64,000 nt of DNA from Pseudomonadota bacterium (GTDB taxonomy: Bacteria > Pseudomonadota > Gammaproteobacteria > Burkholderiales > Rhodocyclaceae). Position numbers and translations under genes: made by a program. The DNA lies in the NCBI GenBank assembly GCA_018241725.1, contig JAFEDI010000093.1, forward strand, positions 124,001 to 188,000. Direction: 5' to 3'. The notes below the pieces were generated by a model. It did not search any database. It saw only the letters and a program-made list of their open reading frames with translations, and was not told the DNA's origin. This document shows, one piece after another, positions 1 to 64,000 of this stretch; the first letter of the stretch is position 1; the number at the start of each line of letters is the position of its first letter.

Positions 1-362
1 GGCACCTCCAGCAGGCGGACCGTCGAGGCCGCCTCCAGATAGCCCGGCTGCCCCGGCTGGATCGCCGCGTTGCCGGCCTCGCGCAGGACCACCGGCAACC
101 AGCCGACCTCCAGATCGGCACCAGTGGCGATCACCAGCTGGGCGCTGCGGGCACGGGCGATCAGTGACGGCTTGGCCTCGATGCGGTGCGGGTCCTGCAG
201 CGCATTGGTGGCGGAGAACACGTTCAGTTTGTCACCACCAACTTCCCGGGCCAGCGCGGCCCATTCGGGCACCGTGGCGAAGACATTGAGAGCAGCCGAC
301 GCGGGCATCGCAGCAAAGGCCATCAGGACGACGGCCAGACGCAGAATTGCTTTCGAGAACAT
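1..362 (-). CDS. Metal ABC transporter substrate-binding protein, ZnuA/TroA-like (partial)
   Basis: Only the N-terminal ~120 residues are present; the gene runs off the left edge of the window. It starts with a clear signal peptide (MFSKAILRLAV...PASA) followed by the mature start ALNVFATVPEW, typical of cluster A-I solute-binding proteins for Zn2+ or Mn2+. The segment LQDPHRIEAKPS carries the conserved first metal-ligand histidine and the Pro-x-x-x region of this family. It would capture metal in the periplasm for an ABC importer. It starts 12 bp after the stop of the barrel protein gene, so the two are probably cotranscribed. Zinc rather than manganese is inferred from the neighbours (CobW GTPase, zinc-finger-poor DksA). 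Confidence 0.85.
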   Translation of the reverse strand, partial: MFSKAILRLAVVLMAFAAMPASAALNVFATVPEWAALAREVGGDKLNVFSATNALQDPHRIEAKPSLIARARSAQLVIATGADLEVGWLPVVLREAGNAAIQPGQPGYLEAASTVRLLEV

Positions 363-374
363 TCCTTGCACTCC

Positions 375-1811
375 TCAGAACGTGTGGGCGCCGTGGGCGC
401 CGAGGCTCATGATGTACTGCAGCCAGACTTGGTTGTCGCCCTCCCCGTTGCGCGACTGGTCGCGCGCCACCTGCAAGCGCAGACGCGAGAACTCAGACGG
501 AGACCAATCCACCATCGCCGACTGGCGGCGTGGATCGTAGCCAGCGAGGATCGGGAGATCCGCCACGCTGAGCGTGCCCAGATCCGTCGTGCCGCTGCGC
601 AGCCAGTCGCCGCGTACGCCGACGCGCCATCGCGGCATGAACTGGTAGACCGCCTGCAAATAAGCACCGGACGGACGGAAGCGGGCCGCCGACAGGGCTG
701 CAGCCCCATCCGTGTCGTAGGTCAGCTCACCCGTTTCGCGGCGCTGGAAGTATTCGCCCTGCAGCTTGAGGTTGGTCACGCTGCTGTTGCCGTTGGGAGC
801 CCACTTGTAGATGAAGTCGGCGATCCAGGTCTGGCTGCGCCCGGAGAAGACGTTGTTGACGCCGCCGTCCTCGAAGCTGCGCTCGCGCGGATTGCTATGC
901 ACGTGGGAAAGGCCGACGCGCCACGCAGACGAATCACCGATGTCCCCACCGACATGGGCGAAGGCCGACCACAGGCCGGCACCGTTGGCCTTGCGCTCGG
1001 CACCGGGGAAACGCTCGCCGCTCGCCACTTCAGCACCAAACTCCATGAACAGCTCGGTCGGCGCGACCCAGCGTAGTTGCAGGCCATCGTTCTGCAGGCG
1101 TGGCCCGAAGAAGGCCTTGTAGGCCAGCGGCGCGTCGGTGAAATCCCACTCATGGGGATGCTGCTGATTGAGGTAGCCGACGCCAGACAGAAAGCGCCCA
1201 GCTTTGAGCTTGAAGCCGGCCGGCATGGCCAGCGTCTCGACGTTGACCTCCTCCACCTCGACCGTGCCCTGGCCATTGTCTTCGGCCAGCGAGAAGCGTG
1301 CATTGCCGCGGAACAAATGGTCCACGTTGGCCGAGAAGGCCAGTTCCGACTCGCCGAGGGAGAAACCCTTGCGGGGTGGCCCGACCTCGCCGCCGGAAGG
1401 CATGAAGCCATCGATGCGATAGGACGCGGGGTCGCGCTGCAGGCGCGTGAACTTGCTGTCGAGAATCAACGAGACGGCCGGGTTGAAAGCGCCTTCCCCG
1501 GCGGGGCGACGGGCCACGCTGTCAACCGCGGCCTGGGCTTCGGCGGCTCGGCTCTCCACCTGCACCACGGAGCGGGCGGCGGCGCTGGCCGTCGTACCCG
1601 CTTCGGCAGCGCTGGCGGCGGCCTGGCTGGCCTGCCTCTCGGTTTCGGCCAGACGCTGCTCGAGCGCCTGGATACGTTGTTCGTAGGATTGGCGCAACTC
1701 GCGCAGTTGCTCGCGGAGTTGCTTCAGGTCGGCGTCGGTTGCGGCAGATGCCGCGGCAGGAAAGGCCGCGGCCAGGGCGGCGCACAGCACGCCCGGACGT
1801 ACGAAAGTCAT
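375..1811 (-). CDS. Outer-membrane beta-barrel protein with N-terminal coiled coil, in metal cluster
   Basis: This 478-residue protein has a signal peptide ending ASAATDA, then a coiled coil of about 40 residues (LKQLREQLRELRQSYEQ onward), an Ala-rich linker and a long region of alternating polar/aromatic strands that ends in HTF. A C-terminal Phe is the usual outer-membrane barrel insertion signal. The architecture resembles porins with a periplasmic coiled-coil stalk. The ATG at 1811 is chosen because AGGAG precedes it and the signal peptide begins there; the longer upstream reading frame has no such features. It sits directly upstream of the ZnuA-like gene, so a role in moving metal across the outer membrane is inferred, not shown. 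Confidence 0.75.
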   Translation of the reverse strand: MTFVRPGVLCAALAAAFPAAASAATDADLKQLREQLRELRQSYEQRIQALEQRLAETERQASQAAASAAEAGTTASAAARSVVQVESRAAEAQAAVDSVARRPAGEGAFNPAVSLILDSKFTRLQRDPASYRIDGFMPSGGEVGPPRKGFSLGESELAFSANVDHLFRGNARFSLAEDNGQGTVEVEEVNVETLAMPAGFKLKAGRFLSGVGYLNQQHPHEWDFTDAPLAYKAFFGPRLQNDGLQLRWVAPTELFMEFGAEVASGERFPGAERKANGAGLWSAFAHVGGDIGDSSAWRVGLSHVHSNPRERSFEDGGVNNVFSGRSQTWIADFIYKWAPNGNSSVTNLKLQGEYFQRRETGELTYDTDGAAALSAARFRPSGAYLQAVYQFMPRWRVGVRGDWLRSGTTDLGTLSVADLPILAGYDPRRQSAMVDWSPSEFSRLRLQVARDQSRNGEGDNQVWLQYIMSLGAHGAHTF

Positions 1812-1896
1812 GGTCGGATCTCCTGGGATCAGTCCGTATAGGTACAGGCCGGCGCAACCTATTACAGGCGCACCGGTCCAGATGTCGGAAAACGGA

Positions 1897-2259
1897 TCAG
1901 ACAGGAGAGGTGGGAGGACCGCGGCTGTGGGGACGCGGCAGACGCGCCACCCGACCGGCCACCGGGCTGTCCGCCGGAATGACCGGCGGCTGCGCCTGCG
2001 GCGGCAGGGAGGGCGGCGTGGACGGCAAGGCCGACGCCAGGTCGGCGGCGGCCAGGCACAACAGGCAGCGTTCGTGGCGCTCGGCAGCGGGCACGCCACC
2101 CTCGAAAGGCGCCGACGCGGCCGTGGATTCCTCGCGGGCAAGACCGGCCAGTTCGCCGACGTGGCTTACGGCGTGAGCCGCCGCAAAAACCTGCGCGCAT
2201 ACCAGCAGCAGCGCCAGCACGCTGCGGAACAGAGCGGAGGGACGAGCGCCGATGCGCAT
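1897..2259 (-). CDS. Small secreted Cys/His-containing protein, DUF2946-like
   Basis: This 120-residue protein has an N-terminal hydrophobic segment (SVLALLLVCAQVFAAAHA) acting as a signal or anchor. A short motif HERCLLCLAAADLA follows, and the tail is Pro-rich. The His plus CxxC arrangement is what is seen in DUF2946-type proteins near metal transport genes, but I recognise the family only loosely. The ATG overlaps the stop of the CobW gene by one base (TGATG), which implies translational coupling, so a GTG one codon upstream is less likely. A role in periplasmic metal handling is inferred from position only. Confidence 0.6.
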   Translation of the reverse strand: MRIGARPSALFRSVLALLLVCAQVFAAAHAVSHVGELAGLAREESTAASAPFEGGVPAAERHERCLLCLAAADLASALPSTPPSLPPQAQPPVIPADSPVAGRVARLPRPHSRGPPTSPV

Positions 2260-3317
2260 CACGCAGCCGCCTTGCCAAGCAGCCGGAAAGGCTCGAAGGC
2301 CGCCTCGACGACGGTCTGGTCGAATTCGCGCGCGATGAATACCAGGCGGGTACGGCGGTCGTCATCCGGCCATTCCGGTAAAGGCACTTCGGGATAGCGC
2401 AGATGATGGACACCCTGTACGACCCGGGGCGCCGACTCGCCGCGCACATGGACGAGACCCTTGATACGCAACAGTTGCGGGCCGTAGCGGGTCTGCAGTG
2501 CATCGAGGGTTGCCGAGAAATCGCCCCAGGCCACCGGCGAGTCGAGACTCACGGCAAAGGCACGTACGGCCTCGTCATGGCGGAGCGGATCTGCGGTACG
2601 AGGGCGAGCGGACGTGTAGGAAGGACTCCGGCCAGCGGTGCGCACCGCCTCTTCGGCCAGCCAGTGGATCACTGCGGGGGATGTGTCGCCATCCCGCAGG
2701 CCACAATCGATGAGCGCCGCCGGGTCGAGGTCACCGGACACCGCGCAGATCTGTCGCGCTCCCGGGTTGAGCGCGGCCAGCCTTGCCGCAAGCGCATCGA
2801 TTGCCGAAGCCTCGACCAGATCGCCCTTGGAGATCACCATGCGGTCCGCCAGCGCAACCTGTCTGACCGCCTCGGGCCGCCCCCCCAATTGATCGAGCCC
2901 GAACTGGGCATCCACGACGGTGACGACACCATCCAGGCGGTAACGCTCGGCGATGAAGAAATCCCGCATCAAGGTGAAGATCACCGGTGCGGGATCCGCC
3001 AACCCGGTGGTCTCGATGACGATGCGATCGAGCGCCGGTAACTGGCGACGCAGCCGGCGCATGAAGAGATCCCGCAGCGCACGGGTCAGATCGCCGCGCA
3101 CGGAACAGCAGATACAGCCCGACTCGAGCAGGACGAGGTTTTCGTCCAGGCGCTCGACGAGCAGATGATCGATCGGCTCCGCACCGAACTCGTTCATCAG
3201 CACCACACTACCGGCCATTTCGGGGCGGCGCAGCAACTGATTGAGCAAAGTGGTCTTGCCAGCCCCCAGGAAACCGGTGAGCAGGGTGACAGGAATGCGG
3301 TTCGCCGGAGCGCTCAT
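2259..3317 (-). CDS. CobW/COG0523-family GTPase (putative zinc metallochaperone)
   Basis: This 352-residue G3E-family GTPase has Walker A GFLGAGKTT at residues 15-23. The family-defining metal motif CICC is at 68-71, followed by a switch region ending ETTGLADPAPV and a SKGD base-recognition motif. A C-terminal CobW_C domain starts around residue 250. COG0523 proteins deliver metal, often zinc, to client proteins during limitation. The ATG at 3317 opens directly into the beta strand before the P-loop; longer upstream frames lack family similarity. It lies 43 bp after dksA and is coupled to the next gene, so it is part of the dksA transcription unit. Confidence 0.92.
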   Translation of the reverse strand: MSAPANRIPVTLLTGFLGAGKTTLLNQLLRRPEMAGSVVLMNEFGAEPIDHLLVERLDENLVLLESGCICCSVRGDLTRALRDLFMRRLRRQLPALDRIVIETTGLADPAPVIFTLMRDFFIAERYRLDGVVTVVDAQFGLDQLGGRPEAVRQVALADRMVISKGDLVEASAIDALAARLAALNPGARQICAVSGDLDPAALIDCGLRDGDTSPAVIHWLAEEAVRTAGRSPSYTSARPRTADPLRHDEAVRAFAVSLDSPVAWGDFSATLDALQTRYGPQLLRIKGLVHVRGESAPRVVQGVHHLRYPEVPLPEWPDDDRRTRLVFIAREFDQTVVEAAFEPFRLLGKAAA

Positions 3318-3360
3318 GGAATCAGCTTCGGCCCCACCCGACGGCGGGGCCCCGGGCAGC

Positions 3361-3795
3361 TTATTCCCCGTAGAGCTTCTGGGTCCGCTCGCGACGCTCC
3401 TGCGCATCGATCGACAGGGTCGCCGTCGGACGGGCCAGCAGACGGCCGATGCCGATCGGATCACCGGTTTCCTCGCACCAGCCGTAATCGCCTTCGGCGA
3501 TACGGCCGAGGGCCTCGTCGATCTTCTTCAGCAGCTTGCGTTCACGATCACGCACACGCAGTTCGAGGGCATGCTCTTCCTCGACCGTCGCGCGGTCGGC
3601 CGGATCGGCCACCAGTTCGTTCTCACGTAGGTTGGCACCCGTGCTGGCAGCGTTCTCGAGAAGCCCATCACGCATCTTGGTGAGACGGTCCCGGAAAAAC
3701 TCCAGCTGGGCCGGGTTCATGTAATCGTCTTCCGGCATGGCCAGAATTTCGGCCTCGGTAAGCAGCTTCTCATTGCTTGTCGTGGTTGCAACCAT
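3361..3795 (-). CDS. dksA: RNA polymerase-binding transcription factor DksA (degenerate zinc finger)
   Basis: This 144-residue protein is a full-length DksA. The coiled-coil tip DPADRAT has the acidic pair (D64, D67) and A69 needed to act with ppGpp in the RNA polymerase secondary channel. Of the four zinc-finger cysteines of E. coli DksA, only C107 remains; the others are T110, S128 and A131. Betaproteobacterial DksA proteins commonly look like this, so the loss is probably a lineage trait and not a defect, and activity should not depend on zinc. A good ribosome site (GGGAGGAAT) precedes the ATG. It heads the metal cluster and is divergent from ybgC. Confidence 0.95.
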   Translation of the reverse strand: MVATTTSNEKLLTEAEILAMPEDDYMNPAQLEFFRDRLTKMRDGLLENAASTGANLRENELVADPADRATVEEEHALELRVRDRERKLLKKIDEALGRIAEGDYGWCEETGDPIGIGRLLARPTATLSIDAQERRERTQKLYGE

Positions 3796-3913
3796 GTCTC
3801 ATTCCTCCCATGAATCGACTGTCGGACCCGGGCGCCCAAGGCCATCCCGAATGTGGGCCCTTTTCGCGACTCTCGCAAGATACGCGGCCCATTTGCCACG
3901 ATCCGCCCATCAC

Positions 3914-3930
3914 GCGCAGAAACTCTGCGC
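3914..3930 (-). repeat. Perfect 7-bp hairpin in the dksA leader
   Basis: GCGCAGA and TCTGCGC flank a three-base loop. If the promoter at 3974-4003 is real, this hairpin lies in the dksA 5' untranslated region, about 120 nt before the start codon. No T-run follows, so it is not a terminator; it could be an operator or an RNA structure. Confidence 0.45.
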
Positions 3931-3973
3931 ATTAACCAATGCACGAAACGCACCAGTTTCTATCAAGAGCGCG

Positions 3974-4003
3974 ATTCTATGCACAGGATCACTGCAATTA
4001 CAA
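3974..4003 (-). promoter_or_regulatory. Candidate sigma-70 promoter of dksA
   Basis: On the minus strand TTGTAA (4003-3998) and TAGAAT (3979-3974) are separated by 18 bp. Transcription would start near 3967, giving a leader of about 170 nt before dksA. This is a consensus match only; the rest of the divergent region 3796-4103 shows no gene and no obvious Zur-type dyad. Confidence 0.45.
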
Positions 4004-4103
4004 CGGCGCCCTGCCGATCGCCGGCAAGTCTCCGCCTACATTCTGAAACACTGATTCGCCACAGTCGCTGCGTGGCGGCCATTCCCTAAGGTAAAATGCT
4101 GCG

Positions 4104-4562
4104 ATGCATGCATCGACCCCCCCCGCTCCGGTTGAGGGCAAGAGGCTCTTTTCGCTGCCGGTCCGGGTGTACTACGAAGACACTGACGCCGGCGGCGTCG
4201 TCTATTACGCCAATTACCTCAAGTTCTGCGAGCGCGCCCGCACCGAAGTGTTGCGAGCCTTGGGCTTCGAGCAAAACCGTCTGTCCGCCGAGCAGGATAT
4301 CCTATTTGTGGTACGCACCGTACAGGCCGACTACCTGCGCGCCGCGACGCTCGACGACCTGCTCGACGTCGTCACCACGATCAGCAAGCTCGGCCATGCC
4401 AGTTTGAACTTCGCCCAGCAGATCCGCCGCGAAGGCACGACGATTTTCGCGGCAAACATCACGATCGCCTGCATCCGAGCCAGCACCAAACGCCCCACCC
4501 CGATTCCCCCCGCCGTACGCGCCCTGTTCGCCACCCTGGTTGAAACCGATGAACGTCACTGA
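4104..4562 (+). CDS. ybgC: Tol-Pal associated acyl-CoA thioesterase YbgC
   Basis: This 152-residue single hot-dog fold protein has the 4-hydroxybenzoyl-CoA thioesterase signature YYEDTDAGGVVYYANY. D28 corresponds to the catalytic D18 of E. coli YbgC. It hydrolyses short-chain or phospholipid-related acyl thioesters in the cytoplasm and is the conserved first gene of tol-pal operons. A TAAAAT at 4092-4097 lies immediately upstream of the ATG, so either transcription starts further upstream or the message is nearly leaderless; only a weak AGGT precedes the start. Its 3' end overlaps tolQ by 14 bp. Confidence 0.95.
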   Translation: MHASTPPAPVEGKRLFSLPVRVYYEDTDAGGVVYYANYLKFCERARTEVLRALGFEQNRLSAEQDILFVVRTVQADYLRAATLDDLLDVVTTISKLGHASLNFAQQIRREGTTIFAANITIACIRASTKRPTPIPPAVRALFATLVETDERH

Positions 4563-5223
4563 AGACCTTTCCATCCTGTCCCTGATCGCCAATGCCAGCC
4601 TGCTCGTCAAGCTCGTGATGGCAATCCTCGGCACCGTTTCCTTCATGTCCTGGTACTGGATCTTCCGCAAATGGTTCCAGATCCGTGACGCCAAGAAGAA
4701 GACCGACGTCTTCGAACGCGACTTCTGGAGCGGTGGCGACCTCAACGCGCTGTACCAGAGCGCAGCTACCAGCCGCCACGAAGCGGCCGGCATGGAGCGC
4801 ATCTTCGAAGCCGGCTACCGCGAATTCGCCAAGCTGCGCGGCAAGAACCTCGACCACGGAGCGATCATGGACGGCGCCCGCCGCGCCATGCGCGCCACCT
4901 ACCAGCGCGAGGTGGACGACCTCGAAGCCCATCTGGCCTTCCTCGCCTCTGTCGGCTCGGTGTCACCCTACGTCGGCCTGTTCGGCACCGTTTGGGGGAT
5001 CATGAACGCCTTCCGCGGCCTATCCAACGTCGGCTCCGCCACCCTGGCCCATGTGGCGCCGGGCATCGCCGAGGCCCTCGTCGCCACGGCCATTGGCCTT
5101 TTCGCAGCGATCCCCGCAGTCGTGGCCTACAACCGTTTTGCCCACGACATCGACCGCATCGCAATCCGTTTCGAGAGCTTCACCGAGGAGTTCCTGAACA
5201 TCCTCCAGCGCCAGCTGCGCTGA
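4549..5223 (+). CDS. tolQ: Tol-Pal system protein TolQ
   Basis: This 224-residue inner-membrane protein of the MotA/TolQ/ExbB family has three predicted membrane segments: one near residues 15-37 and two in the C-terminal half around SVGSVSPYVGLFGTVWGIMN and IAEALVATAIGLFAAIPAVVA. With TolR it forms the proton channel that energises TolA during cell constriction. The ATG at 4549 is preferred over the TTG at 4540. The gene overlaps ybgC and is followed by tolR after 16 bp. Confidence 0.96.
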   Translation: MNVTEDLSILSLIANASLLVKLVMAILGTVSFMSWYWIFRKWFQIRDAKKKTDVFERDFWSGGDLNALYQSAATSRHEAAGMERIFEAGYREFAKLRGKNLDHGAIMDGARRAMRATYQREVDDLEAHLAFLASVGSVSPYVGLFGTVWGIMNAFRGLSNVGSATLAHVAPGIAEALVATAIGLFAAIPAVVAYNRFAHDIDRIAIRFESFTEEFLNILQRQLR

Positions 5224-5239
5224 CCGGAGCCCCGCCGCC

Positions 5240-5647
5240 ATGCGTCAACGCCGCCTGATGAACCAGATCAACGTCGTACCCTACATCGACGTGATGCTGG
5301 TGCTGCTCGTCATCTTCATGGTCACCGCTCCGATGATCCAGTCCGGCTCGGTGAATCTGCCCAGCGTGGACAAGGTCCCCGCACCGCCCACCGACGCGAT
5401 GATCGTCCAGGTCAAGCCTGATGGCGAACTGAGCCTGCGCACCTCCGGCAATGCACCGGAGAAGAGCTTCAGCCGCCAGGACCTGATTGCTGAGGTGCAG
5501 TCCGCCGTGTCCGCCAAACCCGACCAGCCGGTGGTCATCGCCGCGGACAAGAGTGTCAAGTACGAGCAGGTGATGAACACCCTCAACGACCTGCGTAACG
5601 CCGGCGTCAGCAAGGTCGGCCTGCAAACCCAGGTCGGCAAGCAATGA
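5240..5647 (+). CDS. tolR: Tol-Pal system protein TolR
   Basis: This 135-residue ExbD/TolR-family protein begins with the short cytoplasmic part MRQRRLMNQINVVPYIDVM. The conserved proton-carrying Asp is D17 (PYIDVMLVL) in its single membrane helix. The remainder is the periplasmic domain. It works with TolQ in the proton-driven stator of TolA. Its stop overlaps the tolA start by four bases (ATGA). Confidence 0.96.
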   Translation: MRQRRLMNQINVVPYIDVMLVLLVIFMVTAPMIQSGSVNLPSVDKVPAPPTDAMIVQVKPDGELSLRTSGNAPEKSFSRQDLIAEVQSAVSAKPDQPVVIAADKSVKYEQVMNTLNDLRNAGVSKVGLQTQVGKQ

Positions 5648-6657
5648 ATCCTGCCCCACCTGCCAACGAACGGGGCAAATGGGCGTCGCTGCTGCTGGCC
5701 GCCGCGGTCCATATCGCCCTCGGCCTTTTCCTGTTCTACGGGGTCCGCTGGCAGAACCGCCTGCCGGAAACCGTCGAGGTGGACCTGGTCGGCGCGCCGC
5801 TGCCGGCTGCCGCATCGCCTACCCCACCACCACCACCGCCTCCTCCCCCAGTGGAAGAAGAGGCGCCCCGACCCCGGCCCCGCCCCACTCCGCCACCGCC
5901 ACCGCGAGCGGTGGTCAAACCTGCGCCCGAGCCGGCCCACGAGCCACCTCCGCGCAAACAGCCGGACATCGCGATCAAGACGCCGGAGCACAAGAAGCCG
6001 ACACCCAAGCCCGAACCGAAGCCTGAGCCCAAGCCGGAACCCAAACCCGAGCCGAAGAAGAAGCCCGAGCCGAAACCGGAGCCCAAACCCGAACCCAAGC
6101 CGGAGCCAAAGAAGAAACCCGAGCCCGAACCCAAGAAGCCCGAGCCGGAACCCAAGCCGAAGGCCGAACCGTCCAAGACGGACAAAACGGCCAAGCCGGT
6201 GGACAAGAACACCAAGACCGACAAGAACTCCAAGGCGGAGGCCGACCACAGCCGCGAACTGGAAGACCGCCGCATGCGCGAGCTGATGGCCCGCGACAGC
6301 GAGAACGCCAACCAGAGCAAGCAGCTCCAGGAGGAACTTGCGCGGGTCGCCGGGGCCAAAGCTAGCGCGGCGCGCAGCAAGGCCATCGAGGCCTACATCG
6401 AGAAGATCCGCGCCAAGGTGAAGGGCAACATCGTGCTACCGCCGGGCGTCAGCGGTGATCCGTTCGCGATCTTCACCGTGGATCAGCTGCCCGACGGCTC
6501 GGTGATCGAAGTACGCCTGAAACGCTCGACCGGCAACACCCAACTCGACGGCGCCATCGAGCGGGCCATTCAGAAATCCAGTCCGCTGCCCAAGCCGGAC
6601 AAGCCCGACCTGTTCAACCGTACGCTGGAACTGAAGTTCTATCCGCTCCGCGACTAA
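5644..6657 (+). CDS. tolA: Cell envelope protein TolA
   Basis: This 337-residue protein has one N-terminal membrane helix (about residues 13-33, WASLLLAAAVHIALGLFLFY), then a long Pro-rich and Lys/Glu-rich arm. The arm contains tandem PKPEPKPEP repeats at roughly 117-180. It leads into an Ala/Lys-rich helical stretch and a C-terminal TolA_C/TonB-like domain from about 250. It spans the periplasm to link the TolQR motor to TolB/Pal. The PKPEP arm replaces the long alpha-helical domain II of E. coli TolA, as is common in betaproteobacteria. The repeats at DNA level are a likely site of length variation. Confidence 0.94.
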   Translation: MNPAPPANERGKWASLLLAAAVHIALGLFLFYGVRWQNRLPETVEVDLVGAPLPAAASPTPPPPPPPPPVEEEAPRPRPRPTPPPPPRAVVKPAPEPAHEPPPRKQPDIAIKTPEHKKPTPKPEPKPEPKPEPKPEPKKKPEPKPEPKPEPKPEPKKKPEPEPKKPEPEPKPKAEPSKTDKTAKPVDKNTKTDKNSKAEADHSRELEDRRMRELMARDSENANQSKQLQEELARVAGAKASAARSKAIEAYIEKIRAKVKGNIVLPPGVSGDPFAIFTVDQLPDGSVIEVRLKRSTGNTQLDGAIERAIQKSSPLPKPDKPDLFNRTLELKFYPLRD

Positions 6658-6671
6658 CAAACAAACGAGCC

Positions 6672-7964
6672 ATGCCCATGAATGAACGCATCCTGACCGT
6701 CCTGCGCAGCGCCGTCCCGGGCTGCGCGCTGGTCCTGGCCTCCGCCGCCGCCCAGGCGCAACTGGCCATCGAGATCACCGGCGCCGGCGCCAACCGCATG
6801 CCGGTGGCCGTTGCCGCCTTCGAAGGCGAAAATGCGCTGCCCCGCGCCGTCACCGACGTCGTCCGTGCCGACCTCGAGCGCAGCGGCCTGTTCAAGATGG
6901 TCGAGCTCGGCCCGTCCCCGATGGGCGCCAACGCCCCGGTGGACTACGCCCGCATCCGCTCCCGCGGCGCCGACGCAGTGGCCGTGGGCACCGTCAGCCC
7001 GAGCGGCAGCGGCCGCTACCAGGTCCAGGTGCAGCTGCACGACAGCCAGAAGCAGGCCAGCCTCGGTGGCCAAGCCATGACGATGGCCCCCAGTCAGTAC
7101 CGGGCCACCGGCCACCGCATCGCCGACTTCATCTACGAGAAGCTGACCGGCGAACCCGGCGTATTCTCCACCCGCATTGCCTACGTCTTGAAGGTGGGCC
7201 CGCGTTACGAGCTGCAGATCGCCGACGCCGACGGCAGCAACGCCCAGACTGCCCTCGCCTCGAAAGAACCGATCATCTCCCCGGCCTGGTCGCCGGACGG
7301 CACGCGCCTGGCCTACGTATCCTTTGAAGCCAAGAAACCGGTCGTCTATGTACACTCCCTGGCCACCGGCCAACGCAACGTGGCCGCGAACTTCAAGGGA
7401 TCCAACTCCGCCCCCGCCTGGGCACCGGATGGCCGTCGCCTGGCTGTGGTACTGACCAAGGACGGTCAGTCCCAACTTTACAGCGTGAACGCCGACGGTT
7501 CCGGCGTGCAGCGCCTGGCCTCCTCGGCCGGCATCGACACCGAGCCGTCCTGGTCCATCGACGGTATGATCTACTTCACCTCGGACCGTGGCGGCAGCCC
7601 GCAGATCTACCGCGTGCCGGCCGGCGGCGGCAACGCCGAGCGTGTCACCTTCGAGGGCAGCTACAACGTGAGCCCCCGCCCGTCACCGGACGGCAAGAGC
7701 CTGGTCTACGTATCCCGTAACGGCGGGCGCTTCCAGGTCACCATGCTCGACCTGGCGTCCCGCCAGACCCAGATCCTGACTGACACATCCAAGGACGAAT
7801 CGCCGAGCTTCGCCCCCAATGGCCGCATGATCCTCTACGCCACTGAAACCGGTGGCCGCGGCGTACTTGCGGCGGTGTCTGCGGACGGTCGTGTGAAACA
7901 ACGACTGTCGGTACAATCCGGCGACGTGCGTGAGCCCGCCTGGGGTCCGCAGCCGCGCAACTGA
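6672..7964 (+). CDS. tolB: Tol-Pal system beta-propeller protein TolB
   Basis: This 430-residue periplasmic protein has a signal peptide cleaved after AAAQA. An N-terminal domain (about 30-160) precedes a six-bladed WD40-like propeller with repeated PAWSPDG, PAWAPDG, PSWSIDG, PRPSPDG and PSFAPNG motifs. It binds Pal at the outer membrane and interacts with TolA. Start at 6672, although the second Met (6678) is equally compatible. It lies 14 bp after tolA and is followed by pal. Confidence 0.96.
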   Translation: MPMNERILTVLRSAVPGCALVLASAAAQAQLAIEITGAGANRMPVAVAAFEGENALPRAVTDVVRADLERSGLFKMVELGPSPMGANAPVDYARIRSRGADAVAVGTVSPSGSGRYQVQVQLHDSQKQASLGGQAMTMAPSQYRATGHRIADFIYEKLTGEPGVFSTRIAYVLKVGPRYELQIADADGSNAQTALASKEPIISPAWSPDGTRLAYVSFEAKKPVVYVHSLATGQRNVAANFKGSNSAPAWAPDGRRLAVVLTKDGQSQLYSVNADGSGVQRLASSAGIDTEPSWSIDGMIYFTSDRGGSPQIYRVPAGGGNAERVTFEGSYNVSPRPSPDGKSLVYVSRNGGRFQVTMLDLASRQTQILTDTSKDESPSFAPNGRMILYATETGGRGVLAAVSADGRVKQRLSVQSGDVREPAWGPQPRN

Positions 7965-8012
7965 CAACACCAACGGCCCCCCCAACCCGCCCGACTGCCC
8001 ACGGAGCCCACC

Positions 8013-8570
8013 ATGAAGTTCGCCCGCCTCACGCTGTCCCTGATCGCCGTCGGCCTGCTGGCCGCGTGCTCGTCCGCCCCCAAGACCGACACCAACCAGG
8101 CCGGAGCGGCCGTCGAGGAGCGCTCCAGTGGCGCCTCCACTGCCGGCATCGACAACAACCGCGTCGTGCCGGTGGACGCGGGCAGCGCCAGCGGCACCGG
8201 TATCGCCGCACTAAAAGATCCGAAGAGCATCCTGTCCAAGCGCAGCGTACTGTTCGACTACGACAGCTACGTGATCAAGAGCGAGTACCAGGCGCTGATC
8301 GAGGCCCACGCCAAGTTCCTGCTCGCCAACCCGAAGATGAAGATGCTGATCCAGGGCAATACCGACGAACGGGGCAGCCGCGAATACAACCTGGCCCTCG
8401 GCCAGAAGCGCGCTGATGCGGTGAAGAAGGCACTCAGCTTGCTTGGCGTATCCGAAGCCCAGCTCGAATCGGTCAGCCTCGGCGAGGAAAAGCCCAGCTG
8501 CGGTGAGTCGACCGAATCCTGCTGGGCCGCCAACCGCCGTGGCGACATGCTCTACTCGGGTGAATTCTGA
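8013..8570 (+). CDS. pal: Peptidoglycan-associated lipoprotein Pal
   Basis: This 185-residue lipoprotein has the lipobox LLAAC with acylated C19. An Ala/Ser-rich linker leads to an OmpA-like peptidoglycan-binding domain from about residue 75. That domain holds the typical VLFDYDSYVIK, GNTDERGSREYN and SLGEEKP segments. It tethers the outer membrane to peptidoglycan and binds TolB. The stop codon overlaps the start of cpoB by one base (TGATG). Confidence 0.96.
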   Translation: MKFARLTLSLIAVGLLAACSSAPKTDTNQAGAAVEERSSGASTAGIDNNRVVPVDAGSASGTGIAALKDPKSILSKRSVLFDYDSYVIKSEYQALIEAHAKFLLANPKMKMLIQGNTDERGSREYNLALGQKRADAVKKALSLLGVSEAQLESVSLGEEKPSCGESTESCWAANRRGDMLYSGEF

Positions 8571-9322
8571 TGGTCCGCCGCCTCTTGCCGCTGCTGCTGA
8601 TCGGGCTGTTCAGCGCTCACGCCCATGCTGGCCTGTTCGACGACGAAGAAGCGCGGGCGCGCATCAATAAGATGCGCGATGACTTCAACATCCGCATCAC
8701 CAAGCTCGAAGACGCGAACAACCGGGCCCAGCTCGATTTCGCAAATCAGATCGAGCAACTGAAGACCGAGATCGCCCGCCTGCGCGGCGAGAACGAAGTG
8801 CTGACCAATGATCTGGCCAACGCCAACAAGCGGCAGAAGGACTTCTACGTCGATCTCGACAATCGCCTGCGCAAGCTCGAAACCACGCCGGGCACCGCCG
8901 CCGACGGGGCCCAGCCAGCCCAGCCCCAGCAGCCCGCAGCAACCGTAGACCCTGCCAACGAAACCCGTGATTACGAGGCTGCTCTGAACCTGCTTCGCGG
9001 CGGCAAGTATAAGGACGCGGCTGCCGGCTTCAACGCCTTCATCAAGAACTACCCGAACAGCAGCTTCCAGCCGAACGCCCATTTCTGGGCCGCCAGCGCC
9101 CAGTACCAGGCCAAGGACAATGCCGGTGCGGCCGAGCACTATGCCAAGGTCGCCAACCAGTGGCCTGACGACACGCGCGCGCCCGACGCGCTGCTCGGCC
9201 TGGCCAATGCCCAGCATGCGCTCAACGACACGAAGGGTGCGACAAAGAGCCTGGAACGGTTGCTCGCCAAGTACCCCAACAGCTCGGCGGCGCAGATCGC
9301 CCGCCAGCGCCTCAAGAAGTAA
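8570..9322 (+). CDS. cpoB: Cell division coordinator CpoB (YbgF)
   Basis: This 250-residue periplasmic protein has a signal peptide ending AHAHA and a trimerising coiled coil from about 25 to 105 (INKMRDDFNIRITKLED, EQLKTEIARLRGENE). After a Pro/Gln-rich linker come TPR repeats from about 130 (YEAALNLLRGGKYKDAAAGF) to the end. It coordinates Tol-Pal function with PBP1b-dependent peptidoglycan synthesis at the septum. It is the last tol-pal gene and is followed by a terminator. Confidence 0.94.
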   Translation: MVRRLLPLLLIGLFSAHAHAGLFDDEEARARINKMRDDFNIRITKLEDANNRAQLDFANQIEQLKTEIARLRGENEVLTNDLANANKRQKDFYVDLDNRLRKLETTPGTAADGAQPAQPQQPAATVDPANETRDYEAALNLLRGGKYKDAAAGFNAFIKNYPNSSFQPNAHFWAASAQYQAKDNAGAAEHYAKVANQWPDDTRAPDALLGLANAQHALNDTKGATKSLERLLAKYPNSSAAQIARQRLKK

Positions 9323-9343
9323 GCCCTCCAGAAGCAACCCCCA

Positions 9344-9380
9344 CCGTCCCGCCGAGATTCGCGGGACGGCCATCTTTCTT
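9344..9380 (+). terminator. Rho-independent terminator after cpoB
   Basis: CCGTCCCGC (9344-9352) pairs with GCGGGACGG (9361-9369) and is followed by the T-rich run CATCTTTCTTT. This closes the tol-pal operon just before queE. Confidence 0.8.
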
Positions 9381-9387
9381 TAGCACC

Positions 9388-10047
9388 ATGTCTTCATCCG
9401 GCCGCCCCCTCACACTGCGCATCACCGAGATCTTCCATTCACTGCAGGGGGAAACCTCGCGGAGCGGACTGCCGACGGTCTTTGTCCGCCTCACCGGCTG
9501 CCCGCTCCGCTGCAGTTGGTGCGATACCGAATACTCGTTTACCGGCGGCACCACCCGCACGCTGGACGACGTCCTCGCCGAAATCGCCAGCTACGGCTGC
9601 AAGACGGTCTGCGTGACCGGCGGCGAGCCGCTGGCCCAGAAAGGCTGCCTGAATCTGCTCGGCGCCCTGTGCAACGCGGGCTACTCGGTTTCGCTGGAGA
9701 CCAGTGGAGCGCTTGATATCAGCAGCGTCGACCGGCGCGTTTCGCGCATCGTTGACCTCAAGGCCCCCGGCTCGGGCGAATCGGAACGCAACCTGCTCAG
9801 CAACATCCCGCAGCTGACCCTCCATGACGAGCTCAAACTGGTGCTGGCCAGCGAAGCGGATTACGAATGGGCCAAGACTCAAATCGCCGAGCATGGCCTG
9901 ACCGAGCGCTGCCCTGTTCTCCTGGCGCCGGTGCAAGGCCAGCTGAAACCGGCCGATCTGGCCGCCTGGATCCTGCGCGACCGCCTGCCGGTGCGCATGC
10001 AGGTGCAACTGCACAAGATCATCTGGGGTAACGAACCCGGCCGTTGA
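9388..10047 (+). CDS. queE: 7-carboxy-7-deazaguanine synthase QueE
   Basis: This 219-residue radical SAM enzyme converts 6-carboxytetrahydropterin to 7-carboxy-7-deazaguanine in the queuosine/preQ0 pathway. The cluster motif CxxxCxxC is at C38, C42 and C45 ([13 protein letters not shown]). The SAM-binding GGEP follows (VTGGEPLAQ), and the family segment LHDELKLVL is present. It starts directly after the tol-pal terminator, so it may have its own promoter overlapping that region, and is followed 73 bp later by queC. Confidence 0.95.
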
Positions 10048-10120
10048 GCTGCCTGTATCACGGTTTTGCACCGCCGACCTCCGGTCGGCGTTACCATTTT
10101 CCGACCTGCCCGGAGACTCC

Positions 10121-10804
10121 ATGAACACTCCACGTCCTCGCGCCGTCGTACTGTTGTCCGGCGGCCTCGACTCCGCCACCTGTCTGGCCATCGCCAATTC
10201 CGAAGGCTTCGACGCCTACGCCCTGTCGGTCGAATACGGCCAGCGCCACGCCGCCGAGTTGGCCGCAGCCCAGCGCGTCGCCAAAGCACTGGGGGCCGCC
10301 GCCCACCGGGTTGCCCATGTGGACCTTGGCCAGTTCGGTGGTTCCGCCCTCACCGACCCGGCTCTCGCGGTGCCCACCGATGGCGTCGATGGCGGCATCC
10401 CGATCACCTACGTGCCGGCCCGCAACACCATCATGCTGTCGATCGCCATGGCCTGGGCGGAAGTGCTCGGCGCGCAGGACATCTACGTGGGCGTGAACGC
10501 CGTCGACTACTCCGGCTACCCGGATTGCCGGCCAGCATTCATCGAAGCCTTCGAAAAGATGGCCAACTTGGCCACCAAGGCCGGTGTAGAGGGCCAACGG
10601 CTGCACATCCATGCCCCACTGATCGATCTTTCCAAGGCTGACATCGTGCGGCGCGGTACCGCGCTGGGCGTCGATTATGGTCTCACCGTGTCCTGCTATC
10701 AGGCTGATGATGACGGCCGCGCCTGCGGCTTATGTGATGCCTGCCGGCTTCGCCGGGCTGGCTTCGAGGCTGCCGGCCTCCCCGATCCGACCCCTTACCG
10801 GTGA
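10121..10804 (+). CDS. queC: 7-cyano-7-deazaguanine synthase QueC
   Basis: This 227-residue PP-loop ATPase makes preQ0 from 7-carboxy-7-deazaguanine, ammonia and ATP. The PP-loop SGGLDS lies at residues 13-18. Zinc cysteines cluster at the C-terminus ([15 protein letters not shown]). It acts immediately after QueE in the pathway. The next genes downstream are tRNAs of their own transcription unit. Confidence 0.95.
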
Positions 10805-10903
10805 GCCAGCGCGTGACAGGCCCGGCCCTCATGCCCCGCACGCTCCCACCCATCACGCTGCAGAACAAACCGGTGACCGAGATTCGCAATGACAAAAAAT
10901 CTG

Positions 10904-10931
10904 TTGACAACGGATATTTTTTCGCTATAAT
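10904..10931 (+). promoter_or_regulatory. Strong sigma-70 promoter of the tRNA-Lys pair
   Basis: A perfect TTGACA (10904-10909) and a perfect TATAAT (10926-10931) are separated by 16 bp within an AT-rich tract. Transcription would start near 10938, a few bases before the first tRNA. Confidence 0.88.
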
Positions 10932-10946
10932 GCGCATCTCTTCCGG

Positions 10947-11022
10947 GGGTCGGTAGCTCAGTCGGTAGAGCAGCGGACTTTTAATCCGTTGGTCGCGAGT
11001 TCGAATCTCGCCCGACCCACCA
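10947..11022 (+). tRNA. tRNA-Lys (anticodon TTT)
   Basis: This 76-nt cloverleaf includes an encoded CCA. The acceptor stem GGGTCGG pairs with CCGACCC (11012-11018). The D arm carries TAGCTCAGTCGGTAGAG, the anticodon loop CTTTTAA reads TTT, and the T arm carries GTTCGAATC. The discriminator base is A. Confidence 0.97.
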
Positions 11023-11063
11023 GCAAGGTGGGGCTGTAAAAGACCGGCTCCAAAGAAAAAAAT

Positions 11064-11139
11064 GGGTTGTTAGCTCAGTTGGTAGAGCAGCGGACTCTTA
11101 ATCCGTAGGTCGAGTGTTCGAGCCACTCACAACCCACCA
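11064..11139 (+). tRNA. tRNA-Lys (anticodon CTT)
   Basis: This 76-nt cloverleaf includes an encoded CCA. The acceptor GGGTTGT pairs with ACAACCC (11129-11135), the anticodon loop CTCTTAA reads CTT, and the T arm is GAGTG/CACTC. It sits 41 nt after the TTT isoacceptor and almost certainly shares its transcript, so both lysine codons are served from one unit. Confidence 0.97.
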
Positions 11140-11147
11140 GATTCAGA

Positions 11148-11186
11148 CAAAAGGCCAATCCTTCGGGGTTGGCCTTTTGCTTTTTG
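11148..11186 (+). terminator. Rho-independent terminator of the tRNA-Lys unit
   Basis: CAAAAGGCCAA (11148-11158) pairs with TTGGCCTTTTG (11169-11179) around TCCTTCGGGG, followed by CTTTTTG. The stem is strong and lies just after the second tRNA. Confidence 0.93.
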
Positions 11187-11345
11187 TCAAATGGAGCAGA
11201 TTCCGCTATTTGGCAGCACCCGTCCTTCCCCTTCGTTCATCACAACCCGGCAACTCATCGGCCCCGCATTTCCGAGACACCGAACTCCGCAAATCCGGCA
11301 CCCACGACACAAAGGCCGCCCCACACCGCGCCCCATAGAAAAATG

Positions 11346-11374
11346 TTGCATTGCACAATATTTTGACCTATGCT
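11346..11374 (+). promoter_or_regulatory. Candidate promoter of the small RNA
   Basis: TTGCAT (11346-11351) and TATGCT (11369-11374) are separated by exactly 17 bp. Predicted start of transcription is about 11381, which is the first base of a short segment ending in a terminator. Confidence 0.6.
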
Positions 11375-11380
11375 CTAAGC

Positions 11381-11450
11381 GTCTCCTCCACCCCTCCTCC
11401 ATTGGTGTGGATTTCAACCCGAGCGGCCAACGCCTCTCGGGTTTTCTTTT
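11381..11450 (+). ncRNA. Candidate Hfq-type small RNA with exposed CUCCUCC motifs
   Basis: A ~70-nt transcript is predicted between the promoter at 11346-11374 and a terminator hairpin (AACCCGAG 11416-11423 with CTCGGGTT 11436-11443, then TTCTTTTTG). Near its 5' end is an unpaired CTCCTCC. A small hairpin follows, with stem TCCAC (11387-11391) and GTGGA (11407-11411), whose loop again presents CCTCCTCC. Such C/U-rich loops base-pair with Shine-Dalgarno sequences in known bacterial small RNAs. No plausible protein is encoded. The class is recognised by design, not by a named family. Confidence 0.6.
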
Positions 11451-11987
11451 TGTATCCTCCGAGCAGCGCTTCCAAGCTCTGAATAAAAACAGAAAAACAA
11501 AATATAACAATGACTTATTCCTCTATCCAATCTCCGGCAAGAGGACAAAGACCTTGCAATGCCCCTTCCCTCGGGACTATCATGCAGTGGGTTTTGAAGA
11601 TTCGCTGAGTCGCCCTTCCTGCTCGTTACCCAAGCCAGTGGGCCCTAGATTCGTGGGTCGATCGTCTTTGTCGCTCGACAACCGTCCAGAATTTCAAAGA
11701 CTTGGCTCGCCTGCGCGGTGGTCCAAGCTCTTCAGGCTCAGTTAGTTTCTTGCCGGTCCGGCTCCATCTTTGCTGATCGAGCAAACTAACTGCAACGCAC
11801 TCTTCATCTCCGCCTGCGACGCTTGCGCGCAGGCACCCTATCCGCCGGCCCGCCAGTCTCCGCGCCGACATTCGATCGCCACTGCCCTTCGAGGCCCTGG
11901 CAGAACTTGGCCCACCAAGGCGGTGGCGGGCCGCGGCCGACGCGCCCCATTCCGGGATGCCGCCCGGCCACCCTATGGAGCATGTAC
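11451..11987 (+). other. Gene-poor intergenic stretch before infA
   Basis: These ~540 bp lie between the small RNA terminator and infA. There is an A-rich patch at about 11480-11510 (possible weak TATAAC at 11503-11508), an inverted repeat at 11739-11792, and GC-rich sequence close to infA. Open frames here have no ribosome sites, no recognisable motifs and odd composition, so I call no protein gene. Confidence 0.5.
11739..11792. repeat. 10-bp perfect inverted repeat with 34-bp spacer
   Basis: CAGTTAGTTT (11739-11748) is matched by AAACTAACTG (11783-11792). The spacer itself contains a small GCC/GGC hairpin. No T-run follows, so it is not a standard terminator. It lies about 200 bp upstream of infA; function unknown. 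Confidence 0.5.
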
Positions 11988-12251
11988 ATGGCCAAAGAAG
12001 AACTTATCGAAATGCACGGCAAGGTTACCGAAGTTCTCCCCGACGGGCGTTATCGCGTCACCCTCGACAATGAGCACAACCTGATCGCCTACGCGGGCGG
12101 CAAACTGAAGAAGAACCACATCCGCATCATCGCCGGTGACGAAGTCACCCTCGAGATGTCCCCCTACGATCTGAGCAAGGGCCGCATCACCTTCCGCCAC
12201 CTGCCGCCCAAGACCGGCAACATGGCTCCGCCGCCGGCCCGCCGCTACTGA
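11988..12251 (+). CDS. infA: Translation initiation factor IF-1
   Basis: This 87-residue OB-fold protein opens with [20 protein letters not shown] and carries the typical [21 protein letters not shown] strand region. IF-1 binds the ribosomal A site during initiation. It is longer than the usual 72 residues because of a 15-residue Pro-rich tail ([15 protein letters not shown]). Such an extended, often second IF-1 is usual in betaproteobacteria, where another copy normally sits in the ribosomal protein cluster. The ATG at 11988 is set by alignment; the frame extends upstream without family similarity. Confidence 0.95.
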
Positions 12252-12315
12252 GCGCCTGCACCACCACAGAACAGCCTGAAATCCGCCGCTGCGCAAGCAC
12301 TGCGGTAGATCATGA

Positions 12316-12353
12316 AAAAGCCCCTGCCGTTGTGTCGTCAGGGGCTTTTGGTT
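12316..12353. terminator. Bidirectional terminator between infA and fpr
   Basis: AAAAGCCCCTG pairs with CAGGGGCTTTT (ending 12349), flanked by A- and T-runs on both sides. It can end infA on the plus strand and fpr on the minus strand. Confidence 0.9.
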
Positions 12354-12389
12354 TTGCGCTTCAACTGAACGCGTCTGCGCGTACGGCCA

Positions 12390-13166
12390 TCACTTCTCCA
12401 CGAAGGCGTGCTCGATCACGTAATCACCGGGTTCCCCGATCCGCCTCGACATCTTGAAGCCCCGCCTGTCGAGCAAATCGCGGGAATCCTTCAGCATCGC
12501 AGCGCTACCGCAGATCATGACCCGGTCCACCGCCGGATCCAGCGGCGGCAGGCCGATATCCTCGAACAACTTGCCGCTTTCAATCAGATCGGTCAGTCGA
12601 CCCTGATTGCGGAAAGGCTCCCTCGTCACGGTCGGGTAGTAAATGAGCTTGTCCCGCACAGCCTCGCCGAGGAATTCGTGATGTGGCAACTCGTTGGTGA
12701 TGTAGTGCTCATAGGCGACTTCACTGACGGTGCGTACCCCATGAATCAGAATGACCTTCTCGAAACGGTCATACACATCGAGATCGCGGATCACACTCAT
12801 GAACGGCGCCAACCCGGTACCCGTGGAAAACAAGTACAAATGCTTGCCCGGCAGCAAGTCATGCAGCACCAGCGTCCCGGTGGGCTTTCGTGACACCAGC
12901 AGATCATCCCCCGGCTTGAGGTGCTGCAGGCGGGAAGTCAGCGGACCATTGGGCACCTTGATGCTGAAGAACTCAAGGGTCTCCTCGTAATTGGCGCTGG
13001 CAATCGAATAGGCACGGGTCAGCGGACGACCATCCACCTCCAGGCCGATCATCACAAACTGACCGTTTTCGAAGCGGATCGCCCGGTCACGCGTCGTAGT
13101 GAATGAAAACAGGGTGTCGTTCCAGTGATGAACGGACAGGACTTTTTCGGTGATGTAGGCAGCCAT
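12390..13166 (-). CDS. fpr: Ferredoxin--NADP+ reductase (Fpr)
   Basis: This 258-residue bacterial FNR catalyses electron transfer between NADPH and ferredoxin or flavodoxin. The FAD-binding RAYS motif is near residue 50 (RPLTRAYSIAS) and the NADP-binding GTGLAPF is near 115. The C-terminus YVIEHAFVEK is typical of the subclass I bacterial enzymes that end in VEK rather than an aromatic residue. These reductases commonly supply reduced ferredoxin and respond to oxidative stress. A palindrome lies 40 bp upstream of its start. Confidence 0.95.
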   Translation of the reverse strand: MAAYITEKVLSVHHWNDTLFSFTTTRDRAIRFENGQFVMIGLEVDGRPLTRAYSIASANYEETLEFFSIKVPNGPLTSRLQHLKPGDDLLVSRKPTGTLVLHDLLPGKHLYLFSTGTGLAPFMSVIRDLDVYDRFEKVILIHGVRTVSEVAYEHYITNELPHHEFLGEAVRDKLIYYPTVTREPFRNQGRLTDLIESGKLFEDIGLPPLDPAVDRVMICGSAAMLKDSRDLLDRRGFKMSRRIGEPGDYVIEHAFVEK

Positions 13167-13205
13167 GGAGTCGTAAAAAGAACGAAAGAACAGGGCTGGA
13201 TTCTA

Positions 13206-13222
13206 GCGCGGGACTCCCGCGC
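13206..13222. repeat. 8-bp palindrome upstream of fpr
   Basis: GCGCGGGA and TCCCGCGC are arranged about a single central C. It lies in the 262-bp divergent region between fpr and the PEP-CTERM gene, 40 bp before the fpr start codon, and could be an operator or a leader hairpin. No other gene or clear promoter is seen in 13167-13428. Confidence 0.5.
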
Positions 13223-13428
13223 CAAAAGCAGCCCACGCCTGCTGGCGCCTGCCCAAGCGTGAAAAATCTATCGCAACGAGTTACCTCCACCTCAAAACGG
13301 GCAAAAGGCAGACTTTCATCACGGACTCAGTGATAGCCCTCAGTTATAAAGCAGCCATACGCCCCTGCGCACAGAAAAACTCGTGTGCTGCTGAATTAAC
13401 GTGAAGACCCTTTGAGGCCTCCAAACTC

Positions 13429-14328
13429 ATGAAAAAGACTTTCTCTGCAGCAGGCCAGCTTCTCCTCGCAGGTGGATTGCTGTCCCTATCCGTACACGCC
13501 AGCGCAGCCCCCACAAGCACGGTGGCCCCCTGCGGCACGACTGACGTCGCGATCACGCAGGTCAGCCAATATTCCGGCACGACCAGCAACGCAACGCTGA
13601 ACACCATCTACAACGGCAACATGGCTGCAGCCGCCTGCGCCGGAGCCTTCTCCGGCAATGACGGCTTCTACCCCTCCACCAACCTCGGTTACGCCGGCGA
13701 TGGCCTGCTCAACGGCGGAATCCAAAATCAAAGCGGCGCAACCCTTTTCCCGGGTGGCGCCTTCATCACCCCCCAATCCCCGCTGCAGGATCTGGACAAG
13801 AACGGCCAGGTTAACGACCCCGGCTGGATCATGCTCGGCAAGTTCGAGCAAACGAACGGCAGCTGGGGCTTCACTCCCAACACCGTCGGTGGCAGCTCCG
13901 CCATCGTACTGAGCTCCTTCTTCACGGCCACCATCACCGGACAGGGCACCGGAACCTGGTCCTTCACGCCTGATGCCACGGTTGCCCAGCGCACCAGCAG
14001 CCTGCTCGGCCGTAACTACTTCGATCAGTTCGCACTGGTTTTCAAGGCAGGGAATGCCTTCTCAGTGTATGACTTCACGCCGGCAGAGTTTGGCATGAAC
14101 GCCCCGCAGATCACGGATCCGGTCATGAATTGGTCCGGCACCTACGACGTGAGCGATACGCTGAAGAACGGCGGCGGCGGCGGAGCCGGCCTGTCGCACA
14201 TCAGCCTGTGGGTGCGCGACCCGGCCCCCACCGGGCAGACCAGCCAAGTGCCCGAACCCAGCACGCTGGCGCTGGCAGGCTTGTCCGCGGTCGCACTGAT
14301 TCGGAGCCGCCGCAAGGCCGCCTGCTGA
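13429..14328 (+). CDS. PEP-CTERM sorting domain-containing exported protein
   Basis: This 299-residue exported protein has a signal peptide ending in SVHASA. The mature part is low-complexity and rich in Gly/Ser/Thr/Asn. The C-terminus is a textbook PEP-CTERM signal: VPEPSTLALAGL, a hydrophobic segment and the basic tail RSRRKAAC. In Gram-negative bacteria with exopolysaccharide this signal is recognised by exosortase EpsH/XrtA, which removes the tail and releases the protein to the extracellular matrix. The function of the mature part is unknown. The gene is monocistronic with its own terminator. No exosortase is encoded in this window. Confidence 0.9.
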   Translation: MKKTFSAAGQLLLAGGLLSLSVHASAAPTSTVAPCGTTDVAITQVSQYSGTTSNATLNTIYNGNMAAAACAGAFSGNDGFYPSTNLGYAGDGLLNGGIQNQSGATLFPGGAFITPQSPLQDLDKNGQVNDPGWIMLGKFEQTNGSWGFTPNTVGGSSAIVLSSFFTATITGQGTGTWSFTPDATVAQRTSSLLGRNYFDQFALVFKAGNAFSVYDFTPAEFGMNAPQITDPVMNWSGTYDVSDTLKNGGGGGAGLSHISLWVRDPAPTGQTSQVPEPSTLALAGLSAVALIRSRRKAAC

Positions 14329-14349
14329 GCCCCCCCTGTAAAAGGGCAT

Positions 14350-14391
14350 AAAAAAAACCGGCACCGCCCCAGGGCACTGCCGGTTTTTTTT
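14350..14391 (+). terminator. Rho-independent terminator of the PEP-CTERM gene
   Basis: AAAAAACCGGCA pairs with TGCCGGTTTTTTT around a 14-nt loop. A-run and T-run on both sides mean it could also serve yebC from the minus strand. Confidence 0.92.
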
Positions 14392-14440
14392 GGCCTGCCG
14401 CTCCGTGAAGAAAAGCAGCCGCGAGCGGAAGAAGCCTGAC

Positions 14441-15172
14441 TTACTCTTCTTCGTCCATCGCCGCCGAGGTATACACAGCCTGCACATCGTCGAGGGACTC
14501 CAGCGCGTCGAGCAGCTTCTGCATGCGCAAGGCGTCGTCACCGGCCAGTTCCGTCTCGTTGAGGGGCTTCATCGTCACTTCACCAAACTCGGCGGTGAAG
14601 CCGGCCTTCTCGAGGGCCTCCTTCACTTCACCGAACTGGTAGGGATCGGTCAGCACCTCGATGGAGCCATCGTCGTTGGTCGCCACGTCATCTGCACCAG
14701 CTTCCAGCGCGGCTTCCATCAGCGCATCTTCCGAGGTACCCGGCGCGAACAGCAGCTGGCCGCAGTGTTTGAACTGGAAGGACACGCAGCCGTCGGTGCC
14801 CATGTTGCCACCGTACTTGTTGAAGGCATGGCGCACGTCAGCCACGGTACGGGTCTTGTTGTCGGTCAGGCAATCAACCATCACCGCCGCACCGCCGATG
14901 CCATAGCCTTCGTAGCGGGCTTCCTCGTAGGTGACGCCCTCCAGCTCGCCGGTACCTTTCTTGACCGCCCGGTCGATGTTGTCGGCGGGCATGTTCACTG
15001 CCTTGGCCTTATCCACCGCCAGACGCAGGCGCGGGTTAAAACTGGCGTCGCCCCCACCCATGCGGGCCGCGACGGTGATTTCCTTCGCCAGCCGCGAGAA
15101 GACGCGACCGCGCTTTTCGTCCTGCCGGCCCTTGCGATGCTGGATATTGGCCCACTTGGAATGACCCGCCAT
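14441..15172 (-). CDS. yebC: YebC/PmpR family protein
   Basis: This 243-residue member of the YebC/TACO1 family opens with the conserved [18 protein letters not shown] and has the central [13 protein letters not shown] and YEGYGIGG motifs. Members have been described as DNA-binding regulators (PmpR) and, more recently, as ribosome-associated factors that help translation of difficult motifs; which applies here cannot be told. Single gene, transcribed towards the PEP-CTERM gene. Confidence 0.95.
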
Positions 15173-15249
15173 GATGCGCTAAACCTATAAATCGAAAGCT
15201 TTAAAGTATAGCGCACGGGCAGACCGGCTGCCCATGCGCACGCTATCGA

Positions 15250-16794
15250 TCAGGGGCAGGTCTGCGTGGTCGGACGCTTGGATCTGGTCACCGCGGTGTT
15301 CTTGGCCAATGAGAAGTACGGATCACAGGCCGGCGCAGACGTCGCGGTACGCACCTCGACGACACCGGACGAAGCCGGCTCGCCGCTGTCGAACAGCGCG
15401 CTGACCCGGTACCGATAAGCACTATCCGGGCTCAGCACACCATCTACGAAACTCAAGCGGGAAGCGGGTAGCGTCGCCACGTCGGACTCTGCCCCCCCAT
15501 CGGCCGCCCGCGCCACGCGGTAGGCCGAGGCCCCTGCCATCGGCGTCCACACCAGCGCCACCTGGCTGGCACTGCGATCCACCACCTGTAGCGCCGGCGC
15601 AGTGGCGGCGGGGATTACGTCTTCCACCCGCGCGCCCCGAGACGCCAGCCTCTCGGCCATCCGCCACACCGCTGCAATCTGCGCGCCGCCCTTCTGCGCA
15701 TAACGACCAGCGCTGCTGTCGTAGAGGAAATCGTTATAGCCCCACCAATCCCAGCAACCCATGGGATTCGTCGGTACGGACGACGAGACCGCCGTGGTGA
15801 TCGTGGCGCGCGCCTGCGGATACAGCACCACGATCCGGTTCTTGTCCGCCCATTCGTTGAAGCCGGCTCCAGCCGCAAACTGAGTACCGATCGAACCCGC
15901 ATCCTGCATACAACCATGGAAGGCGATGTGCAGGCGACAGGGCTCGCCGGTCTTGCAAGCCTGCGGCACATAGACATAACCGGTGTCCCCCATCGCCAGG
16001 CGGATCGGCATCACCGGTTCTCCTTGACGATCCTTCGTGAAGGGCTTCTGCTCGAAGGGCTCGAGGCGGCTGCCCAACTGGGCCGTCGCCACGCGTTGCA
16101 GCGGACCGTAGAAGAGTTGCAGCGCCGCACCGGCGGCGTCGTAGAGCCCACCCGCAGCCGGCTTGTCGGCGCAGGCGTTGATGAACTTGCCACCGGTCTG
16201 CGCGCAGGGATTGCAGCTTCCGCTGGTCGCGTCGGCACAGGCGGCGGAAATCTGCGCGTGGCCCGCATTGAGATCGTCCTTGTAGAACACCTGGCTGGCT
16301 GGCGTGAAACCGCCATACCAGTCGCGCAGCGCGTCGTTGGCAGGCTTCTTGACGATACCGTCGTTGTAGCCGTGGAACAGCCACACGGTCTGCCCGGCCA
16401 GCCCATCCACGGGATCGATCAAGCCCCGAGCCGACCAGGCGCGGGCCGATGCCTGCATTTGCGCCAGCGTATCGGCGGTGATCGGCATCACACCGTAGTC
16501 CGGATCGCCCTGCATGCAGCGCCGGATCGCCCGGCTCACGCCGGCGCCGCCCAATGCATCCTGCAGCGCACAGAAATACGGGCCACCGGCCGTCGCCGCC
16601 ACGCCCTTCACCGCAGCAGAATGGGCTACGCCCATCTGTACCGCCATGAAAGCCCCGGACGAGATTCCCGAGACCGTGGTCTGCTTGAGATCGATGTTCA
16701 ATTCGGGCAGGTCGGCGGCCTGAACCGCGGGCACAGCAAGCAGCAGGGCGGCCAGACGCAGCGCCGCCAACGACGACAGGGAAACAGCATGCAT
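15250..16794 (-). CDS. Extracellular short-chain polyhydroxyalkanoate depolymerase (type 2 catalytic domain)
   Basis: This 514-residue secreted esterase has a signal peptide ending VQAA. The lipase box GISSG has catalytic S45 near the start of the mature protein. A probable Asp lies in WLFHGYNDG. The C-terminal HIAFHGC motif provides the oxyanion-hole His; finding it after the Ser is the hallmark of type 2 domains. A fibronectin type III-like domain (VDRSASQVALVWTP) covers about 410-490. The chain ends soon after ACDPYFS, where related enzymes begin a substrate-binding domain, so that domain is missing or vestigial. Substrate is most likely poly(3-hydroxybutyrate). Confidence 0.85.
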   Translation of the reverse strand: MHAVSLSSLAALRLAALLLAVPAVQAADLPELNIDLKQTTVSGISSGAFMAVQMGVAHSAAVKGVAATAGGPYFCALQDALGGAGVSRAIRRCMQGDPDYGVMPITADTLAQMQASARAWSARGLIDPVDGLAGQTVWLFHGYNDGIVKKPANDALRDWYGGFTPASQVFYKDDLNAGHAQISAACADATSGSCNPCAQTGGKFINACADKPAAGGLYDAAGAALQLFYGPLQRVATAQLGSRLEPFEQKPFTKDRQGEPVMPIRLAMGDTGYVYVPQACKTGEPCRLHIAFHGCMQDAGSIGTQFAAGAGFNEWADKNRIVVLYPQARATITTAVSSSVPTNPMGCWDWWGYNDFLYDSSAGRYAQKGGAQIAAVWRMAERLASRGARVEDVIPAATAPALQVVDRSASQVALVWTPMAGASAYRVARAADGGAESDVATLPASRLSFVDGVLSPDSAYRYRVSALFDSGEPASSGVVEVRTATSAPACDPYFSLAKNTAVTRSKRPTTQTCP

Positions 16795-16954
16795 GGGCAA
16801 ATCCTCGCAATGACAGATGGGACTCATCTAACGTAGACGGCAATGCTGCAAAGCACAATGACAAAAAAATGAACATCCGGCGATTGAGCCCGGCTGGCCG
16901 GCAGCGATCAATCCCGCTACCCTCACGGCTTCACCCGTTTGCCTGGAGCACCCC

Positions 16955-18499
<1,545 letters not shown>

Positions 18500-18577
18500 G
18501 CGGCTCGGGCAGGCGTAGGCGTCGTCAGAACGCCACGCCAGTCAGAAACGGCAACGCCGCCAAACGGCGCCCGGGCC

Positions 18578-19285
18578 TTACCAGACGCCCAGCGCCTCCA
18601 GCTGCTTGGTCGCCGCCTCGCTCCAGCCCCGGTTGGCCGCCGGGCTGGCCGGGCTGGGATGCAGCACGCGGCCAAACTGCAACGGCAGGCCGGCCAGCGC
18701 TTCGCGGGCGCGCTGTTCGGCCCATGCGCCGACGCCGATCACCCACTCCGGCTGCAGGGCTTCCACCACCTGGCGCAGATGCGCGTCGCAGGCGGCCAGC
18801 AGCGGCCCCTGCTCGGCTGCCGACAGCTTGTCCGGCGTCACGTTGCGGCCACCGTCGAAAAAGGCCAGCGGACAGTAGTTGGCGACGAAATGCTCGGCAA
18901 AGAAGGCATCCGCCGTACCGAAACGCTCGGCGAACAAGCCCCACAGCCGGCGCCCGCTGACTTCCGAACGGGAACAGCCAAAGCCCTCGATGGGGCGCTT
19001 GGGGTTTTCTTCGGCCGGCTTCACGACCTCCGCCTCGATCCCCATCCAGTCGCGCACCGCGGCGATCTCACCGAAGGGCACGCCAGTCTGCACCATGCCG
19101 AAGGGGCCCGGGTTCATGCCGACGAAGACCACCTTCTTGCGGCCCTGGCCAAAGCGCTGAAGGTACACCGCGTTGGGCGCCCACGCGTAGCTGAGCGGGT
19201 TATAGACGTGGGACACGGGCGCCGCAAAGCGCATCGGGTCGAGGATGTCGCACAGCGTGCGGGCGGCAGATTCGAGAGGCGTCAT
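18578..19285 (-). CDS. SMUG1-type uracil-DNA glycosylase family protein
   Basis: This 235-residue protein carries the SMUG1-like active-site motif GMNPGPFGMVQTGVPFGE (about 56-73) and the second motif HPSPASPAANRGW (about 207-219). The family excises uracil or oxidised pyrimidines from DNA. An Asn in the first motif is the usual water-positioning residue. It lies 16 bp downstream of the AmpG-type permease gene on the same strand and may be cotranscribed, although no functional link is evident. Confidence 0.88.
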   Translation of the reverse strand: MTPLESAARTLCDILDPMRFAAPVSHVYNPLSYAWAPNAVYLQRFGQGRKKVVFVGMNPGPFGMVQTGVPFGEIAAVRDWMGIEAEVVKPAEENPKRPIEGFGCSRSEVSGRRLWGLFAERFGTADAFFAEHFVANYCPLAFFDGGRNVTPDKLSAAEQGPLLAACDAHLRQVVEALQPEWVIGVGAWAEQRAREALAGLPLQFGRVLHPSPASPAANRGWSEAATKQLEALGVW

Positions 19286-19301
19286 ATCGGAAACAAAGGG
19301 A

Positions 19302-20564
19302 TCAGGCGGTCGCGACCCGGGCTTCGCGCCACGGCGCGACCTTGAACAACAGCAGCATGCCGGGCACCGCCAGCACGCCGCACAGCATGAAGAAATCGAA
19401 CCAGCCCAGGCTTTCCACCAGCCAGCCGGCGGACGCGTTGATGAAGGTGCGCGGCACCGCCATCAGACTGGTGAACAAGGCCAGCTGGGTCGCCGTATAG
19501 GCCGGATGGGTTGTGCGCGCCATATAGGCCACGAAGGCGGTCGTACCTAGCCCGACTGCCAGCGCCTCCAGGCCGATGACCACCGCCAGCACGCCCAGAC
19601 GGCCGGCATCGGCTTCCGCCGGACCAAGCCAGGCCAGCCACGCGAAGCCGTAGATCGCCAGCCACTGAACGAAGCCAAACACCCACAGCGCGCGGTTGAT
19701 CCCCAGCTTGACCATCCACAAGCCGCCCAGCAGGCCGCCGATCACGCTCGGCCACAGGCCGGCGTTCTTCGCCACCAGACCGATCTCGGTCTTCGAAAAA
19801 CCCATGTCCAGGTAAAAGGGCGTCGCCAGCGCGGTACACAGGGAATCGCCGAGCTTGTAGAGAAAAATGAAAGCCAGCACCACCAGCGCGGAACGCCCCC
19901 CGTGGCGGCCGAAGAACTCCCGGAAGGGCTCCACCACCGCGTCCCGCAGCGTGCGTGGCGCCCCGCTCGCCGTCGCCGGCTCCTTCACCAGCAGCGTCAT
20001 TGCCAGGCCCGGCGCCATGAACAGCGCCGTCACCAGAAAAACCTCGGCCCACGGCAGGTGATCCGCCAGCACCAGCGACAAGGAGCCCGGCACCAGGCCG
20101 GCCAGCTTGTAGGCATTGACGTGGATCGCGTTGCCGATGCCCAGCTCGATCTCCGGCAGCAGCTCACGCCGGTAGGCGTCGAGCACGATGTCCTGGGTGG
20201 CCGACAGGAAGGCGATCAGCGCCGTCAGCCCGATCACCAGGCCGAGGTTGCCCGTCGGCGACAGCGTGCCGAGCCAGGCGATGGCCGCCAGCAGCAGCAC
20301 TTGCGTCGCCCCCATCCAGCCGCGCCGGCGGCCAAGCAGCGGCAAGGCGTAGCGGTCGAGGAAAGGCGACCAGACGAACTTCCAGGTGTAGGGAAACTGG
20401 ATCAGCGCGAAGGCGCCGATGGCCTTCAGCGACAGCCCCTCGGTCTTCAGCCAGGCCGGGATGAGGTTGAGCAGCAGGTACAGCGGCAGCCCGGAAGAAA
20501 AGCCGATCAGCACGCAGATCAGCATGCGGCGATTGGCAAGGGCACGCCAGGGGGATTCGGTCAT
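19302..20564 (-). CDS. ampG: AmpG-family MFS permease
   Basis: This 420-residue major facilitator protein has about 12 hydrophobic segments. The N-terminus LIGFSSGLPLYLLLNLIPAW and the following PYTWKFVWSPFLDRY are strongly AmpG-like. AmpG imports GlcNAc-anhydro-muropeptides for peptidoglycan recycling and beta-lactamase control. The ATG at 20564 is preferred over a GTG three codons upstream. AmpG-like proteins in this group can be paralogous, so substrate is inferred. Confidence 0.85.
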   Translation of the reverse strand: MTESPWRALANRRMLICVLIGFSSGLPLYLLLNLIPAWLKTEGLSLKAIGAFALIQFPYTWKFVWSPFLDRYALPLLGRRRGWMGATQVLLLAAIAWLGTLSPTGNLGLVIGLTALIAFLSATQDIVLDAYRRELLPEIELGIGNAIHVNAYKLAGLVPGSLSLVLADHLPWAEVFLVTALFMAPGLAMTLLVKEPATASGAPRTLRDAVVEPFREFFGRHGGRSALVVLAFIFLYKLGDSLCTALATPFYLDMGFSKTEIGLVAKNAGLWPSVIGGLLGGLWMVKLGINRALWVFGFVQWLAIYGFAWLAWLGPAEADAGRLGVLAVVIGLEALAVGLGTTAFVAYMARTTHPAYTATQLALFTSLMAVPRTFINASAGWLVESLGWFDFFMLCGVLAVPGMLLLFKVAPWREARVATA

Positions 20565-20675
20565 GGGAGGCACGGCTTGGAACGGACTGTGAATGATAAC
20601 AATCGGTTACTTGCTTCCGTTGATGCAGCGCCGAAAAATGCGCCCATGCAAGACAGAAGAACGACAGGAGGCAGC

Positions 20676-20990
20676 ATGCATCAGGTCATCGTCGCGTTGC
20701 GGGCCGACCGGGAATACGAATTCACCGTGCACGCCGACGAGCTTGCCGGGCTGACCGGCGAAGCTGCGCGGGCCTGGCTGCTCGCCGAGTTCGAGGCGCT
20801 GGAATGCACACCCAGCAACCCGATGGGCAAGGTGCTGATCCTCGATGTGATCCTCAACATCGCAAAGTATGCCGGGGAGGCGCGCTTTGCCCAGGGAGGC
20901 GACTGGGCGCGGCGCTTCGCGGCCTGCGTCGGCGTGGCCCTCGACCGACCGGCCGTGCGTGTGGACGTGCCGGCCTTCGTGGTCGGCTGA
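20676..20990 (+). CDS. Conserved hypothetical protein (104 aa)
   Basis: A strong ribosome site (ACAGGAGGCAGC) sits at the right distance before this ATG, so the gene is very probably real. The product is soluble, acidic and has a mixed alpha/beta look (VIVALRADREYEFTVHADE, then helical LLAEFEALE and VLILDVILNIAKYAGEARF). I do not recognise the family. It is divergent from the AmpG-type gene and convergent with the diguanylate cyclase gene. Confidence 0.75.
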   Translation: MHQVIVALRADREYEFTVHADELAGLTGEAARAWLLAEFEALECTPSNPMGKVLILDVILNIAKYAGEARFAQGGDWARRFAACVGVALDRPAVRVDVPAFVVG

Positions 20991-21008
20991 AGCCCCCGCC
21001 CGGGCTTC

Positions 21009-21980
21009 CTAGCTTCCCGTCGTCACGACGGCTTCGGCGGCGGCGCACACCTCGGCGCGATTGCGCCCATCCCGCTTGGCCTGGTAGAGATTGGCATCGG
21101 CGTTGCGGAACAGCAGGGCCAGGCGGCCTTCCGCCCGCTCCACATAAGCGCCACCCACCGACAGCGTCACAATGCCCCAATCGGCATTGAGCGTATGGGG
21201 GATCTCCAGTTGCCGCACGGCCTCGAGCAGTTGCTCGGCGACATCCAGGTAATCCGTCTCGGCGCAACGGGGCAGCAGCACCGCAAATTCTTCCCCACCA
21301 TAGCGGGCAACAAAGGCATCCCGGCTCAGCTCATTGGCGATGGTGCGCTCGACGACACCAGCCAGGGCGGCGGCAATGGCCCGCAGGCAATCGTCACCGG
21401 CCTGGTGGCCATAGTGGTCGTTGTAGCGCTTGAAGTTGTCCACGTCGATCAGCAGCAGGCCGAAGGGCGCGCCGCACAGCTGGGCCTCATCCCACTGATG
21501 GTCGAGGCGCAGATCCATGTAGCGGCGGTTGTAGATGCCGGTCAGGCCGTCCTGGTGGGCCAGGGCCTCCAGCTTGTGGTTGGCCTCGAAGAGCTGCTTG
21601 CGCAGGCCCGCGATGCGCGCCATGGCCTTCATCTTGGCCTGCAGCACCGTCTCGGGCACCGCCTTGGCGATGAAATCGTCACCGCCGGCCTCGATGGCCG
21701 TGACCAGGTTCTCCGGAGTGTCGGACGCAGTGAGGAAGATGATCGGCGTCCACGCCCAGTCCTGCTTGGCCTCCAGCGCACGGATCCGCTCAGCCGCGAC
21801 GAAGCCGTTCATCACCGGCATTTCCACGTCCATCAACACCAGGTCCGGCGGACAGCAGCAGAAACGCTCGACCCCCTGCTCGCCATTCTCGGCCTGCGTC
21901 ACCTCGTGACCAAGAACGGTCAGGCGGGCAGCCATCACGGCAGACACCGCGCGCGAATCATCCACCAGCAGAATCCGCAT
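21009..21980 (-). CDS. Response regulator with GGDEF domain (diguanylate cyclase)
   Basis: This 323-residue protein has an N-terminal receiver domain (MRILLVDDS, phosphoacceptor Asp in LVLMDVEMP near residue 51, conserved Lys in FIAKAVPE). A C-terminal GGDEF domain starts near 140, with an intact GGEEF active site. It should make cyclic di-GMP when phosphorylated. The usual RxxD inhibitory site five residues before the motif is not present (DAFVARYGGEEF), so product feedback may be absent. There is no adjacent kinase. It is divergent from norE, sharing a 147-bp region that contains an FNR/Dnr-like dyad. Confidence 0.93.
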   Translation of the reverse strand: MRILLVDDSRAVSAVMAARLTVLGHEVTQAENGEQGVERFCCCPPDLVLMDVEMPVMNGFVAAERIRALEAKQDWAWTPIIFLTASDTPENLVTAIEAGGDDFIAKAVPETVLQAKMKAMARIAGLRKQLFEANHKLEALAHQDGLTGIYNRRYMDLRLDHQWDEAQLCGAPFGLLLIDVDNFKRYNDHYGHQAGDDCLRAIAAALAGVVERTIANELSRDAFVARYGGEEFAVLLPRCAETDYLDVAEQLLEAVRQLEIPHTLNADWGIVTLSVGGAYVERAEGRLALLFRNADANLYQAKRDGRNRAEVCAAAEAVVTTGS

Positions 21981-22079
21981 CGTGCACTCTCTCGATTTCT
22001 TTATATCGAAAGTAATAGTAGCGCAGTCCGTGGGAGAAATCGGCTTTCATACACACCACTTAACAAGCTGATCCGGAAC

Positions 22080-22093
22080 TTGGGACAGATCAA
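22080..22093. promoter_or_regulatory. FNR/Dnr-like dyad upstream of norE
   Basis: TTGGGACAGATCAA matches the TTGAT-N4-ATCAA consensus in 8 of 10 positions. Its centre is about 41 bp before the norE ATG. Class II activation of norE would therefore place the transcript start at the start codon, so either the transcript is leaderless, activation is from another spacing, or the site serves the divergent diguanylate cyclase. Confidence 0.5.
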
Positions 22094-22127
22094 GGTTTTG
22101 CCCCTCGGGCAGGACGACACTGCCGGC

Positions 22128-22718
22128 ATGGACATCGCCCCCGACACTTCCCGCACCACCCCGGCCGCCGCGCCGCCGGGAGACTTGGCGATCTGGTTTT
22201 TCATCCTCGCCGAGCTGCTCGCCTTCGGCGTGTTCTTCGCCGCCTACGCCTTCGGCCGCGCGCACAACGTCGAGCTGTTCAACGAGATGCAGAAAACGCT
22301 GAACCGTGAAGCCGGCGCCGTCAACACCGTGCTGCTGATCACCGCCAGCTGGTGCGTGGCCCGCGCCGTCGAAGCGGTCGGGCGCAGCCGCTCGGCGACC
22401 GGAGCCCGCTGGCTGCTGGCCGGCATCGCCTGCGGCGGCGGCTTCCTGGTGGTGAAGGGTTTCGAGTACGCCGACAAGTTCGGCGCCGGCATCAACCTGT
22501 CCACCAACACCTTCTACATGTTTTACCTGTCGCTGACCTTCTTCCACTTCATGCACGTGATCCTCGGCCTGGTGATCCTCGTCGCGCTGTGGGTGAAGAC
22601 CCGCCAGGGCGCCTACGGCCCGGCCGACATGAACGGCATAGAGAGCGGCGCGGCCTACTGGCACATGGTGGATCTGGTGTGGATCGTCCTCTTCCCCCTC
22701 GTCTATGTAATGCGATGA
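22128..22718 (+). CDS. norE: NorE, cytochrome c oxidase subunit III-like protein
   Basis: This 196-residue membrane protein of the heme-copper oxidase subunit III family has five predicted helices (DLAIWFFILAELLAFGVFFAAYAF; later FYMFYLSLTFFHFMHVILGLV). Short subunit III proteins like this are encoded with nitric oxide reductases and support full NO reductase activity. The upstream frame is much longer, but family similarity starts only at the ATG chosen. The stop overlaps norF by four bases. Confidence 0.88.
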   Translation: MDIAPDTSRTTPAAAPPGDLAIWFFILAELLAFGVFFAAYAFGRAHNVELFNEMQKTLNREAGAVNTVLLITASWCVARAVEAVGRSRSATGARWLLAGIACGGGFLVVKGFEYADKFGAGINLSTNTFYMFYLSLTFFHFMHVILGLVILVALWVKTRQGAYGPADMNGIESGAAYWHMVDLVWIVLFPLVYVMR

Positions 22719-22987
22719 ACACCCGTCATCTCAACACCGCTTGGGTCGTACTGATGCTTGCCACGCTGGCGACGCTGGGCATCGGCGAGTTCGGCGCCCG
22801 CTTCGGGCTCGCCGGCCCACTGGCGATGGCTGCGCTGCTGGCCATCTGCTTCATCAAGGGCCGCCTCGTGGTGCTCGACTTCATGGGCCTGCGCGGGGTC
22901 AAATTCTTCTGGCGCGGCCTGCTGCTCGGCTGGCTGCTGCTCGTCTCGGCGCTGATTGCCATCGCCTACTGGATCGCCCTCAAATGA
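22715..22987 (+). CDS. norF: NorF, subunit IV-like small membrane protein
   Basis: This 90-residue protein has three hydrophobic segments and the family pattern CFIKGRLVVLDFMGLRG, found in NorF and cytochrome c oxidase subunit IV-like proteins. It is encoded between norE and norQ with four-base ATGA overlaps on both sides, so the three are translationally coupled. NorF supports assembly or activity of NO reductase; the exact step is unknown. Confidence 0.85.
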   Translation: MNTRHLNTAWVVLMLATLATLGIGEFGARFGLAGPLAMAALLAICFIKGRLVVLDFMGLRGVKFFWRGLLLGWLLLVSALIAIAYWIALK

Positions 22988-23781
22988 ACGCACCGCTGCC
23001 CACCGAAATTCCCTTCTATGAAGCTGCCGGCAACGAGATCACCGTCTTCGAGCAGGCCTGGAAAAACCGCCTGCCGCTGCTCATCAAGGGCCCCACCGGC
23101 GTCGGCAAGACCCGCTTCGTGGCCCACATGGCCGCCCGCCTGGGCCTGCCGCTGTACACCGTGGCCTGCCACGACGACCTCACCGCCGCCGACCTGGTCG
23201 GCCGCCACCTGCTCGGCGACGGCCAGACGGTGTGGTGCGACGGCCCGCTGACCCGCGCGGTGCGCGAGGGCGGCATCTGCTACCTGGACGAAGTGGTGGA
23301 AGCCCGCCGCGACACCACGGTGGTGATCCACCCGCTGGCCGACGACCGCCGCACGCTGCCCATCGAGCGCACCGGCGAGGTGCTGCACGCGCCGGAGCGC
23401 TTCATGCTGGTGATGTCCTACAACCCGGGCTACCAGAACTTCCTCAAGGGCCTCAAGCCGTCCACGCGCCAGCGCTTCGTCAGCCTGCGCTTCGACTTCC
23501 CTGCCGCCAGCCGCGAAGAGACCATCCTCATCGGCGAGACCGCGTGCGACCCGCTGCTGGCCCGCCAGCTGGTCTCCATCGCCCAGCGCCTGCGCAGTCT
23601 GAAGGACGTGGACCTGGAAGAAGTCGTATCGACGCGGCTGCTGGTGTACGCCGCCAAGCTGGTCAAGGTCGGCCTCGACCCGGTGGATGCGTGCCGCTCG
23701 GCGCTGGTGGAAAGCCTCACCGACGACGAGGACGTGGCGGACGCGCTGCTCGAAGTCGTCAAAGCCACTTTCGGACGCTGA
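22984..23781 (+). CDS. norQ: NorQ/CbbQ-type MoxR AAA+ ATPase
   Basis: This 265-residue AAA+ protein has Walker A GPTGVGKT near residue 37, Walker B ICYLDEVVEA near 99 and the MoxR-type segment MSYNPGYQNFLKGLKPSTRQRF near 140-161. NorQ works with the VWA protein NorD to activate cytochrome c NO reductase. No norD follows here, and norCB lies 10 kb away, so the usual norCBQD order has been split. A RuBisCO-activating CbbQ role is possible in sequence terms, but norEF next door argue for NorQ. Confidence 0.9.
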   Translation: MNAPLPTEIPFYEAAGNEITVFEQAWKNRLPLLIKGPTGVGKTRFVAHMAARLGLPLYTVACHDDLTAADLVGRHLLGDGQTVWCDGPLTRAVREGGICYLDEVVEARRDTTVVIHPLADDRRTLPIERTGEVLHAPERFMLVMSYNPGYQNFLKGLKPSTRQRFVSLRFDFPAASREETILIGETACDPLLARQLVSIAQRLRSLKDVDLEEVVSTRLLVYAAKLVKVGLDPVDACRSALVESLTDDEDVADALLEVVKATFGR

Positions 23782-23838
23782 TCCCCCACCCGCGGACTCG
23801 CCGGCAAGGGATTGCCCAGCGCCGGCACGGCCCGCGCC

Positions 23839-24085
23839 CTTGCCCGCAAGCCCCGCCCGCTCGCCGCCACGCCGTAACGGTGTGCGGCCACCCCCCAAAG
23901 CCTCGCCTGCGACGCACCGCCCCTTGGCCGCAAGGCTTTTTGGCTTGCCCGCAAGCCTTCCCGGCCGACGCGCAAGCCGCAGCACCTCGGAGGCGAACCG
24001 TTTTTCCCTGCCCGCAAGGCGCCGCGTGACGCCGGCCAGACATTCCGGCTTGCGCCTGCGGCGGCCGGGCTTGCGGCCAGGGCGT
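23839..24085. repeat. Cluster of short CTTGC-NN-GCAAG palindromes after norQ
   Basis: The 309-bp gap 23782-24090 contains no gene. It holds several related short palindromes: CTTGCCCGCAAG at 23839-23850, CCTTGGCCGCAAGG at 23922-23935, GGCTTGCCCGCAAGCC at 23942-23957, and weaker variants near 24006-24020 and 24047-24080. Each can form a small hairpin. They resemble intergenic palindromic elements more than a terminator array, since no T-runs follow except TTTTTGG after 23935. Confidence 0.6.
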
Positions 24086-24090
24086 GCCGG

Positions 24091-24723
24091 CTAGCCCTTC
24101 TGCGGCGGCCAGGCAGGAATACGCCAGCCCCGGCCGACAGCCAGCAGACGCAGGCCGGTGATGGTGCAGATGCTGGTCAGCGTGGACAGCTGCGGCGCCA
24201 CGTCCAGCGCCTGCAGGCCGAGGAACAGGCCACAGCCGATGAAGGCACACATCGTGTACGGCCGGTGATCGTGGAAGACCTTCGGGATCTCGTTGCACAG
24301 CACGTCGCGCAGCACCCCGCCGAACACCGCGGTGATGGCCCCCATCAGCACCGCGACAATCCCCGGCATGCCCGCCGCCAGCGCCACCGACGCGCCGGAA
24401 ATGGCGAACAGGCCCAGCCCGCAGGCATCGGCGGCCTCCATCAGCGTGTCGGTCAGTTGCAGGCGCCGTGCGCGCAGCAGCAGCGGCGTGATCAGCGTCA
24501 TCCCCAGCACCAGCCACACGTATTCCTGGTGCTGCACCCAGAACAGCGGGCGGCGGTCGAGCAGGATGTCGCGCAACGTGCCGCCACCGAAGGCGCTGAC
24601 GAAGGTCACCGAGAACACCCCGACGACGTCCATGCGCTTGCGCGTGGCCTCGATGAGGCCCGACAGCGCAAAGGCGATGGTGGCGGCGATTTCGATGGCG
24701 GTGAGGAGCAGTTCGATCTTCAT
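24091..24723 (-). CDS. TRIC-type cation channel family protein (YicG/UPF0126)
   Basis: This 210-residue protein has seven hydrophobic segments arranged as two homologous halves. The two Gly-rich motifs SAFGGGTLRDIL and AVFGGVLRDVL mark the kinked helices lining the pore in prokaryotic TRIC channels. It is expected to be a trimeric inner-membrane monovalent cation channel. The ATG at 24723 opens into the first helix. It is separated from metH by terminator hairpins. Confidence 0.9.
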   Translation of the reverse strand: MKIELLLTAIEIAATIAFALSGLIEATRKRMDVVGVFSVTFVSAFGGGTLRDILLDRRPLFWVQHQEYVWLVLGMTLITPLLLRARRLQLTDTLMEAADACGLGLFAISGASVALAAGMPGIVAVLMGAITAVFGGVLRDVLCNEIPKVFHDHRPYTMCAFIGCGLFLGLQALDVAPQLSTLTSICTITGLRLLAVGRGWRIPAWPPQKG

Positions 24724-24766
24724 GACGGGAACCGGGCGCCTGTATCGGGCGCCCCCTGAAAAGCGC

Positions 24767-24813
24767 GGAGGGCGGCCGCAGCCGCCCTCCAATCTAGACC
24801 GTTTTACACGGTC
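24767..24813 (-). terminator. Two hairpins terminating metH
   Basis: Reading from metH, a first hairpin GACCGT/ACGGTC (24813-24797) is followed by a strong stem GGAGGGCGGC/GCCGCCCTCC (24790-24767) and then GCGCTTTTC. Together they should separate metH from the TRIC gene downstream. Confidence 0.7.
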
Positions 24814-24819
24814 GGCGTA

Positions 24820-28521
<3,702 letters not shown>

Positions 28522-28607
28522 GGATCTACCTCGGTACGGATTTTGTCAGCCGGGAGGGACGCGCGCTGCAGCGGCACAAAAGCGAACGGCGCGGCAAACC
28601 CGGCTGG

Positions 28608-28682
28608 AAGGTTTGCGAGCGCCGTTGATGATTGCCGAGCCTGGCCCACGGGTTTCGCAGGTCGCAACGCTCCTCGGCAAGG
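28608..28682 (-). promoter_or_regulatory. S-adenosylhomocysteine (SAH) riboswitch upstream of metH
   Basis: On the minus strand the leader begins TTGCCGAGGAGCGTTGCGAC, continues with CCAGGCTCGGCAA and ends with AACGGCGCTCGC. P1 is formed by TTGCCGAG (28680-28673) and CTCGGCAA (28639-28632). The conserved GAGGAGCG-TTGCGAC core and the distal GGCGCTC that forms the pseudoknot match the known SAH riboswitch. The class is found upstream of metH, ahcY and metF in beta- and gammaproteobacteria and turns genes on when SAH is bound. Confidence 0.92.
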
Positions 28683-28687
28683 GGCGG

Positions 28688-28717
28688 ATTTTACGGGGTT
28701 TTCAGTCCATCTGCCAA
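28688..28717 (-). promoter_or_regulatory. Candidate sigma-70 promoter of the riboswitch-metH transcript
   Basis: Minus-strand TTGGCA (28717-28712) and TAAAAT (28693-28688) are 18 bp apart. The predicted start near 28681 coincides with the first base of the riboswitch P1 stem. Confidence 0.7.
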
Positions 28718-28730
28718 GATCGGGCAGCGT

Positions 28731-28970
28731 TCAGGCATCGACTGCGGCGAGCAATTCGCGGGCGTCATCCCGCCACCAGCCGAGAGCTGCGTAGAAGCCC
28801 TCCCACACGCAGCCATTGCAGCCGCGCCCACAGCAGGTGGTCGGTGCCGGCGGAGGATTGCGGTGCGCCAGCCCGGCCGCGTCCAGCAAGCCGCGGATCT
28901 CCGCGACCTGCGCATCGGCCTCGGCGAGGTTGGTGGGGCGACGGGTGAAAGGATCGGCAAACGCGGTCAT
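28731..28970 (-). CDS. Small oxidoreductase-like domain protein (CCGxGCxxCVW)
   Basis: This 79-residue protein has the Cys-rich motif CCGRGCNGCVWEGFY near residues 46-60, diagnostic of the short oxidoreductase-like N-terminal family. The preceding Pro-rich PPPAPTT is also typical. Function is unknown; four Cys suggest metal or redox chemistry. A GGAG ribosome site precedes the ATG. The gene ends just upstream of the metH promoter on the same strand and is divergent from the TIR gene. Confidence 0.8.
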   Translation of the reverse strand: MTAFADPFTRRPTNLAEADAQVAEIRGLLDAAGLAHRNPPPAPTTCCGRGCNGCVWEGFYAALGWWRDDARELLAAVDA

Positions 28971-29126
28971 GGCGGCAACTCCGGCGGGGTCGCGACGATA
29001 GCACGACGGCGCGACGCGGAGTGGCACCAACGGTCGATGGATTCCCCCGCCACACTGGACTAGATTCAAGACTGCGATCGGCTGCGATGCCCGCCGGGTC
29101 TCGAGCCCACCGACAGGAGCGTTCCG

Positions 29127-30002
29127 ATGCCCCGAGAGATCACCAGCAAGCCCAAAAAGGCCGCCTCCCGCCCCCGCACGCAGAGTGAAGGGACGGCGCC
29201 CCCCGACCACCCGTACGACGTGTTCGTCTCCCATCAGGCCGGCGACATCGAGCTGGCCCGCGACCTGTACCGGCACATCCGCGACACGCTGGGCTACGAG
29301 GCCTACCTCGACGAACAGGACAGCGCGCCCGAGATGGCTCCCGACACCGTCGATGCGATTACGGCCGAACGCTTGCGCAAGATCATGCGCCGTGCCGCCA
29401 GCCTGATTCTGGTGATCGGCCCGAACACCGGGCGATCACGCTGGATGCCATGGGAACTGGGCTTCTTCGACGGCAGGCAGAGCTCCCAGCGGATCGGCAT
29501 CTATCTGGCGGAAGGCGCGCAATTGCCCGGCCAGCAGGAGTACCTGGGAATCTACCCGAAGGTGCTGCGCAAGGCCGACGTACGCCACTTCCTGGCCGAG
29601 GCCACGATGGACGCCGCCGCCCTCGACAGCGTCACACCAGACTTGCTGGAACGCCATCTGCACCATCTGCAGCGCGCGCCCTTCGACTACTGGCTGTCCC
29701 TGCTCCAATGGCAGTTCGGCTTTCTCGGAAATCTGCTCGCCGACCACCCTGCCGCCGGCATGGCCGGCGACTTCCAGCCTGAGGACCGGCCCGAAACCCT
29801 GCAGGCCAATCCCTGGCTGGCTGCACTGCGCCTGTGGCAGGACCAATTGGCAACAACCCGCCTCAACCTGTGGGAGACGAGCCGCCAAGGCAAGGCCCAG
29901 CCCCTGTCCTTCCCTGCCCTTGATGCAGCTCCCTGGTGGCCGCAGAGCTTAGGCACCACCCCGGGCCCGGCCGCCGTCACGGTGCGGCACGCCCGGCATT
30001 AG
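29127..30002 (+). CDS. TIR-domain protein with uncharacterised C-terminal region
   Basis: This 291-residue protein has a basic disordered N-terminus, then a TIR-like domain at about 28-160. It starts YDVFVSHQAGD, continues LGYEAYLDEQD, and has ASLILVIGPNTGRSRWMPWEL, where E110 occupies the position of the catalytic Glu of TIR NADases. The C-terminal half is Trp/Leu/Gln-rich and helical (FDYWLSLLQWQFGFLG, NPWLAALRLWQDQL) and reminds me loosely of phasin or PhaE sequences; that resemblance is weak. No CRISPR, Thoeris ThsA or Argonaute partner is adjacent. It may be an NAD-consuming defence or signalling protein. Confidence 0.75.
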   Translation: MPREITSKPKKAASRPRTQSEGTAPPDHPYDVFVSHQAGDIELARDLYRHIRDTLGYEAYLDEQDSAPEMAPDTVDAITAERLRKIMRRAASLILVIGPNTGRSRWMPWELGFFDGRQSSQRIGIYLAEGAQLPGQQEYLGIYPKVLRKADVRHFLAEATMDAAALDSVTPDLLERHLHHLQRAPFDYWLSLLQWQFGFLGNLLADHPAAGMAGDFQPEDRPETLQANPWLAALRLWQDQLATTRLNLWETSRQGKAQPLSFPALDAAPWWPQSLGTTPGPAAVTVRHARH

Positions 30003-30145
30003 GGCCCGGCTAGAGCGAACAATCCCTTGGCGAACGCATCCCCGAGAGTCCAGAGAACAACGGCGCAGGCGAATGAACACGTTCCAAGCTTGCGCTTAGC
30101 CGGTTTTGCCCGCATGCGGCAACGCAGGGGGAGGATAATGCCGTC

Positions 30146-31579
30146 ATGCCCCCCCCGCTCCCTCCCTGGCTAGAAGCCTTCCGCGCCCAGCTCGGCGCGG
30201 AACTCGTAGAAACCCATATTTCCTGGCTGCTGCTGGCCAACGGTTTCGCGTGGAAGCTGAAGAAACCGATCACCCTGCCCTTCCTCGACTACGGTTCGGC
30301 AGCCCGCCGGCAGTTCTTCTGCCAGGAGGAACTGCGCCTGAACCGGCGCTTTGCGCCCGAGCTCTACCTGGGCCTGGAGGCGATCGGCAACAGTGGAGAA
30401 TGGGCAGTGAAGATGCGCCGCTTCGCCGAGAGCCAGCGCCTCGACCACGTCTGCGCCCGCGGTGCGCTGACGCTGGAGCATCTGTCGGCCCTTGCCCGCG
30501 TCGTACATGCATTCCACCGCGCCGCGGCGACGGCCCCCGCCGGCAGCCGCTTCGGCGAGCCGGCGCAGATCCGCACTCCGGCCATCGACAACTTCAGCGC
30601 CATCCGCGGCTTGCGGCCGGATGCAGCGCCACGCCTCGACCACCTGGAAGCCTGGACCGAGGCAGAGTTCGCACGCATCGAACCCATACTGGCAGCCCGT
30701 AAGGCAGCCGGTCGGGTGCGCGAATGCCATGGCGACCTGCACCTGGGCAACCTGGTGCTGCTGCACGGCGAAGTGATCCCTTTCGACTGCATCGAGTTCA
30801 ATGACGATTTCCGCTGGATCGACGTAGCTTCCGAGCTGGCCTTCACCTATGTGGACCTGCTCGACCACCGTCGCCCGGATCTGGCCGTCTGGCTGATCAA
30901 TGAATGGCTGACCGAGTCCGACGATTTCAACGCCGTACCGGTGCTGCGCTTCTACGCGGTGTACAAGGCGATGGTGCGCGCCAAGGTGGCAGCCTTTGCC
31001 GGCCAGCCGGACACCACCGACGACTATCTGGCCCAAGCCGAGCGCCTGACCACCCCGCCGCGCCCGCGGCTGGTGATCACCCATGGCCTGTCCGGCTCGG
31101 GCAAGAGCAGCCTCAGCGCCGAGCTGTTGCGCGCCGATCCCCACGCCACCACGCTGCGTCTGCGCTCCGACGTGGAACGCAAGCGCTTGTACGGCCTGCC
31201 GCCACTGGCCAGCAGCCGCTCCTGCGTGGCCGGCGGCATCTACACACCAGAGGCAACCCGCCGCACCTACTCACACCTGTCCGAGCTGGCCGGTCAGATA
31301 CTGGACGCCGGCTGGTCGGTGATCGTCGACGCGGCTTTTCTCAAGCGCAGCGAGCGCGACAGCTTCGCCGTACTGGCACAGCAGCACGACGCCGGTTTCG
31401 CCATCCTCGCCTGTACCGCACCGCTGGACGAATTGCGCCGCCGTCTGCGGGCTCGCCGCAACGACCCTTCCGAAGCCACCGTCGAAGTGCTCGAACGGCA
31501 GTTGGAGTGGATCGAAGCACTGGACGCGGACGAACAGGCCCGCGTCATCCCGCCGCCTCAGCGCAGGGAGCCGACGTAG
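30146..31579 (+). CDS. Bifunctional aminoglycoside phosphotransferase-like/P-loop kinase protein
   Basis: This 477-residue fusion has an N-terminal APH-like kinase domain, with the catalytic loop ECHGDLHLGNLV near residue 194 and IPFDCIEFNDDF as the metal-binding segment. A C-terminal P-loop kinase domain starts near 305 with Walker A GLSGSGKSS. Such fusions are widespread (COG0645/COG2187) but their substrate is not established; antibiotic resistance should not be assumed. The last 22 bp overlap the convergent gene downstream. Confidence 0.85.
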   Translation: MPPPLPPWLEAFRAQLGAELVETHISWLLLANGFAWKLKKPITLPFLDYGSAARRQFFCQEELRLNRRFAPELYLGLEAIGNSGEWAVKMRRFAESQRLDHVCARGALTLEHLSALARVVHAFHRAAATAPAGSRFGEPAQIRTPAIDNFSAIRGLRPDAAPRLDHLEAWTEAEFARIEPILAARKAAGRVRECHGDLHLGNLVLLHGEVIPFDCIEFNDDFRWIDVASELAFTYVDLLDHRRPDLAVWLINEWLTESDDFNAVPVLRFYAVYKAMVRAKVAAFAGQPDTTDDYLAQAERLTTPPRPRLVITHGLSGSGKSSLSAELLRADPHATTLRLRSDVERKRLYGLPPLASSRSCVAGGIYTPEATRRTYSHLSELAGQILDAGWSVIVDAAFLKRSERDSFAVLAQQHDAGFAILACTAPLDELRRRLRARRNDPSEATVEVLERQLEWIEALDADEQARVIPPPQRREPT

Positions 31580-31881
31580 CGCTCGGTCGGGTGGGTGGCG
31601 TTCGGTCGCGATGAGCGCAGCCGCTCGAGGAGACCCCGGGCCACCTGGTCGTTGGCCGTGTCGCCATCCACCGACGCTTCCTCCAGCTCCATGGCAATCG
31701 TCAGCCGCGCAGCCAGGTCGGCCAATTCGGGATTGCCGGTCTCCCGGGCCAGGCGCACGATCTCCCGCGCGTAGTCCTTGTTCACCCGCATGTATTCCAC
31801 GTCGGTGATGCGATTGCTGACCCTGCGCATCAGCAGGTGGATGCGGCCCAGCAGGCCGTAGATGACGGTATCGGACTCCAT
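31558..31881 (-). CDS. Conserved hypothetical protein downstream of amt (107 aa)
   Basis: This mostly helical, charged 107-residue protein (DYAREIVRLARETGNPELADLAARL) lacks membrane segments and known motifs. It is not a PII protein, although it occupies a position next to amt where glnK often is. AAAGGAA precedes the ATG and it starts 36 bp after the amt stop, so it is likely cotranscribed with amt. It overlaps the 3' end of the convergent kinase gene by 22 bp. Confidence 0.65.
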   Translation of the reverse strand: MESDTVIYGLLGRIHLLMRRVSNRITDVEYMRVNKDYAREIVRLARETGNPELADLAARLTIAMELEEASVDGDTANDQVARGLLERLRSSRPNATHPTERYVGSLR

Positions 31882-31917
31882 GACGATTCCTTTCCGGTTC
31901 CGTTGAAAATCAGTTGA

Positions 31918-33219
31918 TCAGGCGTGGCTGATGGTTTCGCCGTGCTCGACGAGGTCGAGGCCCTCAGCCTCGGTCCGCTCGTCCACCCGCAGCCCCACCA
32001 GGCGGTCGATGAGCTGCAGCACGCAGAAGGTGGCCGCGCCGCTGTAGGCCACCGTGGCGGCAATGCCCGCCAGCTGGGCCAGCAGGTCGCCCCGCACGCC
32101 GCCGATGGCCGGCGAGGCCAGCCAACCGGTCAGCAGCGCGCCGAGAATGCCGCCGACGCCGTGGATGCCGAAGGCGTCCAGCGCGTCGTCGTAGCCGAGC
32201 ATGCGTTTCAGCGCGGTGGCCCCCAGGTAGCAGCCGACACCGGCGACGAGGCCGATCAACAGCGCCGCCTGCGGCGTGACGTAGCCGGACGCCGGCGTCA
32301 CCGCCACCAGCCCGCCGACCGCACCAGACACCAGGCCGAGGGCGCTTGGCCGGCCGCGCATCAGCCATTCGGCGCCCATCCAGGCCACCGCGGCGGTCGC
32401 CGCCGCCAGCTGGGTGACCAGCATCGCCATGCCGGCCCGGCTGTCGGCCGCCAGCGCCGAGCCGGCATTGAAGCCGAACCAGCCGACCCACAGCAGCGCC
32501 GCGCCGGTCAGCGTCAGGGCCAGGTTGTAGGGCGTCATGGCCTGCCGGCCGAACCCGTCCCGCGGCCCCAGCACCAACGCGCAAACCAGGCCGGCCACGC
32601 CGGCGTTGATGTGCACCACGGTCCCGCCCGCATAATCGAGCGCCCCGAGCTTCGCCAGCCAGCCGCCCGGCGCCCACACCCAGTGGGCCACCGGCGCATA
32701 CACCAGCACCGACCACAGCGCGGCGAACAGCAGGAGCGCCGAGAACTTCATGCGCTCCGCGAAGGCGCCCGGCACCAGAGCCGTGGTAATGATCGCGAAA
32801 GTGAGCTGGAACATCGCGAAGACGGATTCGGGAATACCGGCTCCGGCGCTGCCGGCCAGCGCATCCAGTTGCAGACCGTCGAGGAAGAGCCGGTCGAGTC
32901 CGCCCAGCCAGGCCGAACCAGGACGCAGCGCCAGACTGTAGCCGACGAGGCTCCAGGTCAGCGTCACCACCGCGGCGATCGCCACGCTCTGGCTCATGGT
33001 GGACAACACATTGCGACGCCGGACCATGCCGCCGTAGAACAGCGCCACGCCAGGCAGCGTCATCAACAGCACGAGGGCACTGGCAGTCAGCATCCAGGCG
33101 GTGTTGCCGCCATCCGGCTGGGCCGGGGCTGCAGCCCACGCGACATCGGAAAACAGCGACCAGAGAAATGGCGCCGCAGCAAAGCGGGCCAGGACAGACA
33201 AGGCAGGACTCTTCGGCAT
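31918..33219 (-). CDS. amt: Ammonium transporter Amt
   Basis: This 433-residue transporter has a cleavable N-terminal segment (ending AWAA) and 11 membrane helices. The signature segments are VALFYGGMVRRRNVL, the phenylalanine-gate and first pore His region APVAHWVWAPGGWL, AGGTVVHINAG, and the second pore-His region DAFGIHGVGGI. It conducts ammonium/ammonia across the inner membrane. Sigma-54 and NtrC sites upstream indicate expression under nitrogen limitation. Start at 33219 opens the signal sequence; the longer frame has no support. Confidence 0.94.
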   Translation of the reverse strand: MPKSPALSVLARFAAAPFLWSLFSDVAWAAAPAQPDGGNTAWMLTASALVLLMTLPGVALFYGGMVRRRNVLSTMSQSVAIAAVVTLTWSLVGYSLALRPGSAWLGGLDRLFLDGLQLDALAGSAGAGIPESVFAMFQLTFAIITTALVPGAFAERMKFSALLLFAALWSVLVYAPVAHWVWAPGGWLAKLGALDYAGGTVVHINAGVAGLVCALVLGPRDGFGRQAMTPYNLALTLTGAALLWVGWFGFNAGSALAADSRAGMAMLVTQLAAATAAVAWMGAEWLMRGRPSALGLVSGAVGGLVAVTPASGYVTPQAALLIGLVAGVGCYLGATALKRMLGYDDALDAFGIHGVGGILGALLTGWLASPAIGGVRGDLLAQLAGIAATVAYSGAATFCVLQLIDRLVGLRVDERTEAEGLDLVEHGETISHA

Positions 33220-33268
33220 GAGCACTTTCGGCAGACGGACCGCGCGGGGCGGCATATGTGCACATGCA

Positions 33269-33282
33269 GCAAATCCTGTGCC
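33269..33282 (-). promoter_or_regulatory. Sigma-54 promoter of amt
   Basis: On the minus strand the sequence reads CGGCACAGGATTTGCTGC, with GG and GC exactly 10 bp apart as required for the -24/-12 elements. Transcription would start near 33258, about 38 nt before the amt start codon. Confidence 0.8.
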
Positions 33283-33354
33283 GGGCCGGATCGGCCCGAA
33301 ATCCCGTGTTTTCGCTTGTCTTGCGCCCCTGGATGGCTCACTCATCCGACATGG

Positions 33355-33371
33355 AGCACCGGCCTGGTGCA
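33355..33371. promoter_or_regulatory. NtrC-type enhancer site upstream of amt
   Basis: AGCACC-GGCCT-GGTGCA closely matches the NtrC consensus TGCACC-N5-GGTGCA. Its centre is about 105 bp upstream of the predicted sigma-54 transcript start, a normal distance for an NtrC site. Confidence 0.7.
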
Positions 33372-33425
33372 AGCCGCTGGCATCGGATCGTCACCTCCCC
33401 TCGGAATGGGCACTCCAAATGGACA

Positions 33426-33447
33426 AAGCCCGGCCGGAGCCGGGCTT
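33426..33447 (-). terminator. Hairpin after norB
   Basis: AAGCCCGGC and GCCGGGCTT form a 9-bp stem with a 4-nt loop, followed on the minus strand by only a short TTG. It likely ends the norCB transcript, though the T-run is weak. Confidence 0.55.
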
Positions 33448-33476
33448 CGCGCATCAGCACATCAGGAAGCGAAAGA

Positions 33477-35308
<1,832 letters not shown>

Positions 35309-35381
35309 GGAACCTCCCTGGATGGCTTCGCTGCACGGCGCAGCTTGGGCTGGATGTTCCGGATCGCGGGGGGCGGCGTCC

Positions 35382-35395
35382 TTGACTCGGGTCAA
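35382..35395. promoter_or_regulatory. FNR/Dnr/NNR-type dyad upstream of norCB
   Basis: TTGACTCGGGTCAA is a perfect inverted repeat (TTGAC-N4-GTCAA), with its centre 80 bp before the norC ATG. Placed at -41.5 it gives a transcript start near 35347 and a 39-nt leader. This fits an NO- or oxygen-responsive CRP/FNR-family activator. The rest of 35309-35597, shared with the divergent ATP-grasp gene, holds no gene. Confidence 0.8.
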
Positions 35396-35597
35396 GGGCG
35401 TCGGATGGCACCCCGCGGCCCGGGTGCCGGAACGCCATGGGGATATGCACTCGTAGCGCGGGAAGGTACCGCCGCATGTCATCCGGAAGCCCCACGCGAC
35501 CGCCGCAAACGCTCAGTGCAACACGACGGTAGTCAGCCCCGCGGCAAGGCCCGATAATCGCCACCGTCCGAACGATCCCCACGCCCTGCGCCCTGCC

Positions 35598-36815
35598 ATG
35601 ACGCTCCGCCCCGAACTCGACTTCATCGGCCTCGCGCCCTTCCTGCGTCTCAGCATCGCCGGCGGTGACCTGCGCCAGGTTGCCCAGGCGCTGCTCGAAC
35701 TGGCCCGGCAGGACCAGGACAACCCGAACCTGTGGATGAACCTTGCCACCGCCTTCTTCACGATCGGCGAGCGGGAACTGGGCCTGACGATCCAGGCCCA
35801 GGCGCTGCAGACACAGCGCCGCTACACGCTGCCGGCCCGCCGCCAGCCAGCCCGTTGCTGCCTGCTGGTGCTGCTGAACGCCGGCGATCTGGCCGAGAAC
35901 ACGCCGATCGACTGCCTGCTCGAAGACAGCGACGTGGAGCTGATCTACCAGTACGTCAGCGCCGCCGAACCCTTGCCTGCGGATCTGCCGGAACACGATG
36001 CGCTGCTCGTCGGCCTGTCGGTCAGCGAAACCAGCCAGCCCATCCTCGATGCACTCGTGACCCTGCTGGCCAACTGGCCGAAGCCGGTCATCAACGCCCC
36101 GCAGTACATTCCGAACGTCGAGCGGGAAGCCGCCAGCACGCTGCTGCAGGACGTTCCCGGCCTGCTGATCCCGGCCACCTGGCCGGTGGATCGCGCCACG
36201 CTGGCTACCATCGCCGACGGCAGCCGGATCATCGAAGACAGCTTCCCCGGCAGCCGCTTCCCGCTGATCCTGCGCCCCGTCGGCTCCCACGGTGGCCACG
36301 GCCTTGCGCGCATCGACACGCCGGCCGAAGTTGACGCCTACCTGGCAGCCGAGCCCGACGACAGCTTCTACCTGTCGAACTTCATCGACTACAGCGGCGC
36401 CGACGGGCTGTTCCGCAAGCTGCGCGTGGCGCTGATCGACGGCCGGCCCTTCGCCTGCCACATGGGCGTGTCGTCCCACTGGATGATCCATTACCTCAAC
36501 GCCGGCATGTACGAGGACGCCGCCAAGCGTGCTGCCGAGCTGGCCTTCATGGAAAGCTTCGCCGACTTCGCGGCCCGGCACGCCACCGCGCTGGAGGCGA
36601 TCCACCGCCGCTCGGGGCTGGACTACATCTGCATCGACTGCGCCGAAACCCGGAATGGCGAATTGCTGATTTTCGAGATCGACCACGCGATGGTCGTCCA
36701 CGCGATGGACCCGGAAGAACTCTTCCCCTACAAGCAGGTGCACATGCTGAAGGTGAAGCAGGCTTTCGAGGATTATCTCTACCGTCTCCAGGCTTCCCAG
36801 CCCAAGCCGCTCTGA
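35598..36815 (+). CDS. TPR-containing ATP-grasp-like protein
   Basis: This 405-residue protein has an N-terminal TPR-like helical region (about 1-75, LLELARQDQDNPNLWMNLATAFFTIGERELG) and a central alpha/beta pre-ATP-grasp part. A C-terminal region has ATP-grasp features: LRPVGSHGGHGLARI for nucleotide binding and DYICIDCAETRNGELLIFEID, like the metal-binding Asp/Glu...Asn/Asp segment of RimK-type ligases. It may ligate an amino group to a carboxylate. The next gene, an aminotransferase, starts 10 bp downstream, so the two probably act in one small pathway. The substrate is unknown. Confidence 0.7.
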   Translation: MTLRPELDFIGLAPFLRLSIAGGDLRQVAQALLELARQDQDNPNLWMNLATAFFTIGERELGLTIQAQALQTQRRYTLPARRQPARCCLLVLLNAGDLAENTPIDCLLEDSDVELIYQYVSAAEPLPADLPEHDALLVGLSVSETSQPILDALVTLLANWPKPVINAPQYIPNVEREAASTLLQDVPGLLIPATWPVDRATLATIADGSRIIEDSFPGSRFPLILRPVGSHGGHGLARIDTPAEVDAYLAAEPDDSFYLSNFIDYSGADGLFRKLRVALIDGRPFACHMGVSSHWMIHYLNAGMYEDAAKRAAELAFMESFADFAARHATALEAIHRRSGLDYICIDCAETRNGELLIFEIDHAMVVHAMDPEELFPYKQVHMLKVKQAFEDYLYRLQASQPKPL

Positions 36816-36825
36816 GCGCCCGCCG

Positions 36826-37944
36826 ATGACCACCCCAGCATCCAACCCGCTGAACGCGCTCAACTTCTCCGGTGGCCCCGGCGCACTGCCGGACGTCGTG
36901 CTGCAACAGGTGCAGGAGGCAATCCGGGCCGTGCCCGGGGTCGGCCTGTCCATCCTCGGCATCAGCCACCGCTCCGACTGGTTCGCCGCCGTCGTGGACG
37001 AGCTGGAGAACAATGTCCGCACGCTACTGGGCCTGCCGGCGGACTACCGCGTGCTGTTCCTGCAGGGCGGCGCGACCCAGCAGTTCTCGATGCTGCCGAT
37101 GAGCCTGCTGGCCGGCAGCACGGAGCCCGCCGACTACCTGCACACCGGCTACTGGAGCGGCAAGGCGTTGCCCGAGGCACGCAAGGTCGGGCCGGTGCGC
37201 GTGCTGTGGAGCGGCGAGTCCTGTGGCTTCCGGCACTTGCCGGCCGACGGGGAACTTGCCTTCAACCCGCGGGCGCCCTACCTGCACTACGTCTCCAACG
37301 AGACCGTCGAGGGCCTGCAGTTCCACCGGGTGCTCGGCCGCGACGACGTGCCGCGCATCTGCGACATGTCCTCCGACTTCCTGTCGGCGCCGGGCGACTA
37401 CAGCCGCTTCGCGATGATCTACGCCCACGCCCAGAAGAACATCGGCCCGGCCGGCGTAACGGTGGTGGTACTGCGCGACGAACTGCTCGCCAACGCGCCG
37501 GACGACCTGCCGGCCTTTCTCGACTACCGGGCGCAGATCGCTGCCCACTCCATCCTCAACACGCCGCCGGTGTTCGCCATCTACGTGGTGCTGCTGGTGA
37601 CCCGCTGGCTGCTGCGGGACATCGGCGGCCTCGCCGAGATGGACCGCCGCAACGCCGCCAAGGCCGCGCTGCTGTATGGCGCGCTGGACGCCAGCCACGG
37701 CTTCTACGCCGGCCATGCGGCCCCCGTCGACCGCTCGAAGATGAACGTGGTGTTCCGCCTGCCGACCCCGGAACTGGAAGCCACCTTCTTCGCTGAAGCC
37801 CGCTCCGCCGGCTTCTCGGGCCTCAACGGCCATCGCAGCATCGGCGGCATCCGCGCATCCATCTACAACGGCCTGCAACTGGCTGCGGTTGAAAAACTGG
37901 TGGACTTCATGGACGGCTTCCGGCGCCGGGCACCGGCCGCGTAG
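36826..37944 (+). CDS. SerC-like class V aminotransferase (phosphoserine aminotransferase family)
   Basis: This 372-residue PLP enzyme has the SerC fold landmarks NFSGGPGALP, FLQGGATQQF, CDMSSDFLS and the PLP-lysine segment IYAHAQKNIGPAGVTVV. It deviates from canonical SerC: GISHRSDWF replaces the usual EVSHRGKEF-type motif and NFSAGPA is NFSGGPG. It could be the cell's phosphoserine transaminase or a paralogue using another substrate made or consumed by the ATP-grasp protein directly upstream. In relatives serC normally sits near gyrA/pheA, which hints at a second copy. Confidence 0.8.
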   Translation: MTTPASNPLNALNFSGGPGALPDVVLQQVQEAIRAVPGVGLSILGISHRSDWFAAVVDELENNVRTLLGLPADYRVLFLQGGATQQFSMLPMSLLAGSTEPADYLHTGYWSGKALPEARKVGPVRVLWSGESCGFRHLPADGELAFNPRAPYLHYVSNETVEGLQFHRVLGRDDVPRICDMSSDFLSAPGDYSRFAMIYAHAQKNIGPAGVTVVVLRDELLANAPDDLPAFLDYRAQIAAHSILNTPPVFAIYVVLLVTRWLLRDIGGLAEMDRRNAAKAALLYGALDASHGFYAGHAAPVDRSKMNVVFRLPTPELEATFFAEARSAGFSGLNGHRSIGGIRASIYNGLQLAAVEKLVDFMDGFRRRAPAA

Positions 37945-38046
37945 CCCCCTTGCGAGGAGCCCACGTCTCCCTTTGAGAATCGTGGGAAGGCCGTGCTTCC
38001 GCAGAGTGGCTCCTCCGGCCAGGATTCCCGTCACACAAAAGCAGAC

Positions 38047-38064
38047 GGGCCGCGAATGCGGCCC
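38047..38064 (-). terminator. Probable terminator of the nap operon
   Basis: GGGCCGC and GCGGCCC form a perfect 7-bp stem with a 4-nt loop, followed on the minus strand by GTCTGCTTTTG. A second GC-rich hairpin lies near 38079-38100, closer to napC. The remainder of 37945-38123 shows no gene. Confidence 0.55.
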
Positions 38065-38123
38065 GCCTACTCCCCAGGGGCCGGGCCCGAAGACCCGGCG
38101 TCTCCTCTCCCCTTTTGCTGGTC

Positions 38124-38780
38124 TTAACCCTTCGGCGCCTTATCGGCCTCCGGCTTGGCCTCTTCGGGCTTCAGCGGCGGATGGAATTCTTCCGGCGTTG
38201 CACCGTCCTTCGGCGAACCGATGGATTGTTCGACGGGCGGCAGCGTATGGGCGATGCCCTTGTGGCAGTCGATACAGGTCTTGCCCTCATTGAGGCCGGT
38301 CTGATGCATGCGCGACGAACGGCGGCCCTGCTCGGCGTAGTCGAAGCCCTCGTAATTGTGGCAATTGCGGCATTCGCGGGAGTCGGTCTTCTTCATCCGC
38401 TCCCATTCATGCTTGGCCAGTTCCAGGCGCTTGGCGTTGAACTTCTCCGGCGTATCGATGGAACCGAGGATCTTGTGCAGCACCTCGTTGGAGGCCTGGA
38501 TCTTGCGGATCATCTTGTGCGTCCAGTCCTTCGGCACGTGGCAGTCCGGGCAGGTCGCGCGCACGCCCGAGCGGTTGGAGGCGTGAATCGTGTTGCGGTA
38601 CTCCTGGTAGACGTTGTCCTTCATCTCGTGGCACGAGATGCAGAACTCCTCCCGGTTGGTGAATTCCATCGCGGTGTTGAAGGCGCCCCAGAACAGGATG
38701 CCGCCGATGAACAGCATGGCGGCAAAGCCCCAGCCCACCGAGCGAATGCGTCCGATGAAGCCTTTCTTGTTGGTATCCAT
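38124..38780 (-). CDS. napC: Tetraheme c-type cytochrome NapC
   Basis: This 218-residue NapC/NirT-family protein has one N-terminal membrane anchor (about 15-37). Four heme motifs follow: CISCH, CPDCH, CRNCH and CIDCH. It oxidises membrane quinol and reduces NapAB in the periplasm. The C-terminal tail is Pro/Glu/Lys-rich. It is the last gene of the operon, 24 bp after napB. Confidence 0.97.
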   Translation of the reverse strand: MDTNKKGFIGRIRSVGWGFAAMLFIGGILFWGAFNTAMEFTNREEFCISCHEMKDNVYQEYRNTIHASNRSGVRATCPDCHVPKDWTHKMIRKIQASNEVLHKILGSIDTPEKFNAKRLELAKHEWERMKKTDSRECRNCHNYEGFDYAEQGRRSSRMHQTGLNEGKTCIDCHKGIAHTLPPVEQSIGSPKDGATPEEFHPPLKPEEAKPEADKAPKG

Positions 38781-38804
38781 TTGTGCAACTCCCTGGTCTG
38801 GCGC

Positions 38805-39293
38805 TCAGCGCATGCCGGTGCCGGGCTTGAAGGTGTTGCCCACCAGCGGGCGGGCGTCGCTCTGCGGCACGTGACACTGGTTGCAGAAGTAACGGCGCGG
38901 CGAGACGCTGGACAACTCTTCGCCCTCACGCGTCTTGAAGTGGGTCACCGAGATCTTGGTCGCGCCGGTTTCCTTGGCGCGGCTCCAGGCGTGGCAGTCC
39001 AGGCACTTGTTGAAGTTCTTTGTGATGTTGTAACCACGGATCTGGTGCGGGATCAGGGGCGGCTGCTGCACGAAATCCCGCGGCAACGGCGGCTGGTCGC
39101 GGCCGTAGCGAGTGCCGTCGCCTTCCGGATCGCTGGCGTTGATGTCTGCTCCGCGCAGGCTTTGCAGCTTGACGGGCGCCTCCGTGGCGGCCACGGCGGC
39201 GGGAGCGAGGAAGCTCTGGGCGAGGGCCGCAGACAGGGTCAGGGCCAGTGCTGCTGCCCGCAGACGGGCGGAATTGAAGGTCGGCTTGTTCAT
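38805..39293 (-). CDS. napB: Periplasmic nitrate reductase diheme subunit NapB
   Basis: This 162-residue periplasmic cytochrome has a signal peptide ending AVAA and two heme motifs, CLDCH and CNQCH, with the family segment PLIPHQIRGYNIT. It relays electrons from NapC to NapA. The ATG overlaps the napH stop by one base (TGATG); a GTG one codon upstream is possible but less likely. Confidence 0.96.
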   Translation of the reverse strand: MNKPTFNSARLRAAALALTLSAALAQSFLAPAAVAATEAPVKLQSLRGADINASDPEGDGTRYGRDQPPLPRDFVQQPPLIPHQIRGYNITKNFNKCLDCHAWSRAKETGATKISVTHFKTREGEELSSVSPRRYFCNQCHVPQSDARPLVGNTFKPGTGMR

Positions 39294-40153
39294 CACTCGC
39301 TCCTTTGGTCGAACCTATGAGTCATCTTGAAAACCTGTTTGTCACATACGTCGATGCAGCGCCCGCAGGTCGTGCAATCGGAAGAAAGAATCAACGGCCC
39401 GGCCTGGCCAACCGCCTTCAGCGCCGGGCGGATCACCTGTGGCTCGGGACACACGGCGAAACAATCCATGCAGTCGTCGCAGGCGCTGCGCTTGGCGGCG
39501 GAAACCCGCAGCAGTGCGGTCCTGCCGAGCAGCCCGTAAAAGGCCCCCATCGGGCATAGATGGCCGCACCAGCCGCGGCTGGCCACCAGCAAGTCATAAA
39601 CAAAGATCCCGGCGATCACGAACAACCCGCCGCCCATGCCGAAGATCAGCCCCCGATGCAGCAGGGACACCGGATTGACCCACTCCCAGGCCAACCGGCC
39701 GGTGACGGCGGCCGCGACGAGGATGCCGCCGAGCAGCCAGTAACGCGTTGCAGCGTCGGGCACCCGGCCGGTCTTGATGCCCAGCCGGCGGCGCGTCCAC
39801 GCAGCGGCGTCGGTCACCACGTTCACCGGGCACACCCAACCGCAGAACACCCGGCCGCCCACCAGCAGATAGAAGCCCAGCACGATGGCCGCACCGGTCA
39901 GCCCCGCCGCATAGGGCAGATGGCCGGTCAGCAGGGTCTGCAGCGCCAGCAAGGGATCGGTCAGCGGCAGCACGCCCAGCGTCAGCGACGAGGACAGGTT
40001 GCCCTTGGCGATCCACAACCCGAACCACGGTCCGGACAGGAAGACCAGCAACACCAGCGCCTGGCTCAGCCGGCGCAGCACCAGCCAGCGCTGGCGCTGC
40101 CACGGGTTGCGCGGCGCGGCGGAATCGGCGGAAGACACGGGCACGCTTGCCAT
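39293..40153 (-). CDS. napH: Quinol dehydrogenase membrane component NapH
   Basis: This 286-residue inner-membrane iron-sulfur protein has four predicted helices, two cytoplasmic Cys motifs (FCGWVCPV and WCGHLCPMG) and two C-terminal [4Fe-4S] motifs (CDDCMDCFAVCPEP, CTTCGRCIDVCDKQ). With NapG it forms an alternative quinol oxidation route to NapAB. Start at 40153, two bases after napG, and coupled to napB at its 3' end. Confidence 0.95.
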   Translation of the reverse strand: MASVPVSSADSAAPRNPWQRQRWLVLRRLSQALVLLVFLSGPWFGLWIAKGNLSSSLTLGVLPLTDPLLALQTLLTGHLPYAAGLTGAAIVLGFYLLVGGRVFCGWVCPVNVVTDAAAWTRRRLGIKTGRVPDAATRYWLLGGILVAAAVTGRLAWEWVNPVSLLHRGLIFGMGGGLFVIAGIFVYDLLVASRGWCGHLCPMGAFYGLLGRTALLRVSAAKRSACDDCMDCFAVCPEPQVIRPALKAVGQAGPLILSSDCTTCGRCIDVCDKQVFKMTHRFDQRSE

Positions 40154-40155
40154 GA

Positions 40156-41079
40156 TCAAGGCTTCCAGTGGGAATCCAGACCGCCGCGGCGGATGACGCC
40201 GGACGTGTCCTTCGCCGGCGGCACGGGCACGACCGGCGCTGCAGACGGCACCGGCGCGGCAGGGGCCGCCACGTTCTCGGTAGCGCTACGGCCAGCGGTC
40301 GAACCCTCGAAGCCGCGCACCGGTAGTTCCACCTGCTCGCCGATCAGCGAGCCACCATTGCGGGCCTTCTCTTCCCAGCCCTTGCGGTAATGGGCCGGCA
40401 GCGCACCCTGGGCCAGCTTGCGCGGCAAGACCTTGATCGCCGGCTCTGGCAGCACGCAGGACTTCTCGCACTTGCCGCAGCCGGTGCAGGCCTCGGAATG
40501 CACCGTCGGCAGCAGCATTGCGTGACGGTCCGAGCGCGGGTTGTGCTGGGTCTCCAGCGTGATCGCCTTGTCGATCGCCGGGCACACCCGGTAGCACACG
40601 TCGCAGCGCAGGCCGAGGAAGTTCAGGCAGCTCTCGTGGTCCACCAGCGCAGCGAGACCCATGCGGGCCTGATTGATGTCGGTCAGTTCCCGGTCCAGCG
40701 CACCGGTCGGGCAGGCCTTCACGCACGGAATGTCGTCGCACATCTCGCAGGGGAGCTGGCGGGCCGTGAAATACGGGGTGCCGGTCGGCACCGGCTCACC
40801 GAGGTCGGCCAGCTTGAGGATGTGGTAGGGGCAGTCGCGCACGCACAGTCCGCAGCGCACGCAGGCGGCGAGGAAGTCACCTTCCGCCAGCGCCCCCGGC
40901 GGCCGCAGGGCCTGAGCCGGCAGCGCCGACGCGCTGCGCGAGTACAGCCCGGCGCCGAGCGCCAGCAGGCAGCCGCCACCGGCGGCAGCGGCCACGCCGT
41001 TGATGAAACGGCGCCGCGCCGCCGATGCCGGTGACTCGGCAGCGGGCGACTTGCGGGCAGGTTGGCGAGTGGAGTCCAC
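40156..41079 (-). CDS. napG: Ferredoxin-type protein NapG
   Basis: This ~307-residue exported iron-sulfur protein has a Tat-like N-terminus ([16 protein letters not shown]) and four [4Fe-4S] cysteine sets ([46 protein letters not shown]). It is the periplasmic partner of NapH. The start is uncertain: no ATG fits, and the GTG at 41079 gives a Tat signal of normal length. The C-terminal ~60 residues are Ala/Pro/Val-rich and longer than in E. coli NapG. Confidence 0.9.
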
Positions 41080-41164
41080 GATCAGTCCATTCAGCAGGCA
41101 CGCGCGACAGCTGCGGGAGCAAGCTCCCTTGCCCCACACATCACGTCGCGCGTCATCCCAAGTC

Positions 41165-43729
41165 TCAGGCGCGCACCACCTTGACCGCACACTTCTTGAA
41201 GTCGGTCTGTTTGGAGATCGGGCAGGTGGCGTCGAGGGTGACCTTGTTCACCAGCTTGGATTCATCGAAGAAAGGCACGAAGATCAGCCCCACTGGCGGT
41301 TTGTTGCGGCCTTTGGTTTCCAGACGGGCGGTCATCTCGCCGCGACGGGACTGGACCTTGACCACCATGCCGCGCTGCAGGCCGCGCTTCTTGGCGTCAT
41401 CCGGGTGCATGAAGACCTGGGCTTCCGGTACCGCCTTGTGCAGTTCCGGCACGCGCCGGGTCATCGAGCCGGTGTGCCAGTGTTCCAGCACACGGCCGGT
41501 ACACAGCCACATGTCGTAGTCGGCATCGGGCTTCTCGGGGGGATCCTGATAGGGCAACGCAAAGACCACCGCCTTGCCATCCTTCTGGCCGTAGAACCGG
41601 ATGCCCTCGCCGGCCTTCACATACGGATCGTAGCCTTCGCGGTAGCGCCACAGGGTCTCCTTGCCATCCACCACCGGCCAGCGCAGGCCGCGTGCCTTGT
41701 GGTACATGTCGAAGGGCGCCAGATCGTGACCATGGCCGCGGCCAAAGCTGGCGTATTCCTCGAACAAGCCCTTCTGCACATAGAAGCCGAAGGCCTCGGC
41801 CTCGTCGTTGGTGTAGTTCTTGATGGCGTGCTCGTTCACCTTGACGGTGTCGCTCTTCGGGAACTTGTTCACCACCTTGTTGGCGTACAGCACGTCGTAC
41901 ATGGTCTTGCCCTTGTACTCGGGCTTCTTGGCGAGCAGCTCGGCCGGCCACACCTCTTCCATCTTGAAGCGCTTGGAAAACTCGAGGAACTGCCACAGGT
42001 CCGACTTGGCCTCGCCCGGCGCCTTGACCTGCTGGCGCCACACCTGGGTACGCCGTTCGGCGTTGCCGAAGGCGCCCTCCTTCTCGGTCCACATGGCAGC
42101 CGGCAGGATCAGGTCGGCGGCCATTGCCGACACGGTCGGGTACACGTCGGACACCACCACGAAGGCCGCCGGATTTCGCCAGCCCGGGTAGATCTCCTGG
42201 TTCACGTTGGGACCAGCCTGCATGTTGTTGGTGGTGCTGGTCCAGTAGCACTTGAGCTTGCCGTCCTTCAGCGCGCGGCTCTGGGCCACCGCGTGATAGC
42301 CGATCTTGTCGGGGATGGTGCCGTCCGGCAGTTGCCAGATCTCCTCCGCGTGGTGGCGGTGCTCGGGGTTGGTCACCACCATGTCGGCCGGCAGGCGGTG
42401 TGCGAAGGTACCCACTTCCCGCGCTGTGCCGCAGGCAGACGGCTGGCCAGTCAGCGAGAACGGGCCGGAACCCGGCGTGGCGATCTTGCCCACCAGCAGG
42501 TGGACGTTGTAGATCATGTTGTTGGCCCAGGTGCCACGGGTATGCTGGTTGAAACCCATGGTCCAGAAGCTGACGACCTTCTTCTTCGGGTCGGCGTACA
42601 GCTCGGCCAGCTTCTGCAGGCGCTCCTTCGGCACACCGGACAGCTTGGACGTGTAGTCCAGCGTGTAGGTGGAGACGAACTTCTTGAAGTCCTCGAAGGT
42701 GATCGGCTTGGCGTCGTTGGGGTTGTTCTTCGGCTTGCCGTCGGCACCGGGATAGCCGTTGAACTTGGCGTCCTTCTCCAGCGGGTTGTTCGGACGCAAG
42801 CCATAGCCGATGTCGGTCTCGCCCTGCTTGAAGTTCACGTGGGCCTTCACGAACTCCTGGTTGACCTTGCCCGACTGGATGATGTGGTTGCAGATGTAGT
42901 TGAGGATCGCCAGGTCGGTCTGCGGCACGAAGACCATGCCGTTGTCTGCCAGCTCGAAGCTGCGGTGCTCGAAGGTGGACAGCACGTGCACCTGCACGTC
43001 GGTCTTGGTCAGGCGGCGATCGGTGATGCGGGTCCACAGGATGGGGTGCATCTCGGCCATGTTGGAGCCCCACAGCACGAAGGCGTCGGCCTGCTCGATG
43101 TCGTCGTAGCAGCCCATCGGCTCGTCCATACCGAAAGTGCGCATGAAGCCGGTCACTGCCGAGGCCATGCAGTGGCGGGCGTTGGGGTCGAGGTTGTTGG
43201 AGCGGAAGCCGGCCTTCATCAGCTTGGAGGCGGCGTAGCCCTCGAAGATCGTCCATTGGCCGGAGCCAAACATGCCGATGGAGCCTGGCCCTTCGGCCTT
43301 CAGCGCGGTCTTCCATTTCTCGGCCATGATGTCGAAGGCCTGGTTCCAGCTGATCGGCGTGAATTCACCGTTCTTGTCGTACTTGCCGTCCTTCATGCGC
43401 AAGAGCGGACGGGTCAGGCGGTCCTCGCCGTACATGATCTTGGACAGGAAGTAGCCCTTGATGCAGTTCAGGCCGCGGTTGACCGGCGCGTCCGGATCGC
43501 CCTGCGTGGCCACCACGCGGCCGTTCTGCACGCCGACCAGCACCGAACAGCCGGTGCCGCAAAAGCGGCACGGCGCCTTGTCCCAGCGCACCGCGTTGGC
43601 GTTGCCGGTGTCAGCCGGCACCGGCGCGGCCTCCTTCTTGGCGGCAAGGGCGGGCAGGGAAACGCCGGCCGTGGCGGCGGCCGCGGCGATCGCCTGGGTC
43701 TTGATGAAGTCGCGTCGGTTGATGGTCAT
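41165..43729 (-). CDS. napA: Periplasmic nitrate reductase catalytic subunit NapA
   Basis: This 854-residue molybdoenzyme reduces nitrate to nitrite in the periplasm. The Tat signal [14 protein letters not shown] is followed by the [4Fe-4S] cysteines C54, C57, C61 and C89. The Mo-coordinating Cys is C187 in [10 protein letters not shown], and bis-MGD-binding segments run throughout. The C-terminal molydopterin dinucleotide domain carries [19 protein letters not shown]. The ATG overlaps the napD stop (ATGA); the reading frame runs far upstream through napD and napF without significance. Confidence 0.98.
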
Positions 43730-44013
43730 GATTGAGCCTCCTCGCAGGGGGAATTCGTTTCGGACTGTTGATTCGAAAGCAGGGGATCGTCGCGGTGCTC
43801 GTAGGCCAACGTGGCAGCCAGCACCTGCGGAACCCGGTGAATGGCGATCAGGGTGTCGGTCATCGCGGCGCCTTCCGCGTCCTCGACGGTGACGATCAGC
43901 TTGCCGTCGTCGGACATGCCGTGGCACTCGACGCCCGGAAAGGCGAGCAGCGCCGCTTCGGCGGCGGCGCGGGCATGGGGATGGATGCGCAGGACAAGAC
44001 TGGCGATGTTCAT
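43726..44013 (-). CDS. napD: NapD, Tat-signal chaperone for NapA
   Basis: This 95-residue ferredoxin-fold protein opens with [16 protein letters not shown] and has the family pattern [20 protein letters not shown]. NapD binds the NapA signal peptide in the cytoplasm and delays export until the cofactor is inserted. It is coupled by four-base overlaps to both napF and napA. Confidence 0.93.
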
Positions 44014-44510
44014 GACGGCTCCAGAGCAGGATCGAGGGCGACGCGCACGATGGCCGTCGTGGGACAGGGCACCAGGCAGGCGCCGCAGCCGGTGCAAACA
44101 GTGTTGTCCACGTCGGGCAGCGGAACGCCACCGATGCGTGGCCGGAAACGGATCGCCGAGGCCTCGCAGATTTCACCGCACACCCGGCACTCCACGTGGC
44201 GAGCCGCCAGGCAGCCTTCATCGATACGGATGCCCCAGGCCCACGCGCGCTGCGCAGTGTCGCGGCCGATGGCGCCGGTGGAGCAGGCCTGAGCGCAGCC
44301 GCCACAGAAGGTGCATGCCGCAGACGTGAAATCCGCCTCCGGATAGCCACCGGCACCGCGTTTCAGCAAACCGGTCGGACAGACCGGCAAGCAGGCGTCG
44401 CAGCGCGAGCACAATTCGAGGAAGCGGTTCTCGGTGGTGCTCCAGGGCGGACGGAATGGAGTCCCGCCGGGCGCCCTGACACCCAGAAAACGACGGCGGG
44501 AAACATCCAT
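44010..44510 (-). CDS. napF: Ferredoxin-type protein NapF
   Basis: This 166-residue cytoplasmic iron-sulfur protein has clusters signalled by [41 protein letters not shown] and [15 protein letters not shown]. NapF interacts with NapA in the cytoplasm during maturation. Start at 44510 ([10 protein letters not shown]) is supported by the promoter model, since an upstream in-frame start at 44555 would precede the predicted transcript start at 44535. First gene of napFDAGHBC. Confidence 0.92.
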
Positions 44511-44541
44511 GGCAGGCTCGTGGTTTTTATCGGATGGAGCG

Positions 44542-44583
44542 ATCCTATGCCCCACGCCACGAAGAAACCTTGATCTGTGCGAA
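44542..44583 (-). promoter_or_regulatory. FNR/Dnr-dependent promoter of the nap operon
   Basis: On the minus strand TTCGCACAGATCAA (44583-44570) keeps one perfect half-site (ATCAA) and a weak second half. The hexamer TAGGAT (44547-44542) lies exactly where a -10 should be if the dyad is centred at -41.5. The transcript would start at 44535 and the leader would be 25 nt. The geometry is better than the dyad itself. Confidence 0.55.
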
Positions 44584-44588
44584 GGAAT

Positions 44589-48551
<3,963 letters not shown>

Positions 48552-48555
48552 ACGT

Positions 48556-51233
<2,678 letters not shown>

Positions 51234-51237
<4 letters not shown>

Positions 51238-52418
51238 CGATGAGCTCCGTCCACCTCCGGCTCAGGGTCGGCGAAACGTGTAGCAATGTCGGCAAAACGT
51301 TCGCGGCAGGCAAGAAAGGCGTCTACCACATCCGGATCGAAATGACTGCCTCGCCCGTCGACGATGATCTGGGTGGTTTCTTCCAGCGTCATCGGCGGTT
51401 TATAGACACGCCGGCTCATCAGCGCGTCGAAGACGTCGGCTAGTGCCATCAGGCGCGCCGACACCGGGATCGCATCCCCGGCGTGACCGCCCGGATAACC
51501 ACTGCCGTCCCATTTTTCGTGGTGGCCCAACGCAATCTCGCGGGCGATGCACAGGAAGGCGAAGGCCTCGCCGGCCTGGGCGGCGGAGGCCTCGTCGGCA
51601 CTTTCCAGGGCCTGGGCCATGGCCTTGTCGATAGCATCGGCGCCGATGGCCGGATGGGCCTTCATGATCTCGAACTCATCGCTGGTCAGCCGGCCACGCT
51701 TGAGCAGGATGCTGTCGGGGATTCCAACCTTGCCGATGTCGTGCAGCGGCGCCGCCTTCACGACCATGCCCAGACGGGCACCGCCCAATGCCGAATTGAA
51801 GCGGGAGTGCTCCGCCAGATGGCGCGCCAGCATGTCCACATAGGTCTGGGTGCGTACGATGTGCCGCCCGGTCTCGTTGTCCCTGGCCTCACTGAGGCAG
51901 GCCAGCGCGCGCACGCTGAGTTCCTGCACGAGCAGGTTCTCGCTCATGCGCCGGCTGACTTCGCGCTCCAACCATTCGTTCTCGTTGGCCAGCCGGTCAC
52001 GGGCCTGCTTGAGCTCCAGGTGGGTACGCACCCGCGCCAGCACAATGGCCGGATTGATCGGCTTGGTGATGTAATCCACGGCCCCTAGGGCCAGACCGTG
52101 CTCCTCGTTCTCGGCGGCGTTCATGGCCGTCACGAAGATCACCGGGATATTGCGCGTGGCCGGGTCAGCATGCAGGCGCTCCATGACCTCGTAACCATCC
52201 ATCCCCGGCATCATCACGTCGAGCAGGATCAGGTCCGGGCGCGGCGAAAGTCCTGCCGCCCGCAGCGCCCGCTCGCCGGAATTGGCGGCACGCACCCGGT
52301 AGTGGGGCTGCAGTAGTTCCCCCAGAACTGCCAGATTCTGCGGCGTATCGTCGACGATCAGGACCGTGTGCCGGACTGCAAGGGCCTCAGGCTTGTCGCT
52401 ACTCGCGTAAATGCTCAT
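51234..52418 (-). CDS. Response regulator with HD-GYP phosphodiesterase domain
   Basis: This 394-residue protein has an N-terminal receiver domain (phosphoacceptor D67 in [10 protein letters not shown]). An HD-GYP domain follows, with intact HD at 226-227 ([11 protein letters not shown]) and GYP at 307-309 ([13 protein letters not shown]). It should hydrolyse cyclic di-GMP under control of phosphorylation, most simply by the two kinases encoded downstream. ATG 52418 opens the receiver-domain protein; the upstream frame is not supported. First gene of the three-gene unit. Confidence 0.93.
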
Positions 52419-52728
52419 CAGGAAGTCTCCACCCCGGAGCAGGGCGATCGGCAAAGGGCGAGGGGGTAGGCCAGGGGCGACATCAGCATTCCATACAAGC
52501 GTCACGCGCCCCCTTCATGAGCATGAGTCTAGTAGCCCTTTTGCCTAGCCATCGGCATATTCGATTACGGCAAGCTTAACGGCACTTCCCCAAAGGGCTT
52601 TAGGGAGAGTTGCGCCACTCCCGCCTTGCCCGAGACTCAACGCCACCTGGGATTTCGGCCACAAACGCTTCTTTGAATTCCCAATACCAACCCATCCCGG
52701 AAATAATCCATCAAACGGGACAACTGGC
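52419..52728. other. Intergenic region between HD-GYP gene and glycosyltransferase cluster
   Basis: These 310 bp hold the unmapped promoter of the signalling operon and the trailer of the glycan cluster. A minus-strand frame crossing it (52545-52898) overlaps the 3' end of the glycosyltransferase and lacks motifs. I see no RNA gene, repeat or confident terminator. Confidence 0.4.
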
Positions 52729-53667
52729 TCACAGCAACTTGTCAATGAAGAAGCGGGGGCGCCGCTTGGTCTCCAGATAGGACTTGGCAACGTATTCACC
52801 AAGAATCCCGATCGACAGTAACTGTACCCCGCCCAGGAAGTACATCGGCACGACAGTGGAAGCCCAGCCAGGAACCGTCGCACCACTTGCCAACGCACGG
52901 ATGACGATCCAGCCCGCCATCATCAGGCTGACCAGGCAGGTGGCCAAACCAATGCCGGAAATGAAGCGCAGCGGCACCACGCTGAAAGAAGTAATGCCAT
53001 CGATAGCAAACGCAAGCATCTTGCGAAGGGGATACTTGGACTCCCCCGCAAAACGTTCGGAGCGGGCGTATTCCACCCGGGCGCTCTTGAAGCCGATCAA
53101 GGGAATGATCCCACGCAAGAACAGGTTTACCTCGTCGAATTCACGCAGATTTTCAATCGCTCGCCGGGTCATGAGCCGGTAGTCCGCATGATCGAAGACC
53201 ACATCCACCCCCATCACCGTCATCAAGCGGTAGAAGCCCTGGGCTGTAAGGCGCTTGAAGGCCGTATCGGTGGTGCGGCTACTACGGACGCCATAAACGA
53301 TGTCACTGCCTTCGGCGTGGGCTGCAAGCATCCCCTTGATGGCCCGCGGGTCATCCTGCAGGTCCGCGTCCATCGAAACGATCACATCACCTTCCGCGGA
53401 CAACAGCCCCGCCAACAAGGCACGCTGGTGACCACAGTTGCGCGACAACTTGATGCCACCAAAATTGGGATCATCCGCACTAAAGGCTTCGATCTGGCGC
53501 CATGTCCGGTCCCGACTCCCGTCATCCACGAAATACACACGACTGTCCGGCGCAATGCATGCGTCGGCGATCAATTCATCGAGAAGTACCCGCAACTGGC
53601 GCTGGGTTTCCGGCAGGACTTCCTCTTCGTTGTAACACGGGATAACGAGTCCGAGGCGGGGAGGCAT
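52729..53667 (-). CDS. GtrB/DPM1-like glycosyltransferase family 2
   Basis: This 312-residue polyprenyl-phosphate glycosyltransferase has an N-terminal GT-A domain (LGLVIPCYNEEEVLP; VYFVDDGSRD; VSMDADLQDDP as the DXD-type metal site). Two C-terminal membrane helices cover about 230-290. It should transfer a sugar from a nucleotide donor to undecaprenyl phosphate on the cytoplasmic side. Paired with the GtrA-type protein encoded 10 bp upstream. Confidence 0.92.
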   Translation of the reverse strand: MPPRLGLVIPCYNEEEVLPETQRQLRVLLDELIADACIAPDSRVYFVDDGSRDRTWRQIEAFSADDPNFGGIKLSRNCGHQRALLAGLLSAEGDVIVSMDADLQDDPRAIKGMLAAHAEGSDIVYGVRSSRTTDTAFKRLTAQGFYRLMTVMGVDVVFDHADYRLMTRRAIENLREFDEVNLFLRGIIPLIGFKSARVEYARSERFAGESKYPLRKMLAFAIDGITSFSVVPLRFISGIGLATCLVSLMMAGWIVIRALASGATVPGWASTVVPMYFLGGVQLLSIGILGEYVAKSYLETKRRPRFFIDKLL

Positions 53668-53677
53668 GGGATTTTCC

Positions 53678-54073
53678 TTATTGGCTGACCTTGGCGGGCC
53701 TGAAAACGATGTAGCGCTGACAGACAAAGGACAACAGGGTGATCGGCACCAGTGCCAGCCCGCCTCCCAAATAAGCATTGATGCCGTACTCAAGGAACAA
53801 GGCAATCAAGGCAATATTGACGCAATAGAGGAAGAGCCAGAGCACCACAAAACGCGGCAAGCGGCGGATCGAGGAATTCCCGAATACAAAGCGTCCCTGA
53901 CTGACGAAGGACACAGCGATCCCGAAAACCAGGGAGCCGAAATTGGCCACGGCATAATTAAGACCCAGGGCCAGCAGCAGCACATAACTCCCATAGGAGA
54001 GGCCGGTATTGGCCAGCCCCACCACGCCGAAGCGCAAGAACTGGGATGCGGCGGGATGCTTCAAGATGTGCAT
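53678..54073 (-). CDS. GtrA-family membrane protein
   Basis: This 131-residue protein has four hydrophobic helices and the family pattern FLRFGVVGLANTGLSYGSYVLL near the N-terminus, plus FVFGNSS before the third helix. GtrA proteins are thought to flip polyprenyl-phosphate-linked sugars across the inner membrane. It forms a module with the GtrB-like gene immediately downstream. Confidence 0.9.
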   Translation of the reverse strand: MHILKHPAASQFLRFGVVGLANTGLSYGSYVLLLALGLNYAVANFGSLVFGIAVSFVSQGRFVFGNSSIRRLPRFVVLWLFLYCVNIALIALFLEYGINAYLGGGLALVPITLLSFVCQRYIVFRPAKVSQ

Positions 54074-54107
54074 TGAGGACTAAGGCAGCAAAGGGGCTCG
54101 AGAATGT

Positions 54108-54929
54108 CTAACGGAGGACGAAGGTGTAGATGATGCGGCGGGCGAGGTTGTTGAGACGAGCCCGCAGGCGACCTACGGCGATATCCATGTCACCCGCCCG
54201 CACTTGGGGAAGATGGGCAATAGCCTGGATGAAGCGACTGAATTCGCTGGCCTGTTCCCGGCCGATGGCCACACTCCAAGACCCCGTGGATACGCGGAAG
54301 GACGCCAGCGGCGCATCATCGCACCATGCGTCGCCATGGGCCAACAGACGACACCAGTAGTCCAGATCGAGCACATAAGGAATGCTCGCGTCGAATACGC
54401 CAGCACGTTCGGCAGCACTGCGCCGGAAGAGGACGGCACCCGGCTCGCCGATCAGGTTGGTACCGCCCCGGACACAGGCCCGCAATACCTCGCCAGCAGC
54501 CACGCGACCACTTTTCCAGGGAGCGCGCTTCACGAACAACGGCTTGTCACCCTTCCCGATGATGTGCCGACTGGCAAAGCTCAACACCACATCAGGATGG
54601 GCATCCAGGGCAGCCACCTGGCGTGCAAGGCAATCCGGCTCAATCAGGTCATCATGGGGAAGCACCTTCACATACTCCCCTCGGGCCTCCTCCAGGCAAC
54701 GGTTCCAGTTCCCCTCTGCGCGCAGGTTGGACGGATTCCGCAGGTAGCGGACCCGACGGTCCCCGAGGTAACGGGCCACCCGCGCACCGGTGTCATCCGG
54801 GGAGGCGTCATCGATGACGATCAGCTCGAAATCCTGCCAGGTTTGGGCCAGGACGGAACGAATAGCCATCTCGAGAAAATCCCCCCCACACCAAGTGGGG
54901 ATACACACAGATACCTTGGGAGTGATCAT
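54108..54929 (-). CDS. Glycosyltransferase family 2
   Basis: This 273-residue soluble GT-A enzyme has SVCIPTWCGGDFLEMAIRSVL, LIVIDDASPDDT and KVLPHDDLIEPDCL (metal-binding DD region). It lacks membrane helices, unlike the two GtrB-like enzymes around it, so it probably acts on a nucleotide-sugar donor and a lipid- or glycan-linked acceptor in the cytoplasm. It is encoded between the two GtrA/GtrB modules. Confidence 0.88.
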   Translation of the reverse strand: MITPKVSVCIPTWCGGDFLEMAIRSVLAQTWQDFELIVIDDASPDDTGARVARYLGDRRVRYLRNPSNLRAEGNWNRCLEEARGEYVKVLPHDDLIEPDCLARQVAALDAHPDVVLSFASRHIIGKGDKPLFVKRAPWKSGRVAAGEVLRACVRGGTNLIGEPGAVLFRRSAAERAGVFDASIPYVLDLDYWCRLLAHGDAWCDDAPLASFRVSTGSWSVAIGREQASEFSRFIQAIAHLPQVRAGDMDIAVGRLRARLNNLARRIIYTFVLR

Positions 54930-54979
54930 GACATCGAATTGTTGTCTGCAAAAGCACAGCTTGCGGCTGCAACGGCATG

Positions 54980-56038
54980 TCAGCTAGGTGTTAGCGCACC
55001 AGGATTACGTTCCCTGGGTACGAACTCACGGCCTGCCGCCGCGTGAAGACGGTGAAGTTCCGATGGCTCGAAGACATTGACGAAATAGAGGGGACGCCCT
55101 TTCGACTCGTTAAATATGCGCCCCAGATACTCTCCAAGCAACCCGACCGCAATTAGGTTGCTCCCGCCGAGCAGCAGCGTGACGACCATCAGGGAAGGAT
55201 AGCCCTTGACTGACTCACCATACATCAGCGTCTTGTAAATCGTGTAGATCGCATACATGAACGCGAGACCTGCTACGCAAACGCCCAGGTAAGTCGCAAT
55301 TTTCAAGGGAGCAATCGTGAAGGAGGTAATGCCCTCCAGCGCAAAATTCCAGAGTTTCCAGTAGTTCCACTTGGTCTCGCCGGCAAAGCGGGGATCCCGG
55401 TCATACTCGACGGCTATACTGGGATAACCGATCCACGCAAATAGCCCTTTCATGAAACGATGCTGTTCGTTCAACTGCCCGAGGGCGAGGACGGCACGTC
55501 GGCTCAACAGCCGGAAGTCACCGGTATCTTCTGGAATTTTGATACGGCTGACCGACTGCATGACTCGGTAGAAATAGTGAGCCGTGATCTTTTTGAACCA
55601 CGACTCGCCGTCCCTGACCTTCCTCTTGGCATATACATTGTCATAGCCGTGCTGCCATTTGGCCACCAAGGCGGGAATCAACTCGGGGGGGTCCTGCAGA
55701 TCGGCATCGATGATGATCACCGCGTCGCCAGCGGAATGCTCCAGACCGGCAGAGACAGCAATTTCCTTACCGAAGTTACGACTCAGATCCACGATGGAGA
55801 CGCGCGGATCCGCAGCCCGGATGGCATGCAACACAGCCATCGTGTTGTCACGACTCCCGTCATTGACATAGACGATTTCCGCCTCACAACTCATCTGATC
55901 AAGAGTTTGGGCCAGTCGGCGGTGGAATTCGCCCAGCACTTCCTGCTCGTTGTAAGCAGGTACCACTACCGACAAACTGTAGCCCGCGTCGGGGATGGAG
56001 GTCTTTCTCGAGCTCATGGATTTACCCGAAACGTCCAT
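54980..56038 (-). CDS. GtrB/DPM1-like glycosyltransferase family 2 (second copy)
   Basis: This 352-residue enzyme has a GT-A domain (SVVVPAYNEQEVLGEFH; VNDGSRDNT; IIIDADLQDPPELIP) and two C-terminal membrane helices near 240-310. It is more like the Shigella phage GtrB/ArnC group than the first copy. The ATG at 56038 overlaps the upstream GtrA gene by 25 bp; a Met at 56017 is an alternative start. The overlapped pair forms the second flippase/transferase module. Confidence 0.92.
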   Translation of the reverse strand: MDVSGKSMSSRKTSIPDAGYSLSVVVPAYNEQEVLGEFHRRLAQTLDQMSCEAEIVYVNDGSRDNTMAVLHAIRAADPRVSIVDLSRNFGKEIAVSAGLEHSAGDAVIIIDADLQDPPELIPALVAKWQHGYDNVYAKRKVRDGESWFKKITAHYFYRVMQSVSRIKIPEDTGDFRLLSRRAVLALGQLNEQHRFMKGLFAWIGYPSIAVEYDRDPRFAGETKWNYWKLWNFALEGITSFTIAPLKIATYLGVCVAGLAFMYAIYTIYKTLMYGESVKGYPSLMVVTLLLGGSNLIAVGLLGEYLGRIFNESKGRPLYFVNVFEPSELHRLHAAAGREFVPRERNPGALTPS

Positions 56039-56397
56039 AGTCTATTGCCGATGAAGTTGAAAACAAGAACCAGGCCACTGGCAACGGTCTGGGCAAGCAG
56101 ATAATGGAGGCTCAGGCCCAATAGCAGCATCATGAACAGGTAGTTCAGTCCGAAGCCCGTACCGGCAAGCGCGAGAAAACGTGGCAATGTTTCGACATGG
56201 CGACGATCCGAGGAGAAGGTAATCGAATAATTGAGCGAATAATTGATCAGCGCCCCCACCACCGCCCCCACAGCGGATGCCGCCAGGGGGCCACTGACGC
56301 CACTGGAAGTCAAGCCATACAGTGTCAGGAAGTGTCCCGCCGTACCGACCAGACCGATCAGGCAGAAGGTACCGAACTGTGCAACCGCCATCTTCAT
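56014..56397 (-). CDS. GtrA-family membrane protein (second copy)
   Basis: This 127-residue, four-helix protein has FCLIGLVGTAGHFLTLYGL and LINYSLNYSITFSSDRRH, typical of GtrA. Divergent from the first GtrA of the cluster, so not a recent duplicate. Start overlaps the stop of the GT39-like gene by four bases, end overlaps the GtrB gene. Confidence 0.9.
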   Translation of the reverse strand: MKMAVAQFGTFCLIGLVGTAGHFLTLYGLTSSGVSGPLAASAVGAVVGALINYSLNYSITFSSDRRHVETLPRFLALAGTGFGLNYLFMMLLLGLSLHYLLAQTVASGLVLVFNFIGNRLWTFRVNP

Positions 56398-57884
56398 CGC
56401 ACGGCATCCGTCAACCGCCCCCCGGCCTCAGGCCGCGCGGCCTTGCAGGCTTCGGCCTCCAGCAGGGCACCCAACAAGACAGCCACCACACCGGCTAGAG
56501 GTATGTGGTGGCGACCGCCGCTCTCGAAGATACTATCAATCACAAAAAAGTACAGATAGATCAAATTAAGCAACGACAAACCGAGGGTAAGGCGTTCTCC
56601 AGCAGATCGGCGCAGCATCAACACCAGCAGCGTCAGCCACAACAGCAGCCAGTACAGGTTCGAGAGGGCCTTGTGACCAGCGTAGTGCAAGCCCTCTATC
56701 CCCAGAGCCCGCTTGAGACACCAGTAGGCACCGTAAGCATCGTCTCCCTGGAACAGTGCAATCTTTGTCAAGGCCAGGCGGGCAAAATCGTCCGGATTCT
56801 CTCTGATCCACTGCTTGCCCAAAGCGAACCCAAGCGCACTACGCTCAACCTCCGGGTAGACGAACAGATCCACCTCACCCCGGTCGATATACCCCCCCGT
56901 CGCAAGGGGATTGTTAGCCCGGTAGAAGACCTCGCCACCATTGGTGGCGATGGGTACGAACTTATGCAGCACGGCGACATTACGCAAGCTCCAGGGAGCA
57001 ATGGCCAAGGCCATACCCAGGGAGATCGACAGCAGCAACACAATGGCCGGCATCAGACGCGCTCGTTGGACCAGCAGATGGGCCGCATACGCTGTGGGCA
57101 GAAGCATGAACGAGGGCTGGATCAACGACGCAGCCCCCAGCGAAACACCTGCAGCGATCCCCGCCAACGGGGCCGGCCCCTGCTTGCGACTGGCCTTCAG
57201 GAACAGCACGCAACTCACGGTCAAGAACAGCAACGCCGGAAGTTCCTTGGCTCCACCAGTGGTCGTCAAGATCAGATTGGGCCACAGGGCGATAACCGTA
57301 ACAGCGATACGCGCCGTAAGGCCACCTGCGAGTTGCAGCGCGAGACTGCGCACCGCCAGGGCCGTGAGCATGAAGAATACGCAGTTGCTGATTACAAGAA
57401 TCCAGCTGACCTTGCCCAAGACGGCCAAAAAACCAGCCAATATCATCGGGTAGCCAGGAGGCCAGTATGCGAGATCTCCGCGCGGATCCTGGTAAGGTGC
57501 ATCACGCAGGAAGAGATCGGCCAGGGACAGATACACGGCACCATCGGATTGAGGTGGCGCCATATAGATCACACTGAACCCGATGCGTAACAGCAGGCCA
57601 ATCACGAGCAGGGAGGCGAACTCCGCGTTCCGGAAAGGACGCTCCGCCAGACGGGCCAGGCTCTGGAGCAAGCCGGAAAAGGAACAGCCGGCCAGCCAGC
57701 GGGCTCCCGCCAAGGAGGCCATAGCCGCTACCACGGCGACCACAGCCGCCTTGGCCTCGCCAAGTGCGCCTACCGCACCAAGGTAGACGATGCATCCCGG
57801 GGTCAGTACTGCCACGAAGCTCATTGCACGCTCCAGCGTCGTACCGGCAAGACGCGAGAGGATGAAAAATGGGCTCGAATTCAT
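56394..57884 (-). CDS. Glycosyltransferase family 39-like membrane protein
   Basis: This 496-residue protein has about 11 hydrophobic segments and the ArnT/PMT-like first periplasmic loop (VIYMAPPQSDGAVYLSLADLFL ... WPPGYPMILAGFL), where the conserved acidic residue contributes to catalysis. It probably transfers a sugar from undecaprenyl phosphate to an acceptor in the periplasm, that is, the step after GtrB and GtrA. ATG at 57884 overlaps the previous stop by one base. Confidence 0.85.
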   Translation of the reverse strand: MNSSPFFILSRLAGTTLERAMSFVAVLTPGCIVYLGAVGALGEAKAAVVAVVAAMASLAGARWLAGCSFSGLLQSLARLAERPFRNAEFASLLVIGLLLRIGFSVIYMAPPQSDGAVYLSLADLFLRDAPYQDPRGDLAYWPPGYPMILAGFLAVLGKVSWILVISNCVFFMLTALAVRSLALQLAGGLTARIAVTVIALWPNLILTTTGGAKELPALLFLTVSCVLFLKASRKQGPAPLAGIAAGVSLGAASLIQPSFMLLPTAYAAHLLVQRARLMPAIVLLLSISLGMALAIAPWSLRNVAVLHKFVPIATNGGEVFYRANNPLATGGYIDRGEVDLFVYPEVERSALGFALGKQWIRENPDDFARLALTKIALFQGDDAYGAYWCLKRALGIEGLHYAGHKALSNLYWLLLWLTLLVLMLRRSAGERLTLGLSLLNLIYLYFFVIDSIFESGGRHHIPLAGVVAVLLGALLEAEACKAARPEAGGRLTDAVR

Positions 57885-59590
57885 CAGGCAGCCTCCGGGG
57901 AGGACGCGCGACGACGCCCAACACTTGACAGAATGCACAGAATCACCAGCAGAGCGAAAGCCGCAAGGCTAATGCGCCTACCGGTCTCTTCCTCCGGCAA
58001 GCCTTTGAACACGATACGGATGTGGTGTGTCCCCGCGGGCACATCCATCGCAACCAGCCCGCTGTCGGTATCCAGTGCATGGGGCGCCGGCTGGTCGTCC
58101 AGAAAGGTTTCCCAGCCGGAGAAGTGGAACAGAGGCAGCAGGAGGTGGAATGGCCTGGACGCCCGAACCTCCCACTCCCGTTCATGCACCGTGTCCCGGG
58201 TTTCCTTGCATTCTGCAGGAACCCCCGCACAGTAGCCGGTCAGACCACCGTTACGTCGATAGATTTCGGCGCCCTTACCCTGGGTTTTCAACTCAAGCCC
58301 ATATTGTTTGAAGTCCCCTTCGAGCAACCGGGGGCCCATGACACTCGGACGGCCCTCCTTGTAGGCTTGAAAGCCGACCACGCCACACAGAGCAACCGAA
58401 AGGGCGATCGCAAGGACTACCGCAACCCGCAGCACGACACGCAGGCGTCCTTCAAAATCCAGGGTACTGGCAAGCCCCAAGGCAATGGCAGCGGCCAGAC
58501 CAGCCACAGACAGGAAGCGATAGGGCCATTGCAGGTTGTTCAACGTCCCTATGTGTTGGTAAAGAGGGTAGGCAAGCTCGGACGACATAGCCAGTGCCAC
58601 GAAGGCAAACACCAGCACACCGCCCATGAAACGCCGCAAGTGCGGCGCAGTGGATCGGGAATTGGCAAGGGCGAACAGCGCCACGAGGGCGCACAGGAGA
58701 ATCTGGCTTGCGTAGATCCACTGGATGGCAAACCAACGCATGCCATTTTCCCGGGCACTGAATGTGGCGAAGGCGAAACTGTTCTTCCAGTTGAAGTACA
58801 GGGGGTCGCTAGAAGCGTCAGCCAGCAAGCCCCGGGCAGCAATGGCAGGAATCAGATGGAAAGCCGCCATCCCGACACCACAAAGCACCGGCAGGGCCCA
58901 ACAGGTCAGAAAGCCGGTCAGCCTTGCTGCCGGCTTGCCACTCTGCATATAAAGCACCGCAGGCGCGGCACAAATCAGGCTCATGAAGGCCACCAAGGTA
59001 TGGGAGAGGGTGATGGCCGCAGCACAAAGGGCAAGCAGGATCAGGCGGGCCGGCGTATTGGCCGTGTTCAGGGACAGCAGGACGAAACAGACCGCGAGGC
59101 TCAGGGTGAAGTGCCAGGGAAAAGCCGCGTAATGAGTAAACAGGAACAGGGAGAAAGGCGTGACGGCAACAAGCGCCCCGGTCGCCAGACCCGCCTTCCT
59201 TGAAAAGAGCCGCCCGCAGACCAGATAAGCCATCGACGCGGACACCCAGGTGGCACACAGGGCCAGCAGACGAAGGGCTGCCCAGGTGTTCAAACCCAGC
59301 TTCATCAAACCGGCAACGAGATACCAGTACAGAAGATAGGCGCCGTAGTGGAGTTCGCCGAGGCCACCATTGGCGAGAAACATCCACCGGGGGTAAGGCT
59401 CACCTTTTTCCAAGCTCAGGAAAAACTGGTTGATCCACCGGTAATGAGTTTCCTGATCAATATTGTAGAGAGTCCGGTCGAGCAGCACCGGGACAGCCAT
59501 CACCAGTACGGCAATACTTGCAAGCAGCAACAAATCTCGAAATACGGACAAAGAACCGGCGGGAGGTCGGGGTCGTTCGCAGTTCTGCAT
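57884..59590 (-). CDS. Multi-spanning membrane protein, PTPS-related/YfhO-like
   Basis: This 568-residue protein has roughly 11 membrane helices, a periplasmic loop after the first helix (YNIDQETHYRWINQFFLSLEKGEPYPRW) and a soluble C-terminal domain (HLLLPLFHFSGWETFLDDQ) before a last helix. This resembles 6-pyruvoyl-tetrahydropterin-synthase-related and YfhO-type membrane proteins, which are GT-C-like and often encoded in glycan clusters. It is the first gene of the seven-gene unit. The ATG at 59590 is chosen because the membrane protein pattern begins there; frame upstream is not supported. Confidence 0.75.
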   Translation of the reverse strand: MQNCERPRPPAGSLSVFRDLLLLASIAVLVMAVPVLLDRTLYNIDQETHYRWINQFFLSLEKGEPYPRWMFLANGGLGELHYGAYLLYWYLVAGLMKLGLNTWAALRLLALCATWVSASMAYLVCGRLFSRKAGLATGALVAVTPFSLFLFTHYAAFPWHFTLSLAVCFVLLSLNTANTPARLILLALCAAAITLSHTLVAFMSLICAAPAVLYMQSGKPAARLTGFLTCWALPVLCGVGMAAFHLIPAIAARGLLADASSDPLYFNWKNSFAFATFSARENGMRWFAIQWIYASQILLCALVALFALANSRSTAPHLRRFMGGVLVFAFVALAMSSELAYPLYQHIGTLNNLQWPYRFLSVAGLAAAIALGLASTLDFEGRLRVVLRVAVVLAIALSVALCGVVGFQAYKEGRPSVMGPRLLEGDFKQYGLELKTQGKGAEIYRRNGGLTGYCAGVPAECKETRDTVHEREWEVRASRPFHLLLPLFHFSGWETFLDDQPAPHALDTDSGLVAMDVPAGTHHIRIVFKGLPEEETGRRISLAAFALLVILCILSSVGRRRASSPEAA

Positions 59591-59915
59591 TGAATGAGAG
59601 CGCGACGGCGCTGTAAATGGTTTTGATACGTCGAACCGTTCGACGGAATGACGGGACCGCGCTATCGGCCAACTGGCAACAGGCTGCCGGATTGTAACCG
59701 GAAGGCCGGGATCGATATCGTGAATTGTGCATAAACCGCTCGCATGCCATCGACCTTTCTCCGGCATCCTTTTGCCTCCCGAGCAGCCCGCGGGCACTCG
59801 CCCGTCACCTCACCAGGCATGCCCCTGAAAATGACGGGTAGCCGAACGCCGCAAGAACGGCCCGTCCTGAAACCGAGACAGAACCAGACTGAAATATACG
59901 GAACCATTCGTCCCC
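59591..59915. other. Divergent intergenic region, glycan cluster / rpoH
   Basis: No gene is apparent. It must hold the promoter of the glycan cluster on the minus strand and of rpoH on the plus strand. A TATACG near 59896 is a possible rpoH -10, placing CIRCE just after the start site, but no convincing -35 is visible and no clear sigma-32 promoter was found. Confidence 0.4.
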
Positions 59916-59942
59916 TTAGCACTCACAGGACGGGAGTGCTAA
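59916..59942. promoter_or_regulatory. CIRCE element (HrcA operator) upstream of rpoH
   Basis: TTAGCACTC and GAGTGCTAA are separated by exactly nine bases, a perfect match to the CIRCE consensus. It ends 26 bp before the rpoH start codon, downstream of the plausible -10, so bound HrcA would block rpoH transcription. The SD sequence AAGGAGGT follows. Confidence 0.95.
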
Positions 59943-59968
59943 TATTGCTGCGAAGGAGGTAGCCGTCG

Positions 59969-60823
59969 ATGTCTCAAACCCTGTCGTTTCCCGTTCCGTC
60001 CGCGGTTGGCAGCCTGGACCAGTACATCCAGAGCGTGAATCGCATCCCCCTGCTGACCGAGAAGGAAGAGTCCGATCTCGCCCACAGCTTCCGGGAGCAC
60101 GAGGATCTGGAAGCGGCGCGCAAGCTGGTGCTGTCCCACCTGCGCTTGGTGGTCGCCATTGCGCGCGGTTATCTTGGTTATGGCCTGCCCCATGCCGACC
60201 TGATCCAGGAAGGCAACGTGGGCCTGATGAAGGCCGTCAAGCGCTTCGACCCGGACCGCGGCGTGCGTCTGGTGTCCTTCGCGATCCACTGGATCAAGGC
60301 CGAGATCCACGAATACATCGTCAAGAACTGGCGTCTGGTCAAGATTGCCACTACCAAGGCCCAACGCAAGCTGTTCTTCAACCTGCGCAGCCTGAAGAGC
60401 AGCAGCAACTCGCTGCAGGGTGAGGAAGTTCTGGCAGTTGCCGACCAGTTGGGCGTAAAGCCCGAAGAAGTCCGCGAGATGGAAACCCGCCTGTCCGGCC
60501 AGGACGTGGCACTGGAAAGCGGACCGGACGACGAGGAAGAACGCTTTGCGCCGATCGCCTATCTGGCCGACCCCCACGCAGAGCCCTCCGAAGTCATCGC
60601 CCAGCGCCAGGCCTCGCGTTTGCAGGACGTAGGCCTGCACGAAGCTCTGGCCAACCTGGACGAACGCAGCCGGACCATCGTTCAGCGCCGCTGGTTGACC
60701 GAAGGCGATGCCGCCACTCTGCACGAGCTGGCCGCCGAATACGGCGTGTCCGCCGAGCGCATCCGCCAGATCGAGGCCAAGGCCATGCAGAAGATGCGCA
60801 GCCACCTGGCTGCGCTGGCCTGA
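59969..60823 (+). CDS. rpoH: RNA polymerase sigma-32 factor RpoH
   Basis: This 284-residue heat-shock sigma factor has region 1.2/2 (LVLSHLRLVVAIARGYLGYGLPHADLIQEGNVGLMKAVKRFDP) and the diagnostic RpoH box QRKLFFNLR at about 132-140. Region 4 ends with a helix-turn-helix (LAAEYGVSAERIRQIEAKAMQKMR). It directs transcription of chaperone and protease genes. Strong ribosome site AAGGAGGT. A perfect CIRCE element upstream implies HrcA repression in addition to any post-transcriptional control. Confidence 0.97.
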   Translation: MSQTLSFPVPSAVGSLDQYIQSVNRIPLLTEKEESDLAHSFREHEDLEAARKLVLSHLRLVVAIARGYLGYGLPHADLIQEGNVGLMKAVKRFDPDRGVRLVSFAIHWIKAEIHEYIVKNWRLVKIATTKAQRKLFFNLRSLKSSSNSLQGEEVLAVADQLGVKPEEVREMETRLSGQDVALESGPDDEEERFAPIAYLADPHAEPSEVIAQRQASRLQDVGLHEALANLDERSRTIVQRRWLTEGDAATLHELAAEYGVSAERIRQIEAKAMQKMRSHLAALA

Positions 60824-60849
60824 CGGCCCAGCGCACGCGCGTCCCTGCC

Positions 60850-60877
60850 AAGGGCAGCCCGCGGGCTGCCCTTTTTC
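60850..60877. terminator. Terminator between rpoH and SCO1 gene
   Basis: AAGGGCAGCCC and GGGCTGCCCTTTTT form a strong stem around GC, with a T-run on the plus strand and AAGG on the other side. It ends rpoH and may also serve the convergent SCO1 gene. Confidence 0.9.
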
Positions 60878-60880
60878 TTG

Positions 60881-61489
60881 CTACTTGCCGGCCAGCAGAC
60901 GCTTCAGGTCGGCAACGATCACCGCCGGCTTCTCGCCGTGCTTGATGTACAGGCGCAGCCGCCCCTGAGGGTCATAGACGTAAGTACCGGTCGAGTGATC
61001 CACCGTGTAGCGCCCGCCCTGCACGTCACCCTGCTTCTGGTAGAACACCTTGAAATCCCGCGCCACCGCCTGCGTCGTGGCGAGGTCACCATACAGGCCG
61101 ACAAAGCGCGGATCGAAGGCCGGTACGTACTGGGCCAACAGCTCCTGCGTATCCCGCTCCGGGTCGATGGTCACGAACAGCACCTGCACCTTGTCCGCAT
61201 CCGCCCCCAGCTCACGCATCACCTGCGCCATATTGAGCAGATTGGTCGGGCACACATCCGGGCATTGGGTATAGCCGAAGAACAGGGTCACCACCTTGCC
61301 CTTGTAGTCAGCCAGCGTGCGCACCTGTCCGTGGTCATCCGTCAGACGGAACCCGTTCGCATAGTTCGCACCCGTGATGTCGGTGTTGGCAAAACCCTCC
61401 CGCGACCCACCGCTGCCCTCGGGCGAACAGGCAGTGAGCACGCAAAGTGCTGCCAAACCAGCAATGCCGCATCGCAACAACGCAAACAT
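60881..61489 (-). CDS. SCO1/SenC-family copper chaperone lipoprotein
   Basis: This 202-residue lipoprotein has lipobox LTAC (C21) and a thioredoxin-like domain. The Cu-binding CPDVC is at C76 and C80, and the third ligand is H165 (YTVDHSTGTY). SCO proteins insert copper into the CuA site of cytochrome oxidase subunit II. The coxB gene, divergently oriented 0.6 kb away, encodes such a CuA protein, which fits. It shares a 128-bp promoter region with the DUF2244-cox operon. Confidence 0.94.
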   Translation of the reverse strand: MFALLRCGIAGLAALCVLTACSPEGSGGSREGFANTDITGANYANGFRLTDDHGQVRTLADYKGKVVTLFFGYTQCPDVCPTNLLNMAQVMRELGADADKVQVLFVTIDPERDTQELLAQYVPAFDPRFVGLYGDLATTQAVARDFKVFYQKQGDVQGGRYTVDHSTGTYVYDPQGRLRLYIKHGEKPAVIVADLKRLLAGK

Positions 61490-61556
61490 TTAAAAAATCC
61501 TTATGGCTCAATTAATCGAGCTTTAAAAAGTGCACTGCAAAACGGGAAGGCGATGC

Positions 61557-61598
61557 TACACTGCCGCCAGAATTTGATCTGCGTCAAAAAGACGCAGA
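61557..61598 (+). promoter_or_regulatory. Cox operon promoter region with FNR-type dyad and leader hairpin
   Basis: TACACT (61557-61562) is a possible -10, giving a start near 61569. TTGATCTGCGTCAA (61574-61587) is a 9/10 match to the FNR/Dnr dyad and would sit at about +12, a position suited to repression. An 8-bp perfect hairpin, TCTGCGTC with GACGCAGA (61578-61598), overlaps its right half. If instead the dyad activates SCO1 on the other strand, no -10 is visible at the right spacing. Confidence 0.55.
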
Positions 61599-61617
61599 CG
61601 GGCCTGGAGGAGACGCC

Positions 61618-62091
61618 ATGGCTATAACAATGAAAGAGGCAGCGGGCGCGCGATCCTGGATCGCGCGCCCCAACTGCTCACTCACCCCCACACTGCGGCG
61701 TGGCGTGATCGCCCTGATCCTAGCCGCCAGCCTCATCGTCAGCACGGGCTTCCTGCTGGCCGGCGCGTGGCTGGTATTACCCTTCGCCGGCCTCGAACTT
61801 CTCGTACTCTTCATCGCACTGCGCGCCATCGATCGCCAGGGCGCCGACTACGAATCAATCCAACTCGACGACGACAGCCTGATCGTCTCGACCCGCCAGT
61901 CTTCCGTTTCGTTCCGTCAGAGCTTTCATGCCGGCTGGGCCCGCATCTCGCTCGACGCCGCCGACGGCCCCGACCCTCTACTGTACGTCCGCTCCCACGG
62001 GCACACCGCCCGCGTGGGGCGCCTGCTGACGGCGGATGAACGCAGGCTGCTTTTCTCGGATCTCTCCCGCCACCTCGCCAGACCTCATTAA
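61618..62091 (+). CDS. DUF2244 family membrane protein, first gene of the cox operon
   Basis: This 157-residue protein has two adjacent membrane helices (about 30-47 and 50-68, GVIALILAASLIVSTGFLLAG) and a C-terminal soluble domain (YESIQLDDDSLIVSTR) typical of DUF2244. Family function is unknown, but it is often encoded with cytochrome oxidase genes, as here (42 bp before coxB). GGAGGAG precedes the ATG. A 27-bp near-perfect palindrome lies within codons 9-18. Confidence 0.85.
   Translation: MAITMKEAAGARSWIARPNCSLTPTLRRGVIALILAASLIVSTGFLLAGAWLVLPFAGLELLVLFIALRAIDRQGADYESIQLDDDSLIVSTRQSSVSFRQSFHAGWARISLDAADGPDPLLYVRSHGHTARVGRLLTADERRLLFSDLSRHLARPH
61644..61670. repeat. 13-bp perfect inverted repeat inside the start of the DUF2244 gene
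   Basis: GGGCGCGCGATCC (61644-61656) and GGATCGCGCGCCC (61658-61670) flank a single T. The dyad begins 26 bp after the start codon and encodes GARSWIARP. In RNA it would form a very stable hairpin close to the ribosome binding region; as DNA it could be an operator. Confidence 0.8.
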
Positions 62092-62133
62092 CCGCCGCGG
62101 GTCCGATCATCCCACGAAAAGAGAGGTAGAGAC

Positions 62134-63309
62134 TTGAGCCCAACCGTCCCCCGCTCCCAGGCCAGACTCCTCGCTGCACTCGGCCTCGTCCTCGCTTCCG
62201 GCTCAGCTCTCGCCGACTTCACGTGGAACTTCCCCAAGCCCGTCACCCCGATCGGGCGTGACACGCTGTCGATGCACAACCAGTTCATGGTCATCATCAC
62301 GGTGTTGTTCGTGGTGGTGTTCTCGATCATGGTGTATTCCATGATCAATCACCGCAAGAGCGTCGGTGCCGAGCCGGCCCGCTTCAGCGGCCCGCGCGGC
62401 GCCCTGCAATGGTTCTGGGTGCTGGTGCCCTTCGCGATCCTGCTGTTCATCGACTTCGTGCTGATGGGCATCCCGGCCTTCCACGCGGTGATCGACATGG
62501 AAGACACCCGCACCAAGGCCGACATGGTGCTCAAGGTGACCGGCATGCAGTGGAAGTGGCAGTACGAATACCCGGACTCCGGCATCAAGTACATCAGCAC
62601 GCTGGCTACCCCCCGCGATCAGATCGACGGCAAGGAAACCAAGGGCGAGCACTACCTGCTCGAAGTGGACAACCCGGTGGTGCTGCCCGTCGGCAAGAAA
62701 GTCCGCATCCTGCTCACCTCCACCGACGTGATCCACACCTGGTGGGTGCCCCAGTTCGGCGTCAAGCGCGACGCGATCCCCGGCTTCCTGCGGGAAACCT
62801 GGGTCCGCATCGAGGAGCCCGGCATCTACCGCGGCCAGTGCGCCGAGCTGTGCGGCAAGGACCATGGTTTCATGCCAGTGGTCGTCAAGGCGGTGCCGGA
62901 AGCGGAATACGTCGCCTGGGTGGACAAGAAGAAGACCGAGCTGGCCGCCGCGGCCGCCAGCGGCGACCGCACCTGGACCCGCGACGAGCTGATGGCCCAC
63001 GGCAAGGAGACCTACGACAAGATCTGCGCCGCCTGTCACCAGCCCACCGGCCAGGGCCTGCCGCCGGCCTTCCCGGCGCTTGCCGGCAGCAAGATCGTCA
63101 ATGGTCCGCTGCTGTCGCCGGACGGCAAAATGATTCCCGACAGCCACGTGGACCGGGTCATGAACGGCAAGACCGGCACGGCAATGCAGACCTTCAAGAC
63201 CACTCTGTCCGACGCCGACATCGCCTCGGTCATCACCTACGAGCGCAACAGCTTCGGCAACACCAAGGGCGACATGATCCAGCCCGCCCAGATCAAGGCA
63301 CTTCGCTGA
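62134..63309 (+). CDS. coxB: Cytochrome c oxidase subunit II with fused cytochrome c domain
   Basis: This 391-residue protein has a signal peptide ending SALA and two membrane helices (about 52-70 and 92-112). The CuA domain has ligands H201, C236, E238, C240, H244 and M247 (GQCAELCGKDHGFM). A C-terminal cytochrome c domain has CAACH at 298-302 and a likely Met ligand downstream. This is a caa3-type subunit II that receives electrons directly from a fused cytochrome. The start codon is TTG, preceded by GAGAGG. Confidence 0.95.
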   Translation: MSPTVPRSQARLLAALGLVLASGSALADFTWNFPKPVTPIGRDTLSMHNQFMVIITVLFVVVFSIMVYSMINHRKSVGAEPARFSGPRGALQWFWVLVPFAILLFIDFVLMGIPAFHAVIDMEDTRTKADMVLKVTGMQWKWQYEYPDSGIKYISTLATPRDQIDGKETKGEHYLLEVDNPVVLPVGKKVRILLTSTDVIHTWWVPQFGVKRDAIPGFLRETWVRIEEPGIYRGQCAELCGKDHGFMPVVVKAVPEAEYVAWVDKKKTELAAAAASGDRTWTRDELMAHGKETYDKICAACHQPTGQGLPPAFPALAGSKIVNGPLLSPDGKMIPDSHVDRVMNGKTGTAMQTFKTTLSDADIASVITYERNSFGNTKGDMIQPAQIKALR

Positions 63310-63319
63310 GGAACCCAGC

Positions 63320-64000
63320 ATGAACACCGCGTCCCATGCCCTCGATCACCATGACAGCCACCACCCCACTGGCCTGTTGCGCTGGCTCACCACCACCAAC
63401 CACAAGGACATCGGCACGATGTACCTGACCTTCTCCCTGCTGATGTTCTTCGTCGGTGGGGCGATGATCCTCGGGGTGCGTGCCGAACTGTTCCAGCCCG
63501 GCCTGCAGCTGATGAAGCCGGAGTTCTTCAACCAGCTGATCGGCGTACATGCGCTGGTGATGATCTTTGCGGCGCTGATGCCGGCCGCCACCGGCTTTGC
63601 CAACTGGATGATCCCGCTGATGATCGGCGCGCCGGACATGGCCCTCCCGCGCCTCAACAACTGGGGTTTCTGGCTGCTGCCGCCGGCCGCCATGTTGCTG
63701 ACAATGCCCTTCTTCCTGACCCTGTTCGGCATTGGCGACGGCGCCGTCGCCACTGGCTGGACCCTCTACGCGCCACTTTCAGTGCAGGGCGGCATCGGCG
63801 TCGATTTCGCGATTTTCTCGATCCACATCCTCGGCATCAGCTCGATCATGGGCTCGATCAACATCATCGCCACCATCCTCAACATGCGCGCCCCCGGCAT
63901 GACGCTGATGAAGATGCCGCTGTTCTGCTGGGGCTGGCTCGTCACCGCGGTGCTGCTGATCATCACCCTGCCGGTGCTCGCCGGCGGCGTGACCATGCTG
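63320..64000 (+). CDS. coxA: Cytochrome c oxidase subunit I (partial)
   Basis: The first 227 codons of subunit I are present; the gene runs off the right edge. Recognisable segments are WLTTTNHKDIGTMYL near the N-terminus and INQLIGVHALVMIFAALMP-like helix II with the low-spin heme His (LIGVHALVMIF). MIGAPDMALPRLNNWGFWLLP is also present. It is the catalytic subunit that reduces O2. It starts 10 bp after coxB. Confidence 0.97.
   Translation, partial: MNTASHALDHHDSHHPTGLLRWLTTTNHKDIGTMYLTFSLLMFFVGGAMILGVRAELFQPGLQLMKPEFFNQLIGVHALVMIFAALMPAATGFANWMIPLMIGAPDMALPRLNNWGFWLLPPAAMLLTMPFFLTLFGIGDGAVATGWTLYAPLSVQGGIGVDFAIFSIHILGISSIMGSINIIATILNMRAPGMTLMKMPLFCWGWLVTAVLLIITLPVLAGGVTML

Follow-up and report, generated by a model that had tools for sequence, protein, structure and literature searches.

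The closest described counterparts of the small RNA (sRNA) analysed here are ncS03, ncS05, ncS27 and ncS62 of Burkholderia cenocepacia and Hsnc059, 063, 086 and 107 of Herbaspirillum seropedicae, which share with it a sequence type, two hairpins, a seed, a terminator and multiple copies per genome. According to PMC5688073, levels of three B. cenocepacia RNAs go up in glucose medium, in starvation and in biofilm, and ncS27 slows growth; expression as sRNAs and slower growth on overproduction are reported for Burkholderia copies. A common upstream motif is described there for three of the four copies, with their control given as unknown; here, a PhaR operator is proposed. Effects on carbon-source genes have been summarised in a review (PMC10987360).

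Bordetella pertussis S17, called RF02278-homologous, represses its target through the target's 5' UTR, coprecipitates with Hfq, and showed no similar toxicity in E. coli; the S17 authors postulate that it is repressed in vivo (PMC11722255). Its -35 hexamer, TTGCAT, is that of the promoter examined here (PMC11722255), and its neighbour is a coq7-type gene, just as one copy in our host genome (L001) lies beside a coq7-type gene (plus an osmC-type gene). By description, which is the basis on which S17 was compared, the ~190-nt S17L is processed by RNase E, whereas our RNA appears to start at its seed.

An sRNA gene under PhaR control has been described in Sinorhizobium meliloti, where MmgR is repressed by PhaR/AniA with EMSA support (PMC12542648, PMC8401924). 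MmgR, set beside our RNA by description only, differs in that it belongs to the Alphaproteobacteria and reduces phasin levels, and an Rfam scan of our RNA returned no match of that name. Two other RNAs, ar14 (alphaproteobacterial) and anti-hemB (Burkholderia RNA 7), share CUCCUCC-type loop motifs with it; its scores of 20.4 bits for ar14 (gathering score 58.8) and 22.0 bits for anti-hemB (gathering score 49.5) place it in neither family.

For PhaR itself, the Ralstonia eutropha consensus is YTKNTGCRNYGCANMAR, with up to three mismatches accepted there, and the protein is sequestered by polyhydroxybutyrate (PHB) granules (PMC12849132). The corresponding motif for H. seropedicae PhbF, TG[N]TGC[N]3GCAA, is backed by binding and a footprint (PMC3206438).

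Anatomy and family membership of the sRNA

The window, the 64-kb stretch of DNA analysed here, comes from a betaproteobacterial genome that belongs to the genus Zoogloea. In the gap between two tRNA-Lys genes and infA, the initial annotation had placed a candidate trans-acting sRNA of about 70 nt with two anti-Shine-Dalgarno (anti-SD) CUCCUCC motifs, preceded by a TTGCAT-N17-TATGCT promoter and closed by a terminator. Every part of this layout was borne out, with some refinements (Table 1): the promoter is present and the segment measures 71 nt, its terminator hairpin being followed by TTCTTTT. The promoter is weak by the sigma-70 consensus, and the TTGC of its -35 hexamer forms part of a PhaR-type palindrome. 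A simple promoter/terminator scan listed neither this promoter nor the sRNA terminator. The start of the RNA is predicted near 11381. A terminator-like hairpin closes off the tRNA-Lys genes, so that the sRNA looks like a separate unit. Both CUCCUCC motifs were found, the second in the hairpin loop (UCCUCCAUU) as described; the 5' copy proved to be partly paired, because hairpin 1 takes up its last three bases in the predicted fold and leaves only CGUCUCC free.

Table 1. Coordinates of the sRNA locus, its surroundings and one candidate target in the window
Feature	Position	Strand	Basis
PhaR-type operator ATGTTGCATTGCACAAT overlapping -35	11343-11359	none	consensus match, orthologue conservation
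-35 hexamer TTGCAT	11346-11351	+	sequence
-10 hexamer TATGCT	11369-11374	+	sequence; spacer to -35 of 17 nt
small RNA, RF02278 member	11380-11450	+	Rfam score and fold
5' seed GUCUCCUCCA, first anti-SD	11381-11390	+	GTCTCCTCC conservation
first CTCCTCC	11383-11389	+	sequence
hairpin 1, second anti-SD in loop	11387-11411	+	MFE fold and RF02278 structure line
second CUCCUCC	11394-11400	+	sequence; loop UCCUCCAUU in fold
terminator hairpin and U-run	11416-11450	+	fold; hairpin 11416-11443, then TTCTTTT
tRNA-Lys(TTT) and tRNA-Lys(CTT)	10947-11022 and 11064-11139	+	context
terminator-like hairpin 3' of tRNA-Lys genes	11148-11179		context
infA (IF-1)	11988-12251	+	PF01176 at 75.8 bits
DUF2244 gene, candidate target	61606-62091	+	SD GGAGGAGAC 3 nt before ATG; sequence match only

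The pair of CTCCTCC motifs within 40 nt is the single instance in the window, whereas 60 first-order Markov sequences averaged 0.017 such pairs per 64 kb. The 71-nt RNA folds at -27.6 kcal/mol (z -4.63), a value reached by 0 of 200 shuffles. By these measures of sequence and predicted fold, the window element is confirmed as a real sRNA gene, beyond chance.

The initial annotation had recognised no named family and had also overlooked the PhaR-type promoter site. The family has a name: RF02278, 'Betaproteobacteria toxic small RNA', which the window RNA matched at 55.1 bits (Rfam gathering score 50, E 2.4e-8). Like other members it forms two hairpins, of which the 3' one is an intrinsic terminator (fold and alignment), and it carries the 5' UGUCUCCUCCA together with a loop anti-SD, its own first base being C instead of U. 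The window RNA adds a member to a known family, to which pairing with the ribosome-binding sites of many mRNAs is already attributed; the earlier reading of a trans-acting anti-SD sRNA gains support in that RF02278 is taken to be a family of this kind and the window copy exceeds its cut-off. Elsewhere in the window lies an SAH riboswitch (RF01057, 28610-28681, minus strand, 69.8 bits).

The host genome contains seven RF02278 matches, six of them over the cut-off. At E <= 0.001, a match was found in 49 of 60 genomes (the host and 59 relatives) and in 188 of 300 genomes sampled from the order, the host included. The search of the 60 genomes yielded 90 copies over the cut-off, all of which were used as the comparison set. 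A conservation check of the CCUCC motifs came out in their favour: GTCTCCTCC is identical in all 90 copies, the next base is A in 89, and the second CCTCC just behind is kept in 87. Across 43 copies, 6 of the 8 predicted pairs of the terminator stem change on both sides (compensating pairs). Hairpin 1 varies too little for covariation, and RNAalifold took another register for it, with the loop UCC paired with GGA.

Three other genomes retain the order of two tRNA-Lys genes, RNA and infA. Identity of these three orthologues to the window is 0.94 over the operator (11343-11359) and 0.99 over the 5' half of the RNA (11380-11421), compared to 0.52-0.54 over 11186-11335, and both seed and terminator are conserved. 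In one relative (G023), the RNA gene immediately precedes a same-strand tRNA-Lys-like pair (L074/L172), so the tRNA-Lys link recurs there in another order.

A PhaR-type operator over the -35 region

The operator ATGTTGCATTGCACAAT departs from the R. eutropha PhaR consensus at two positions, both outermost, and agrees with 8 of the 9 positions of the PhbF motif from H. seropedicae. A site in the S. meliloti phaP2 promoter that is shifted by PhaR in EMSA has the same core, TTGCATTGCAC (PMC12542648). The host genome encodes one PhaR (PF07879 at 109.4 bits, C68:47179-47358), so that the window promoter combines the two features by which we would place it in a PhaR regulon: an operator of published consensus and a resident PhaR. 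The -35 by itself could account for the TTGC half, which leaves the GCA half and the RNY centre as the independent parts. The operator is kept in four orthologous loci, with an RNY centre in each, while the DNA just upstream has diverged.

The same element is enriched upstream of the family as a whole. Within 110 nt upstream, a PhaR-type site with at most two mismatches precedes 59 of the 90 copies (2.2 in shuffles; 2 of 173 control regions), and at most three mismatches are found at 69 (14.0 in shuffles; 15 of 173 control regions). Among 126 RF02278 instances in named records, a sample that overlaps the 90-copy set, the corresponding counts are 98 and 110; Herbaspirillum sp. CF444 and Noviherbaspirillum autotrophicum are named examples with the site, the latter having the TTGCATTGCACAA of the window. 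The best 30 loci of the order, from ten families, gave a similar picture when 170 nt were searched: 23 carried a site at up to two mismatches and 27 at up to three, compared with 10 and 29, respectively, of 120 control windows taken from these loci. Among the 108 best sites that fit at least 8 of 9 PhbF positions, 67 begin between -40 and -31, which places them over the -35. In family f4, a PhaR-type site lies 118-139 nt upstream in 6 of 7 loci, a distance that would suit a long precursor like S17L.

Phasins are known PhaR targets. The element occurs within about 300 nt before all 29 of the top phasin genes of relatives, compared to 2 of 58 control windows, as well as before 14 of 22 further phasins and the best three of six phasin matches in the host genome; it is missing from the other 8 of the 22 and from the other three host matches. 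The 13-mer TTGCATTGCACAA, the core of the window site, recurs identically before a host phasin (L120/L128). An exact search of the host genome with TTGCNNNGCACAA returned 19 sites, versus 4 for a backward control; three lie before two phasins, one before the window RNA, and most others inside open frames. The same sequence also precedes an aldehyde dehydrogenase gene and an acyl-CoA ligase-like gene (L126, L140), possible further PhaR targets. The host PhaR locus has no exact TGC-N3-GCA within 1.5 kb upstream, and the best match within 350 nt of the gene has three mismatches, so it has no clear site of its own.

The TTGC doubles as the -35 and the copies are paralogues that could have inherited it, which leaves room for an ordinary RF02278 sRNA with a constitutive or growth-phase promoter, its TGC-N3-GCA being a by-product of an inherited TTGC-type -35. 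We consider this unlikely, given that the GCA half sits in the spacer, outside both hexamers, that L001-type copies have the palindrome ahead of the apparent -35, that it is kept in orthologues where the DNA just upstream has diverged, and that phasin promoters have the element in common. In addition, 142 of 151 TGC-N3-GCA sites have the RNY central triplet that the consensus calls for, versus 4 of 27 control sites.

PhaR-type sites track the presence of PhaR itself. Among 70 genomes in which at least one RF02278 copy exceeds the cut-off, a site at up to three mismatches was found in 59 of 60 with PhaR and in 6 of 10 without a PhaR match. In genomes at least 90% complete, the counts were 52 of 53 versus 2 of 6 (p 1.6e-4) at up to three mismatches and 48 of 53 versus 2 of 6 (p 0.0036) at up to two, statistics that ignore kinship among phylogenetically non-independent genomes. 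Presence of RF02278 and presence of PhaR are also associated in the 59 relatives (both 41, RNA only 7, PhaR only 5, neither 6; p 0.009), a weaker test than that of the operator and one confounded by incomplete genomes. In a pair of sister species, G331 has no PhaR and a site with five mismatches while G211 has PhaR and a site with one; this fits the PhaR idea, although loss of the site is unproven because the upstream DNA barely aligns.

Exceptions occur in both directions. Two complete or nearly complete genomes (G034 and G078) lack a PhaR match and nonetheless carry a site with at most two mismatches, as do the incomplete G001, G005 and G017; G002 does likewise with a site at three. G034 has phasins that carry the element, and its PhaR may thus simply be unassembled. 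Conversely, the best site in G326, which has PhaR, shows four mismatches.

Sites in genomes without a PhaR match, and CRP-like or TTTAT-N6-ATAAA palindromes at some copies, would also fit a real operator read by a different regulator with a similar palindrome, PhaR binding being itself a prediction. We regard this as very unlikely: the element fits two published PhaR/PhbF consensuses, stands in the top phasin promoters of relatives and follows PhaR presence. PhaR is the preferred reader, and in these comparisons a predicted PhaR-type operator over the -35 is conserved, enriched in the family, common to phasin promoters and correlated with PhaR. A non-trans-acting origin as an infA leader or attenuator, or as a decayed copy, we reject as extremely unlikely: the sRNA does lie upstream of infA on the same strand and the DNA from its terminator to infA is fairly conserved too (identity 0.72-0.88 in the three orthologues), but that terminator is its own and ends more than 500 nt before infA, RF02278 paralogues adjoin unrelated genes, and seed and terminator are conserved in orthologues.

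Since a site at up to two mismatches is absent from 31 of the 90 copies and from 4 of the 7 host-genome matches, PhaR is not the sole control. Three of the four site-less host matches (L002, L004 and L006, all over the cut-off) have TTTAT-N6-ATAAA at about -60. With at most one mismatch, this palindrome occurs at 12 of the 90 copies and 0 of 173 controls, and 11 of the 12 are without a PhaR-type site; relatives' copies that have it at about -60 include L013, L015 and L042. A CRP-like TGTGA-N6-TCACA with at most two mismatches was seen at 17 of the 90 copies (L055, L086 and others) and at 0 of 173 controls, and all 17 also carry a PhaR-type site. The RF02278 family thus looks like a set of similar RNAs that respond to different inputs.

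Candidate targets and phasin 3' ends

A Shine-Dalgarno sequence that matches the seed, GGAGGAGAC, lies within 8 nt of an ATG at 20 sites in the host genome, one of them the DUF2244 gene of the window. Control seeds gave 2 sites (GGAGGAAAC) and 15 rows, equal to 14 distinct sites (GGAGGAGAA); with such counts, selection for extended pairing is unsupported and the 20 genes are candidates only. About half are uptake or catabolism genes by Pfam and NCBIfam, their functions being listed without a background rate. This half consists of LamB, two porins, a branched-chain-type ABC binding protein, an ABC ATPase, the malonate transporter MadM, an acyl-CoA dehydrogenase, an acyl-CoA synthetase, a phenol hydroxylase and a 3HB-oligomer hydrolase. 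The others comprise a catalase-peroxidase, an FAD oxidoreductase, a phage sheath protein, DUF1302 and DUF2244 proteins, an AraC-type regulator, the end of a histidine kinase, two ferredoxins and a hydrolase.

Phasin genes and RF02278 also meet at the 3' ends of the former. Weak RF02278 matches begin 12-21 nt past the stop codon of phasin (PF09361) genes in G030 (two genes), G024 and G056, these four having been found through their RF02278 match. Within 40 nt of a phasin stop, CTCCTCC occurs in G026, G032 and G023 and TCTCCTC in G038, G042 and G051; the inverted repeats that follow these motifs were identified by eye. Without prior selection, the module follows 3 of 29 phasins (as CTCCTCC) and 4 of 22 (by a looser pattern), although one of the latter, L307, was discounted because 160 nt separate it from the stop. 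Five host phasins and 21 phasins of the same genus (Zoogloea) lack the module, which is thus not general. Loci with the module (L104, L109, L116, L112, L268, L278, L283, L299, L301 and L304) are spread over several genera. The UCUCCUC/CUCCUCC module of phasin 3' UTRs looks as if an sRNA were cut from the phasin mRNA, and this similarity raises the possibility that RF02278 RNAs originated at phasin 3' ends or are exchanged with them.

A proposed PHB-responsive circuit

We consider it likely, from the predicted fold, family match and operator, that the window encodes a ~70-nt double-hairpin anti-SD sRNA of RF02278 whose promoter is controlled by PhaR. Without PHB, PhaR would cover the -35 and keep the sRNA gene silent. 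Under carbon excess, as PHB granules form, PhaR would move to the granules, and its titration would allow the sRNA to be made together with phasins. The RNA's GUCUCCUCC and loop CCUCC would then pair with ribosome-binding sites, probably with Hfq, and translation of porins, transporters and catabolic enzymes would fall; we propose that uptake would thereby be matched to storage. PhaR also activates phaP3 in R. eutropha (PMC12849132), so the direction of its effect at the sRNA is presumed, above all for copies with an upstream site such as L001.

We infer that PhaR is the repressor postulated by the authors of S17. On a broader scale, we lean, with some caution, towards viewing RF02278 RNAs as the RNA arm of a PHB-sensing PhaR regulon across Betaproteobacteria, in which granules would free the promoters, phasins and a bank of anti-SD RNAs would be switched on, and carbon import and catabolism would be throttled, with a family that may stem from or exchange with phasin 3' ends and with PhaR as the repressor postulated for S17-type RNAs.

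The RNA family itself is known, and the new part appears to be the PhaR-type control element of its promoter. Among the papers listed, none connected PhaR or phasins to RF02278 or NcS27, although an earlier mention may exist. Neither PhaR nor phasin occurs as a word in the RF02278 papers PMC4603805, PMC5688073 and PMC7011215, and the ncS35 paper tabulates a single phasin-like gene but does not mention NcS27.

PhaR is a named candidate both for the control that the account of the B. cenocepacia RNAs calls unknown (PMC5688073) and for the repression postulated for S17 (PMC11722255). Control by PhaR would fit the induction of these sRNAs in glucose medium and starvation, and would extend the theme of PhaR and sRNAs, represented by MmgR in the Alphaproteobacteria, to another bacterial class. 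Zoogloea-type bacteria live in activated sludge, and PhaR control would matter there as well as for PHB production. If true, it would couple the cell's choice to store carbon as bioplastic to a widespread RNA family capable of slowing growth.
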